Shown in pieces: positions 1 to 52,053 of a stretch of DNA of 52,053 bases. Both the position numbers and the translations under genes were made by a program. Below the pieces are notes generated by a model. It worked only from the letters and a program-made list of their open reading frames with translations. It did not search any database and was not told the DNA's origin. How positions within the stretch are numbered: the first letter of the stretch is position 1; the number at the start of each line of letters is the position of its first letter. Source of the DNA: Chryseobacterium gleum (lineage in GTDB: Bacteria; Bacteroidota; Bacteroidia; Flavobacteriales_F; PHOS-HE28); the NCBI GenBank assembly GCA_945872795.1, contig CAMCAZ010000021.1, positions 1-52,053 on the forward strand, given 5' to 3'.

Positions 1-151
1 CGCAGTGTGAAGCTATCGTGAGGGAGGAGGCAAGGGAATGACCGATGTCAGGTTCAGATGCCGTAAGCACTGACGGTCCTCACCTGATGCCCAAGGACCG
101 ACCGGCATACCGTTACATGATGCGGGCGATCGCATTGAGGGACCAACACCC

Positions 152-820
152 ATGTATGCTACGCTCCTGCTCCCTTTATTCCTGCTCACCGCAGCGCCGC
201 CCCCGACCTACACCCAGCTGAAAGAGGGCATCGAGGCGCGACGGCTGGCCTTTCAACGCAGCCATGCGGCGGCCGACAGCGCGGGCCAGGTGCTGGTGCT
301 GGACAGTGCGCGGGACTACCTCTTCGACCGAATCACCCTGGACCTGCTGCCCGCGTGGCACGGCACGGCGTGGGACTTCAACGGCATGACGCGAGTGCCC
401 CGGCAGGGCACCATCGCCTGCGGCTACTTCGTGAACACGGTGCTGCTGGACGCGGGCTTCAGGCTGCCCCGGATCAAATGGTCGCAGGAAGCCGCGGAAC
501 CCATCACGCTGAAGCTGGCCGGGACCGTGAAGCGCTTCCGCGACCGGCCTGGGTGCGAGGTGGAGGCCTGGGTGCTGGGCCGTGGCGACGGCCTGTACAA
601 GGTGGGCCTGGACAGCCACGTGGGCTTCATCGTGGTGCGCGGCGGGGTGGCGAGCTTCGTGCACAGCAACTACTACCGTCAGGAGGTGGGCGTGATGGAG
701 GAGCCGATGGAGGGGAACAACCCGCTGGCCCATTCGCGCTACCGCATCGTGGGCAGCCTGCTGGACGACCCGATGATGCGTGACTGGGTGACGGGCCGGG
801 ATCTGGCGGCACCGCGCTGA
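152..820 (+). CDS. Secreted papain-fold (NlpC/P60-like) hypothetical protein
   Basis: A 222-residue protein with a short hydrophobic N-terminus (MYATLLLPLFLLTAAPP), probably a signal peptide. The segment IACGYFVNTVLLDAGF with Cys90, followed by DSHVGFIVV with His156 and a third polar position at His171 in FVHSNYY, has the Cys-His-polar order of NlpC/P60 amidases and papain-like enzymes. The sequence shows these residues; catalytic activity is inferred. If it is an enzyme it would act in the periplasm on peptides or peptidoglycan. It stands alone, convergent with the OmpA-type gene 32 bp downstream. The ATG at 152 is the only start that keeps the signal peptide. No clear -7 promoter element was found in the 151 bp upstream. 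Confidence 0.6.
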   Translation: MYATLLLPLFLLTAAPPPTYTQLKEGIEARRLAFQRSHAAADSAGQVLVLDSARDYLFDRITLDLLPAWHGTAWDFNGMTRVPRQGTIACGYFVNTVLLDAGFRLPRIKWSQEAAEPITLKLAGTVKRFRDRPGCEVEAWVLGRGDGLYKVGLDSHVGFIVVRGGVASFVHSNYYRQEVGVMEEPMEGNNPLAHSRYRIVGSLLDDPMMRDWVTGRDLAAPR

Positions 821-852
821 CCGAGCGGTCTTCCAGGAAAGAACTCCGCCCC

Positions 853-1740
853 CTACTCTTCCTGCTCGCTGGCCTGCTTCAGGCCCTCCTCGATCATGCC
901 ATAGAACTGGTCCAGCTTGGGCAGGATGACGATGCGGATGCGGCGGTTGGTGGAGCGTCCCTCCGGCGTGTCATTGGTGGCCAGGGGTACATACTGACTG
1001 CGTCCGCCGGCGGTGATGCGGGCGGGGTCCACCTTGTAGTCGTTCTGCAGCACGCGGGTGATGGCCGTGGCGCGCGAGGTGCTCAGGTCCCAGTTGTCCT
1101 TGAAACAGTCGCGGCTGATGGGCACATTGTCGGTGTGGCCCTCCACCAGCACCTCCATGTCGGGCTTGTCGTTGAGCACGGTGGCCACCTTGCCCAATAC
1201 TTCCTGCGCACGGGCTGACAGCTGGGTGCTGCCGCTCTTGAAGAGCATCTTGTCACTGAGGGAGATGAAGACCACGCTCTTCTCCACGTTCACCACCACA
1301 TCGGTATCGTTGAGGTTGCCCAGCGAGCTTTTCAGACTCACGACCAATGCAAGGGTGATGGAGTCCTTCTTGGTGAGCGCATCATGCAGCGAACGGATGC
1401 GCAGGTCCTGCTCGCGGATCTGCTCCAAGGACTTCTCCAGGTTCACGGCCTCCTGCTTGGAGAGCGTGGCCATCTGGCCCACGTTGTTGAGGAGGGCGGC
1501 GTTGGTGTTGTTCAGCTGGTCCACCTGGTCCTTCAGGTGCTCGTTATTGTTCTCCAAGCCTGCCACGCGGGCATCGAGCACGGACCGTTGGCCATTGCAA
1601 TCGGCCAGCGCGCGGTTGCATTCCTCCAGCTTGTTGTTCAGCGTTTCATTGGAGGCCTGGATGGAGGCGTACTTCTTCTTGGAGACACAGGCGGGCAGCA
1701 GCAGGGCGAGGCCGAGCGTGCAGACAAGGATGCGATTCAT
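853..1740 (-). CDS. OmpA family lipoprotein with coiled coil
   Basis: A 295-residue cell-envelope protein. The N-terminal signal ends in LLLPAC, a lipobox with Cys18 as lipidated residue. Residues about 20-130 are Asn/Gln/Leu-rich and predicted coiled coil. The C-terminal half (about 150-275) is an OmpA/MotB peptidoglycan-binding domain with the motifs VEGHTDN and NWDLSTSRA and a closing NRRIRIVI strand. The family ties the outer membrane to peptidoglycan non-covalently. The combination of lipoprotein anchor, coiled coil and OmpA domain is common in Bacteroidota. It is monocistronic: its 5' end is divergent from the SpmA/B-type gene and it converges on the preceding gene. Family assignment is firm; specific role unknown. 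Confidence 0.9.
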   Translation of the reverse strand: MNRILVCTLGLALLLPACVSKKKYASIQASNETLNNKLEECNRALADCNGQRSVLDARVAGLENNNEHLKDQVDQLNNTNAALLNNVGQMATLSKQEAVNLEKSLEQIREQDLRIRSLHDALTKKDSITLALVVSLKSSLGNLNDTDVVVNVEKSVVFISLSDKMLFKSGSTQLSARAQEVLGKVATVLNDKPDMEVLVEGHTDNVPISRDCFKDNWDLSTSRATAITRVLQNDYKVDPARITAGGRSQYVPLATNDTPEGRSTNRRIRIVILPKLDQFYGMIEEGLKQASEQEE

Positions 1741-1864
1741 GGCGTCGGGGTTTGGAGTGGAAGGACCAAACTAGCTGGCTGCGGATGGCCGGAACATGAC
1801 GATCCACAGGTTGGTGTTAGCCGAGAGCACCCGTTGGTGGGTCTAAGGCAGCTGTGCAGACCGG

Positions 1865-1871
1865 TACTTTG
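1865..1871 (+). promoter_or_regulatory. Possible -7 element (TACTTTG)
   Basis: TACTTTG is a one-base-shorter version of the Bacteroidota -7 consensus TAnnTTTG and ends 4 nt before the ATG at 1876. No convincing -33 TTTG was seen. Confidence 0.4.
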
Positions 1872-1875
1872 CCGC

Positions 1876-3303
1876 ATGGCCCTCAGTCGTTTCTGGACGC
1901 TCATCCTCATCCTCAGCATCAGCTACGTGCTGATCATGCTCGCACTGGGCAGGCAGTACACCCTTGGCAGCCTAGTGAACGGCAAGCAGGGCGAGGCCCT
2001 GGTAGTGGCCGAACTGGACAGCGCGGCGCTGGGCGGTACGGCGCTGCTGGCGGCGATCAAGGCCAGCGGAGATGCGGGCGTGCAACGCGGCGATACGCTG
2101 TACGTGATGAACGGCACGGGGGTGGTGAAGGCCACGATGGGCAGCCAGCCGGCGGACGGCCTCTTCGCCACCTGCCGCAACACCATCACGGACCTGTGGC
2201 TGCCGCTGATCGGTTACCTCACCTTCTTCTGCGGCCTGCTGAACCTGCTGATCGATTCGCGGGCCATGGAGAAGGTGGCGCGATTCCTGTCGCCGGTGTT
2301 CCACAGGGTCTTCCCCGAACTGAGGAAGGACCACCCGGCCTACGGTTTCATGACCCTGAACTTTGCGGCCAACTTCCTGGGGCTGGACAGTGCGGCCACG
2401 CCCTTCGGCCTGAAGGCCATGGAGAGCATGCAGGAGGACAACACGGACAAGGACCGGGCGACGAACAGCCAGATCATGTTCCTGTGCCTGCACGCGGCAG
2501 GCCTGACGCTGCTGCCCACGAGCATTATCGGCTACCGGGCGGCGCAGGGTGCGGCGAACCCGGCGGACATCATGATCCCGACGATCATCACCTCCTTCGC
2601 TGGTACCCTGGCGGCGCTGTTCATGGTGGCGGGGAAGCAGCGTATCAACGTGTTCAACTGGCCGGTGATGCTCACGGTGCTGGGCATAAGCGGCGTCATC
2701 GGCGGGCTGATGGTGTACATCGGCGGGCTGAGCGGGGTGGCCAAGTTCCACTTCACGGACAACCTGAGCAACGGCATGCTGCTCACCATCATCGGGCTGA
2801 TCGTGGGTTATGCCTTCCTGGTGGAGCGCTACTTCACGGCCAAGGGCACGAACATGTTCGACAGTTTCGTGCACGGCGCGAAGGACGGTTTCACCACGGG
2901 CCTGCGGGTGCTGCCCTACATGCTGGCGATGCTGGCGGCGCTGAGCATCTTCCGGAACAGCGGGCTGATGGGCATCGTGATGGACGGCCTCTCCTGGGTG
3001 ATGGCGCTGATGGGTGTGAGCAAGGAGGTGATCGATGCGATCCCGGTGGCGCTGATGCGACCCTTCAGTGCGGGCGGTTCGCGCGGCTTCATGCTGGATG
3101 CGATGAAGACCTACGGTCCGGACAGCCTCACGGGCCAGCTGAGCTGCCTGTTCCAGGGCGCGGCCGAGACCACCTTCTATGTGGTGGCGCTGTACTTCGG
3201 CAGTGTGAACGTGAAGAACAGCCGCTACACGCTGGGCATCATGCTGCTGGCTGATCTGGTGTGCGTGATCACGGCCATCTTCGTGGCGCAGCTGTATTTC
3301 TAG
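1876..3303 (+). CDS. SpmA-SpmB fusion, nucleoside-recognition (gate) domain membrane protein
   Basis: A 475-residue polytopic membrane protein whose two halves correspond to the spore maturation proteins SpmA and SpmB, joined in one chain. The first half (about 100-250) contains the segment LNFAANFLGLDSAATPFGLKAME, typical of SpmA. The second half (about 290-470) contains RPFSAGGSRGFMLDA and QGAAETTFYVVALYFG, typical of SpmB and of nucleoside-recognition domains. A periplasmic loop (about 30-95) follows the first transmembrane helix. In Bacilli the separate proteins affect spore core dehydration; fused versions occur in non-sporulating Bacteroidota with unknown role. I chose the ATG at 1876 because the frame upstream is antisense to the OmpA gene and a -7-like element lies just before it. 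Confidence 0.85.
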   Translation: MALSRFWTLILILSISYVLIMLALGRQYTLGSLVNGKQGEALVVAELDSAALGGTALLAAIKASGDAGVQRGDTLYVMNGTGVVKATMGSQPADGLFATCRNTITDLWLPLIGYLTFFCGLLNLLIDSRAMEKVARFLSPVFHRVFPELRKDHPAYGFMTLNFAANFLGLDSAATPFGLKAMESMQEDNTDKDRATNSQIMFLCLHAAGLTLLPTSIIGYRAAQGAANPADIMIPTIITSFAGTLAALFMVAGKQRINVFNWPVMLTVLGISGVIGGLMVYIGGLSGVAKFHFTDNLSNGMLLTIIGLIVGYAFLVERYFTAKGTNMFDSFVHGAKDGFTTGLRVLPYMLAMLAALSIFRNSGLMGIVMDGLSWVMALMGVSKEVIDAIPVALMRPFSAGGSRGFMLDAMKTYGPDSLTGQLSCLFQGAAETTFYVVALYFGSVNVKNSRYTLGIMLLADLVCVITAIFVAQLYF

Positions 3304-3330
3304 TGTTTGGAAAGAACTGCAAATCCCCCC

Positions 3331-3583
3331 CCGCAGCCGCTGTAGCGTCGCCCGAGGCCTCGGGCCCACTGGGTCGACCTGCGCCGTGATAGGGTGAACG
3401 ATGACAACGAATGCAACCCGCAGCCGCTGTAGCATCGACCCACCGGGTCGACCTACGCGGTTAGAGGGTGAATGTTGGAACTGCGAATTCCATTCGCAGC
3501 CAACGTAACAACGACACACTGGGTCGACCTGCGCTGTGACAGGGTGAACGATGAACAGCGAATGCAACCCGCCGCCGCTGTAG
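3331..3583. repeat. Degenerate palindromic repeat cluster, about 3.2 units
   Basis: This gap holds three degenerate repeat units beginning near 3331, 3418 and 3494 and the start of a fourth at 3569. Shared blocks are CCGCAGCCGCTGTAG, CTGGGTCGACCTGCGC and AGGGTGAACGATGA. Each unit carries an inverted core; in unit 2, TCGACCC (3435-3441) pairs with GGGTCGA (3445-3451) and flanking GTAG pairs with CTAC. Unit 1 has an added CCCGAGGCCTCGGG palindrome. The cluster resembles REP/BIME-type extragenic repeats. The region codes for nothing convincing, and its last partial unit runs into the promoter of the SET gene. Confidence 0.75.
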
Positions 3584-3588
3584 ATTCG
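3581..3588 (+). promoter_or_regulatory. Possible -7 element of the SET gene (TAGATTCG)
   Basis: TAGATTCG matches TAnnTTTG at all but one position and ends 6 nt before the ATG at 3595. Its TAG comes from the GCTGTAG block of the upstream repeats, whose other copies read TAGCGTCG and TAGCATCG at the same place. Confidence 0.4.
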
Positions 3589-3594
3589 CGCTCC

Positions 3595-4146
3595 ATGAAA
3601 GCCAGCAAGTTCGCCCAGCGCAGTTCCAAGATCCACGGGAACGGTGTGTTCGCCACGGAGACCATCAAGAAGGGGGAAGAGATCGTGGAGTACAAGGGCA
3701 GGATGATCACCCACGCCGAAGCGGACGCCCTGCACTTCGGCGACATCGACACGGGCCACACCTTCCTCTTCACGCTGAACGAGGAGTACATCCTGGACGC
3801 GAATACGAAGGGCAACGTGGCGCGGTGGATCAACCACAGCTGCGAGCCCAACGCGATCGCCTTCGTGCACGGACATGAGAGCGAAGACCTGCGCAAGGAC
3901 CGCGTGATCATTGAGGCGCTGCGCGACATCAAGGCCGGCGAGGAGATCACCTACGACTACGGATTCGAGTTCGGGGTGCCGTACACCAAGGAACTGATGG
4001 CCATCTGGGCCTGCCGCTGCGGTTCGCCGAAGTGCACGGGCACCATGCTGAAGCCGAAGAAGGCCAAGGTGGTGAAGCCCGCCGCTACGAAAAAGAGCGC
4101 GGCCAAACCGGCGAAGAAGAGCGCGAAGAAGGCGGCGAAGAAGTAA
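3595..4146 (+). CDS. SET-domain lysine methyltransferase with histone-H1-like tail
   Basis: A 183-residue protein with a complete SET plus post-SET arrangement. Visible motifs are GNGVFA (about 15-20) for SAM binding, RWINHSCEPNA (about 81-91), GEEITYDYGFE (about 115-125) with the catalytic Tyr, and a CRCGSPKCTG post-SET zinc cluster (about 139-148). The last 30 or so residues are almost only Lys, Ala and Pro, like histone H1 or Hc1-type nucleoid proteins. The family transfers methyl groups from SAM to lysine side chains. The bacterial substrate is unknown; the tail could bind DNA or be an automethylation site (inference). The ATG at 3595 begins right at the domain; a longer reading from 3472 would translate the upstream repeats and is rejected. 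Confidence 0.9.
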   Translation: MKASKFAQRSSKIHGNGVFATETIKKGEEIVEYKGRMITHAEADALHFGDIDTGHTFLFTLNEEYILDANTKGNVARWINHSCEPNAIAFVHGHESEDLRKDRVIIEALRDIKAGEEITYDYGFEFGVPYTKELMAIWACRCGSPKCTGTMLKPKKAKVVKPAATKKSAAKPAKKSAKKAAKK

Positions 4147-4247
4147 GCCCTGTTGCACCCGCATCGGGTCCGGCATGCCGCTCCAGGGAAACGTTCATGG
4201 AGGGTCAACACACACCATGGCACGCGCTTTGTCTATGCGCTGCCGCA

Positions 4248-4255
4248 TACTTTTG
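4248..4255 (+). promoter_or_regulatory. -7 promoter element of lolA-like gene (TACTTTTG)
   Basis: Exact match to TAnnTTTG, ending 5 nt before the ATG at 4261, so transcription should begin at or next to the start codon. A TTTG at 4228-4231 is closer than the usual -33 spacing and is doubtful. Confidence 0.65.
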
Positions 4256-4260
4256 CACCC

Positions 4261-4911
4261 ATGAAAAAGTCCCTCCTCGTCCTCGTCGCGTGTGTCCTTG
4301 GCAGCCTTCCCATCCAGGCCCAGGACGATGCACGGTCCAAAGCCATCGTGGACAAGCTGATGACGCAGGCCAAGGTCTGGACCAGCTTTGAAGCGGACTT
4401 CAGCAGCCGCCTGCAGAACACCAAGGACAAGCTGGATGTGAAGCAGGAAGGCACCATGAAGGTGAAGGGCAAGAAGTTCCGCCTGGTGCTGGACAAGAAC
4501 ACCATCATCAACGATGGCGTGACGCTCTACACCTACAACAAGGACGCGAACGAGGTGAGCCTGAACGACCCCAAGGAGATGGACCAGGACCTGGACCCCA
4601 GCACGCTTTTCACCCAGTACGAGAAGGGCTTCAAGAGCCAGTTCGTGGAGGAGAAGGCCGATGCGGCCGGGGTGATGACCCAGGTGGTGAAGCTCTTCCC
4701 GCTAGACCCCGCCAAGAAGCCCTTCCACACGGTGGTGCTGACGGTGGACAAGGCCAAGACCCTGCCCCGGAGCATCCAGGTGCTGTATAAGGACGGGAAC
4801 GTGGTGACCTACACGCTGAAGAAGTTCACGCCGAACGTGGAACTGGCCGATGCCCTCTTCACCTTCGACAAGTCGAAATACCCCGGCGTGGAGGAGAACG
4901 ACATGCGCTGA
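4261..4911 (+). CDS. LolA-like outer membrane lipoprotein carrier
   Basis: A 216-residue periplasmic protein. The signal peptide MKKSLLVLVACVLGSLPIQA is followed by a LolA/LppX-type half-barrel: SFEADFSSRLQ opens the first strands, GTMKVKGKKFRLVLDKNTIINDGVTLYTY forms the middle strands, and LFTFDKSKYPGVE closes the chain, as is typical of Bacteroidota LolA-like proteins. LolA shuttles lipoproteins from the inner membrane to the outer membrane. The ATG at 4261 is chosen because it starts the signal peptide and follows a -7 element directly. A hairpin at 4952-4973 probably ends the transcript. Family call is firm; that this copy is the main lipoprotein carrier is inferred. Confidence 0.85.
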   Translation: MKKSLLVLVACVLGSLPIQAQDDARSKAIVDKLMTQAKVWTSFEADFSSRLQNTKDKLDVKQEGTMKVKGKKFRLVLDKNTIINDGVTLYTYNKDANEVSLNDPKEMDQDLDPSTLFTQYEKGFKSQFVEEKADAAGVMTQVVKLFPLDPAKKPFHTVVLTVDKAKTLPRSIQVLYKDGNVVTYTLKKFTPNVELADALFTFDKSKYPGVEENDMR

Positions 4912-4951
4912 TCCCCAGGACCGCTGGCAACAGCGGCTCCTTCCAACGAGG

Positions 4952-4973
4952 AAGGCCACCGCGAGGTGGCCTT
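4952..4973 (+). terminator. Terminator-like hairpin after lolA
   Basis: AAGGCCACC, loop GCGA, GGTGGCCTT is a perfect 9-bp stem, 40 nt after the lolA-like stop. The T tract is short (TTTCG), so it may be weak. Confidence 0.55.
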
Positions 4974-4993
4974 TCGCATTCTACCTTGTCGCC

Positions 4994-5566
4994 GTGCCCC
5001 ATCTTGCGCTGTCCCTGATCGTCTTCTACGCCCTGCACAGCGTGCTGGCGTGGACAGGTGTGAAGCAATGGGCGGCCGCCACGCTGGGCCTGGACCGCTG
5101 GTACCGACTGATCTACACGCTGGTCTCGCTGGGGCTCTCCGCCTGGGTGCTCATCGCCTATGGTGCCATCCCCACTGGTGGGGTCCTCTTCCCTTCCACC
5201 CCACTGCTCACCGTGGCCGGGTGGTCGCTGATGGTGGGTGGTGGGCTGCTGGCCGCCGTGGCCGTGCTGCGCGTGGGTGGTGCGGGCTTCCTGGGGCTGG
5301 CGCCGGAACACGCCACGGGGCTGATCCGCACCGGCCTGCACGGACGGATGCGGCACCCGATCTACACCGGCGTCATCGCCATGGCATTGGGCTGGCTGCT
5401 ACTGGGCTGCACGCCTGAAAAGCTGCTGGTGGTGGGCATTACCTTCGTGTACCTGCCCATCGGCATCCACCTGGAGGAGCGCAAGCTGATCGCGACCTTC
5501 GGTGAGGCATACCGGCGCTACCGGGGTGAAGTGCCCGCCCTGTGGCCCCGCTGGCATACCACCTGA
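4994..5566 (+). CDS. Membrane methyltransferase of the isoprenylcysteine/phospholipid methyltransferase type
   Basis: About 190 residues with four or five transmembrane segments. The C-terminal part has the family signature: a Gly-rich stretch, RMRHPIYTGVIAMALG (about 118-133), then LEERKLIATFGEAYRRYRGEVP ending in LWP. These motifs bind SAM in ICMT/PEMT-like enzymes that methylate lipids or lipidated thiols in the membrane; the substrate cannot be told here. The start is uncertain. No ATG lies in frame after the lolA stop, so a GTG at 4994, just after TACCTTGT (4984-4991 region, a weak -7 match), is proposed. An ATG at 4850 would overlap lolA by 62 bp and add non-conserved residues. Confidence 0.75.
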   Translation: MPHLALSLIVFYALHSVLAWTGVKQWAAATLGLDRWYRLIYTLVSLGLSAWVLIAYGAIPTGGVLFPSTPLLTVAGWSLMVGGGLLAAVAVLRVGGAGFLGLAPEHATGLIRTGLHGRMRHPIYTGVIAMALGWLLLGCTPEKLLVVGITFVYLPIGIHLEERKLIATFGEAYRRYRGEVPALWPRWHTT

Positions 5567-5611
5567 GCTCGGGCTGACGTTACCCGCAGACCCACTAGGC
5601 ATTCCCGAAAC

Positions 5612-6373
5612 ATGCGGACCGCTCTTCCCCTCCTGCTCCTGTTCCTCTGCGCCACCGCCGTTACTGCGAAGGAACGCGTCGTGCACGTGCTGGTGGCCCT
5701 GTGCGACAATGAGCACCAAGGCATCGTGAAAGTGCCGGCGGGTATCGGCAATGGACAGGTGCCGCGCACCAACCTCTACTGGGGCGCGGGCTACGGCGTG
5801 CGCACGCACTTCGACCGGGCCGCGGAATGGATCCGGGTGCCATCCACCAAGCCTGCGGAGGTGCACATCCTGGAACGGGCCGTGTGGAAGCACCGGGACA
5901 GCGCGGTGTACCTGGTGGCCGATGCCTATGATGGCCGGAACATCAAGGAGGCCACGGAGGACCTGTTGCGCTTCGCGAGCGGTGATGGCCGGTCGATGCT
6001 GAGCGTGGGCGAGCGCTCGATCGCCATCGGTGGTGGCGCGGACCTGATCGGGTATGTGGGGCATGATGGCCTGATGGACTTTGCGCTGGAACGCTCCTTC
6101 CCGGCCGTGAACAAGGCACAGCGCGAGACGGTGATCCTGGCCTGCATCAGCAAACGCTACTACGCCGAACCCCTGCGGGCCACGGGAGCGCAGCCCCTGC
6201 TGTGGACCACCGGACTGATGGCTCCCGAGGCCTACACCTTGAAGGCCGCGTTGCAGGGCTGGGTGCTGCACGAGAGCGGTGAGGCCATCCGCGAGCGTGC
6301 GGCGCAGGCCTACAACACCTACCAGAAGTGCGGCATCAACGGCGCTCGCCGGCTCTTCGCCACGGGGTGGTGA
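5612..6373 (+). CDS. Secreted conserved protein with a possible clan-CD-like His/Cys dyad
   Basis: A 253-residue protein with signal peptide MRTALPLLLLFLCATAVTA. The mature part begins VVHVLVALCDNEHQGI and contains a glycine-rich turn GGGADLIGYVGHDGLMDF with His151-Asp-Gly153, followed 27 residues later by TVILACISKRYY with Ala177-Cys178. An HxG followed by a strand ending in Ala-Cys is how clan CD peptidases (caspases, gingipains, CHAT) place their dyad. That is only a resemblance; the spacing is short and I cannot confirm the fold. Similar secreted proteins occur in Bacteroidota without known function, to my recollection. The gene stands 45 bp after the methyltransferase on the same strand and may be cotranscribed. 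Confidence 0.6.
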   Translation: MRTALPLLLLFLCATAVTAKERVVHVLVALCDNEHQGIVKVPAGIGNGQVPRTNLYWGAGYGVRTHFDRAAEWIRVPSTKPAEVHILERAVWKHRDSAVYLVADAYDGRNIKEATEDLLRFASGDGRSMLSVGERSIAIGGGADLIGYVGHDGLMDFALERSFPAVNKAQRETVILACISKRYYAEPLRATGAQPLLWTTGLMAPEAYTLKAALQGWVLHESGEAIRERAAQAYNTYQKCGINGARRLFATGW

Positions 6374-6438
6374 CCGCAGGTCAACCCGTGCCGTTGGGTC
6401 TTCTCCAGCGTCCGGAGGCACCGGCGCAAGAAGAGTGC

Positions 6439-6600
6439 AACCACGGATCCACACTGATCGACACGGATGTCAACGGGACACTGGATGCGTTGACCACGTC
6501 CACGTGGGCTGCAGAAGGCTTTATCCGTGTTCTCCCGAGGACTCGGGACGCGTTCATCCGGGGTAAAGACCTTGAGCTATCGCGTCCGCAGGACGCGCCC
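6439..6600. repeat. Imperfect nested palindrome in intergenic gap
   Basis: The 272-bp gap before the OsmC gene holds no gene. Left arm 6439-6468 contains CCACGGATCCAC and ACACGGAT; right arm 6523-6564 begins ATCCGTGT, the exact inverse of ACACGGAT at 6461-6468, and ends in a degenerate inverse of the outer block (TTCATCCGGGG). Extra hairpins sit inside and after it: CCACGT/ACGTGG (6494-6507), TCCCGAG/CTCGGGA (6533-6548) and CGCGTCC/GGACGCG (6581-6597). It looks like a decayed extragenic palindromic element. Confidence 0.5.
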
Positions 6601-6633
6601 GACCCCATGACGTGATGCAATACACCCGGTGCC

Positions 6634-6641
6634 GACCTTTG
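6634..6641 (+). promoter_or_regulatory. Possible -7 element of the osmC-CDGSH pair (GACCTTTG)
   Basis: GACCTTTG differs from TAnnTTTG only at its first base and ends 4 nt before the ATG at 6646. The same octamer occurs at 25196. Confidence 0.45.
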
Positions 6642-6645
6642 TACC

Positions 6646-7062
6646 ATGCAACACACCAGCCATCGCAGCGTCACCGCCGTGCTCGACGGAGCGCCCTACG
6701 CCACCCGGATCACCACGCGTGGACTGGAGATGATCGCCGATGAGCCCACGGACCATGGCGGCACCGACCAGGGACTGCGGCCCCACGAACTGCTGCTGAG
6801 CGCGCTAGCCTCGTGCACGGCCATCACCATGCGGATGTATGCCGACCGCAAGCAGTGGGCGGTATCGTCGATCGGCGTCACAGTGAGCATGGAGCGCACC
6901 CAGAACGGTGCCCAGATCGATACGAAGATCCACATGGAGATCGACCTGCCGGCGGACCTGCCGTTGGAGCAGCGCGAGCGAATGGCGCAGATCGCGCGCG
7001 CGTGCCCGGTGCACCGCACCTTGGAGAACCCCATCCACCTGACATCCGGCTTGCGGCCATGA
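6646..7062 (+). CDS. OsmC family peroxiredoxin-like protein
   Basis: A 138-residue OsmC/Ohr-fold protein. The sequence shows the substrate-side stretch GLRPHELLLSALASCTAITMRMYADRK, with Cys57 at the start of the long helix, and the second conserved cysteine in the segment IARACPVHRTLE near residue 122. These two cysteines form the thiol peroxidase site that reduces organic hydroperoxides in this family. It is shorter than many OsmC proteins fused to hydrolases but complete. Its stop overlaps the start of the next gene (ATGA at 7059-7062), so the two are translationally coupled. OsmC next to a CDGSH iron-sulfur protein suggests a shared redox role (inference). Confidence 0.9.
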   Translation: MQHTSHRSVTAVLDGAPYATRITTRGLEMIADEPTDHGGTDQGLRPHELLLSALASCTAITMRMYADRKQWAVSSIGVTVSMERTQNGAQIDTKIHMEIDLPADLPLEQRERMAQIARACPVHRTLENPIHLTSGLRP

Positions 7063-7382
7063 GCAAGGAGCACCGCTATACCAACGGCGAAGTGACCATC
7101 GCCGAGGATGCGCCGGCCGAAGCCCCTGCAGGCGCCACCGTGGTGGAGGTGCTTACCGATGGCCCCTTGATGGTGAAGGGCGGCCAGCTGCTCCACGCGG
7201 ATGGCCGGACGGAAGTGCGCTCGGAACACACGGCCTTCTGCCGCTGCGGCCGGTCGGGCAACAAGCCCTTCTGTGATTGCAGCTACCGCAAGGCCTCCGA
7301 GGCGACGAGCACCTGGTCCATATTCCGGATAAAAGGCACCGATGCTGACCTTGGAGATGACAGGGCGGATGTGAGGGGCTAA
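7059..7382 (+). CDS. CDGSH-type iron-sulfur domain protein with altered ligand site
   Basis: A 107-residue protein. After an acidic, Ala-rich lead come a short beta segment (VEVLTDGPLMVKGGQLL) and the cluster-binding region CRCGRSGNKPFCDCSY (about 68-83). The three cysteines of the CDGSH motif (CxCGxSxNKPFCDGSH) are present, but the Gly is Cys and the ligand His is Tyr. Known CDGSH proteins bind a [2Fe-2S] cluster by three Cys and one His. A 25-residue tail follows where most relatives stop. It could be a variant with a changed ligand or a decaying copy. The ATG at 7059 overlaps the osmC stop. Confidence 0.8.
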   Translation: MSKEHRYTNGEVTIAEDAPAEAPAGATVVEVLTDGPLMVKGGQLLHADGRTEVRSEHTAFCRCGRSGNKPFCDCSYRKASEATSTWSIFRIKGTDADLGDDRADVRG

Positions 7383-7387
7383 CTTTG
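7380..7387 (+). promoter_or_regulatory. -7 promoter element (TAACTTTG)
   Basis: Exact TAnnTTTG match overlapping the TAA stop of the CDGSH gene. It lies 28 nt before the ATG at 7416 and 8 nt before a 7-codon upstream frame at 7396. Confidence 0.65.
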
Positions 7388-7395
7388 CGCACTCC

Positions 7396-7419
7396 ATGTG
7401 CTCCGAACCAGCCTCATGA
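7396..7419 (+). other. Possible 7-codon upstream reading frame (MCSEPAS)
   Basis: ATG at 7396 opens a frame of seven codons whose TGA (7417-7419) overlaps the ATG of the downstream gene at 7416. It begins 8 nt after a consensus -7 element. Translation is not shown; it may be chance. Confidence 0.25.
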
Positions 7420-8888
7420 TCGTACAGGATATCCACCGCGTCCCCCTCAGCCCCGCGCAGAAAGCCCGGAGGATCAACATGGATGCCGATCTCTATGGCA
7501 CCTTCGCCGAGATCGGAGCTGGCCAGGAGACCGTGCGCCACTTCTTCCGCGCCGGTGCGGCTTCGCAGACCATCGCCAAGGCGATGAGCGCCTACGACAA
7601 GGACTTCAGCAACGCCATCTACGGCCCCGAGCCGGGCAACCGCTTCGTGTGCGAAAGCCGCCTGAAGAACATGCTGCGGCACGAGTACGGGTTGATCTCG
7701 GACCGCCTCTCGCGCAAGGACCATCCGACGAAGAAGTTCTTCACCTTCGCGAACACGGTGGCCACCAGCACCTTCGACAAGCCGCACAGCGGGCATGGGT
7801 GGATCGGTGTGCGCTTCCAGGCCTCGCCCAACGAGGGCACGAGCGATGTGATCCTGCACGTGCGCCTGCATGATCCGGACATGAGCCTGCAGCAGGAGAC
7901 CATCGGTGTGCTGGGGGTGAACCTCATGCACGCCTGCATGTTCCTGCACGCCGACCCGAACGAGGTGATGACGGCCCTGTACGACAACGTGAGCCGCCAC
8001 GTGCTGGAGATCGACATGATCCAGATGAACGGGCCGGCCTTCGCCCAGGTGGACAACCGCCTGCTGAGCCTCCAGCTGGTGAAGCGGGGCTACACCGACG
8101 CGGTGCTCTTCGGTCCCGATGGCCAGAACCTGCAGGCCAGCGAGAAGCTGTACAAGAAGAACATCCTGGCCATCCGCGGAAGTTTCCGCCCGGTGACCAA
8201 GGTGAACATTGACATGATCATGAACGGCTACAACATGTTCATCAAGGAACAGCGTGTGGACCGTCAGAACCTGCAGGTGCTCTTCGAGATCACCCTGAAC
8301 AACCTGCGTTCGGACACCGGTGATGTGGACGAGAAGGACTTCATCGACCGGGCGGACATCCTGTGTTCGCTGGGGCAGACGGTGATGATCAGCAACTACC
8401 AGGAGTACTACAAGCTGGTGGAGTACTTCAGCCGCTACACCAAGGCGCGCATGGGCCTGATCATGGGTGTGAACAACCTTGTCGACGTGTTCGACGAGAA
8501 GTACTACCGCCACCTGAACGGCGGCATGCTGGAGGCCTTCGGCATCCTGTTCACCCGCGACCTGAAGATCTACGTGTACCCCAGCCAGGCATCGGCCACG
8601 GAGACGGTGATGACCACCACCACGATGCCGATCCACCCGCGCCTGAAGCCTCTGTACGACTACCTGCTGTTCAACAAGCGGCTGGTGGACATCGAGAGCT
8701 TCGACCCGCATGTGCTGCACATCTTCAGCAAGCATGTCCTGGACATGATCCGCGCCGGCAAGCCCGGTTGGGAGGACATGGTACCGCCCTACGTGGACAA
8801 CATGATCAAGGATAACCGCCTCTTCGGCTACACACCTGCACCGGTGGAAAAGCCTGCGGAGGGCCAGAAGGCCGAAGCCAAGTCTTAA
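7416..8888 (+). CDS. Conserved cytoplasmic protein of unknown function, 490 aa
   Basis: A long soluble protein with no signal peptide, membrane segment or catalytic motif that I can name. It has an even alpha/beta composition; notable stretches are GHGWIGVRFQASPNEGTSDVILHVRLHDPD near the N-terminal third and HLNGGMLEAFGILFTRDLKIYVYPSQ near 370-395. The C-terminus is low complexity (PAPVEKPAEGQKAEAKS). I recall similar full-length proteins in Bacteroidota and other phyla carrying labels such as nicotinate-nucleotide adenylyltransferase, but I see no HxGH nucleotidyltransferase motif and do not adopt that name. An alternative start is the GTG at 7398, six codons earlier; the ATG is preferred. 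A palindromic element follows directly. Confidence 0.75.
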   Translation: MIVQDIHRVPLSPAQKARRINMDADLYGTFAEIGAGQETVRHFFRAGAASQTIAKAMSAYDKDFSNAIYGPEPGNRFVCESRLKNMLRHEYGLISDRLSRKDHPTKKFFTFANTVATSTFDKPHSGHGWIGVRFQASPNEGTSDVILHVRLHDPDMSLQQETIGVLGVNLMHACMFLHADPNEVMTALYDNVSRHVLEIDMIQMNGPAFAQVDNRLLSLQLVKRGYTDAVLFGPDGQNLQASEKLYKKNILAIRGSFRPVTKVNIDMIMNGYNMFIKEQRVDRQNLQVLFEITLNNLRSDTGDVDEKDFIDRADILCSLGQTVMISNYQEYYKLVEYFSRYTKARMGLIMGVNNLVDVFDEKYYRHLNGGMLEAFGILFTRDLKIYVYPSQASATETVMTTTTMPIHPRLKPLYDYLLFNKRLVDIESFDPHVLHIFSKHVLDMIRAGKPGWEDMVPPYVDNMIKDNRLFGYTPAPVEKPAEGQKAEAKS

Positions 8889-8889
8889 G

Positions 8890-9046
8890 GCCTGTTCAGG
8901 ATCTCTTCAAACTGGTCCCCCGGTCTCTTTTCCGCCCATGCTTCGCCGAAAAATGATCTCGTAGGCACCGCTACGCGATGATCTTTCGGCTTCGCCTGAA
9001 CGAAAAATAGCCTCGGGGTCCTTCGTTCAAGAGAACCCGAACAGGC
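8890..9046. repeat. 157-bp near-perfect intergenic palindrome
   Basis: The whole gap between two genes folds back on itself about a centre at 8968. The outer arms GCCTGTTC (8890-8897) and GAACAGGC (9039-9046) are exact inverses, and the adjoining TCTCTTCAA and TTCAAGAGA blocks continue the match. Inner arms, 20 bp each, pair with about three mismatches (GCCGAAAAATGATC at 8945 against GATCTTTCGGC ending 8990), and CGTAG/CTACG close a 6-nt loop (GCACCG). No frame inside is convincing. It resembles a MITE or large extragenic palindrome rather than a simple terminator. Confidence 0.75.
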
Positions 9047-9089
9047 TCTTTGACCCGTTACCCTTCCTGCGCCGGTGCATTTGGAGGTC

Positions 9090-9884
9090 ATGCACACGAT
9101 GCGCCTCCTCCTCTGGCTGTTGCTGGTCACTCCCCTTCCCGTGGTGCTGCGTGGCCAGGTCACCTCCACACTGGTCGACCGCATCCCTGCTCCGTCGAGT
9201 GCCACGCGCGTGCCGTTGGTGAACGATCCCTTCGCGGCGTACCTGCGCCACCTGCCGCTGAAACCTGCCGGAACGGCCGTCCATCTCTTCGACGGCCGCT
9301 TGAAGGCGCGCCAGGATGTGCACGTGGCGGTGATCGACCTGAGCGTGGGCGAGCGCGACCTTCAGCAATGCGCCGATGCCGTGATACGCCTGCGGGCCGA
9401 GCATCTGTTCGCCACTGGCCAGCATTCCGCCATCCACTTCCACTTCACCAACGGCTTCCTGGCCTCTTGGGAGCGTTGGCGGACGGGCGAGCGCATCCGG
9501 GTGACGGGCAATGAGGCCCGCTGGGTGAGCGGCGGAGCGCGGGACAGCAGCCACGATGCACTGCTCGCCTACCTCACCACGGTGTTCACCTATGCCGGCA
9601 CACGCTCCCTGCATGCCGAACTTCAGCCGGCGGGAGACGCACCGTTGCGTGCGGGTGATGTGTTCATCCAAGGCGGATCTCCGGGCCACGCGGTGATCGT
9701 GCTGGACGTGGCGCGTACGGCGGATGGCCGCAGCTACTTCCTGCTGGCACAGAGCTACATGCCGGCTCAGGACATCCATGTGCTGAAGGGTCCCGTGGCG
9801 GGGGCCTGGTTCGAGCAGCGCAGCGACGGTGAGCTGCGCACGCCTGAATGGAGCTTCGCGTGGAGCGACCGCAGGGTATGGTAA
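9090..9884 (+). CDS. Secreted DUF4846-type protein
   Basis: A 264-residue protein with signal peptide (MRLLLWLLLVTPLPVVLRGQ after the alternative ATG at 9099). The mature part matches what I know of DUF4846 proteins: PFAAYLRHLPLKPAGTAVHLFDGRLK near the N-terminus, DLQQCADAVIRLRAEHLF, FTNGFLASWERWRTGERI, and the C-terminal block GDVFIQGGSPGHAVIVLDVA followed by YFLLAQSYMPAQDIHVL. The GGSPGHAV turn with its His is the most conserved part. Function is unknown; such proteins are exported and found across Bacteroidota. Starts at 9090 or 9099 are both possible; a GGAGG at 9083-9087 would suit 9099 slightly better. Confidence 0.8.
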   Translation: MHTMRLLLWLLLVTPLPVVLRGQVTSTLVDRIPAPSSATRVPLVNDPFAAYLRHLPLKPAGTAVHLFDGRLKARQDVHVAVIDLSVGERDLQQCADAVIRLRAEHLFATGQHSAIHFHFTNGFLASWERWRTGERIRVTGNEARWVSGGARDSSHDALLAYLTTVFTYAGTRSLHAELQPAGDAPLRAGDVFIQGGSPGHAVIVLDVARTADGRSYFLLAQSYMPAQDIHVLKGPVAGAWFEQRSDGELRTPEWSFAWSDRRVW

Positions 9885-9910
9885 GGGCCTCGAAAGAGCG
9901 TTCGGGGTTG

Positions 9911-9918
9911 CATCTTCG
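9911..9918 (+). promoter_or_regulatory. Weak -7-like element (CATCTTCG)
   Basis: CATCTTCG has two mismatches to TAnnTTTG and ends 8 nt before the ATG at 9927, the same short spacing seen at other genes. Confidence 0.25.
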
Positions 9919-9926
9919 CGCTCTCC

Positions 9927-10841
9927 ATGGAAGCCATCACCACCTTTGAAGGACATCGCGCACCGGTGTATGTGCTGGCAGCCGGGGCGGATGCGGCGCA
10001 CTTCATCAGCGGAAGTGGTGACGGGCTGGTGGCTGAATGGGAGCGTGACGATCCGGCAAAGGGTCGGGGGCTGGCACGGGTGGGCGAAGCGGTCTTTGCC
10101 GCGCTGGTGATGCCCACCCACCAATTGCTCATCATCGGTACCGAGGGCGGATCGCTGCACGTGGTGGACCTGCGCGACCGAGCGGAAAAGCACCGCTTCA
10201 CCGTGCACCGCACGGGCATCTTCGCGTTGCTGGCATTGGATGCCGATCGCTTCCTCTGCGCGGGTGGCGATGGGCTGCTGAGCATCTGGCAGGCCCTGCC
10301 CGCCACGGAGAACGGTCCCCGCTGCACCTTGCTCCGCCAGTTCCCGCTGGTGGAGGAAAAGCTGCGGGGTCTGGCTTTGGAACCCGGCGGTAGGCATCTG
10401 GCAGTGGCCTGCGGCGATGGTAGCGTGCGCCTGCTGGACACCACCCTCTTCAACGAACACCTGACCTTGGAGGCACACGCCGATGGTGCGTCCAGCGTGG
10501 CCTACCACCCCACGAAACCCGTGTTGTTCTCTGGCGGCAAGGATGGGCACCTCCGCGCCTGGGCCGTGGAGGAAGGGTACCGCGAAGTGCTGGCCCTGCC
10601 AGCTCACCGGGCGGCCATCTACGGCCTCGCCTTCCGGGCCGATGGCAGCTTATTGGCCAGTGCGGGGCGCGACAAGGCCGTGAAGATCTGGGACGGCAGT
10701 GACCTCAGCCCGGTGGCCCGTCACGAGCGCAGCACGGGCGGCCATACGCACAGTGTGAACGCCGTGCTCTGGATGGGTGACACGCTGCTCAGCGCTGGCG
10801 ACGACCGGGTCATTCGCGCGTTCCGCCCCACCTCACGTTAG
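9927..10841 (+). CDS. WD40 repeat protein (single beta-propeller)
   Basis: A 304-residue cytoplasmic protein made of about seven WD40 repeats and nothing else. Repeats are recognised by GH or AH starts (FEGHRAPVYVL, VHRTGIFALL, LEAHADGASSVAYHP, LPAHRAAIYGLAF, TGGHTHSVNAVLW) and ends of the type GDGLVAEW, GDGLLSIW, KDGHLRAWAV, RDKAVKIWD and DDRVIRAF. The length suits one seven-bladed propeller, which would serve as a protein-binding platform. There is no fused kinase or NACHT domain. It ends 4 bp into the 3' end of the convergent SLC13 gene. A near relative in Bacteroidota is usually annotated only as WD40 protein; its partner is unknown. Confidence 0.9.
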   Translation: MEAITTFEGHRAPVYVLAAGADAAHFISGSGDGLVAEWERDDPAKGRGLARVGEAVFAALVMPTHQLLIIGTEGGSLHVVDLRDRAEKHRFTVHRTGIFALLALDADRFLCAGGDGLLSIWQALPATENGPRCTLLRQFPLVEEKLRGLALEPGGRHLAVACGDGSVRLLDTTLFNEHLTLEAHADGASSVAYHPTKPVLFSGGKDGHLRAWAVEEGYREVLALPAHRAAIYGLAFRADGSLLASAGRDKAVKIWDGSDLSPVARHERSTGGHTHSVNAVLWMGDTLLSAGDDRVIRAFRPTSR

Positions 10842-12634
10842 AAAGGATAGAGCACGGGTATCAGCGCGGAAGCGAGGATCCAGAACATCACCTGGAGTGG
10901 CCATCCCACGCGAAGGAAGTCGCGGGCCTTGTACTGGCCGGCACCATAGATCATGGTATTCGTCTGGTAACCGATAGGGGTCATGAAGCTCGCGCTGGCC
11001 GCGAAGATCACGGCCATGAGGAACGGTGTCGGGCTCAGGCCGAGCGTGGCTGCCGTGGAAATGGCGATGGGAGCTACCAAAGCGGCGGTGGCAGTATTGC
11101 TCATCACCTCGGTGAGCAGCATGGTGATCAGGTAGATGCCAGAGAGTATGGCAACCGGTCCCCAATCCCCGAGCAGGTCCACAACGCCACCGGCGATCCG
11201 GTCCGCGAGACCCGAGCGTTGGATGGCCAGGCCCAGGCTGAGCGATCCTGCCATAAGGAAGTAGATCTTCCAATCAATTGCCTCGTAGACCTGCTTCATG
11301 CTCAGCGATCGGGTCAACACCAAGGCCACGACACCTGCCAGGGATGCCACCACCACTGAGGTCAGTTCCAACGACGACGCGACCACGACGGCGAACAACA
11401 CCAATGCCACCCCGATGAAGCCCCTGCGATCGAACTCCGCGACACCGCTCTGTTCGGTGAGGATCACGAAGGGCGCGTCCGCCGTGGATTCCAACTGCTT
11501 CAACCGCTTGATGAAGTGGGTCTTCACCTCGGCGAGGATGACGTCACCACTGCGCAAAATGGTATCATGCAACCGGTCATGTACGACCTCCTCCCGGTGA
11601 CGCACTGCCAAGGGAACGGCGCGATAAGTGCGTATGAGATCGGCCTCGCCAAGCGCCAGGCCCTCGAGGGGGCTGCTGCTGGTGATCACCAGTTCCACCA
11701 GGGTGGTGCCCCGGGCCTTCAGATCGTCGTTGGCCAAGCGAAGTGCGGGTTGAACGCTGATGTGCGCACGGTCCTTCAACGCCCGGATCTGTGCCACATC
11801 GCAGCGGACCTTCAGCAGGTCACCGGCTTCGAGGACCATATCACCTGGCGGTAAGGTGAACAGCTGCTCCCCACGCCGGATCTCGATGATATCCATCTCC
11901 AACTCCTTCACCAATGCACTGTTCATGATGGACCTCCCCACGGACGGTGCACCGGGAAGTAGCTCGATGTCGGTGACATAGCCACGCATGCTGAACTGCT
12001 CTCCCAGGTCCTTGCTTCCCTTGCGATCAGGTAGGAGCTTGCGACCAATGAGCACCATGTAGACCACACCCGCACCCAGGAAAACCAAGCCCATGGGGGT
12101 CTGCTGGAACATAGTAAGCGGCGCAAGCCCACTTTCCGTCATTACGCCGCTCACCACGAAGTTGGTACTGGTACCCATGAGCGTGATGGTCCCCCCCATG
12201 ATGGTGGCATAGCTCAAGGGGATGAGGAGTTTGCTGGGTGCCTGACCCGATGTGTGCGCCATCTGCACCACCACGGGGATGAGCAGGGCCACGATGGGCG
12301 TATTGTTGGCGAACGCGGAGATGCCACCCACCAACAGCATGAACATGAGCATTCCCCGCATGGGTGATTCGCGGAAATGACGGGAGAGCCGTGGCCCCAA
12401 GGTGCTTACCGCGCCGGTGCCGAGCAGGGCGGAACTGAGCACGAACATGAAAGCGACCGTCAGTGTGGCCTGGTCACCGAAGCCTGCCAGCCCTTCCTTG
12501 GGTGAAAGCACACCAGTAACGACCAGCAGCAGGATGATCACCAGCGCCACCAGGTCGATGCTGAGCCGTTCGGTGATGAACAGCCCGATGGCGAGGGCCA
12601 TCACGGCGAGAACGATCCATTCGTGGGGGGTCAT
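10838..12634 (-). CDS. SLC13/DASS family anion permease with TrkA-C domains
   Basis: A 598-residue inner membrane transporter. Two hydrophobic halves flank a cytoplasmic insert (about 205-375). Each half carries an SNT-type sodium-binding hairpin: FANNTPIVALLIPVV (about 108) and MSNTATAALVAPIA (about 515). The insert has two RCK_C/TrkA-C modules, VTDIELLPGAPSVGRSI and TTLVELVITSSSPLEGLALGE, which bind nucleotides or ions in relatives. The family moves sulfate, dicarboxylates or similar anions with sodium. The substrate cannot be read from the sequence, though TrkA-C-containing members are often sulfate or organic-anion carriers. A -7-like element lies at 12651. Confidence 0.9.
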   Translation of the reverse strand: MTPHEWIVLAVMALAIGLFITERLSIDLVALVIILLLVVTGVLSPKEGLAGFGDQATLTVAFMFVLSSALLGTGAVSTLGPRLSRHFRESPMRGMLMFMLLVGGISAFANNTPIVALLIPVVVQMAHTSGQAPSKLLIPLSYATIMGGTITLMGTSTNFVVSGVMTESGLAPLTMFQQTPMGLVFLGAGVVYMVLIGRKLLPDRKGSKDLGEQFSMRGYVTDIELLPGAPSVGRSIMNSALVKELEMDIIEIRRGEQLFTLPPGDMVLEAGDLLKVRCDVAQIRALKDRAHISVQPALRLANDDLKARGTTLVELVITSSSPLEGLALGEADLIRTYRAVPLAVRHREEVVHDRLHDTILRSGDVILAEVKTHFIKRLKQLESTADAPFVILTEQSGVAEFDRRGFIGVALVLFAVVVASSLELTSVVVASLAGVVALVLTRSLSMKQVYEAIDWKIYFLMAGSLSLGLAIQRSGLADRIAGGVVDLLGDWGPVAILSGIYLITMLLTEVMSNTATAALVAPIAISTAATLGLSPTPFLMAVIFAASASFMTPIGYQTNTMIYGAGQYKARDFLRVGWPLQVMFWILASALIPVLYPF

Positions 12635-12650
12635 GGGCTGCAGCGACGGG

Positions 12651-12658
12651 CGAACATA
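12651..12658 (-). promoter_or_regulatory. Possible -7 element of the SLC13 gene (TATGTTCG)
   Basis: On the minus strand TATGTTCG matches TAnnTTTG with one change, 16 nt before the ATG at 12634. Confidence 0.4.
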
Positions 12659-12729
12659 CGCAGTAGGACGTGGAGAAAGCGGTCCAACGAAGCGATCCCG
12701 TCGGCGTCATCGCACCCGAAGTGAAGGCA

Positions 12730-13713
12730 CTAGCGCCACTGTGCCGCATACCACGGAACGGCACGGGCAAGTCCGCCCCGCAGGTCCGTTCCGGGCTGAT
12801 AGCCCAGCCATTCGCGCGCGCGGGTGATGTCGGCGAGGGAATCACGGATATCACCGGGCCGTTCGGGGATGTGCTCGGCACCTACCTGAGCAATGGCCGG
12901 ATCGATGCGAGCCAGTTCCTCGCGCAGAATGTCGACCAGCTCCAACAAGGTGGTGCGCGCGCCATAGGCCACGTTGAACACCGCTCCCACCGCGCGCGGG
13001 TCGGTGGCGTTCATGGCCGCCAACACCGCCTGCACGGCATTGCCCACATAGGTGAAGTCCCGCGACTGCAGTCCATCGCCGTGCAGCTGAGGGGAGTTGT
13101 GCTTGAGGAAGGCCTTGATGAACTTGGGGATCGCTGCGGCATAGGGTCCATCGGGGTCCTGGCGCTCACCGAACACATTGAAGAAGCGCAGGCCGATGGT
13201 CGAGAGGCCATAAAGCCGGGTGTAAAGCTGGGCGTAGGTCTCGTTCCCCGCCTTGGTCACGGCGTAGGGGGAAAGAGGCTTGCCGGTGTGCTCTTCGCGC
13301 TTGGGCAGCTCCTTGGAATCACCGTAGACGCTGGAGCTGGAGGCGTACACGAAGCGCTGCACGCCCTCCAGTCGCGCAGCCTCCAACAGGTTGAGGAAAC
13401 CGGTGAGGTTGGTGGCGTGCGAGTTCAGGGGCTCGGCGATGGAGCGCGGCACGGAACCCAGTGCGGCCAGGTGCAACACCACCGCCACGCCCTTCACCGC
13501 GGTCCGGCAGTCGTCCACCTGACGGATGTCGCCTTCCACCAGTTCGAAGCGGGGGTGACCTTCGAGATGCGCGACATTGGACCGCTTGCTGGTGGCGAAG
13601 TTGTCCATGCAGCGCACGGCATTTCCGGCAGCGATCAGGGCATCGCAGAGGTGGCTTCCGATGAAGCCGGAACCACCGGTGACGAGGATGGGACGAAGAT
13701 CGCCGGTGGACAT
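12730..13713 (-). CDS. NAD-dependent nucleotide-sugar epimerase (SDR family)
   Basis: A 327-residue extended SDR enzyme. The Rossmann motif is GGSGFIGSHLCDAL (about 12-25). The active site shows YASSSSVYGDSKELP for the Ser and SPYAVTKAGNE for the YxxxK pair. RFFNVFGERQDPDGPYAAAIPKF is characteristic of UDP-GlcNAc/UDP-Glc 4-epimerases of the WbpP/Gne kind. It would interconvert UDP-hexoses for polysaccharide or lipopolysaccharide, but no glycan cluster surrounds it. The ATG at 13713 is chosen because the longer frame from 13743 would begin inside the -7 element TACCTTTG (13741-13748). Confidence 0.88.
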   Translation of the reverse strand: MSTGDLRPILVTGGSGFIGSHLCDALIAAGNAVRCMDNFATSKRSNVAHLEGHPRFELVEGDIRQVDDCRTAVKGVAVVLHLAALGSVPRSIAEPLNSHATNLTGFLNLLEAARLEGVQRFVYASSSSVYGDSKELPKREEHTGKPLSPYAVTKAGNETYAQLYTRLYGLSTIGLRFFNVFGERQDPDGPYAAAIPKFIKAFLKHNSPQLHGDGLQSRDFTYVGNAVQAVLAAMNATDPRAVGAVFNVAYGARTTLLELVDILREELARIDPAIAQVGAEHIPERPGDIRDSLADITRAREWLGYQPGTDLRGGLARAVPWYAAQWR

Positions 13714-13740
13714 GGTGAGGTGGGCAGGGCCTTGTGCCTT

Positions 13741-13748
13741 CAAAGGTA
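13741..13748 (-). promoter_or_regulatory. -7 promoter element of the epimerase gene (TACCTTTG)
   Basis: Exact TAnnTTTG on the minus strand, 27 nt before the chosen ATG at 13713. It rules out the upstream ATG at 13743. Confidence 0.65.
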
Positions 13749-13796
13749 GAGTCGCGCAGTTGGGGACCTGCGTGCTGGGGTGGTGCTTTTCAACGA

Positions 13797-14486
13797 TCAG
13801 CCCTTGACCGCCACGCCGTACCAGATGGTGCGCTGCGTGGAGGGGACCATCGGTGAGAGCACCGCATCGAGCCGGGCCAGCACATCGCGCTGTCCTTCGC
13901 TGCGCCCCAGGTTGGCCAGCAGGCCGGTGGTGTGATCATCCAGCCGGGCAAAGGGTGCGAAAAGGTCGCGGTCCTTCACCGGATCGAGGTAGCGCCAGTA
14001 GTGGTCCCACGCCACGAAGCGCTTGCGCAGCCGGCCATGCAAGGGAGTGCCGTGCAAATTCTCGGCGAAGAGCAGCACGCCACCGGGCTTCAGCACACGA
14101 TGCATCTCTCGGATGGCCTGCGCCTGCTTCTCCTTGCTGCCCAGCGCCCCGATCATGCTCTTGAACACCACCACGTCGAAGCTCTCATCGGGTTGGGGGA
14201 TAGCTGTAGCATCAATGGACTCATAGGTGATGGAGCCCTCCAAGCCGAAGGTCCGGTGAAGCTCTTTTGCCCGTTCGGTCGGTCCGCGCAGATCACTGCA
14301 GATGGTGGTGAATCCATGCTCGGCGAGCATCAGGCTCAAGCCTCCATCCCGTTCGCCCAAGGCCAGTGCCTGCCGGCGGTCCTTGGGTATGGCGGCCAGG
14401 GTGCGGTGCCAAAGCGGATAGGCCCGCGACCAGGAGCGCACCTCCCATTGAAAATACAGGTCGAGGTGGTCGTTCGGGGCGGACAT
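13797..14486 (-). CDS. Class I SAM-dependent methyltransferase
   Basis: A 229-residue Methyltransf_11-type enzyme. The SAM-binding motif I is ALALGERDGGLSLMLAEHG; the acidic residue after strand 2 lies in ICSDLRG; FDVVVFKSMIGALG is motif post-I; and EMHRVLKPGGVLLFAENLHG is the usual strand 5-6 turn. The substrate is unknown. Relatives with such an N-terminus (YFQWEVRSWSRAYPLW) often sit in surface glycan loci, but no such locus is here. The ATG at 14486 is preferred to 14543 because the intervening stretch is the rny terminator hairpin and a -7-like element. Confidence 0.82.
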   Translation of the reverse strand: MSAPNDHLDLYFQWEVRSWSRAYPLWHRTLAAIPKDRRQALALGERDGGLSLMLAEHGFTTICSDLRGPTERAKELHRTFGLEGSITYESIDATAIPQPDESFDVVVFKSMIGALGSKEKQAQAIREMHRVLKPGGVLLFAENLHGTPLHGRLRKRFVAWDHYWRYLDPVKDRDLFAPFARLDDHTTGLLANLGRSEGQRDVLARLDAVLSPMVPSTQRTIWYGVAVKG

Positions 14487-14490
14487 GTGA

Positions 14491-14498
14491 CAAAGAAA
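14491..14498 (-). promoter_or_regulatory. Possible -7 element of methyltransferase gene (TTTCTTTG)
   Basis: TTTCTTTG has one mismatch to TAnnTTTG and ends 4 nt before the ATG at 14486. It overlaps the T tract of the rny terminator. Confidence 0.35.
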
Positions 14499-14521
14499 AG
14501 GGGCGACATCGCTGCCGCCCC
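14493..14521 (-). terminator. Rho-independent terminator of rny
   Basis: On the minus strand GGGGCG and CGCCCC form a stem of at least six pairs about 25 nt past the rny stop, followed by TTTTCTTT. Confidence 0.6.
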
Positions 14522-14545
14522 CGCGTTCACCCTTGTTCTCCAAGC

Positions 14546-16087
14546 TTATTTCGCCACGGCCACGGACCGTTTCTCGCGGATCACGGTGATCTTCACCTGA
14601 CCGGGATAGGTCATTTCGTTCATGATGCGGTCGGCGATCTGCATGCTCAGCTCGTCGCTCTGGGCATCGGTGATGCGCTCGCTCTCCACCATCACGCGCA
14701 GCTCGCGGCCGGCCTGGATGGCGAAGGCCTTGGTGACCCCGCCGTAGCTCATGGCCAGGCTTTCGAGGTCCTTGAGGCGCTGGATGTAGGCTTCGGTGGC
14801 CTCGCGGCGTGCTCCGGGGCGTGCTCCGCTGATGGCGTCGCAGGCCTGCACGATCGGCGAGAGCAGCGTGGTCATCTCGATCTCGTCGTGGTGGGCACCG
14901 ATGGCGTTGCAGACATCGGGTTTCTCGCCGTACTTCTCGGCCAGCTTCATGCCCAGGATGGCGTGCGGCAGCTCGGGATCCTCGTCGGGCACCTTGCCGA
15001 TGTCGTGCAATAGGCCGGCGCGTTTCGCCACCTTGGGGTTGAGGCCCAGTTCGGCAGCCATGATGGCGCTGAGGTTGGCCACCTCGCGGCTGTGCTGGAG
15101 CAGGTTCTGTCCGTAGGAGCTGCGGTACTTCATGCGGCCCACCATGCGGATGAGCTCGTTGTGCAGCCCGTGGATGCCCAGATCGATGCAGGTGCGTTTG
15201 CCCACCTCCATGATCTCTTCCTCGAGGTGCTTCTTGGTCTTGGCGACCACTTCCTCGATGCGGGCGGGGTGGATCCGTCCGTCCTTCACCAGCTGGTGGA
15301 GGGACAGACGGGCGATCTCGCGGCGCACGGCATCGAAGCAGCTGAGGATGATGGCCCCGGGGGTGTCATCCACGATGATCTCCACCCCGGTCATTTCCTC
15401 CAGGGTGCGGATGTTGCGCCCTTCGCGACCGATGATGCGGCCCTTCACATCGTCGTTCTCGATGTGGAACACGCTCACGGAGTTCTCGATGGCGTGCTCG
15501 GTGGCCACCCGCTGGATGGTCTGGATGACGATACGCTTGGCCTCCTTGTTGGCGGTGAGCTTGGCCTCTTCCTGGGCGTCCTTGATGTGGGACATGGCTG
15601 CGGTACGGGCCTCGTCCTTGAGGCTTTCCACGAGCTGTTTGCGGGCCTCCTCGGCATTGAGCCCGCTGATGTTCTCCAACAGGTTCACCTGCTTGGCATG
15701 CATCTTCTCGGTCTCCTCGCGGCGGCGCTCCAGGCCTTCCACCTTCTGCTCCAGTTCGCCCTTGAGGCGGTCAACGTTCTTCTCCTTGGCGGCCAGTTCC
15801 TGCTGCTGGCGGCTCAGGGTCTGTTCACGCTGCTTGGCCTTTTCCTGGGCCTGTGCCACGGAACGTTCACGCTCGCGAACGTCCTTCTCGTGCTCCTCCT
15901 TCATCTGCAGGAACTTCTCCTTGGCCTGCAGGATCTTCTCCTTCTTGAGGGCTTCGGCCTCGGCCTCGGCCTCTTTGAGGATGCCCGATGAGCGCTTCTT
16001 CATCACACTGTTCAGGGTGACGAATACGGTGGCACCTCCGGCGACCAGGCCGCCCAGAAGTCCCACCATGATACTGATCATATCCAT
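14546..16087 (-). CDS. rny: Ribonuclease Y
   Basis: A 513-residue membrane-anchored endoribonuclease. The domains in order are an N-terminal transmembrane helix ([22 protein letters not shown]), a long charged coiled coil to about residue 200, a KH RNA-binding domain with [19 protein letters not shown], and an HD domain with [18 protein letters not shown] and AGLLHDIGK. The length is that of Bacillus RNase Y. It starts mRNA decay at the membrane. It lies 68 bp after zapA on the same strand, with the coiled-coil gene before that, so the three may be cotranscribed; this zapA-rny pairing is common in Bacteroidota. A terminator hairpin follows at 14493-14521. Confidence 0.97.
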
Positions 16088-16155
16088 GTGTCTCGCTGTG
16101 TTTTAGCGGACCATGTGCTCCTCGTTGGGCCGGTGCCGGGGAAGAGGGAAGAACT

Positions 16156-16437
16156 TCAAGATGCGACCTCGGCGAGCATGCGTTCAATGGACGCCAGGGC
16201 CTCCTCGGCACCGGTATCCCCTGCGGGCGTAGCGCTGTTCAGTGCGCGCACGGTCACCTCCAGGGCGGCCATGGCCAACAGGTCCTGCTTGTCGGTCAAG
16301 GGGTATTGGGCCTTCAAGCGGGCAATGCTCTCGTTGATCTCATCCACGGCGCGGCGCACATTGATCTCCTCCGACGATCCGATCGTCAGGGGGTAGGCTC
16401 GGCCGGCCAGTTCTATGCGTATCGATCGATCTTCCAT
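16156..16437 (-). CDS. zapA: Cell division protein ZapA
   Basis: A 93-residue ZapA homologue. The N-terminus SIRIELAGRAYPLTIGSSEE forms the small beta domain, and INVRRAVDEINESIARLKAQYPLTDKQDLLAMAALEVTV forms the dimerising helix, with the KQDLLAMAAL core of the family. ZapA bundles FtsZ filaments at the division site in the cytoplasm. It is 6 bp after the coiled-coil gene and 68 bp before rny, all in one direction. The length matches the family. The assignment is firm. Confidence 0.93.
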   Translation of the reverse strand: MEDRSIRIELAGRAYPLTIGSSEEINVRRAVDEINESIARLKAQYPLTDKQDLLAMAALEVTVRALNSATPAGDTGAEEALASIERMLAEVAS

Positions 16438-16443
16438 GGGGTT

Positions 16444-16734
16444 TTATCGGGCTTCGCTGGGCGTCAGTAATGCCAGACAGCGGTCGATCTCATGGACCAG
16501 TTCATCGATGCGTTCCTTCTTTCCCGTGGCACCCGCGCCGCTTTCAGCAGCACGTGCTTTCCGGAGGACCCCGTTCTCCCGTTCAAGCTCAGTCACACGC
16601 GCCTTGAGCACCTCCACCGTCCGGCGGTGGTCGTTCGCTTCAGCCTCCAGTTCCGCCGCACGCTTCCGCAGGGTCTCCAGGTCCCCGATCAATCGGGCGA
16701 CCTGTTCCTGAACGAGGTGCAAACGGTCCTTCAC
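16444..16734 (-). CDS. Small coiled-coil protein upstream of zapA
   Basis: A 96-residue protein that is nearly all heptad repeat: LHLVQEQVARLIGDLETLRKRAAELEAEANDHRRTVEVLKARVTELERENGVL, then a short Ala/Gly linker and a conserved-looking end IDELVHEIDRCLALL. Bacteroidota commonly have such a gene before zapA. A role in division like ZapB is tempting but inferred from context only. No ATG fits the frame between a -7 element at 16777-16784 and the coiled coil, so the GTG at 16734 is proposed. An 11-codon frame from an ATG at 16766 ends in a TGA overlapping this GTG. The next gene, zapA, follows after 6 bp. Confidence 0.75.
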   Translation of the reverse strand: MKDRLHLVQEQVARLIGDLETLRKRAAELEAEANDHRRTVEVLKARVTELERENGVLRKARAAESGAGATGKKERIDELVHEIDRCLALLTPSEAR

Positions 16735-16766
16735 TGTGTTTCTGGCCTTTCCGGTCTCCCGTTCAT
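16731..16766 (-). other. Possible 11-codon upstream frame (MNGRPERPETQ)
   Basis: ATG at 16766, 10 nt after the -7 element, opens a frame whose TGA overlaps the GTG start of the coiled-coil gene (GTGA). It could couple translation or be chance. Confidence 0.25.
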
Positions 16767-16776
16767 GGTCCGGCAC

Positions 16777-16784
16777 CAAAGATA
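16777..16784 (-). promoter_or_regulatory. -7 promoter element of the coiled coil-zapA-rny cluster (TATCTTTG)
   Basis: Exact TAnnTTTG match on the minus strand, 42 nt before the GTG at 16734. No -33 element is obvious. The rest of the 214-bp divergent gap to 16949 shows nothing else I can name. Confidence 0.6.
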
Positions 16785-16948
16785 GCCGCGCCCTCCACTT
16801 TCGCACGCCCTTTGTTTGAACGCCTGCCTGTTGATGCGTTATCACCCCAAGCACTGGAACCACCACCCGCTGCGGACATAGCTTGCACCAACCTGCCAAA
16901 ATGAGCCAGAGCTGCCCTGCAACCGAACTTATTCCTTCGCTTCGATCA

Positions 16949-18664
16949 ATGCGACAATTAGCATTGTACACCAGCGCTTTATGCAGCAATACAATCCTTG
17001 CACAGCCCCCCACCAAGGCACCACGCTACATCCACCCCATGGACATCCCCCTGCAGCTGTCGGGGAACTTCATGGAGCCGCGGAACGACCATTTCCATTC
17101 GGGACTGGACATGCGCACCGAGGGCCGGGAGGGCATTCCGGTGAAGGCGGTGGCGAACGGCTACATCTCCCGCATCAAGATCAGCCCATGGGGCTTCGGC
17201 AAGGCCGTGTACATCCAGCACCCGGACGGCCACACCTCGGTCTACGGCCACCTGCAGCAGCTGAAGGGGCCTGTAGCCGACGCCTGCCTGAAGGCCCAGT
17301 ACAAGCGCCAGGACTTCAGCATCGACATCTATCCGGAGAAGGACGAGATCCCGGTGAAACAGGGGGATGTGATCGGCCTGAGCGGCAACACCGGGGGCAG
17401 CGCGGGCCCGCACCTTCACTTTGAGCTGCGACGGCCGGGTGACCAGCACGCCGTGGACCCGGAGACACTGGGCTATGAGCTGCCAGACCGCACACCCCCG
17501 GAGCTGATCGGGGTGCGGCTCTATCCCTTGACGGACAGTTCGCGCGTGGGACCCTACCCCGCCAAGGCCAAGGGCTTCGCCTCGCAGGGCGGCGCCGGGC
17601 GCTATGGCCTGAAGCCCGGCGAGGTGCCACAAGGCTATGGCACGGTGGGACTTGCGCTGCACGTCATCGACCACTACGATGGCAGTGGAGCCAAGTTCGG
17701 AGTGCGCCACATAGAACTCTTTGTGGACAGTGTGCCGGTCTTCTCCACCCACTTCGACCACGTCGACTTCGACCAGAACCGCTACTGCAACGCCCATATG
17801 GACTATGCGCTGTTCAAGGGACAGAAGCTGGACTACCACCGCTGCTACCGGCAACCCAACAACAAGTTGAAGATCTACGGCAAGGAAGAGGCGCAGGGGC
17901 GTATCGTGCTCGTTCCGGGGCGGGAACACCACGTGCGTTTTGTGGCCACGGATGCCAATGGGAACCGATCGGAGCTCACCTTCCTGCTGCGCGGGGCGAG
18001 TGCGGAAGAAGCTTCGAAGTGGCCCGACAATACCTTGGAAGGCAGCCTATTCCGTTACGATACCGAGAACATACTTCAAGAAGAGGGTGTGCAATTGACC
18101 CTTCCTGCGAACGCGTTGTACGACGATACATATGTGCGTTATGCCCGCAGGGCTGCACCGGCCAAGGCCATCGTCCCCTTGCACGTGCTGCACGACCCAC
18201 TGACCCCCATCCACAGCAGCAGTCCCCTGCGGATAGACCTTCCCGACCTGCCTGAGCCATTGCAGAGCAAGGCCCTGATCGTGCGGGTGGATGATGCGGG
18301 CAAGGTCTCGGCCATCGGAGGCACGGTGGCCGAGGGTTCCGTCACCGCCACCATCCGGGCCTTCGGGGCCTACACCCTGATGCTGGACACGTTGCCGCCT
18401 GTGATCACCAATGTGGACCTGCGCGCCGACATGACGGGCCGGAGCCGCTTCACGCTCAAGGTGGCCGACGGCCTGAGCGGGATCAGCAGCTGGCGCGGGA
18501 CCATCGATGGGCAATGGGTACTGCTGGAATACGAGCCCAAGAACAAGACCCTCATCCACACCTTCGACACGGTGAGCAAAGGCAGCGGCAAGCGCAGCTT
18601 CGTGCTGGAGGTGGTCGATGACCGCGGCAACTCGGCGCGCTTCGAACAGGCCTTCACCCACTAG
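16949..18664 (+). CDS. M23 family metallopeptidase (LytM domain), secreted
   Basis: A 571-residue exported protein. The signal peptide MRQLALYTSALCSNTILA is followed at once by a LytM/M23 domain (about 30-165): NDHFHSGLDMRT supplies the first His and Asp ligands, and SAGPHLHFELR the HxH pair. The remaining 400 residues are beta-rich modules (NKLKIYGKEEAQGRIVLVPGREHHVRFVATDANGN, then VDLRADMTGRSRFTLKVADGLSGI), a layout found in many Bacteroidota M23 proteins. Zn-dependent cleavage of peptidoglycan cross-bridges or regulation of such enzymes is the family role. All metal ligands appear intact. The ATG at 16949 is taken because it begins the signal peptide. It is divergent from the zapA cluster. 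Confidence 0.92.
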   Translation: MRQLALYTSALCSNTILAQPPTKAPRYIHPMDIPLQLSGNFMEPRNDHFHSGLDMRTEGREGIPVKAVANGYISRIKISPWGFGKAVYIQHPDGHTSVYGHLQQLKGPVADACLKAQYKRQDFSIDIYPEKDEIPVKQGDVIGLSGNTGGSAGPHLHFELRRPGDQHAVDPETLGYELPDRTPPELIGVRLYPLTDSSRVGPYPAKAKGFASQGGAGRYGLKPGEVPQGYGTVGLALHVIDHYDGSGAKFGVRHIELFVDSVPVFSTHFDHVDFDQNRYCNAHMDYALFKGQKLDYHRCYRQPNNKLKIYGKEEAQGRIVLVPGREHHVRFVATDANGNRSELTFLLRGASAEEASKWPDNTLEGSLFRYDTENILQEEGVQLTLPANALYDDTYVRYARRAAPAKAIVPLHVLHDPLTPIHSSSPLRIDLPDLPEPLQSKALIVRVDDAGKVSAIGGTVAEGSVTATIRAFGAYTLMLDTLPPVITNVDLRADMTGRSRFTLKVADGLSGISSWRGTIDGQWVLLEYEPKNKTLIHTFDTVSKGSGKRSFVLEVVDDRGNSARFEQAFTH

Positions 18665-18704
18665 CCGCCATACGAAGGCCACCTCACCCGCCGTTCAACG
18701 GAAC

Positions 18705-19370
18705 ATGAAGAGCGTCGCCCTCCTCTCCCTTGCCCTCGTCCTTGGATGGCCAGGGCCGGCATCCCCTTCCGCCAAAGGGCAGATCGCCACCCCGTCGACC
18801 AAGGACTCCGTGGTGAAGGACGTGCTGCGGGAAGGTGACATCCTTTTCCAGGCTACCGGCGGTCGACAGGGAGATGCCATCGCGCTGGCCACCCATAGCC
18901 GATGGACCCACGTGGGCATGGCCTTCCGGGAGAACGGCCGCTGGATGGTGGTGGAGGCGGTGGGCCCTGTGAAGATCACCCCACTGCAGGAATGGATCGA
19001 CCACGGCGATGGTGAATACGCGGTGAAGCGCCTGACACGCGACACCCCTGACCTCGACCCTGCCGAACGCAAGCGGCTGATGGAGGCCACACGGCGCTTC
19101 ATGGGACTGCCCTACGACCTGGCCTTCGAATGGAGCGATGAGCGGATCTACTGCTCCGAGCTGGTGTGGAAAGTCTATGCGGAAGCGCTCGGCATCCGGC
19201 TGTGCGAGCCCCGGCCCTTGCGGGACCATGACCTGGACAGCAAGTTGGTCCAGGCACTGATGAAGGAGCGCTACGGGGCCGCCCCGCCGCTCGACGAACC
19301 GATGGTGGCGCCCTCCGCCCTCTTCGACTGTCCGCTGCTCCTGACCGTGCAGCTATCCCCACGGCCATAG
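18705..19370 (+). CDS. YiiX/YebB-like permuted NlpC/P60 hydrolase, secreted
   Basis: A 221-residue protein with signal peptide MKSVALLSLALVLGWPGPASP. The mature part is the permuted papain fold of the YiiX/YebB_NlpC group: GDILFQATGGRQGDAIALATHSRWTHVGM with the catalytic His69, VVEAVGPVKITPLQEW with the third polar residue region, and RIYCSELVWKVY with Cys150. Order His then Cys is the mark of this permuted group, whose members act on lipids or cell-wall peptides. It follows the M23 gene by 40 bp on the same strand, which suggests a shared envelope role. The ATG at 18705 starts the signal peptide; the earlier in-frame ATG at 18618 lies inside the M23 gene. Confidence 0.85.
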   Translation: MKSVALLSLALVLGWPGPASPSAKGQIATPSTKDSVVKDVLREGDILFQATGGRQGDAIALATHSRWTHVGMAFRENGRWMVVEAVGPVKITPLQEWIDHGDGEYAVKRLTRDTPDLDPAERKRLMEATRRFMGLPYDLAFEWSDERIYCSELVWKVYAEALGIRLCEPRPLRDHDLDSKLVQALMKERYGAAPPLDEPMVAPSALFDCPLLLTVQLSPRP

Positions 19371-19409
19371 CCATTGGTGATGATCGGTCGCTGTCCGTGC
19401 GCCGATCCG

Positions 19410-19417
19410 TAGCATTG
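19410..19417 (+). promoter_or_regulatory. Weak -7-like element (TAGCATTG)
   Basis: TAGCATTG has one mismatch to TAnnTTTG and ends 12 nt before the ATG at 19430. Confidence 0.3.
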
Positions 19418-19429
19418 CATTCCATCCCG

Positions 19430-20260
19430 ATGCAACGCGCTGCCGTGCTCAAGCACTACGCCCCCTGGTCCCTCGCCCTGCTGTTGTGCGTGAGCGCTTG
19501 CACGACGCCCGGGCCGGGCGGCATCTCGGTCATCGGCCATGGTGGGCTGGGCTCCGGCGGGCGCCACCCGATGAACAGCGCAGAGGCACTGATGGGCGGC
19601 CTAGCGCTGGGCATCGACGGTGTGGAGATGGATGTGCAGCTCAGCGCCGATACCGTGCTGGTGGCCTTTCATACCCAGTTACTGGAGGAACTGACATCCT
19701 GCAGCGGGCTGGTGAATGCGAGCAGCTGGACGCAGCTCCGGGCCTGCCCCAACAGCCACGAAGGCGACCGGCCCTACCCGCTGGTCCGGCTGGACAGCTT
19801 GTTGTTGGGCGCTGCGACCGAACACCCGGAGGCGGGGTTCACGCTGGACATCAAGCTCTTCGCGACCGGCGATTGGTGGGGCTACCTGGAGACCTTCAGC
19901 GATGCCTTGGTGCGCCTGCATGCCCAGCCCAACCTGCGTGGGCGGTTGATCGTGGAGTGCCAGGTGGATGAGTTCCTGAAGCTCCTGCACCGCAAGGACC
20001 CGGCCCTGCCGCTCTTCCTCTACGCCACCGATGCCGCGGACGGCATGGCCCGGGCGAAGGACATCGGCTGTGCCGGGATCACCATGGACAATGGGCGCAT
20101 GACGGCCGAACAGGTGACCCTCGCCCAAGATCAGGGCCTTCAGGTGGCCCTCTTCGGAGTGGGGGGATGGTGGAGCCACCGGCAGGCCATCGGCAAGCGG
20201 CCGGACCGCTTGCAGACCGACGCCCCCGAGGACCTGGCACCAGCCGACGAACAGCGGTGA
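19430..20260 (+). CDS. Glycerophosphodiester phosphodiesterase family lipoprotein
   Basis: A 276-residue TIM-barrel enzyme with a lipoprotein signal ending LLLCVSAC (Cys24). The GDPD signature is present: VIGHGGLGSGGRHPMNSAEAL with the first catalytic His37, GIDGVEMDVQLSADTVLVAFH with the Glu and Asp metal ligands and the second His. Then FTLDIKLF and GITMDNGRMTAEQV follow. The family cleaves glycerophosphodiesters to glycerol-3-phosphate and an alcohol. A lipid anchor places it in the periplasm or outer membrane. The ATG at 19430 is preferred to 19397 because it begins the signal and follows a -7-like element. Confidence 0.9.
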   Translation: MQRAAVLKHYAPWSLALLLCVSACTTPGPGGISVIGHGGLGSGGRHPMNSAEALMGGLALGIDGVEMDVQLSADTVLVAFHTQLLEELTSCSGLVNASSWTQLRACPNSHEGDRPYPLVRLDSLLLGAATEHPEAGFTLDIKLFATGDWWGYLETFSDALVRLHAQPNLRGRLIVECQVDEFLKLLHRKDPALPLFLYATDAADGMARAKDIGCAGITMDNGRMTAEQVTLAQDQGLQVALFGVGGWWSHRQAIGKRPDRLQTDAPEDLAPADEQR

Positions 20261-20366
20261 TCCTGAGCACCGAACCGTACCTGGACCATCAGTGAGTTGC
20301 AGTCCATCAAGATCCTGAAGCGAAGAACGCCGCCGCTGGACTCGGCTGATCCACGGCCCCCACCCG

Positions 20367-20374
20367 TACCTTTG
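20367..20374 (+). promoter_or_regulatory. -7 promoter element upstream of desaturase (TACCTTTG)
   Basis: Exact TAnnTTTG match but 142 nt before the ATG at 20517, which would give a long leader. In the leader, CCGCC and GGCGG (around 20438-20457) can pair, and a 17-codon frame from 20485 runs across the desaturase start. Confidence 0.5.
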
Positions 20375-20484
20375 TACTGTCCGCGTTCGGCGTGGTCTTC
20401 CCGATCAAGCTTCTCCCCTCTCGGCCCCGGCTTTCCGCCCTGTCGAGCGGCGGGAGCGCACAAGCCCGGAGGTCCAAGCGTTCG

Positions 20485-20538
20485 ATGGAGGAGAGAGTAG
20501 AGCCCCAGCCCCCCACATGCAGCAGAAAGGTCACCTGA
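20485..20538 (+). other. Possible 17-codon upstream frame across the desaturase start
   Basis: ATG at 20485 followed by a GGAGGAGAG purine run opens a frame (MEERVEPQPPTCSRKVT) ending in TGA at 20536, 22 nt inside the desaturase gene in another frame. Translation is unproven. Confidence 0.2.
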
Positions 20539-21623
20539 AGTTCGTCCCCCGGGACAAGAGCGCCTTCTACCCCACCCTGAAAGCCCGGGTGGACCAGTAC
20601 TTCAAGGAACAGGGCCTGAGCAGGCATGCCAACACCCAGTTGGTGTTGAAGGCCGTGGTCCTCATCGCGCTGTATACCCTACCCTTTGCGGCGCTACTGA
20701 TCCTGCAACCCGGCTACGGCTGGGCGCTCGGCCTATGGTTCCTGATGGGACTGGGATTGGCCGGCATCGGCATGAGCGTGATGCACGATGCCAACCACGG
20801 TGCCTTCTCCTCTGACCAGCGGGTGAACTGGCTGATGGGCCACACCCTGAACCTCTGCGGAGGCAGCACCCAGAACTGGAAGTTGCAGCATAACATCCTG
20901 CACCACACCTACACGAACGTCACTCACATGGACGAGGACATCGAGGACCGCCTGGTGCTGAAGTTCTCACCCCACACCCCGGTGAAGTGGTTCCATCGTT
21001 TCCAATGGCTGTATGCCACGCTGTTCTACGGCCTGCTCACGCTGTACTGGGTGGTGGCCAAGGATTTCGTACAGTTCGCGCAGTTCACCCGCAACGGGGT
21101 GAACGCAGGCAACAAGGCCCAACACCGGAACTTCCTCTGGCGCCTGGTGGCGATGAAGACGACCTATTTCGCGGTGATCCTCGTACTGCCCATCGTCCTA
21201 GGCATCTCCTGGTGGCAGGTGCTCACGGGCTTCCTGGTGATGCACTTCGTGGCGGGCCTGATCCTTACGCTGGTGTTCCAATTGGCACACTCGGTGGAAG
21301 GCACCACGCATCCCCTGCCCGATACCGATGGTGTGATCGCGAACGACTGGGCCATCCACCAACTGGAGACCACGGTGAACTTCAGCCCGAACAACCCCTG
21401 GCTGAGCTGGTATGTGGGCGGGCTGAACTACCAGGTGGAGCACCACCTGTTCTCGCGCGTGGCCCATGTGCACTACCCGGCCTTGTCGCCGATCGTGAAA
21501 TGCACGGCCGAGGAGTTCGGCCTGACCTACCAAGTGAACCCAACCCTCTGGAGCGCGCTGCGTTCGCACTACAGCCTGCTACGCACAGTGGGCCTGCCCG
21601 ATATGAACGAGGCGATCGGCTGA
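20517..21623 (+). CDS. Membrane fatty-acid desaturase (acyl-CoA/acyl-lipid type)
   Basis: A 368-residue integral membrane di-iron desaturase. The three histidine boxes are HDANH (90-94), HNILHH (125-130) and QVEHH (about 306-310). Gln in place of the first His of box 3 is typical of front-end desaturases and linoleoyl-CoA-like desaturases. Four transmembrane segments lie around 45-85 and 205-250. There is no cytochrome b5 domain, so the electron donor must be separate. It adds a double bond to acyl chains at the membrane and would adjust fluidity. Its promoter appears to be at 20367, giving an unusually long 5' leader. It is monocistronic and convergent with the LysM gene. Confidence 0.92.
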   Translation: MQQKGHLKFVPRDKSAFYPTLKARVDQYFKEQGLSRHANTQLVLKAVVLIALYTLPFAALLILQPGYGWALGLWFLMGLGLAGIGMSVMHDANHGAFSSDQRVNWLMGHTLNLCGGSTQNWKLQHNILHHTYTNVTHMDEDIEDRLVLKFSPHTPVKWFHRFQWLYATLFYGLLTLYWVVAKDFVQFAQFTRNGVNAGNKAQHRNFLWRLVAMKTTYFAVILVLPIVLGISWWQVLTGFLVMHFVAGLILTLVFQLAHSVEGTTHPLPDTDGVIANDWAIHQLETTVNFSPNNPWLSWYVGGLNYQVEHHLFSRVAHVHYPALSPIVKCTAEEFGLTYQVNPTLWSALRSHYSLLRTVGLPDMNEAIG

Positions 21624-21627
21624 GCAC

Positions 21628-23396
21628 TTATGGCGCCTTCACAAGCTGTAGGTCCTTCTGCAGGAGCATGACCGCGTACTCATTGCGGTAACCGTTCTCG
21701 GGACCGGTGCGGGCCATGCGAAAACCCATGTGCAACGGCGCTTCGGCGACCTGGTCCAGGCGCGTGCTCAGTTCACCCGAGCCTTCCATCAGGGCCCTGA
21801 GGTAGTGGTAGGTGACATCATAGCCCAGGTAGGCGTATTCGTCCACATCGGTATGGAACCGTTCCTGGAACCCGCGAATGAAAGCCTTGTTGCGGGCATC
21901 CGCGGGATCTGCGAAGGAAGCCGCAGCGAAGTGGAAGCCCAGCACATCCAGGTCCGACACTGCGATGGATTCCAGGCCCAGCCAGGCCTCGGTGCCCACC
22001 AGCGCGATGGAGAACTTGCCGGACAGGGGCTTCAGCTTGCCCACCAGGCTGGTCACGAACTCCACATCCTCACAGGAGGTCACAATGACGTTGAGGCGCT
22101 TGGCGTCGAGCTTTGAGATCAGGTCGGAGATGTCGCGGCGACCGGGGCGCGCGACCAGCACGGTATCGCGGTAGCGCGCGGAGACGGTGCCCAGAGATGC
22201 GTTCAAAGCGCGGCCCATCTGCTCCTGTCCGTCCTTGTCCGCAGCGATATCGGGTCGCAGATGGATGATGTTCTCCCGCGCATGGCGTTGAGCCACGTAT
22301 CGGGCGGCATGCTTGAGCAGGTCGGAACGTGTGGGCGCCACCTTGCTCACGTTGGGCATGCCCAGGATCACCTTGTTGGTCTGGGGCACGGGGCACACGA
22401 TGTGGGCCCTGGTATTGGCCCGGGCCAGCTGTTCGATCGCCGAGCGGTGGAAGGGACCGATGAAAAGCTCCACGTCCTGCAGCTCGGGCCGTTTGAGCAC
22501 GGGGCCCCACACGGCCGGTGACTCTCCGGTATCCATCACCTCCACATCCGCTTGAAGACCACGGGCACGAAGCGAATCGAGGGCCATCAGCGCACCGCCG
22601 TAGAACTGGGCAGCGATGCGGGTGGCCTCATGGAACTGCGGATCATTGGCGCTGGCCGCGAGGGCACTGTCATTGCGGGACACAGAGAAGGGCAGCAGGA
22701 AGGCCACCTGGTGCCGCTCTGAGATGCGGGGCGTTTCGACCACCACCGGCGGCGGGGCAAGCATTCCGGGTTTCGCCGGGACCCGCAGGACCATGCCCGT
22801 CCTCAGGCCTTCCGGTAATCCGTCGTTGGCGCGCTGGATGGCTTCGGGCGTGGTGCCGTAGCGCTGGCCCAAGCTGAACAGGGTCTCCCCCTGCTGCACC
22901 GTGTGTTCGATGATGTTCAGCGCTTCGGCCGGGCGCACGGTCAGCGCCTGCTGGCCCTGGGCCTCCGACACGGGGATCTGCAGCACCATGCCCTCCTGCA
23001 GGCCTTGCTGCGCCTGGGGGTTGGCCGCCAGCAGGGCATTGATGTCCAGCGCGTAATTCCGGGCGATGCCGTACAGCGTCTCTTTCTTCTGTACGGTATG
23101 CTGCAGACCGCCAGTGGCGCTGAGCACGGGTGCCGAGCGGGCCTCTTTCTTTTGCACGGCATCCAGCGGGATCAGCAGTTCGTCCCCGATGCTTAGGCCG
23201 TCCTGCGCTCCGGGATTTGCCTCCAACAGTGCATCCACCGGCACGGCATTGGCGCGGGCGATGGCGAAGAGCGTCTGGCCGGCCTCCACGCGATGAACGG
23301 TGAACTTCCGACCGTTGACGGTGCGCTGTTCCTGAGCCCACAGCAGAGGCAGGAGCAACAGATGCAGGGTCAGGACCAGGAGCGTACGATGCACGT

Positions 23397-23400
<4 letters not shown>
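21628..23400 (-). CDS. LysM domains plus periplasmic-binding-protein-like (PBP1) domain, secreted
   Basis: A 590-residue exported protein. After the signal peptide ([22 protein letters not shown]) come three LysM peptidoglycan-binding repeats, beginning [16 protein letters not shown] (about 33), [13 protein letters not shown] (about 98) and [13 protein letters not shown] (about 168). Residues about 225-590 form a PBP1-type two-lobed domain, with [40 protein letters not shown] and [20 protein letters not shown]. This LysM-PBP1 layout is a common Bacteroidota envelope protein with no settled function. Its ATG overlaps the guaA stop by 4 bp, so the genes are translationally coupled. Confidence 0.85.
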
Positions 23401-24929
<1,529 letters not shown>

Positions 24930-24964
24930 GGGGAAGGGCCGGCGGATTGGATCCGGCTTGCCTG

Positions 24965-24972
24965 CAAAAGTA
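24965..24972 (-). promoter_or_regulatory. -7 promoter element of guaA (TACTTTTG)
   Basis: Exact TAnnTTTG on the minus strand, 35 nt before the proposed GTG at 24929. It lies downstream of the ATG at 25016 and so decides the start. The rest of the 297-bp divergent gap to 25227 holds a GGGGATCCCC palindrome (25177-25186) and no gene. Confidence 0.65.
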
Positions 24973-25195
24973 GCCGGAAGGTCCGGAGCGGGAGGCCAGC
25001 GGAAGTGATCGTGCATGGATCGTGGATAAGTGATCAGGCACCGGGCGATCCAGAGCGGCCGTTCAAGCGTCTTCCATCCAAGGGCCGCCGCGCGGAAGGC
25101 TTGGGAAAGCTTCTTAACTTGCGGGGGTCCGAACGAAGCGTGTGGATGGCCGCAAGGATTAACGATCCGTTCATATGGGGGATCCCCGATCGTAC

Positions 25196-25203
25196 GACCT
25201 TTG
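25196..25203 (+). promoter_or_regulatory. Possible -7 element of the giant secreted protein gene (GACCTTTG)
   Basis: GACCTTTG, the same octamer as at 6634, ends 23 nt before the ATG at 25227. Confidence 0.4.
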
Positions 25204-25226
25204 TGGCCGGTACGAAGGCCGCTTCC

Positions 25227-28200
25227 ATGACCGTTGATCACGCCCAACCCTCGTCCCCTCTGATCAAGTCCCTGCGGATGTGGCTGTTGGCCGCGGCAAT
25301 GGGCCTGGGGCTGGTGGTGGTGGCGCAGCCCACGGACCTGATCATCTCCGAGTATGTGGAAGGCAGCGCCAACAACAAGTATTTGGAGTTGTACAACGGC
25401 ACTGCGGCTGCCATCAACTTGGCGGATTATCAGCTTCGCCTCTATGCCAACGGGTCGGCCGTACCCACCGTCACAAGCGCCCTTACCGGCACCTTGACCG
25501 CTGGGGCAACGATCGTTTACAGGAATTCGCTTGCCACCATCTATGGCGGGGCGACCACGGTCGCTACTGCGTGCAATTTCAACGGTGACGATGCCGTAGT
25601 CCTGTGGAAGGTCTCCACCGCCAGCTCTGTGGACATCATCGGGAACATCGGCTGTGATCCGGGGGCTGCCTGGACGGCAACGGGCTTTTCCACATTGGAC
25701 CGCAGCATTGTACGGAACGCGAACGTCTGTGCTGGTGTGACCATCGACCCGGCGCAAACAGCACCAGCCAACACAAATATTCTCTGCCCCTTCCCGACTC
25801 TGGCCTCTGAATGGACGAACAACGCGCTCGATGTGGTGGCCAATCTGGGCTCGCACACCATGACCTGCGGCCCCACGGTGAACTTTGCAGCATCCACCAG
25901 CAGTGCATTGGAAAGTGCCGGCGCGGTCACAGTGACCCTGAACATCTCGCCTGCGGCCACTGCTGCAGAGACCATCACCATCGGGGTGGCGAACGGTGCG
26001 GGTGCGATCTATGGGATCGGCAACGACTACACCACGGCACCGGTCACCACGGCTGGGGCCATCACCCGCACGGTTCCGATCGGGGCCACCTCGGTCACCT
26101 TCTCCATCAATATCGCCGATGACATCGTCACTGAGGGGGATGAGACCATCACCTTCACCATCACGGGAGCCTCTGCCGGGCTGTCTCTGGGTTCGGCGCT
26201 GGTGCACACCTTCACCATCACGGACAACGACGTCACCCCCACGGTGAACTTCAGCACCTTAAGCATCTCGGTGCTTGAGTCGGCGGGTACCCAGACCTTC
26301 AACCTGAGCATCAACCCGGCGGCACCGGTGGCCGGCAGCATCACCATCCAGGTGACCAATGGGCCCGGGGCGTCCTACGGGTTCAACCCGAACGACTACG
26401 TGACGGCACCCGGTGCGGCAGGTGGCTTCATCACCGTGAACTTCGTGGCCGGGGCCACCGCGGCCAGCTTCAACGCCACGGTCATCAATGACCTGAACCC
26501 GGAGAGCACGGAACCAGTGACCTTCACGCTAAGCGCCGTCCCGGCCGGCTTCGCCATGGGCAGCAACAATACTGGCGTGTTGACCATCGGCGACAACGAT
26601 ACGCCGGCCACCGTGCTGGAGCCAGGCGACGTGGTCATTCTGGGAGTGAACTCGAACACCGTCGCGTGCGGTGGCGGTTCTGCTGGAGAGGACCAGGTCA
26701 GTTTCATGAGCTTCAAGCCCATTGTTCCGGGCACCACCATGATCATCACGGACAACGGTTATGGCCGTTGCACTCCCGGGCTTTGGGGGAACACTGAAGG
26801 CACTGTGAGCATTACCCGCACGGGCATCGCCATTCCAGCAGGGCAGGTGATCACCGTGAGGATAACAAATTCATTCGGTCCGACGAACATCCAAGGGGTA
26901 GCACCGGACGCCGGCTGGACCTGCGCCTCGCTGAATGGAGCCACCACGGTGAACCTGAACTCCGGTGGTGACCAGCTTTTCTTCGGTCAAGGCGGAACGT
27001 GGACCACGAACACGCCGAGCGGGCACAATGCCACCTACAGCGGGACCATCCTCTATGGCTTCTCCACGAACCCCACCGTTCCGTGGACGGCCGCATGTGG
27101 CAGCAACCAACAGAGCAACCTGCCTCCGGGAATCCAGTGCTTCAGCATGGCCCCTACGCTGGCCACGGACTTCAACAAGTACATCGGGCCCATGACCGCT
27201 GCCAGCCAGCGTGACTGGATCATCCGGGTGGACGACATCGCGAACTGGAGCAGTTATGCGAACTGTGCTGATTACAACGCTGGTGGCTTCAATTGGGTGA
27301 CGGCACCCATCCTTCCGATCACCGTGGCCCCCTTCGTGGCCGGACGTTGGCGGGGCAGCACCAGCACCGACTGGTTCGAATGCAAGAACTGGGACGATGT
27401 GACCATACCCGTTTTGACCACGCCGGTGGTGATCGACCCCACGTGGGCTGCGCGGAACTGCGAGGTGGGTCTGATACCGGCCAGTGCCGCGGAATGTGCA
27501 TCCATCCTCCATACATCGGGTGCCGCTGCGCGTCAATTGATCGTGCGCAACGGCAGCACACTCACCATCGACGGACCGCTGACGGTCAGCCGTACCGCTG
27601 TGGCAGGGGCACTTACCACGAGCATCCTGGATAACAGCCAGTTGAGCTGCTCCACCTTGGCCGTCAATGGCTTCACACCGGGTGCCGTCAACGAGGCGAT
27701 CGTTCGGTGTGATGCTGGTGGAACCGTTCGGGTGGAGGATGATCTGACGATCGGTGTTGGTGGTTTGTTGGACCTCACCAGTGCCGTTGTGCCCAGTGGC
27801 ACCCTCTTCCTCGGCGGCGATTGGCTGAACGTGGAGGATGAACTGAAGTTCCAGGAGCCCAATTCCGTGGTCATCCTGAATGGGAACGTTGACCAAACGA
27901 TCACAACCACTGGGCCGGAGGTCTTTGCCACGCTCCGCGTGCAGAAGACAGGCGGCGACCTGGTCTTGAACAGCCCGATCGACATTCGTACCGAACTGGA
28001 CCTCAGCTCCGGAAGGGTCATGAACTCGGCCACCGAACTGGTGAGCCTGCGCGCGGGTTCGGTGGCCTCCAATGCAAGCGACCTGAGCTTCGTGCACGGC
28101 CCGGTGCAAAAGATCGGCAACAGCGACTTCACCTTCCCCGTGGGCAAGGGAGGGAATTTGCGTCCCTGCGGATTGACCGGGATCACCGGTCTGGCCACGG

Positions 28201-29063
28201 GGGCGTTCACGGCGGAGTATTTCCCGATCAGTGCCTATACATGGGGATCCGCCATGGAACCCACGCTGGACCGTGTGAGCGATTGCGAGCATTGGATCAT
28301 CGATCGTACGGTGGGCTCCGGCAATGCGGTGGTGGTGCTCACCTGGGACACTCCGGAAAGCTGTGGCGTGACAGATCCGAACGACCTGCGTGTGGCCCGC
28401 TGGGACGGCAGCCTGTGGCTTGATCGCGGCAACGGAGGAGCATCACCGCTCGCCGCGTTCGGTACCGTGCCCAGCGCCGGTGCACAGTCCTTGTTCAGCC
28501 CCTGGACCTTAGCCTCCATCAATGGCGAGAACCCCCTGCCCATCAGCTTGGTGGAGTTCACCGCGAAGCCTGAAGGCGAACATGTGCGGCTGGACTGGAT
28601 CACCGCCTCCGAACAGGACAATGCCTGGTTCACCGTGGAACGCAGCGCCGATGCTTTCCTGTTCAGTCCTGTGCTGGAAGTTCCTGGCGCCGGGAACAGC
28701 GCACAACTGCTGCACTACATCGACCTGGACCTTCGGCCCTTGAGCGGCTTGAGCTACTACCGCTTGAAGCAGAGCGACACCGACGGTACCAGCACCTACA
28801 GCCCGGTGGTGAGCGTGTTCCGGGGGGGCACCTCGGACCGCCCCTTGGTGGTGTTCGCCACGGCTGATGTGCTCACGGCCCTGCATGGGTTCCCCGAAGG
28901 CAGCCGCTACGAACTGATGGACATGACCGGCCGCCTGATCACCCAAGGTGTGGTGGCCGAGAGCGGCGTGCTGAACACCGGCATCGGTGGCCTGCAACGC
29001 GGTGCCTACCTCTTCCGGATGATCGACGGCGATCGGATGGAGAGCGTCCGCTTCGTGTACTGA
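25227..29063 (+). CDS. Large secreted protein: lamin-tail domain, two Calx-beta domains, T9SS-type C-terminus
   Basis: A 1278-residue cell-surface or secreted protein. The signal region is [19 protein letters not shown] lamin-tail domain follows (about 35-200), starting [21 protein letters not shown]. Two Calx-beta domains (about 215-335 and 340-460) carry [15 protein letters not shown] and [16 protein letters not shown] with DND turns. The middle resembles a second surface module ([26 protein letters not shown]), then a G8-like stretch, and the end has [31 protein letters not shown]. The last 70 residues ([15 protein letters not shown] to SVRFVY) match a type IX secretion C-terminal domain. 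The frame is open further upstream through antisense guaA, but the ATG at 25227 starts the signal. Confidence 0.88.
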
Positions 29064-29071
29064 GTCCGCCC

Positions 29072-30655
29072 CTATTCCACGAGGAGGGTGAAGCGGGCAT
29101 CCAGCGGATCCAACTTTCCCATCAGGTCGGCCAGGTAGTCTTCACCGCGCGACGCCAGTTGGGGCAGGATGTTCTCCCTGCGTTCCTGCAAACCACCACC
29201 GGGGAAGAGCTCCTGATGGACCACCTGCATGCGTTGGAGCACCTCGGACTGTTGTCGTTTCGCAGCACGGACGAGGCTCCTCTCCAGACGCTCCGTTCCA
29301 CGGAGGGCCGCTGAGCGCCGCGCCTCAACCGCCCCCAGCAGGGTGCTGTCGGCCGCGACCGCCGTGGCGGCGATGGATGCGTAGATCCCGATCAAGGCCG
29401 TGCGCTCCTTGTCCAGCTCGGTGCGGAAATCCACCCGCGCTGCGGCCACCCGGGCCTGAAGGGGACCTTGGTCGGCGAAAAGGTCGGCCACCGTGAGGCC
29501 CAGGTCCTTCCAGTGGGCCATGCGTTTGGCGCTGAGGAAGGCCGCACTCGTGCGCAGCAGCAGCACCGGCATGGGCACCTGCATGGACTGGAACAGCCAG
29601 CTCAACTGCAGCCAATAGGCCAGCTCACCACCACCGCCCACATAGGCGATGTTCGGCAGGATGCACTCCTGATAGAGCGGACGCATCAGCACGTTCGGCG
29701 AGAAGTGTTCCGGATGCGCCTGCAGTTCAGCAAGCAGTTGGTCCATGGTGAAGTGCGGACCACCGTCGAGCACCCGGTAGCCGTCGCCTTCCAGCGTGAT
29801 GCGGGCACGATGACCGGGGCGCAGATGGAAGAGGTTGATCTCCCGGGCGAAGGCCTGCACCTTGTAGTCGGGCCCCAGCTTGTCGTTGGCATACCGCACA
29901 CTGCGTTCGGCCACCTGGTTCAGCAGTTCCTCCTGCATCACGGGGATGAACAGGCGTTTCAGGGCGGGATCGTCACCGTCCAAGATCACCAGGCCATGTT
30001 GTCCATAGAGGGCGTTCACGAAGAGGCGGGTGGCTTGCGCGAGGGTGTGCTCCGGCCGATAGCAGGCCTTGAGCAATTCCGCCATGCGGTCCCGTTCGGC
30101 GCCGGGGCCAAGCTGCGTCAGGGCCTCCTCCACCACGGCGTCGATGCCGGTGAGCGGCAGGTGTCCCACGGGGCCGCCGGCCGCACCGGCCCATTGGAGC
30201 TTGTGTCCGTTGAAATAGGTGTGGTCGATCTCGGCCCGGTCATGGTCCTCGCTGGCCATCCAGAACACGGGGATCACCGGTCGTGCCAGTTCCCTGGACA
30301 GTTCACCGGCCAGGCGGATGATGTTCAGGATCTTGAAGGGTACGTAGAGCGGTCCGCCGAAGAGCACCAGCTGGTGTCCGGTGGTCACCGTCAATGCTTC
30401 GGGCCGGGCCAGGCGGTCCAAGTTGGCCCGCACGGCTGGATCTACCGGAAGTCCCTCGTACTGTCGATCGAGCGCCTCCACCAGTACCGCCCGAACCTTG
30501 GGGTCGAAGGTCCGACCGTTGGCGGCCTGCTTGAGCCCGGCGCGATCAGGACGGAGAGGCGCATGTTCCCGGAGGCGTTCATCGCCGGCCAGATAATCCA
30601 CCACCAAGGGTGAGAAGCGCCCGGTGGCGGCATACGGGATACAGTGGGGATCCAT
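29072..30655 (-). CDS. bshC: Bacillithiol biosynthesis cysteine-adding enzyme BshC
   Basis: A 527-residue BshC homologue, close to the family length. Segments typical of the family are EALTVTTGHQLVLFGGPLYVPFKILNIIRLA, VIPVFWMASEDHDRAEI, SPNVLMRPLYQECILPNIAYVGGGGELAYWLQL and the C-terminal coiled coil with LEPLDARFTL-like end (KLDPLDARFTLLVE). BshC joins cysteine to glucosaminyl malate to complete bacillithiol, a low-molecular-weight thiol. Neither bshA nor bshB is in the window. The ATG at 30655 is chosen since a consensus -7 element ends 9 nt before it. The gene converges on the giant secreted protein gene (8 bp between the stops). Confidence 0.95.
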   Translation of the reverse strand: MDPHCIPYAATGRFSPLVVDYLAGDERLREHAPLRPDRAGLKQAANGRTFDPKVRAVLVEALDRQYEGLPVDPAVRANLDRLARPEALTVTTGHQLVLFGGPLYVPFKILNIIRLAGELSRELARPVIPVFWMASEDHDRAEIDHTYFNGHKLQWAGAAGGPVGHLPLTGIDAVVEEALTQLGPGAERDRMAELLKACYRPEHTLAQATRLFVNALYGQHGLVILDGDDPALKRLFIPVMQEELLNQVAERSVRYANDKLGPDYKVQAFAREINLFHLRPGHRARITLEGDGYRVLDGGPHFTMDQLLAELQAHPEHFSPNVLMRPLYQECILPNIAYVGGGGELAYWLQLSWLFQSMQVPMPVLLLRTSAAFLSAKRMAHWKDLGLTVADLFADQGPLQARVAAARVDFRTELDKERTALIGIYASIAATAVAADSTLLGAVEARRSAALRGTERLERSLVRAAKRQQSEVLQRMQVVHQELFPGGGLQERRENILPQLASRGEDYLADLMGKLDPLDARFTLLVE

Positions 30656-30664
30656 GTGCGGGTC

Positions 30665-30672
30665 CAAAGGTA
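30665..30672 (-). promoter_or_regulatory. -7 promoter element of bshC (TACCTTTG)
   Basis: Exact TAnnTTTG match on the minus strand, 9 nt before the ATG at 30655. The flanking GGTACCCCGTGGGGACC (30669-30685) is nearly self-complementary and could be an operator. Confidence 0.65.
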
Positions 30673-30812
30673 CCCCGTGGGGACCGGAGCCTAAGCACCC
30701 CGGTCCGACCCTCCTTCCAACCCGTGTCCATGCTGTGGGATCCATCGGAAGCGCTCCTTTCCGGCAGGGCCGCACCATGTCGCCGACTATCTTCCGCACC
30801 CATTCCCCGTCC

Positions 30813-33800
30813 ATGATCAGCACCGTACGCTCCTTCGTCCTCTTAGCATCGCTAGTTCCTGTAGGTGTGCTTTCCGCCCAGGACACCCTGCGGGTGCAGA
30901 CGCTCACGTTCAGCGACATCACCGCACGCCGAGGCTGGTACCAGTTCCCGGACAGCACCCACCAGTACCGCAAGGTGCTGATGCACCACACGCTGAAGTG
31001 CGATGCCGCCACCACCCAGGACCAGTATGCCTGTGGCGAGTGGGACTACCTTACCTATAACCTGATCCACGAGCACACCGGGGTGTTGGACAGCACGGCG
31101 CTCACCTATCCCCTGTTCAAGGTGGGTGCCCTGGTGCCTGCCAGCGTTGAGCGCGCCACGGTGCCCTTCTACCATACGCGGCAGATGGAGGTCGCGCGTC
31201 GCACCATCACGTCCACGGAGAGCGAGAGCACCCACACCATCGGTGCCGGGGACCTGTGGGACAGTGGCCTGTTGCAGGCCGTGATGGGCACCAGCCGATC
31301 ACAGTACCTCTTCCTGGCCGATGAACTGAACGCCTCGGGACTGCAGGCCGGTCCGGTGCACCAGCTGCGCTTCACCACGGATGATCAAGGGAATGGCGCT
31401 TACGATCGCTTCACCATCCGCCTGAAGAACACCGCTGCAGGAAGCATCACGGCCTTTGATGGCAACGGACTGGGCACGGTGCATGAAGTGGCACCCGCCA
31501 CGCTTGGTACCGTCGCCGGGGAGCAAGTGTTCACCCTCGCCGAGCCCTTCGTGTGGGACGGCACCTCCAACATCCTGGTGGACCTCGCCGCCACACGCCA
31601 GAGCAATGCCACGGCGCCGGGCGTCCGCTCCTCGGGCGCTCCGGCCGGCATGGCGGTGCAGGCCGTGGGACTGGACGGATACCTGCAGCTGAACGACGAC
31701 CTGATCGGCGTGGCCCCCAGCCCCATGGCCGAGCTCGGCACTTCGCTCACCGTGATGTTCCGCGTGAAGGGTGACGCCATCATTCCCACGGTGAACACCA
31801 GCATCCTGGAGGCGGTGGACGCCCAGGGTCGCCGTATCCTCAACGTGCACCTGCCTTGGAGCGACGGTCGGGTGTACTGGGATGCCGGCAACGATGGCGG
31901 TGGGTTCGACCGCATCGACAAGGTGACCACCATGCCCCAGGTGGAAGGGCAATGGAACCACTGGGCCTTCGTGAAGAACACGGCCACCGGGTCCATGAAG
32001 ATCTATTACAACGGTGCGCTGTGGCATAGCGGCACGGGAAAGACCAAGCCCCTGGCGGGCATCACGAGGTTCCGCTTGGGCAGTGGCATCAACGGGGAGT
32101 TCCCCTATCCCGGGTCGTTGGATGAGATCAACGTGTTCGCCACGGAGGTCACCTCGGCCAACATCCTGGCCTGGAAGGACCGCGCTATCGACGGCAGCCA
32201 CCCCAATGCGGAGGACCTGCTCTACACCTTCCATTGTGATGAGCTTCCTGACGAGCACCGCCTGACCAACAGTGCGGATCCCGCGAACGGCGCCTGGGCG
32301 CTGGGCACCGTGCAACGCGCCTACCGCGACGCGCCGGAGACCTTCCACGCGCAGCAGCCCATCGGCATGCGTCCCGACCTCACCTTCGTGCAGGGCAGCT
32401 ACACCAGTGTGGTGGACACCGTGCTGCTGGAGCGACAGGAGCCCCTGCCCCTGCTCACCGAGGAGTTCTTCGAAGTGGTGGGCAACGCCGCACTGCCGCT
32501 GGATACCGTGTTCGGATGGAGCGGAGGCATGGTCTACACCTATGGTCCGGACGGGCTCGCCATCGACTCCGTGCCGACCAATGGCGTGGTGGATGTGAAC
32601 GACACCCTGGACTACTACGGTGTCCCCTTCGAACTGTTGAACGACTGGGAGATCGGGCGCTTCATCACGCCATACGGGATCGGGCTCACGCTCGGTCCGA
32701 ACGGTTTCCGCTGGACCTTCGACGTCACCGACTATCAGTGGTTGCTGCGTGACAGCGTGGACCTCAGCGCGGGCAACCAGCAGGAGCTCATCGACCTGGA
32801 GTTCGAGCTCATCGAGGGCATTCCACCGCGCGAAGTGGTGAACCACCAACGCCCCTGGGGCGGGCTCACCAGCCGCAGCTATGCCGACCTGGACAACGAT
32901 GTGGCGCTCCCTGCCGTGCAGGTGGACCTGAGCCCCGATGCCGCCCAATGGAGCCTGCGAACGCGCCTTACGGGCCATGGCCACAACAGCAACACCGGCG
33001 ATTATCCGCACTGCTGCGAGTGGAAGAACAACAGTCACTACGTCTACCTCAACGGCACGCTGGCCGACCAATGGAATATCTGGCAGACCCATGACTGTGC
33101 GCTGAACCCTGTGTACCCGCAGGGCGGCACCTGGCTGAACAGCCGGGAGGGCTGGTGCCCTGGCGACCTGGTGAAGGACCATGAGGTGGTGCTCACAGGC
33201 CTCACGCCCGGCGGCACGGCCACGCTGGATTACGACATCACCCCGGTGCCGGCCAACAACCTGGGCATGGGCGGTGGCAACTACGTGATCAACATGGACC
33301 TGATGGAGTTCAGCGCGGCCACCCACTCACTCGATGCCGAGATCGTGGAGGTGAAGCGCCCCTCCTCCGCCGACATGCAGCGCCGCAACAACCCGATCTG
33401 CTACGCACCGCTCGTGGTGCTGCGCAACGCCGGAGCCCAGGACCTCACGGCCGTCACCTTCACGTATGGTGTGAGCGGTGGTGCCTCGGAGAGCTACACC
33501 TGGACCGGTCTGCTCCGGCACATGGAACGCACCGAGGTGGAACTGCCCGTGCCCAATACCGCGTTCTGGGTGGGCAATGCCGAACGGGTGTTCACCGTCA
33601 CGCTCAGCGCGCCGAACGGCTCCAGCGACCAGTATGCGGCGAATGACGAGTACCGCACCAGCTTCCAGCTTCCCGTGGTGTATGCTCATGACGTGGTGCT
33701 GCACTACAAGACCAACAACCGCCCGACGGAGACCTCGGTACGCGTGCGCGACATCGGCGGCAACATCATCTTCAGCCGCACCGCCCACGCCGCCAACACC

Positions 33801-34274
33801 CAGTACATCGACACGCTGCAGCTCGCGGAAGGCTGCTACACCTTCGACATGCTGGACACCGGAAACGACGGGCTGGAATACTGGGCGGACAGTGGTGCCG
33901 GCAGCGGTTTCTGCCGTCTGAAGAAACCGAACGGTGCCGTGGTGAAGTACTTCGAAGGGGAGTTCGGTCGCACCATCCACTGGCCCTTCACCATCGGCTA
34001 TGCCGTGGGCCTGGATGAGGCCACCTCCACCTTCCAGCTGAGCGCCTACCCCAATCCCACGGCCGGTGCGTTCACCCTGGGCGTGGAAGGCCTGGACGGC
34101 ACCGCCGACCTGCAAGTGGTGGATGCTCAAGGGCGCGTGGTGGAACGCCGCCAAGTGGAACTTTACGGCAAGGACCAAATGGAACTGGACCTCAGTGGAG
34201 AGGCTGACGGGATCTACCAGGTACGCCTCAATGCCTCCGGACAGGTGGCCCTGCTGCGGATCATCAAGCAGTAG
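30813..34274 (+). CDS. Large secreted PNGase F-like / LamG-like protein with T9SS sorting domain
   Basis: A 1153-residue exported protein. The signal peptide is MISTVRSFVLLASLVPVGVLSA. The first part (about 25-110) has the PNGase F-like opening LTFSDITARRGWYQFPDS and CGEWDYLTYNLIHEHTG. Residues about 285-450 are a LamG/concanavalin-type lectin domain (SLTVMFRVKGD, WNHWAFVKNTATGSMKIYYNG, LDEINVF). Residues about 600-840 resume the PNGase F-like jelly roll (NDWEIGRFITPYGIGLTLGPNGFRWTFDVTDY; HGHNSNTGDYPHCCEWKNN). The end is a classic type A sorting domain: LSAYPNPTAGAFTLGVEG to GIYQVRLNASG. Deglycosylation is possible but not shown. The start is the ATG of the signal peptide. Confidence 0.88.
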   Translation: MISTVRSFVLLASLVPVGVLSAQDTLRVQTLTFSDITARRGWYQFPDSTHQYRKVLMHHTLKCDAATTQDQYACGEWDYLTYNLIHEHTGVLDSTALTYPLFKVGALVPASVERATVPFYHTRQMEVARRTITSTESESTHTIGAGDLWDSGLLQAVMGTSRSQYLFLADELNASGLQAGPVHQLRFTTDDQGNGAYDRFTIRLKNTAAGSITAFDGNGLGTVHEVAPATLGTVAGEQVFTLAEPFVWDGTSNILVDLAATRQSNATAPGVRSSGAPAGMAVQAVGLDGYLQLNDDLIGVAPSPMAELGTSLTVMFRVKGDAIIPTVNTSILEAVDAQGRRILNVHLPWSDGRVYWDAGNDGGGFDRIDKVTTMPQVEGQWNHWAFVKNTATGSMKIYYNGALWHSGTGKTKPLAGITRFRLGSGINGEFPYPGSLDEINVFATEVTSANILAWKDRAIDGSHPNAEDLLYTFHCDELPDEHRLTNSADPANGAWALGTVQRAYRDAPETFHAQQPIGMRPDLTFVQGSYTSVVDTVLLERQEPLPLLTEEFFEVVGNAALPLDTVFGWSGGMVYTYGPDGLAIDSVPTNGVVDVNDTLDYYGVPFELLNDWEIGRFITPYGIGLTLGPNGFRWTFDVTDYQWLLRDSVDLSAGNQQELIDLEFELIEGIPPREVVNHQRPWGGLTSRSYADLDNDVALPAVQVDLSPDAAQWSLRTRLTGHGHNSNTGDYPHCCEWKNNSHYVYLNGTLADQWNIWQTHDCALNPVYPQGGTWLNSREGWCPGDLVKDHEVVLTGLTPGGTATLDYDITPVPANNLGMGGGNYVINMDLMEFSAATHSLDAEIVEVKRPSSADMQRRNNPICYAPLVVLRNAGAQDLTAVTFTYGVSGGASESYTWTGLLRHMERTEVELPVPNTAFWVGNAERVFTVTLSAPNGSSDQYAANDEYRTSFQLPVVYAHDVVLHYKTNNRPTETSVRVRDIGGNIIFSRTAHAANTQYIDTLQLAEGCYTFDMLDTGNDGLEYWADSGAGSGFCRLKKPNGAVVKYFEGEFGRTIHWPFTIGYAVGLDEATSTFQLSAYPNPTAGAFTLGVEGLDGTADLQVVDAQGRVVERRQVELYGKDQMELDLSGEADGIYQVRLNASGQVALLRIIKQ

Positions 34275-34292
34275 CGGCGGGCCTTGGCGGGA

Positions 34293-34643
34293 TCAGCAGC
34301 GACCGGGGCCACGCGCCTCGGCGAACACGTGCAGGTATTCCACCCCCTTCTCGATATCGGCCGAGCTCAGCAGCCGTCGGGCGAGCGAGATCACATCCGC
34401 CCGTTCGCTCACCGGCGACTCGGCGAACTTCAACACCACCACCCCTGACCAGACACAGGAATACTCGATGCTGACGTTCTTCTCGCGGCCAACCGCTTTG
34501 GAGAGCCGGGCCATGGCCTCATCATCCAGGTCATCGATGTGCACCACCACCTGGGCCCCATAGGTGATGGCCGGCGCGGGTGGCAATGCGACCGCGGAAG
34601 CGGACAGGACGAGCAGCAGGAAGAAGTTCAGTAGCGTACGCAT
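34293..34643 (-). CDS. Small secreted protein of unknown function
   Basis: A 116-residue protein with signal peptide MRTLLNFFLLLVLSASAVALP. The mature part alternates strand-helix-strand (QVVVHIDDLDDEAMARLSKAVG, VSIEYSCVWSGVVVLKFAE, DVISLARRLLSSADIEKGVEYLHVF), which suggests a ferredoxin-like or heavy-metal-associated fold, but there is no CxxC metal motif. Only two mature cysteines are present (SCVW and the C-terminal Cys). I do not recognise the family. It ends 18 bp from the convergent T9SS gene and starts 47 bp from the divergent DUF962 gene. Confidence 0.6.
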   Translation of the reverse strand: MRTLLNFFLLLVLSASAVALPPAPAITYGAQVVVHIDDLDDEAMARLSKAVGREKNVSIEYSCVWSGVVVLKFAESPVSERADVISLARRLLSSADIEKGVEYLHVFAEARGPGRC

Positions 34644-34690
34644 GGCGTGGGTTTGTTGGCCTAATTTCGGAGCTTCTCCACCCTGCCACC

Positions 34691-35023
34691 ATGACGAAGG
34701 ACAGCTCCACCGAACGATTCCGCTCCTGGCAGGCGTTCTACCCCTTCTACCTTCAGGAACACCAGCATCCGGTGAGCCGCATCCTGCACTTCACGGGCAC
34801 GGGCCTCATCGCGCTGTGGCTGGCACTGGCCCTGACCACCGGCAACGCATGGTGGGCGGTGCTGATCCCCGTGGGCGGCTACGGCTTTGCCTGGGTGGGT
34901 CATTACTTCTTCGAACGCAACCGGCCCGCCACGTTCCGCTATCCCCTTTACAGCCTGGGCAGTGACTTCGTGCTCTTCTGGCACCTGCTCACCGGCAGGG
35001 AACGCTTTCAACCGAAGCGCTGA
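34691..35023 (+). CDS. Mpo1-like (DUF962) membrane protein
   Basis: A 110-residue membrane protein of the DUF962/YGL010w family. The features seen are FYPFYLQEHQHPVSRILHFTGTGLIALWLAL, with the His residues and first hydrophobic hairpin, and GYGFAWVGHYFFERNRPATFRYPLYSLGSDFVLFW, the most conserved stretch. In yeast Mpo1 is an iron-dependent dioxygenase acting on 2-hydroxy fatty acids. Bacterial members keep the His motifs, but activity is inferred. TAATTTCG (34659-34666 region) is a weak -7 match before it. The ATG at 34691 matches the family start. Confidence 0.87.
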   Translation: MTKDSSTERFRSWQAFYPFYLQEHQHPVSRILHFTGTGLIALWLALALTTGNAWWAVLIPVGGYGFAWVGHYFFERNRPATFRYPLYSLGSDFVLFWHLLTGRERFQPKR

Positions 35024-35065
35024 ACGACCTTCATCACCGACCCTGATCCCCAACGCGCATCGCCC

Positions 35066-36631
35066 ATGGCCATCCGAATGGTACCCGATAACCCCGGCGG
35101 TCGCCGTTCCTCCGGTCCCACCCCACGTCGTTCGGCCGGTGGTGGCGGTGGCATGGGCGGAGGGCTGGGCAGCCTGATCCCCATGTTGCTGGGCTTCCTG
35201 ATCAGGAAACCCAAGCTGCTGATCGTGGTGCTCATCGGCGTGGCCATCTGGTGGTTCACCGTGGGCAGGAACAGCGGTGGTGGCGACATGATCAGCCAAC
35301 TGGCCGGTCTGAGCACCGGTGCCAGGTTCGACCCCGCGCTGTACGACCAGGCCGAGGTGTACGAGCCGTTGGCCGACAATGTGAAGAACCCCTTGCCAGA
35401 GCGTGTGACCCTCGAGCAGTACTGCCCACCGCGCCTGAACCAGGGCCAGCAGGGCAGCTGTGTGGCCTGGGCCAGTGCCTATGCCGCGCGCACCATCGTT
35501 CAGGCACAAGCCACCGGAGCGGACCCGAAGAGCACGGCCTTCAGTCCGGCCTACATGTACAACCAGATCAAGATCGCCAACAGCGATTGCCAGGGTTCAT
35601 ACATCTACCGGGCCATGGAACAGATGTCGAAGAGCGGCGCGCTGCCCTTCAGCAGGTTCGCTTACACCGACGAGAGCTGCAGCAAGCAGCCCAGCGAACA
35701 GGATGTGCAGCAGGCCATGCCCTTCCGCATCAAGGGTTTCCAGCGCCTCACGTTGGGCGCCGACGAACAGCGCACGGACATGGTGGCCATGAAGCAGCAC
35801 CTGTCGCAGGGCTCCCCCATCGTCATTGGAATGATGGTCGGCGGCACCTTCATGCAGGACATGACCGGTCAGGAGGCCTGGATCCCCACCGAGAGCGACT
35901 ACCAGCAACGCGGCTTCGGTGGTCATGCCATGTGCGTGGTGGGTTACGACGACTTCAAGTTCAACGACACAGGCGGTTTCCTGATCATGAACAGCTGGGG
36001 TCCGGAATGGGGCAGGAACGGCATGGCCTGGGTGCCCTACCCGGTGTTCGACCATTTCGGCAAGGAGGCCTATGCCGTATACCCACAGGGCGAAGGTGTG
36101 GATGTGAAACCCGGGCGGTTCGACATCCGCTTCGGCTTTGTGGACAACGACAGCAAGCGCAACATCCCGCTGCGCAACACCGGCGGCAACGTGTTCAGGA
36201 GCACATCGCCGATCGCCAAGGGCAGCAAATTCAAGATCGAGGTCACCAACAACGCCGAGTGCTACACCTACGTGTTCGGGCAGGAGGCCGATGGACGAAC
36301 CTATGTGCTCTTCCCGTACACCCCGAAGCACTCGCCCTACTGCGGCATCACCGGCACCCGCCTGTTCCCCAGCGACCACAGCCTGATGGCCGATGAAGAG
36401 GGCGACCTGGACGTGATGGCCGTGCTGGTGACCAACCAGCCCTTCGACTACCCGAAATTGAACGAGGCCATGCTGGCCAGCCCGGCGAAAGGTCTGGACG
36501 CAAAGTTGCGGGCGGTCTTGGGTGACGAACTCAGTGCCAACGTGCGGTTCAGCGATGGGGCCACGATCGGTGCCACCACGGAGGCGGGCGGCAATGCGCT
36601 GGCCATCGTGTTGGAGCTGGAGAAGCGCTGA
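35066..36631 (+). CDS. Membrane-anchored C1 (papain) family peptidase with DUF4384-like C-terminus
   Basis: A 521-residue protein. A Gly/Arg/Pro-rich cytoplasmic lead (1-45) precedes one transmembrane helix (about 50-67, KLLIVVLIGVAIWWF), so the enzyme faces the periplasm. The peptidase domain (about 100-330) has all C1 residues: Gln126 of the oxyanion hole in NQGQQGSC, nucleophile Cys132, His287 in FGGHAMCVVGYDD, and Asn309 in IMNSWGPEWGRNG. The rest (about 350-521) includes FKIEVTNNAECYTYVFGQEADGRTYVLFP, typical of DUF4384. No propeptide is visible. Substrate is unknown. It lies 42 bp after the DUF962 gene on the same strand. Confidence 0.9.
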   Translation: MAIRMVPDNPGGRRSSGPTPRRSAGGGGGMGGGLGSLIPMLLGFLIRKPKLLIVVLIGVAIWWFTVGRNSGGGDMISQLAGLSTGARFDPALYDQAEVYEPLADNVKNPLPERVTLEQYCPPRLNQGQQGSCVAWASAYAARTIVQAQATGADPKSTAFSPAYMYNQIKIANSDCQGSYIYRAMEQMSKSGALPFSRFAYTDESCSKQPSEQDVQQAMPFRIKGFQRLTLGADEQRTDMVAMKQHLSQGSPIVIGMMVGGTFMQDMTGQEAWIPTESDYQQRGFGGHAMCVVGYDDFKFNDTGGFLIMNSWGPEWGRNGMAWVPYPVFDHFGKEAYAVYPQGEGVDVKPGRFDIRFGFVDNDSKRNIPLRNTGGNVFRSTSPIAKGSKFKIEVTNNAECYTYVFGQEADGRTYVLFPYTPKHSPYCGITGTRLFPSDHSLMADEEGDLDVMAVLVTNQPFDYPKLNEAMLASPAKGLDAKLRAVLGDELSANVRFSDGATIGATTEAGGNALAIVLELEKR

Positions 36632-36712
36632 GACGGTGGCTTGCCCCGTCGACCGGTGATCCTTAGTTTGGCGGACGGTCGTACCTGCTGAACGGTGTGG
36701 ACCGATGGCTGA

Positions 36713-38578
36713 ATGACGCGCGTCCCGTTGCACCTGCTTATTACTGCTGTGCTGTCAGCACCCGCAGTGGTGGCGCAGGTGAACGCCGATTCCTTATGGC
36801 GGGTGGTGCGGGGAGCGGGGCAGACCGCTGGAGCACGCATGCAGGCCATGGACTACCTGGCATTCGACCATTACATGTTCCACGCCCCTGACACGGCCTA
36901 CGCCCTGGCCGGGCAGTTGGTGGAACTGGCACGCCGCAACGGAGATCTGAAGTACGAGGCCATCGGATGGAACGCACAGGGTGCTTCGCTGCAGCTACGG
37001 GGCGACCGTCCGGGTGCGCTTGACCGTTACCAGCGCAGCATCGGCGTGCTCAAGCGCATGGGTGATCAACGCAGGGTCGGCATCTCGCACGCCAACATCG
37101 GCTCCATCCACACCGATATGGGCGACCATGCCATGGCCTTGCGCCATTGCGACAGCAGCATGGTGGCCTGCACCCAGGCCGGAGATACCATTTGCATGGG
37201 CAATGCGGCCCTGAACAGCGGTACGGCCCTGTTGCAGATGCGCGACACGGCTGCGGCATACGCGCGTTTCAGCCAAGCTGAACGCCTGCATCAACGCTCT
37301 GGCGATGAACGCAACCTGGCCTTGAGCCTGGGCAACCTGGGCAACCTGGACCGTGCGGCGGGTCGGATGGAGCGCGCCGAGGAGCGGCTACAGGAAGCAT
37401 TACGCATCGCTCTACGGATCGAGGACCAACGGCAGGAAGCCATCCTCCTGCGCTCGATCGGCCTGCTACGCAAAGCCCAGGGGCGACTGACGGAAGCGAT
37501 CGCCTACAACGAACGCTCGCTCGCTATGGCGCAACACAGTTCCATGGCGGCCGAGGTGTACGATGCGGCGGGCAGTCTGCACGCCTTGTACAAGCAACAG
37601 GGAGACCTGCGGAAGGCGTTGGCGATGCACGAACTGTTCGCCACCATGATGGACAGTTTGCACAACGAGAAAGGCCGGGAGGAAATGCTGCGTGCACAGT
37701 TGAACTTTACCTACCGGCAGCAGTCCTTGGCGGATAGTCTGGCCTTTGTGGCCGAAAAAGAACAGGTGGAGAACGAACGCTTGCTGGCCGAGGTGAAGGC
37801 GACGAACCAGCGCAAGCTCCTCATCGGTGCATTGGTCGGTGTAATGGTCATCGGCGGTTCGGTCACCTGGAGCATCATCGACCGCAGGCGCCGCAAGGAA
37901 GCCTACGCACGCGAGCAGGCCATCCTGCACGAGCGCATGCGCATCGCCAGCGACATGCACGACGACCTTGGCGCAGGCCTGAGCGGATTGAAGCTCCGCA
38001 GCGAAATGGCCCTGCGCGTGGAGAAGGACCCGCAGAAGCGCCAACAGCTGCAAACCCTGGCCACCAGCGCGGGCGAACTGATCGGCAGCATGCGGCAGAT
38101 CATCTGGACCATGGGCCAGGACCAGTCCACCTTGGAGGACTGGGTGGTCTACACCACCAGCTATGCCCGCACCTACTGCGCGGAGAACGACCTGGCCCTA
38201 TTGGTGGCCACCGATCCCGTATGGCCGACCTTACAGCTCAGTATGGAACAGCGGCGCAACCTCTTCCTGGTGGTGAAGGAAGCCTTGCACAACGTGGTGA
38301 AGCACGCGCACGCCAGCACCGTAAAGCTTGCCATTCGCAGTGGCGACGCGTTGGAAGTGGTGCTGGAGGACGACGGCATCGGACTGCCCCCGGAAGCGGC
38401 GAAAGGCTTGGGCAATGGCTTGCGTAACATGCAGCGTCGCATGCAGGAAGTGGAAGGTGCTGCCGTGTTGGGCAATGGCCAGGATGAGCGCGGAACCCGG
38501 CTGGTGGTGCGGATGGCTCTGCCAGAGGGCATGGGTAGCGCCACGTTGCGTTCCAATAGCACCACGGCCACCCCCTGA
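36713..38578 (+). CDS. TPR sensor histidine kinase (HisKA_3 type), first of a tandem pair
   Basis: A 621-residue kinase. After a signal-like start (MTRVPLHLLITAVLSAPAVVA) come about six TPR repeats (40-300), then a coiled segment, one transmembrane helix (about 367-388, LLIGALVGVMVIGGSVTW), the HisKA_3 dimerisation helix with phospho-acceptor His416 in RIASDMHDDLGAGLSGLKLRSE, and a HATPase_c domain with N box FLVVKEALHNVVKHAHA and G boxes EDDGIGLP and GNGLRNM. The family pairs with NarL/FixJ regulators. It lies 46 bp before a paralogous kinase and a regulator, so all three are probably one operon. TTAGTTTG (36663-36670) is a weak -7 match. Confidence 0.93.
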   Translation: MTRVPLHLLITAVLSAPAVVAQVNADSLWRVVRGAGQTAGARMQAMDYLAFDHYMFHAPDTAYALAGQLVELARRNGDLKYEAIGWNAQGASLQLRGDRPGALDRYQRSIGVLKRMGDQRRVGISHANIGSIHTDMGDHAMALRHCDSSMVACTQAGDTICMGNAALNSGTALLQMRDTAAAYARFSQAERLHQRSGDERNLALSLGNLGNLDRAAGRMERAEERLQEALRIALRIEDQRQEAILLRSIGLLRKAQGRLTEAIAYNERSLAMAQHSSMAAEVYDAAGSLHALYKQQGDLRKALAMHELFATMMDSLHNEKGREEMLRAQLNFTYRQQSLADSLAFVAEKEQVENERLLAEVKATNQRKLLIGALVGVMVIGGSVTWSIIDRRRRKEAYAREQAILHERMRIASDMHDDLGAGLSGLKLRSEMALRVEKDPQKRQQLQTLATSAGELIGSMRQIIWTMGQDQSTLEDWVVYTTSYARTYCAENDLALLVATDPVWPTLQLSMEQRRNLFLVVKEALHNVVKHAHASTVKLAIRSGDALEVVLEDDGIGLPPEAAKGLGNGLRNMQRRMQEVEGAAVLGNGQDERGTRLVVRMALPEGMGSATLRSNSTTATP

Positions 38579-38624
38579 TCTTTGTTCTATTGTGCCTTGC
38601 ATCCGGTTCAGCCAGCTTCGCAGC

Positions 38625-40538
38625 GTGAAGGCCCCCCTCCTCCCCCGTCCGACCGGTCTGACCATCGGGCTCCTGCTGCTCACAACGGCTGGCGCTCAGC
38701 AGCGATTGAGCGACCACATTGAGCAGCTTCCTCCGTTGGTGAACACGGCATTGCACCAGCAGTTCGTGGAGATCCTGACGCAAATGGACCGCTTCTCGGC
38801 GGAGGGTTCAATGGCGGCCATCGGCAAGGCCTTCAGGTCCATCGACCCGGAACAGGACGTGGAGGCGAACTATTACCTGCATTGTTTCCGGGCTGAGGTG
38901 CTCTATTACGAAGGGCTGTTCCATGAGGGCATCACCGACCTGGACAAGGCCGAAGTGCTCGCGCAACAATTGGGCGACAGCCTGCTCATAGCCAACGTGT
39001 ACAACCTAAAGGGCCTGTTGCACGAGAACATCCAGGACAACCGGCTGGCGCTTCCCCTGCTGCGCAATGCACTGGCATGGTTCCCGCGAAAGGCGGCCGC
39101 ACGATACCCGGTGAGCGAACTGTACCACATCCATGGCAACATGGGCAGCTACCTCACCAACCTTGGCCGACTGGACAGTGCCGGGATCCATCTCCTACAG
39201 AGCCTTGAACTGGCGAGTAAGGCCGATGCGCCACGCGCCATTGCCGTGGCCTGGTGGTCACTGGGCAACCTCGCCCTGGTCCGGAATCTTCCGGACAGTG
39301 CCCTGGCCTGCTATGAGCACTCGGCCGCAGTGGCCGATGCCAAACGTGATCACGATATCGGGGTGGATGCCCTCGTGGGCCGTGCCGACGCCCTGCAGGC
39401 CTTGGGGGATAAGAGGGCGGTGGAAGAGGCCATCACATATGCCATGGACTACCTGCACACCCATGGATCCGGCATCGGGTTGGTCACCCAGCGCAACGCC
39501 CATCGCCTGGTGGCCAAGGTGGTGCAGCACATGGGACGGCCCGACCTGGCGTTGGACCACATGGCCCAATGGTTCAGGATCGACAGCCTGATCGCGGCGC
39601 GCAACATCCGCTCGGCGCTGGCCATCCAAGGGGAACTGCTGCGCACCGATGCCGACCTGGCCATTGAACGGCTCGAACGGGAACGCTATGCCGAGGCCTT
39701 GGAGCGCGTACGCTTCAGCCGCACCGTGATCATCGTGGGCAGTGCCATGGGTCTGCTGATCCTGCTGGGCCTGTACTTCGGCTACCGCGGTCGGCAACGT
39801 GGCAAACAGCGGGTGGCCGAACTGGAGGTGCTGCGCCTGCAGCAGGAACGCACCATCGCCGAGCTGCGCATCCGCGAGGAGGTGGGTCGTGACATGCATG
39901 ACGATCTGGGTGCCGGCCTCAGCGCCTTGAAACTGCGCAGTGAGATGGCGCTGCGGAAGGAGAACGACCCGGATAAGCGCAAATTCCTGAGTACCCTGGC
40001 CACCACGGCCGGTGAACTGATCGTGAACATGCGGCAGATCATCTGGACGATGAACGCCGACCAGGGCACGCTGGCCGACCTGGTGGTGTACATCGGCAAC
40101 TACGCGCGGACCTACCTGGATGGCAATGCGCTCCGCTTCGAACTGCTGGCGCCCGAGGAGCTTCCGGAAGTGACGCTCAGCGCGCAACAGCGACGCAACA
40201 TGCTGCTGGTGGTGAAGGAGGCCCTGCACAACATCGTCAAGCATGCGCACGCCACCGAGGTGCTCATCGCCATCAGCTGTGCCGAAGGACTGACCATCTC
40301 CATCGTCGACAATGGCAACGGCTTGCCTCGCCACGCCGACCTGGGTGTGGGGAATGGCATCCGGAACATGGCCCGTCGCATGGAGATCGTGGGGGGCACC
40401 TTCCGGGTGGAAAGTATGGGGACCGAGGATCCCGTGGAGGACCAGAGCGGCACCCGACTGCGCTTCCACATGCCCGTGGATGCTAACAAAGGTTCTATTG
40501 CAAGCAGGCCTGTGACCGTCTCACCTTCGCATCCATGA
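38625..40538 (+). CDS. TPR sensor histidine kinase (HisKA_3 type), second of a tandem pair
   Basis: A 637-residue paralogue of the kinase just upstream. Signal-like N-terminus (LPRPTGLTIGLLLLTTAGA), periplasmic TPR repeats (about 60-330), a transmembrane helix (about 367-388, VIIVGSAMGLLILLGLYFGY), HisKA_3 with His425 in EVGRDMHDDLGAGLSALKLRSE, and HATPase_c with LLVVKEALHNIVKHAHA, DNGNGLP and GNGIRNMARR. The catalytic parts of the two kinases are closely alike while the sensor halves differ more. No ATG fits after the first kinase, so a GTG at 38625 is proposed. Its stop overlaps the regulator start (ATGA at 40535-40538). Confidence 0.92.
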   Translation: MKAPLLPRPTGLTIGLLLLTTAGAQQRLSDHIEQLPPLVNTALHQQFVEILTQMDRFSAEGSMAAIGKAFRSIDPEQDVEANYYLHCFRAEVLYYEGLFHEGITDLDKAEVLAQQLGDSLLIANVYNLKGLLHENIQDNRLALPLLRNALAWFPRKAAARYPVSELYHIHGNMGSYLTNLGRLDSAGIHLLQSLELASKADAPRAIAVAWWSLGNLALVRNLPDSALACYEHSAAVADAKRDHDIGVDALVGRADALQALGDKRAVEEAITYAMDYLHTHGSGIGLVTQRNAHRLVAKVVQHMGRPDLALDHMAQWFRIDSLIAARNIRSALAIQGELLRTDADLAIERLERERYAEALERVRFSRTVIIVGSAMGLLILLGLYFGYRGRQRGKQRVAELEVLRLQQERTIAELRIREEVGRDMHDDLGAGLSALKLRSEMALRKENDPDKRKFLSTLATTAGELIVNMRQIIWTMNADQGTLADLVVYIGNYARTYLDGNALRFELLAPEELPEVTLSAQQRRNMLLVVKEALHNIVKHAHATEVLIAISCAEGLTISIVDNGNGLPRHADLGVGNGIRNMARRMEIVGGTFRVESMGTEDPVEDQSGTRLRFHMPVDANKGSIASRPVTVSPSHP

Positions 40539-41173
40539 CCAAGGGCCCCATCCGCGTCAGCATCGTGGAGGATGACAATACCATCCGCGAGACGCTCCAT
40601 TCGCTGTTCATCTTCGAGGAAGGCATTGAGTCCTTCAGCGTGCACTCCAACGCCGAGGATGCCTTGACGCGCCTGCACGGACCGTTCCCGGATGTGATCA
40701 TCATGGACATCAACCTCCCGGGCCAGAGCGGGATCGATTGCGTGCGACAGCTCAGCGAGCGCTGCACCGGCACCCAGTTCCTGATGTACACCGTACACGA
40801 CGACGATCATCGGGTCTTCGAAGCGCTCAAGGCCGGTGCCAATGGCTACATCCTGAAGAGCTCCACACCGGACCAGATCCTGGAGGCCGTGCGGGAACTG
40901 GCCGAGGGAGGCTCACCCATGAGCGCCCATGTGGCCCGCCGGGTGGTGCAACAGTTCCGACCCGTGCAGGACCGGTCCACCATCAGTAATGGCATGCTCT
41001 CCGATCGCGAGCATGGCGTACTGGAATTGCTGGCCCAAGGCCTGCTCTACAAGGAGATCGCCGCGCGTTTGGGCATCACCACCGGCACCGTCAAGCAGCA
41101 TATCCATCGGATCTATGAGAAGCTGCACGTGCAGAACCGTACGGAAGCAGTGAACCGTTACTACGGGCGTTAG
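40535..41173 (+). CDS. NarL/FixJ family response regulator
   Basis: A 212-residue two-domain regulator. The receiver shows Glu-Asp-Asp at 12-14, phospho-acceptor Asp58 in VIIMDINLPG, Thr86 and Lys108 in GYILKSS. The LuxR-type DNA-binding domain (about 150-212) has LSDREHGVLELLAQGLLYKEIAARLGITTGTVKQHIHRIYEKL. It is translationally coupled to the second kinase by a 4-bp overlap and is the only regulator near the two kinases, so it is their likely common target (inference). Length and all key residues are normal. Target genes are unknown; no repeated operator-like site was noticed around it. Confidence 0.95.
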   Translation: MTKGPIRVSIVEDDNTIRETLHSLFIFEEGIESFSVHSNAEDALTRLHGPFPDVIIMDINLPGQSGIDCVRQLSERCTGTQFLMYTVHDDDHRVFEALKAGANGYILKSSTPDQILEAVRELAEGGSPMSAHVARRVVQQFRPVQDRSTISNGMLSDREHGVLELLAQGLLYKEIAARLGITTGTVKQHIHRIYEKLHVQNRTEAVNRYYGR

Positions 41174-41275
41174 TCACTGTCTCTTCCGCAGGATCCCTTC
41201 CCTGCCTTGGGTTCCTTCGTGGAACGCCCCTGAAACCGGCCGGCCGCGGGGATCTCCACCGCAGTCCGGTCCAAT

Positions 41276-41764
41276 TCACCGACTGAAGAGGAAGACCAGC
41301 TTTGCCGAGGCGATGACATTCCCGACCATGGCGCGTTGCACCATCTGAGGGGCCGCATCTGCGGTGAGGTCGAGCATCGCCACGGAAAGGGCATGCACGG
41401 TGATGAGGTAGTGATGAATGCCGTGGCCTTGGGGAGGACACGGGCCGCTGTAGCCCCGCGCACCGGAATCGTTGATGACCTGGACGGCCCCGGCAGGAAG
41501 CTGCGTGCCGGAGGGTTCTCCCGCACCCGAGGGCAGACCGTCGGTGGTGGTGGGCAGGTTGAACACCGCCCAGTGCCACCACCCGCCCTTGCGCGGTGCA
41601 TCGGGATCGTGCAGGGTGATGACGAAGCTCTTGGTACCAGGGGGCGCCGGGCCCTAGCTCAACTGCGGCGAACGGTTCCGCCCATTGCAGCCTGCTGTAT
41701 TGTCGATCAGGCCAATGGTGGCCATGGCGCCATCGCTGACGTCCGTACTGGTAAGCGTGAACAT
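41276..41764 (-). pseudogene. PEBP (YbhB/YbcL) family gene interrupted by an in-frame amber codon
   Basis: A phosphatidylethanolamine-binding-like protein of about 162 codons in one unbroken frame except for TAG at 41654-41656. Before the stop: MFTLTSTDVSDGAMATIGL, then NGRNRSPQLS; after it: GPAPPGTKSFVITLHDPDAP, GGWWHWAVFNLP, SGARGYSGPCPPQGHGIHHY, ITVHAL. In relatives the position of the stop is the Trp or equivalent of SPxLxW, so one TGG to TAG change explains it. Everything else, including the ligand-site DPDAP and GxxGPxPPxGxxHxY motifs, looks intact. It could be a recent pseudogene, a base-calling error, or read through. An earlier in-frame ATG exists at 41845. It follows rimO in the same direction. 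Confidence 0.85.
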
Positions 41765-41912
41765 GGTTCCGGGGTTGTACGGATCGAAGGGATGAACAGG
41801 AACGTGCGCTGACCGAGGCCCGCGCTCGAGGGTTGGAAAGTACATCGGATCGGAGGAGCTTGAGCTATTCCCCGGGATGGCGCCCCACCGGACCACCTGA
41901 ACGATGTTGGAG

Positions 41913-43238
41913 TTACACACCCTCCCCGACCAGGACCTCCGCCCGAAGATCGTGCTCGTTGGCCTCGGTGATGCGCACCACGGCGAAATCACCGATCCTC
42001 AGGTAGTTGCCCTCCATGGGGATCAGTACCTCATTGTCCACCTCGGGCGAATCGAACTCCGTGCGGGCGATGTAGTGGCCGCTCTCGGCCTTGTCCACCA
42101 GCACCTTGAAGGTGCGACCGACCTTGGCCTGGTTCAGTTCCAGGCTGATGCCGCCCTGCAGCTCCATGATCTCTTGGGCGCGTTGCTCCTTCACCTCGGC
42201 GGGCACATCGTCGGCGAAGGTGTGGGCATGGGTGTCCTCCTCGTGGCTGTAGGTGAAGGCACCGAGGCGATCAAAACGCATGCGTTCGATCCATGCGAGG
42301 TTGTCGTCGTGGTCGGCCTGGGTCTCGCCGGGGAAGCCGCTGATGAGCGTGGTGCGGATGGCGATGCCGGGGACCTTGTCACGGATGGTATTGACGAGCG
42401 CTTCGGTCTTCTCCTGCGTGATGCCGCGGCGCATGCGCGTGAGCATGCGGGTGCTTCCGTGCTGCAGGGGCATGTCCAGGTAGTTGCACACATTGGCCCG
42501 GTCGCGCATCACATCCAGCACCTCCATGGGGAAGCCGCTTGGGAAGGCGTAGTGCAGCCGGATCCAGTCGATTCCCTCCACGTCGCTCAGTCGGGACACG
42601 AGCTCATCGAGGTTGCGCTTCTTGTTGATGTCGAGGCCGTAGTAGGTGAGGTCCTGCGCGATGAGGATAAGTTCCTTCACGCCCTGCCTGGCCAGGTTGC
42701 CCGCGTTGGTCACGAGCTGCTCGATCGGCGTGCTGACGTGCTTTCCGCGCATGAGCGGGATGGCGCAGAAGGAGCACTTGCGGTCGCAGCCCTCGCTGAT
42801 CTTGAAGTAGGCGTAGTGGGCCGGTGTGGTCAGCAGGCGCTCCCCCACCAGTTCGTGCTTATAGTCGGCCTTCAGGGTCTTCAGCAGTCGGGGCAGGTCG
42901 CGGGTGCCGAACCAGGCGTCCACCTGGGGGATGCCGTCCTTGAGCTCCGGGCCGTAACGCTGGCTCAGGCAGCCGGTGACGTACACCTTCTCCACCTCGC
43001 CGCGGTCCTTGGCACCGGCCCAGCTGAGGATGGTGTCAATGCTCTCCTGTTTGGCGTTGTCAATGAAGCCACAGGTGTTGATCACCACCACGTTGTGGTC
43101 GTTGGCCTCGCTCTCATGGTCCACCGCAATGCCGTTGGCCTTCAGTTGGGCCATCATCACCTCGCTGTCGAAGGTGTTCTTCGAGCAGCCGAGGGTGACC
43201 ACATTGACCTTGGTCTTCTTGAGGGTTCGGGCTTTCAT
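41913..43238 (-). CDS. rimO: Ribosomal protein S12 methylthiotransferase RimO
   Basis: A 441-residue radical SAM methylthiotransferase. The N-terminal MTTase domain has VNVVTLGCSKNTFDSE, INTCGFIDNAKQESID and VTGCLSQRY, giving the three cysteines of the auxiliary 4Fe-4S cluster. The radical SAM domain has EGCDRKCSFCAIPLMRG with the CxxxCxxC motif. The C-terminus is a TRAM domain (about 375-441, GRTFKVLVDKAESGHYIARTEFDSPEVDNEV). The SPEVDNEV stretch is characteristic of RimO rather than MiaB. It modifies an Asp of S12. The ATG at 43238 gives the usual length and follows a consensus -7 element by 30 nt. Confidence 0.96.
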   Translation of the reverse strand: MKARTLKKTKVNVVTLGCSKNTFDSEVMMAQLKANGIAVDHESEANDHNVVVINTCGFIDNAKQESIDTILSWAGAKDRGEVEKVYVTGCLSQRYGPELKDGIPQVDAWFGTRDLPRLLKTLKADYKHELVGERLLTTPAHYAYFKISEGCDRKCSFCAIPLMRGKHVSTPIEQLVTNAGNLARQGVKELILIAQDLTYYGLDINKKRNLDELVSRLSDVEGIDWIRLHYAFPSGFPMEVLDVMRDRANVCNYLDMPLQHGSTRMLTRMRRGITQEKTEALVNTIRDKVPGIAIRTTLISGFPGETQADHDDNLAWIERMRFDRLGAFTYSHEEDTHAHTFADDVPAEVKEQRAQEIMELQGGISLELNQAKVGRTFKVLVDKAESGHYIARTEFDSPEVDNEVLIPMEGNYLRIGDFAVVRITEANEHDLRAEVLVGEGV

Positions 43239-43268
43239 ACGTTGCGCAGCGGCCGGATCTTGGGGCGG

Positions 43269-43276
43269 CAAAGGTA
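43269..43276 (-). promoter_or_regulatory. -7 promoter element of rimO (TACCTTTG)
   Basis: Exact TAnnTTTG on the minus strand, 30 nt before the ATG at 43238. Confidence 0.65.
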
Positions 43277-43466
43277 CCGGAAAGCCGCCCCGGACTGATG
43301 GAAAGCACCTGAAGTCCAGTGTTCCGCAGGGCAACCTTCCCATCGTGGGGTGCGCAGGACGGCCACACGATGAGCGCATCACCCTTAGCCTCACCGACCT
43401 CGCATTGCGCTCAGCCGCCATAAAGCTGGAGTCCATCAGCACCACCGCGATATCCGCATCGTGTGG

Positions 43467-43583
43467 ATGACCGAGGCCGATGACGACCCGGTGCTGGATG
43501 TGTGCGCCTATTTCGTCGAACAGCTGCGTATACCGATGGAGATCATCGAACGCCCGCAGGACGACCAGGCCATGACCGGATGA
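43467..43583 (+). CDS. Doubtful 38-aa open frame in the rimO-ftsY gap
   Basis: The 359-bp gap between rimO and ftsY holds one frame with protein-like composition on the plus strand: MTEADDDPVLDVCAYFVEQ and onward to QDDQAMTG. The frame stays open for about 75 bases before the ATG. It may be a small gene or the remnant of a larger one. There is no promoter-like element and I recognise no family. Confidence 0.25.
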   Translation: MTEADDDPVLDVCAYFVEQLRIPMEIIERPQDDQAMTG

Positions 43584-43597
43584 CCGAGGTCGGGCCC

Positions 43598-44557
43598 TCA
43601 GCCCTGTTTGAACAGGGCCTCCACAAAGGCCTTCTTGTCGAACACCTGCAGGTGGTCGATCCCCTCACCCACCCCGAGGTATTTGATGGGGATGTTGAAC
43701 TGTTCGCTGATGCCGATGGCCACACCGCCCTTGGCCGTGCCATCGATCTTGGTCAGCGCCAACGCGGTGACATCGGTGGCCTTGGTGAACTGCCTGGCCT
43801 GTTCGATGGCGTTCTGCCCGGTGCTGGCGTCGAGCACCAGCAGCACTTCGTGGGGCGCATCGGGGATCACCTTGCGCATCACGTTGCGCACCTTGGTGAG
43901 CTCGTTCATCAGGCCCACCTTGTTGTGCAGGCGACCGGCGGTATCAATGATCACGATGTCGGCCCCGCGGGCCTTGGCGCTCTCCACGGTGTCATAGGCC
44001 ACGGCGGCCGGATCGGCGTTCATGCCCTGCTGTACCAGGGTCACCCCCACGCGCTCGCTCCAGATGCGCAATTGGTCCACCGCGGCGGCCCGGAAGGTGT
44101 CGGCGGCGCCCAGCACCACCTGTTTGCCCTCCTTCTTGAAGGCATGGGCCAGCTTGCCGATCGTGGTGGTCTTGCCCACGCCGTTCACGCCCACCACCAT
44201 GATCACGTAGGGCTTGATGGCGGGATCCACCGGTTCGGGGTCCTTCATCAGCGCGGCGATCTCCTCCTTGAGCAGGGCGTTCAATTCGCCCGTCCCCACG
44301 TACTTGTCGCGCTTCACGCGGGCCTGGATGCGTTCGATGATGCGCAGGGTGGTGTCCACGCCCACATCACTGCTCACGAGGATCTCCTCGAGCTCATCCA
44401 GCACCTCGTCGTCGATGCTGGTCTTCCCGGCGATGGCCCGGGTGATGCGACCGAACAGACCGGTGCGCGAGCGTTCAAGGCCGGCATCCAATGCCTGCTT
44501 CTCGGCGGCCTCCTGGGTCGCCTCCTTCTTCTTGCCGAATAATCCGAAAAGGGCCAT
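43598..44557 (-). CDS. ftsY: Signal recognition particle receptor FtsY
   Basis: A 319-residue SRP-GTPase. After a short basic lead and the helical N domain come the G motifs: [16 protein letters not shown] (P loop, about 110-125), [31 protein letters not shown] and the closing [13 protein letters not shown]. It is the membrane receptor that docks ribosome-SRP complexes at the Sec translocon. It lacks the long acidic A domain of E. coli FtsY, as is usual for Bacteroidota. It follows rpmB, rpmG and the DUF4295 gene, a conserved order, though a terminator hairpin lies between it and the DUF4295 gene. Confidence 0.97.
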
Positions 44558-44574
44558 GCCTGGGCATTATGCTC

Positions 44575-44607
44575 AAAAAGGCCCTCCCGGTGTCGGGACG
44601 GCCTTTT
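44575..44607 (-). terminator. Rho-independent terminator of the rpmB-rpmG-DUF4295 unit
   Basis: AAAAGGCC-GTCCCG, short loop, CGGGAGGGCC-TTTTT on the minus strand: a stem of at least nine pairs with one bulge, followed by five T. It lies 22 nt past the DUF4295 stop and just before ftsY. Confidence 0.8.
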
Positions 44608-44628
44608 CGAAGAATGAGCGCGGAAGGA

Positions 44629-44784
44629 TTACTTGCCGCTGATCAGTTTCTCGGCCTCATCGGTGGGCACGACCTGCTCCACGAAGGAGTAGCCGCGATG
44701 GCCGTCCTTCTTCATCATGCGGATGACCTTGGTGAAGGTCTTCGCATCGGCTTTCTTCAGGGTTGCAACGGTCTTCTTAGCCAT
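44629..44784 (-). CDS. DUF4295 family small basic protein
   Basis: A 51-residue protein: MAKKTVATLKKADAKTFTKV, then IRMMKKDGHRGYSFVEQVVP and TDEAEKLISGK. It matches DUF4295, a family restricted to Bacteroidota and encoded almost always right after rpmG. The basic composition and position between ribosomal protein genes suggest ribosome association, which is inference. It begins 65 bp after rpmG and is followed by a strong terminator. Confidence 0.92.
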   Translation of the reverse strand: MAKKTVATLKKADAKTFTKVIRMMKKDGHRGYSFVEQVVPTDEAEKLISGK

Positions 44785-44848
44785 GCTGTGTGCGCAGTAG
44801 CGCGTTTATTGGGTTGACGACGACCTGCCTGTCCGGCGAAGGCGCAGC

Positions 44849-45037
44849 TTACTTGATCTCTTTGTGAACAGTGACGCGTCGCAGGATGGGGTTGTACTTC
44901 TTCAGTTCCATCCGCTCGGTGGTGTTCTTGCGGTTCTTGTTGGTGATGTAACGGCTGGTGCCGGGCAGTCCCGAGTTCTTGTGCTCGGTGCATTCCATGA
45001 TCACCTGGATGCGGTTGCCTCTCGCTTTCTTGGCCAT
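44849..45037 (-). CDS. rpmG: 50S ribosomal protein L33
   Basis: A 62-residue L33: [20 protein letters not shown] with a single Cys, then [23 protein letters not shown] and [11 protein letters not shown]. The zinc-ribbon pairs of some L33 proteins are reduced to one Cys, so this is a zinc-independent type. It is part of the large ribosomal subunit. It lies 26 bp after rpmB in the same transcript. Confidence 0.97.
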
Positions 45038-45063
45038 TGTTCAGCGTGTTGTGGGTCCGTTGG

Positions 45064-45303
45064 TCAGGCCGTGTAGAAGCCCTTCGCCTTGGCGCGCTTA
45101 AGCGCTTCGGCCAGACCGATCTTGTTGATGGTACGCATGCCGTTGGTGCTCACCCGGAGGCTCACCCACTTGTTCTCCTCGGCGAGGAAGAACTTGCGGT
45201 CCTGCAGGTTGGGCGCAAAGGTGCGCCGGGTCTTGATGTTCGAGTGGGACACCTTGTTGCCCGTGATGACGTGCTTACCGGTGATCTGACAGACCTTGGA
45301 CAT
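45064..45303 (-). CDS. rpmB: 50S ribosomal protein L28
   Basis: A 79-residue L28 with MSKVCQITGKHVITGNKVSHS, TRRTFAPNLQDRKFF and VSTNGMRTINKIGLAEALKRA, a full-length and typical sequence. It is a large-subunit protein near the peptidyl transferase centre's periphery. The ATG at 45303 follows a consensus -7 element by 22 nt; a longer frame to 45468 runs into cinA and is not used. It heads the rpmB-rpmG-DUF4295 unit. Confidence 0.97.
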   Translation of the reverse strand: MSKVCQITGKHVITGNKVSHSNIKTRRTFAPNLQDRKFFLAEENKWVSLRVSTNGMRTINKIGLAEALKRAKAKGFYTA

Positions 45304-45325
45304 GGCGATTCTGATTACAGGGGTG

Positions 45326-45333
45326 CAAATGTA
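45326..45333 (-). promoter_or_regulatory. -7 promoter element of rpmB-rpmG-DUF4295 (TACATTTG)
   Basis: Exact TAnnTTTG on the minus strand, 22 nt before the rpmB ATG, in the 67-bp gap after cinA. Confidence 0.7.
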
Positions 45334-45370
45334 GAGAGATCTTTTGGATATCCCATGCCCGTCCCCTCCT

Positions 45371-46672
45371 TTATGGAAGTTCCGTCCACGATCGTATGTC
45401 AGCAGCCGGCGTGGCACGGTCCTGCGCATCGAGTGCTTTACGCAGCAGGTCCAGCGCTGCCAGGGCACTGCGCTTGATCACCAGGTCGCGCGTGCCGGGG
45501 AAGAAGCCCTTGAAGGACCGTACACCGGAGGGGCCTGCCACGGCCATCCATACGGTGCCCACGGGTTTCTCCTCCGTGCCCCCTTCCGGACCGGCCACCC
45601 CGCTCAAGGCGATGCTCCAGTCGGTGCGCAGGGCCTCGCGCACACCCTGGGCCATGCGTTCAACCACGGGTTCGCTCACGGCGCCGTTCAGTTCCAGCAT
45701 GTCGCTGGGGATGCCCAGTTCCTCCATCTTCACGGCGTTGGCATAGCTCACCACCCCACCGATGTAGTAGGCCGAACTGCCCGGCACCCCGGTGATGAGG
45801 TGGCTCACATACCCCCCCGTACAGCTCTCGGCCAGCGAAAGGGTCTGACCGCGGTCTTTCAGGCGGCGCCCCACCACCTGCTCCAGGCGGGCATCGCCCT
45901 CCCCGAAGATCAATTCGGGGATCAGGCGGTAAAGCTCCTCGGCCTTGTGGTCCACCCGGGACCGGGCGCCCACCGGATCGTTGTTGGCGTAGGTGCTCAG
46001 GCGGAGCTTCACCAGACCGGGGCTGGGCAGGTAGGCCAGTTTGATCCCGTCGTCGGCCAGGCTGTCCTCCCAGGAGGCGATGCGCTGGGCCAGGTGGCTT
46101 TCGCCCAAGCCGGTGGTAAGCATGGTACGGTGCACGATGGTGGGCGGCTCGAAACGCTTCACCAGCATGGGCAGCACGTGGTGCTCCATCATGGTCTTCA
46201 TCTCGTAGGGCACCCCGGGCATGCTCACGAACACCTTGCCGTCACGATCGAACCACATGCCGCTGGCGGTGCCACGCACGTTGGGAACCACGGTGCAGCT
46301 CTCCGGCAGGTCGGCCTGGGCACGGTTCACCTCCAGCGCCTCCCGTCCGATGCTTTCGAAGAAGCTGGCGATGTGCGCCTCGATCTCGGGGTGCCTCACC
46401 AGCTTGGTTCCGAAGAAGGTGCAGAGCGTGTGCTTGGTGATGTCGTCCTTGGTGGGACCGAGCCCTCCGGTGATCAGCACCACATCGGTCTCCGCCTCGG
46501 CCAGCGCGTCCAGGATCTCCTGCCGGTCGTCACCGATGGTGAGCACCCGCTTGGCCCGGATGCCGATGAGGGACAACTGCTCCCCCATCCACCCGGCGTT
46601 CGTATTGATGGTCTGGCCGATCAGCAGCTCATCGCCGATGGAAAGGATGGTGGCGGTGATCTCGTGGGACAT
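45371..46672 (-). CDS. cinA: CinA family nicotinamide-nucleotide amidase / damage-inducible protein
   Basis: A 433-residue two-domain protein. The N-terminal MoaB/Mog-like domain (about 1-170) has [43 protein letters not shown] and GVPYEMKTMM. The C-terminal CinA domain (about 265-433) has LAESCTGGYVSHLITGVPGSSAYYIGGVVSYANAVK and SIALSGVAGPEGGTEEKPVGTVW, with the nucleophilic Ser in the ESCTGG motif. The family recycles NMN by deamidation and hydrolyses ADP-ribose. All motifs are intact. It precedes rpmB on the same strand, a frequent neighbour order. Confidence 0.95.
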   Translation of the reverse strand: MSHEITATILSIGDELLIGQTINTNAGWMGEQLSLIGIRAKRVLTIGDDRQEILDALAEAETDVVLITGGLGPTKDDITKHTLCTFFGTKLVRHPEIEAHIASFFESIGREALEVNRAQADLPESCTVVPNVRGTASGMWFDRDGKVFVSMPGVPYEMKTMMEHHVLPMLVKRFEPPTIVHRTMLTTGLGESHLAQRIASWEDSLADDGIKLAYLPSPGLVKLRLSTYANNDPVGARSRVDHKAEELYRLIPELIFGEGDARLEQVVGRRLKDRGQTLSLAESCTGGYVSHLITGVPGSSAYYIGGVVSYANAVKMEELGIPSDMLELNGAVSEPVVERMAQGVREALRTDWSIALSGVAGPEGGTEEKPVGTVWMAVAGPSGVRSFKGFFPGTRDLVIKRSALAALDLLRKALDAQDRATPAADIRSWTELP

Positions 46673-46732
46673 GGTGAGGGTCGGTGGTTGGTGACCCGAC
46701 GCTTGCAGGCCGCGAAGATCGCACGTCCTAGC

Positions 46733-49645
46733 CTATTCCTCCCCGAAGCCGAACAACTGCTTTTTGTCCAGGCGCGTCACCGGGCCCAGTTTCTCCAGCA
46801 CCTTCAGGTCCATGGCCGACTCCTTGCCGATGACGCAGTAGTGGTAGGGCCGCCCCTTGATCTCCTTATCGAAGAAGGTCTTCATGTCCTCCAAGGTGAT
46901 CGCCGGGATACGCTCGTAGCTCATCTTCCGCACATCGTAATCCACCCCCCGGCGCTGGGCGGCATCCCAGGTCCAGTAGATGTTCTCCTTGGTGATGCGG
47001 GTGCTGGCGATGACCTTCAGGGCGCTGGTCTTGGCGCCTTCGAACTGTTCGCGGGCCATGGGCATGTCGTTCATCAGCACCAGCATGGCGGCCACGGCAT
47101 CGTTCAGCTTGTCGGCCTGGGTGCCGATGAAGGCCCGCACGTAGTGGGCATCCTCCTGCTTCGCCGGCGTGGTGTAGCTGGCGCTGGCACCATAGGCCAG
47201 GGCCTTGGCCTCACGGATCTCCTGGAACACGATGCTGCTGAGGCCGCTGCCGAAATATTCGTTGAACAGGGCGGCGTAAGGCATCTTCTCCACGTCGAAG
47301 GTCCCTGCCTTGCTCACCAGCAGCATCTCGGCCTGCACCATGTCGTGATCGGCGAAGTAGACCTTGTTCTCCGTGGTGGCCAGTTCGGGATAGCGGCGTG
47401 GCGCGGGATAGGGCTTCAGGGTGGCCGGTGTGCGGTGGGCCTTCTTCAGTAAGGCGGCCACGGCATCGGGCTCCATCCGGCCGTAGTAGAACACCTTGTG
47501 CTGGAAGCCGGTAAGGCCGTGGATGCGGTCCACCAGCTCAGCGCTGGTCAGCGAAGCGAGCCGCTCGGCGGAAAGCACATCGTTGAACGAGGATGTGGGG
47601 CCATACTTTGCGTAGTTGAGCAGGCCGCCCTGTAGGATGGCTCCCTTGTTCTTCAGCTCATCCTGGCGCGCCTTGCCGATGTCGGCCACCAGTCCCTTCA
47701 GAGCCTCCTCGTTGGCCTGGGCATCGGCCAACAGGTGCTCCAGCAGGTCCACCCCTTCGGCCAGGTTATTCTCCAGCCCGCTCAGGGTCACGAAGCAGCG
47801 GTCCTCGCTGGCGGAAACGTTGATGGACAGCCCCAGCTTGAACAGTTCCTGCTGGAATGCGGCCGGCGTGTAGCGTGAGGTGCCCAGGTAGGGCAGGTAT
47901 TCCAGCGCCACCTCCAGTTCGCGGTCGTGGTCCGTGCCCATGTCCAGGATGTAGCGCAGGCTGAACAGGTCGTTGGTGGGGTTCTTCACCACGGCCAGGT
48001 CCACCCCGCTGTTCAGCGTGCGGTGGGCGATGGCGCTCTTGAAGTCGATGAACTCGGGGGCGAGCGTGGCGCTGGGCACCTTCTCCCATTCGGTACGCCA
48101 GGCGCTCTGTCCGTCCCGCTTGATCTCGATGGGCGTGATCTTCGGCTTCGACACCTTGTGGGCGTCCTTGTTCTCTCCCGTGCGCTTCATCACGCTCACG
48201 TAGTTGGCACCGAAGTGCGCCTTGGCGAATTCCACCACCTGCTTCTTGGTGATGCGACCCATGCGTTCATGCAGCTCCACCTCGTCCTTCCAAGGCTTCT
48301 GCAGGATGAAGGCATCGGTCATGGCGCTGGCCCGCAGGCTGTTGTTCTCGTTCCAGAAGCGGATCTGGCGCTGTTTCATGTCGTTCACCGCCGCCTCGAT
48401 CAGCCAGTCCTCGAAGTTGCCCTTCTTCAGTTCCTCCAGCTGGGCCAGCAGCAGGTCGCGCACCTGCTCCAGCGTCTGCCCTTCCTTGGCCTCGCCGTGC
48501 AGCCCGAACTCGCTGTAATCCGTCATGGTGCTGGCAAAGGCGTACGCGTCCAGCACCTTCTGGGCCTGGATCAGGTTCAGGTCCATCAATCCGGCCTTGC
48601 CGTTGTTCATCAGTCCGTCGATGAGCTGCAGCATCATGCCGTGGTCGCTGTTCACCCCCTCGAAGCGCCAGGCGAGGTCCACCCACTCGGCCTCCGGACC
48701 GAACACCTCGGCGGTGACCGGTGCCGTGATGGGCTGTTCGGGCGTGAAGGTGAAGGCCGGCACCTCCCCGCGCTTCCACCCCCCGAAATGCTTGTCCACC
48801 AAGGCGATGGTGCGGTCGTAGTCGATATCGCCGGCCAGGATCACGGCCATGTTGTTGGGCACGTACCAGGTCTCGAAGAAGCGGTGGATCTTCTCCATGC
48901 TGGGGTTCTTCAGGTGCTCACCGGTGCCGATGGTGGTCTGCGTGCCATAGGGGTGCGTGGGGTACAGCAGGGCGTTCTTCTTGGCGTAGGCCTGGCGCCC
49001 GTCGTTGTCCTGGCCGCGGTTGAATTCCTCGTACACGGTCTCCAGTTCGGTGTGGAAGAGGCGCAGGACACATTCCTGGAAACGCTCGCTCTCCAGCATC
49101 ATCCACTTCTCCAGTTCGTCGCTGGGGATGTCGTTGATGTACACCGTGCGCTCGTTGCTGGTGTAGGCGTTGGTGCCGCGCGCGCCGATGCGCTTCACCA
49201 TCTTGTCATACTCGTTGGCCACGGCATGGCGCGAGGCCAGCAGGCTCAGGCTGTCGATGCGGCGGTAGAGGGCGTCGCGCTCGGCCTCGTCCGTGGTGCT
49301 GCGCCGTTGCTCGTAGGCATCGCTGATCTGCTTCAGCAGCACCTGCTCCTGGGCCCAGTCGGCCGTACCGATCTTGCTGGTGCCCTTGAAGAGCATGTGC
49401 TCCAGGTAGTGGGCCAGGCCGGTGGCGTCACTGGGGTCGTTCTTGCTGCCGGCGCGCACCGCGATGTTGGTCTGCACCCGGGGGGCATCGGGGTTGCGGC
49501 TCAACCACACCTGCAGGCCGTTGTCCAGCGTGTAGATCCGCGCCTCCAGCGGGTCGCCGGGCACTGTGGTGAAGGTGTAGGACCGCTGGGCGAACAGCGT
49601 AGTGGCCGCCAGGAAGGACAGGGCAAGCAGGAGCGGATGGCGCAT
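46733..49645 (-). CDS. M16 family zinc metallopeptidase, secreted
   Basis: A 970-residue pitrilysin-type protease. The signal peptide is MRHPLLLALSFLAATTLFAQ. The first M16 domain has the inverted zinc motif HYLEH (79-83) and the downstream Glu in ELETVYEEFNRGQD. Three further M16-type halves follow, with LVSKAGTFDVEKMPYAALFNEYFGSGLSSIVFQEIREAKALAYGASASYTTP near 800-850 providing the R/Y substrate-binding elements of the non-catalytic half. The length fits a full four-domain protease that digests peptides in a closed chamber. It would act in the periplasm. The ATG at 49645 starts the signal peptide. It is followed by cinA. Confidence 0.93.
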   Translation of the reverse strand: MRHPLLLALSFLAATTLFAQRSYTFTTVPGDPLEARIYTLDNGLQVWLSRNPDAPRVQTNIAVRAGSKNDPSDATGLAHYLEHMLFKGTSKIGTADWAQEQVLLKQISDAYEQRRSTTDEAERDALYRRIDSLSLLASRHAVANEYDKMVKRIGARGTNAYTSNERTVYINDIPSDELEKWMMLESERFQECVLRLFHTELETVYEEFNRGQDNDGRQAYAKKNALLYPTHPYGTQTTIGTGEHLKNPSMEKIHRFFETWYVPNNMAVILAGDIDYDRTIALVDKHFGGWKRGEVPAFTFTPEQPITAPVTAEVFGPEAEWVDLAWRFEGVNSDHGMMLQLIDGLMNNGKAGLMDLNLIQAQKVLDAYAFASTMTDYSEFGLHGEAKEGQTLEQVRDLLLAQLEELKKGNFEDWLIEAAVNDMKQRQIRFWNENNSLRASAMTDAFILQKPWKDEVELHERMGRITKKQVVEFAKAHFGANYVSVMKRTGENKDAHKVSKPKITPIEIKRDGQSAWRTEWEKVPSATLAPEFIDFKSAIAHRTLNSGVDLAVVKNPTNDLFSLRYILDMGTDHDRELEVALEYLPYLGTSRYTPAAFQQELFKLGLSINVSASEDRCFVTLSGLENNLAEGVDLLEHLLADAQANEEALKGLVADIGKARQDELKNKGAILQGGLLNYAKYGPTSSFNDVLSAERLASLTSAELVDRIHGLTGFQHKVFYYGRMEPDAVAALLKKAHRTPATLKPYPAPRRYPELATTENKVYFADHDMVQAEMLLVSKAGTFDVEKMPYAALFNEYFGSGLSSIVFQEIREAKALAYGASASYTTPAKQEDAHYVRAFIGTQADKLNDAVAAMLVLMNDMPMAREQFEGAKTSALKVIASTRITKENIYWTWDAAQRRGVDYDVRKMSYERIPAITLEDMKTFFDKEIKGRPYHYCVIGKESAMDLKVLEKLGPVTRLDKKQLFGFGEE

Positions 49646-49819
49646 GATCTGAGGAATGGGGTGGTGAAGGTGCGGAAAACAACACGTCCTCCGGCGATCC
49701 TGTTCAACCGCAGGCCCCACCGCCCGTTCCAGGGCCGACCAAGTACCTCGCACGGTCCGGATCAGCACGGACATCCCTCGACGATGAGCAACTCATCATC
49801 TGATCTTCTGATCTCTCCC

Positions 49820-50401
49820 CTACCCGTGAATGGTCGGCGCGGTGCCGTAGCGCGCGATCACCTCCGCCTCATAGGCGAGGAACTCCTTCCAGCGGGCATC
49901 CACATCCACCTTGCCCCCGAACTGGCGGGCGAAGCCGATGAAGGTGGTGTAGTGACCGGCCTCGCTGATCATCAGTTCGCGGTAGAAGCTGCGCAGTTCG
50001 GGGTCCTCCACCTCCTCGGTCAGCACCTTGAAACGCTCGCAGCTGCGGGCCTCGATCATGGCACTGAACAGCAGGCGGTCCACCAGGCGCTCCTCACGGC
50101 CGCCGTCCTTGCGCACGAACTGCATCAGCTCGTTCACGTAGTTGTCCTTGCGCTCCGGGCCCAGTGTCCATCCCCGGGCGTGGATCTTCTGCAGCACCTG
50201 GCCGAAATGGTCCAGCTCCTCCTGCGCGATGCGGGTGAGCTCGCTGACCAGCTCGCTCAGCTCCGGATGCCGCACGATCATGCTGATGGCATTGCTGGCC
50301 GCCTTCTGCTCACACCAGGCATGGTCGGTCAGCAGTTCAGCGAGGTCCTGGCGGACGAGTGCCGCCCAGCGCGGGTCGGTGGGGAGTTGGAGGCCGAGCA
50401 T
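49820..50401 (-). CDS. miaE: MiaE-like tRNA hydroxylase (di-iron ferritin fold)
   Basis: A 193-residue four-helix di-iron protein. The iron ligands are visible as Glu in DHAWCEQKAASNA, EExxH in IAQEELDHFGQVL, Glu in SAMIEARSCERFKVL and ExxH in MISEAGHYTTFIGFA. These match tRNA-(2-methylthio-N6-isopentenyl-A37) hydroxylase, which hydroxylates the isopentenyl chain at A37 using O2. The N-terminus LGLQLPTDPRWAALVRQDLAELL is also typical. The reading starts at 50401, 5 nt after CACCTTTG; an upstream in-frame ATG at 50440 is less likely. The partners miaA and miaB are not in the window. Confidence 0.88.
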   Translation of the reverse strand: MLGLQLPTDPRWAALVRQDLAELLTDHAWCEQKAASNAISMIVRHPELSELVSELTRIAQEELDHFGQVLQKIHARGWTLGPERKDNYVNELMQFVRKDGGREERLVDRLLFSAMIEARSCERFKVLTEEVEDPELRSFYRELMISEAGHYTTFIGFARQFGGKVDVDARWKEFLAYEAEVIARYGTAPTIHG

Positions 50402-50406
50402 GGGTG

Positions 50407-50414
50407 CAAAGGTG
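50407..50414 (-). promoter_or_regulatory. Possible -7 element of the miaE-like gene (CACCTTTG)
   Basis: One mismatch to TAnnTTTG on the minus strand, ending 5 nt before the ATG at 50401. The 5-nt spacer CACCC is the same as that of the lolA-like gene. Confidence 0.45.
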
Positions 50415-50561
50415 GGAGGTTCCTCACACGCGCGATCCAAAGTGTGAATCCGGCCGTGAGCAGCAAGAGAGACGAACGTGTACCCAGGTACGGTTGGTAT
50501 TAGGGTTCGAGCGCATGCACTCGCTCAATGACCAGTGAGTCGCTGCCCAACCAGCCGGTCT

Positions 50562-50569
50562 ACCTTCGC
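50562..50569 (+). promoter_or_regulatory. Possible -7 element (TACCTTCG)
   Basis: One mismatch to TAnnTTTG, 62 nt before the ATG at 50632. The rest of the 230-bp divergent gap shows nothing further I can name. Confidence 0.45.
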
Positions 50570-50631
50570 CCCTGCCGATCCGTGGTCCAGGTGTGCTGCA
50601 CCCGATCGAACAGGCCGGCCCCTTTCTTGCC

Positions 50632-51594
50632 ATGCACGGTCTCCTCCTCGTCCTCGCCATCGTACTGTGCTCACCAACAGCGCAGGCACAGACCATCACC
50701 CGTTTCGCCCCGCACTGGAAGGTGGGCGATGAGCGCACCGCCACCACCACCCGGCACGAGGTGGAGATGAAGTACGGCGAGGTGGTGGAGGACAGCACCT
50801 ATAGCATGGATACCCATTTCAAGGTACTGAGCGAGGATGCCGACAACTACATGTTGGAGGTGCGGTATGCCAATGTGGCGTTGCGCATGGCCGCCGAGTT
50901 CCATGATCGCATCGACGAGGAACTGAAGGCCTACCAGGACCTGGAGCTGAAGTACAGGGTGGACAAGAACACCGGCGAGGCCGACCTGACCAATTGGAAG
51001 GAGGCGAAGGCCTTTATGGACAAGGGCATCAAGGCCATCACTACCACGATGAAGAAAAAGGACCCGGATGTGGCCCCCTTCCTGTCCTTGGTCTTCGCGC
51101 CCATCCAGCAGGCCTTCGAGAGCAAGGAGAACATCGAGGCCTACATGTCCACGGAGATCAACTACCTGCTCTTCCCCTTCGGCAAGGACTTCGTGCAGGG
51201 CGACACGCTGCGCATCGTGGAAACGGCGCCGAACCCCTTCAACCCACGGGACAGCGTGAGCCAGACCACCCTGAACTGGCTGCAGGACAGCGACGGCACC
51301 GATGGCCGCAGCGACATCCACAGCACCGTGCTGTTGGACCTCAGCGGCTTCAAGGCGATGATGACGGACATGATGCGCAAGATGGGCAGTTCCTTCGGTG
51401 CGGCTGACAGCACCCTGCAACGCCAGGAACGCGAGATCGCCGAGCTCGATTTCGATGTCACCAACTCGATGGTCATCGTGCTGGAGGAGGCCAGCGGCTG
51501 GCCCTTGTCCGTGGTGCAGCAGGCCCTGGTCACGGGCAGCGACCCCAAGGGCAGGCGCGAGAAGTCGGTGACCGCGACGGTGCAGGTGCGGTAG
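50632..51594 (+). CDS. Secreted conserved protein (DUF6263-like), function unknown
   Basis: A 320-residue exported protein with signal peptide MHGLLLVLAIVLCSPTAQAQ. The mature part alternates beta strands and helices: DERTATTTRHEVEMKYGEVVEDSTYSMDTHFKVL at the start, a Lys-rich helix KAFMDKGIKAITTTMKKKDPD in the middle, and NYLLFPFGKDFVQGDTLRIVE later. It has no cysteine in the mature chain and no catalytic motif. The layout recalls Bacteroidota secreted proteins labelled DUF6263, though that label is from memory. The ATG at 50632 begins the signal peptide. A strong terminator follows 25 nt after the stop. Confidence 0.7.
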   Translation: MHGLLLVLAIVLCSPTAQAQTITRFAPHWKVGDERTATTTRHEVEMKYGEVVEDSTYSMDTHFKVLSEDADNYMLEVRYANVALRMAAEFHDRIDEELKAYQDLELKYRVDKNTGEADLTNWKEAKAFMDKGIKAITTTMKKKDPDVAPFLSLVFAPIQQAFESKENIEAYMSTEINYLLFPFGKDFVQGDTLRIVETAPNPFNPRDSVSQTTLNWLQDSDGTDGRSDIHSTVLLDLSGFKAMMTDMMRKMGSSFGAADSTLQRQEREIAELDFDVTNSMVIVLEEASGWPLSVVQQALVTGSDPKGRREKSVTATVQVR

Positions 51595-51619
51595 CATAGG
51601 GCACTCATCGCAGGACACG

Positions 51620-51650
51620 AAAAAGCCCCCGGATCGCTCCGGGGGCTTTT
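51620..51650. terminator. Bidirectional rho-independent terminator
   Basis: AAAAAGCCCCCGGA, loop TCGC, TCCGGGGGCTTTT: a nine-pair GC stem flanked by A and T tracts, placed between the convergent secreted-protein and katG genes, so it can serve both. Confidence 0.9.
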
Positions 51651-51704
51651 GTACTTCGTCGGTTCAGGTCCCTGCCCTCACCGTTCTCGGCATTGGTCCT
51701 TCGA

Positions 51705-52053
<349 letters not shown>

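Follow-up and report, generated by a model that had tools for sequence, protein, structure and literature searches.

The frame at 3595-4146 of the window (the whole stretch of DNA analysed here, 52,053 nucleotides) encodes a genuine, probably active bacterial SET lysine methyltransferase, as judged from its motifs and relatives, and the gene is a core gene of its Flavobacteriales genus. On balance, we lean towards a single-domain SET methyltransferase that has been stably inherited in this one genus after lateral exchange and that carries a disordered polycation tether. In such a protein, the SET core would bind S-adenosylmethionine, the post-SET zinc cluster would complete the lysine channel, and the enzyme would add one or two methyl groups to lysines in a basic protein that the cell itself makes. 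Through its 34-residue tail, a disordered polycation, the enzyme would cling loosely to nucleic acid or acidic partners, irrespective of sequence, and so stay close to nucleoid- or ribosome-bound substrates. We infer catalysis, the degree of methylation, nucleic-acid tethering and the nature of the substrate from sequence and a structural model. The SET enzymes so far described in bacteria are for the most part effectors directed at host histones, which gives a SET gene that belongs to the core of a genus its interest.

Table 1 Features of the SET locus (positions in the window).
Feature	Position	Strand	Basis
Gate/nucleoside-recognition membrane protein, conserved upstream neighbour (start approximate)	1879..3303	+	PF07670; adjoins SET in most genus loci
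Intergenic array of about three 76-bp units, 5' of the SET gene	3317..3590	+	Repeat search, Tandem Repeats Finder
SET-domain protein lysine methyltransferase gene (putative), 183 aa + stop	3595..4146	+	Single open frame; PF00856, E 4.9e-27
SET domain (residues 15-123; SAM-binding GNGVFA and NHSCEPN; Tyr120/Tyr122 of GEEITYDY)	3637..3963	+	Pfam, 49 relatives, AlphaFold
Post-SET zinc cluster CRCGSPKCTG (residues 140-149; Cys140, 142, 147 and Cys83)	4012..4041	+	Cys invariant in 49 relatives
34-residue Lys/Ala/Pro tail (residues 150-183), predicted disordered from 158	4042..4143	+	Sequence; pLDDT; not conserved
Tandem repeat in the DNA for the tail end (short; periods of 24 and 12 bp)	4088..4143	+	Tandem Repeats Finder, repeat search
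LolA-like lipoprotein carrier, conserved downstream neighbour	4261..4911	+	PF03548; adjoins SET in most genus loci

The reading frame on the forward strand is uninterrupted over 183 codons and ends in TAA. An alternative upstream opening at 3472, which would add 41 residues, was rejected: the added codons are read-through of the 76-bp intergenic repeat, and relatives align with the protein from residue 1-9 only, so that 3595 is the likelier start. Comparison of all frames with three relatives gave no sign of a frameshift or assembly artefact behind the tail, which continues the reading frame of the SET core up to a proper stop. The 76-bp units upstream hold a GTAG...GGTCGACC palindrome (also given as GTAG...GTCGACCCACCGGGTCGAC) and seem to resemble GTAG-type REP elements; single copies of the palindrome repeat occur at several other places in the genome, which also encodes one Y1-type transposase (G000:C11).

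The catalytic core is well defined. PF00856 matches over its full length (94.8 bits against a cut-off of 22.4, E 4.9e-27), and the only other Pfam match at E up to 1 is a weak one to SAF. The motifs quoted in the earlier note are all present (GNGVFA at residues 15-20, NHSCEPNA at 80-87, GEEITYDY at 115-122 and CRCGSPKCTG at 140-149), as are the general patterns NHSCxPN (80-86) and GExxxYDY (115-122), the latter with its catalytic tyrosine, and the zinc-cluster pattern of CxCx4C plus the cysteine of NHSC. Cys83, Cys140, Cys142, Cys147, Asn80, His81, Ser82 and Tyr122 are, among others, invariant in 49 sequences, and Tyr120 is kept in at least 90% of the 49 relatives. The AlphaFold model (mean pLDDT 82.7) is confident for the SET/post-SET part, with the SET domain mostly above 80. 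Its best Foldseek match is MLL1 (E 4e-14), which identifies a SET fold, and its fold neighbours in the PDB are MLL1-4 at about 30-34% identity (MLL1 about 33%). By sequence, the best PDB match is yeast COMPASS Set1 (E 1.5e-22), with MLL also near; relatives found by sequence and fold further include G9a and NSD enzymes. The full SET plus post-SET enzyme described in the earlier note is thus borne out by Pfam, the motifs, the invariant cysteines and the predicted fold, and the structure prediction that it had proposed as a check returned a confident SET/post-SET fold followed by a disordered tail. SET enzymes with a tyrosine at the F/Y-switch position generally add one or two methyl groups; here this position is Tyr120, the same as in MLL1, which suggests that the enzyme may be a mono- or dimethyltransferase.

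The SET gene is present in 42 of the 44 other genus genomes, in one of them only as a contig-end fragment, and the two genomes without it are 72% and 82% complete. Core identity across the genus is 55-76%, and the window's genome carries one copy. Tandem SET pairs occur in 12 genus genomes (L006, L105, L111-L114, L117-L122); in 11 of them the second copy falls into a single well-supported clade and has a near-neutral, HER-type end that is not basic, a difference in sequence that suggests another role for the second tandem copies than for the first. The window's genome also encodes a second, very distant SET protein (L002, G000:C27:39167-39499; a weak match, 26% identity), and proteins like it are scattered across the class. 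The gene neighbourhood of the genus loci (Table 1) holds no clue to the substrate.

Outside the genus, the closest relatives belong to the Xanthomonadales (up to 64% identity over SET plus post-SET), and in a phylum sample only 2 of 394 genomes, the window's own included, have a match with E at or below 1e-20. A tree of 103 cores, built on only 147 columns, unites the genus in a single group (support 88) that adjoins the Xanthomonadales, with a Comamonadaceae set apart (100). Since the nearest outside relatives are Xanthomonadales and the gene is hardly found elsewhere in the phylum, lateral transfer is likely, and exchange with a Xanthomonadales-like lineage, in either direction, would be the simplest account of the tree. 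With a gene that is core to the genus, occurs in Xanthomonadales too and has relatives in a Comamonadaceae set, the substrate should be one of the bacterium's own proteins. That the protein is secreted and methylates histones of a host, as NUE or RomA do, with the basic tail as its nuclear localisation signal, is extremely improbable. What speaks for such an effector is that the protein's nearest neighbours among solved structures are histone methyltransferases of eukaryotes and that NCBIfam gives a weak AnkI/LegAS4 match. However, this match covers the SET part only and scores 58 bits against a cut-off of 550, so that membership of the AnkI/LegAS4 (RomA) effectors was rejected; Pfam finds no ankyrin repeats or other effector parts in the SET protein, the neighbours are housekeeping genes, and no secretion genes were noted among those examined.

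The tail (residues 150-183, TMLKPKKAKVVKPAATKKSAAKPAKKSAKKAAKK) contains 14 lysines, 9 alanines and 3 prolines. Against the window background of 3.8% Lys, 14 lysines in 34 residues have a probability of about 9e-12; among the window's other frames of at least 90 aa, none has 8 or more lysines in its last 30 residues. The pLDDT is below 50 over residues 158-183. The Lys/Ala/Pro-rich end of about 30 residues that had been read from the sequence is therefore real and its lysine content is not due to chance. In its composition and disorder it shares a trait of H1-like (Hc1/HC2) proteins; Pfam finds no Hc1 or HC2 family match in the SET protein. The pattern KKxxKKxxKK occurs in the SET tail only within its own genome, and a backward control likewise gave 1 match, so that this pattern tells nothing either way.

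How the tail varies among relatives is the key to its interpretation. The part after the post-SET cluster ranges from 7 (TMLKPKR) to 49 residues in 54 genus copies. Tails of at least 25 residues are found in only 4 of the 54; three of these are Lys/Glu-rich, and only the window's is Lys/Ala/Pro-rich. In the nearest relative the core is 76% identical and the tail has 12 residues, ending in TMLKPKKRNSAA. A separate basic end of 20 residues, of the GKKYKAFVKANPDWNK type, is conserved in a large set of genus copies, and Variovorax tails are long and Lys-rich, reaching 71 residues. Mapping the state 'at least 25 tail residues' on the tree requires at least 9 changes: long Lys-rich tails arose repeatedly, and those that arose separately are nearly always Lys-rich. 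Net charge is positive in 122 of 130 tails, including all 33 of the Xanthomonadales group, and the seven non-positive genus tails are all on second tandem copies. With variable length and constant positive charge, the tail is best described as an appendage that keeps evolving on top of a shorter basic end, which is itself conserved. Because many orthologues manage with the 7-residue TMLKPKR, a long tether cannot be essential.

These data bear directly on whether the long tail has any use. The most probable use is to tether the enzyme to nucleic acid. The main rival to this is a tail without any use: it could be a neutral or nearly neutral low-complexity extension without a role, grown by slippage from the short basic end KPKR. 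The DNA coding the tail contains 24/12-bp tandem repeats, which makes lengthening by slippage likely and which a purely neutral origin explains too. The rarity of long tails in the genus and their freedom to differ in length and letters, down to the 12 residues of the nearest relative, fit a neutral extension as well. Against it stand the lysine-richness of the separately arisen long tails, the persistently positive net charge and the conservation of that other 20-residue basic end in many genus copies. We regard a neutral tail as possible but less likely than not. That a tail so changeable should look so suggestive is a warning against inferring function from composition.

A tether has precedents in other bacteria. 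Ku and HupB need their Lys-rich C-terminal domains to interact with DNA, and TopA needs its own to be processive (PMC7398561); in mycobacteria, HbhA and HupB have Lys-rich tails that are methylated in vivo (PMC8467707), and TopA tails of this kind have been described as resembling histone H1 (PMC7398561, PMC8467707). These examples make it conceivable that the SET tail, too, acts as a tether or is a target of methylation. By analogy with the tails of TopA and HupB, it is plausible that the SET tail helps nucleic-acid binding.

Much less probable is the self-modifying chromatin protein of the earlier note, in which the enzyme would methylate its own H1-like tail and so tune DNA binding. What keeps this hypothesis alive is the type III effector NUE of C. 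trachomatis, which methylates H2B, H3, H4 and itself, the automethylation affecting two lysines near its Lys-rich C-terminus and appearing to raise its activity (PMC2904774), together with the methylated HbhA and HupB tails of mycobacteria (PMC8467707). The supposed precedent that NUE methylates histone-like proteins was mistaken, since NUE does not methylate Hc1 (PMC2904774); it is C. pneumoniae cpnSET that has been reported to do so (PMC3980110). In addition, Hc1 (PF07432), which the earlier note had proposed to look for as a separate gene in the same genomes, is found in 0 of 45 genus genomes. Loss of the basic tail in close relatives had been named in advance as evidence against the proposal, and most close relatives, the nearest included, indeed have no long tail. 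A dedicated self-modifying chromatin protein is thus unsupported and, in our judgement, very unlikely; the tail is rather a changeable, positively charged add-on.

Other proteins of the same genome have segments of similar composition. Topoisomerase I (L124, G000:C2 about 25048) has a Lys/Ala-rich C-terminal tail like the lysine repeats of actinobacterial TopA. A DksA/TraR-like zinc-finger protein (L125, G000:C14 about 57257-58400) has an H1-like N-terminal region rich in Lys, Ala and Pro, and regions of this kind, roughly 100-300 residues long, are found throughout most of the genus as well as in numerous other Bacteroidia (L131-L180). A small protein near an HU gene (L127 153-497 (-), G000:C16) has a Thx-like start followed by Lys/Ala/Pro repeats and a weak HC2 match that is below the cut-off. 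Neither of the two HU genes of the genome has an H1-like tail. We considered whether the SET and DksA-like genes go together and rejected this: of 20 class genomes outside the genus, picked for their long open frames, almost every one carries the Lys-rich extension, and a close SET protein was not found in them. The DksA-like extension is widespread in Bacteroidia without SET and is therefore not tied to it.

A different arrangement is seen in the Burkholderiales-type loci (L038-L082, Comamonadaceae/Burkholderiales): in 43 of 45, the SET gene and a topoisomerase III gene are divergently oriented, and the topoisomerase has a basic linker, usually one rich in Lys and Ala. In the majority of the 43, this linker runs into SWIB-like sequence; SWIB is confirmed by Pfam in L066 only, and a few closed copies (L048, L049, L056 and L074) end without it. 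The arrangement recalls the SET, SWIB and topoisomerase set of Chlamydiae, where the three occur together and a joint chromatin role has been proposed (PMC6426960). SWIB is found in 0 of 45 genomes of the genus, so that the Burkholderiales link cannot be carried over directly.

One could accordingly propose that the SET enzyme methylates other Lys/Ala/Pro-rich proteins, namely the TopA tail and the DksA-like and Thx-like proteins. The presence of such segments in the same genome and the divergent topoisomerase III with its basic linker would fit this, but the DksA-like protein occurs in many Bacteroidia without SET, leaving no specific co-occurrence, the genus has no SWIB, and in this genome the SET gene does not adjoin the TopA, DksA-like or Thx-like genes. 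We consider these targets unlikely. The wider version, a tail-methylation system in which SET would methylate the Lys/Ala/Pro tails of itself, topoisomerase I, the DksA-like and the Thx-like proteins, is more doubtful still. If true, such a system would tune DNA and RNA binding in this Flavobacteriales genus, and the SET, topoisomerase III basic linker and SWIB-like arrangement of the Burkholderiales would be its second version.

Compared with known systems, the SET protein is closest in structure to MLL/SET1-type H3K4 methyltransferases, which are its best PDB matches by both sequence and fold; unlike them, it is bacterial and has no other domains or partner proteins. NUE and cpnSET of Chlamydia are likewise bacterial SET lysine methyltransferases, and NUE has its automethylated lysines near a basic C-terminus, a likeness drawn from published descriptions; in contrast to the chlamydial setting, the genus has no Hc1. 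The literature searched held no characterised SET protein of this subfamily from Xanthomonadales or Bacteroidota. The Xanthomonadales proteins (Dyella, Lysobacter, Stenotrophomonas) have the same single-domain layout with a short basic end, but their tails are usually 7-15 residues, none is a Lys/Ala/Pro tail as long as the window's, and their neighbours are different. The Variovorax/Comamonadaceae proteins share the SET plus post-SET layout at about 43-52% identity, and many have long Lys-rich tails, which are of a Lys/Glu/Asp kind unlike the window's. Finally, in the actinobacterial TopA, HupB and HbhA, Lys-rich tails are attached to a topoisomerase, an HU protein and an adhesin, whereas in the window the tail is carried by a putative methyltransferase.
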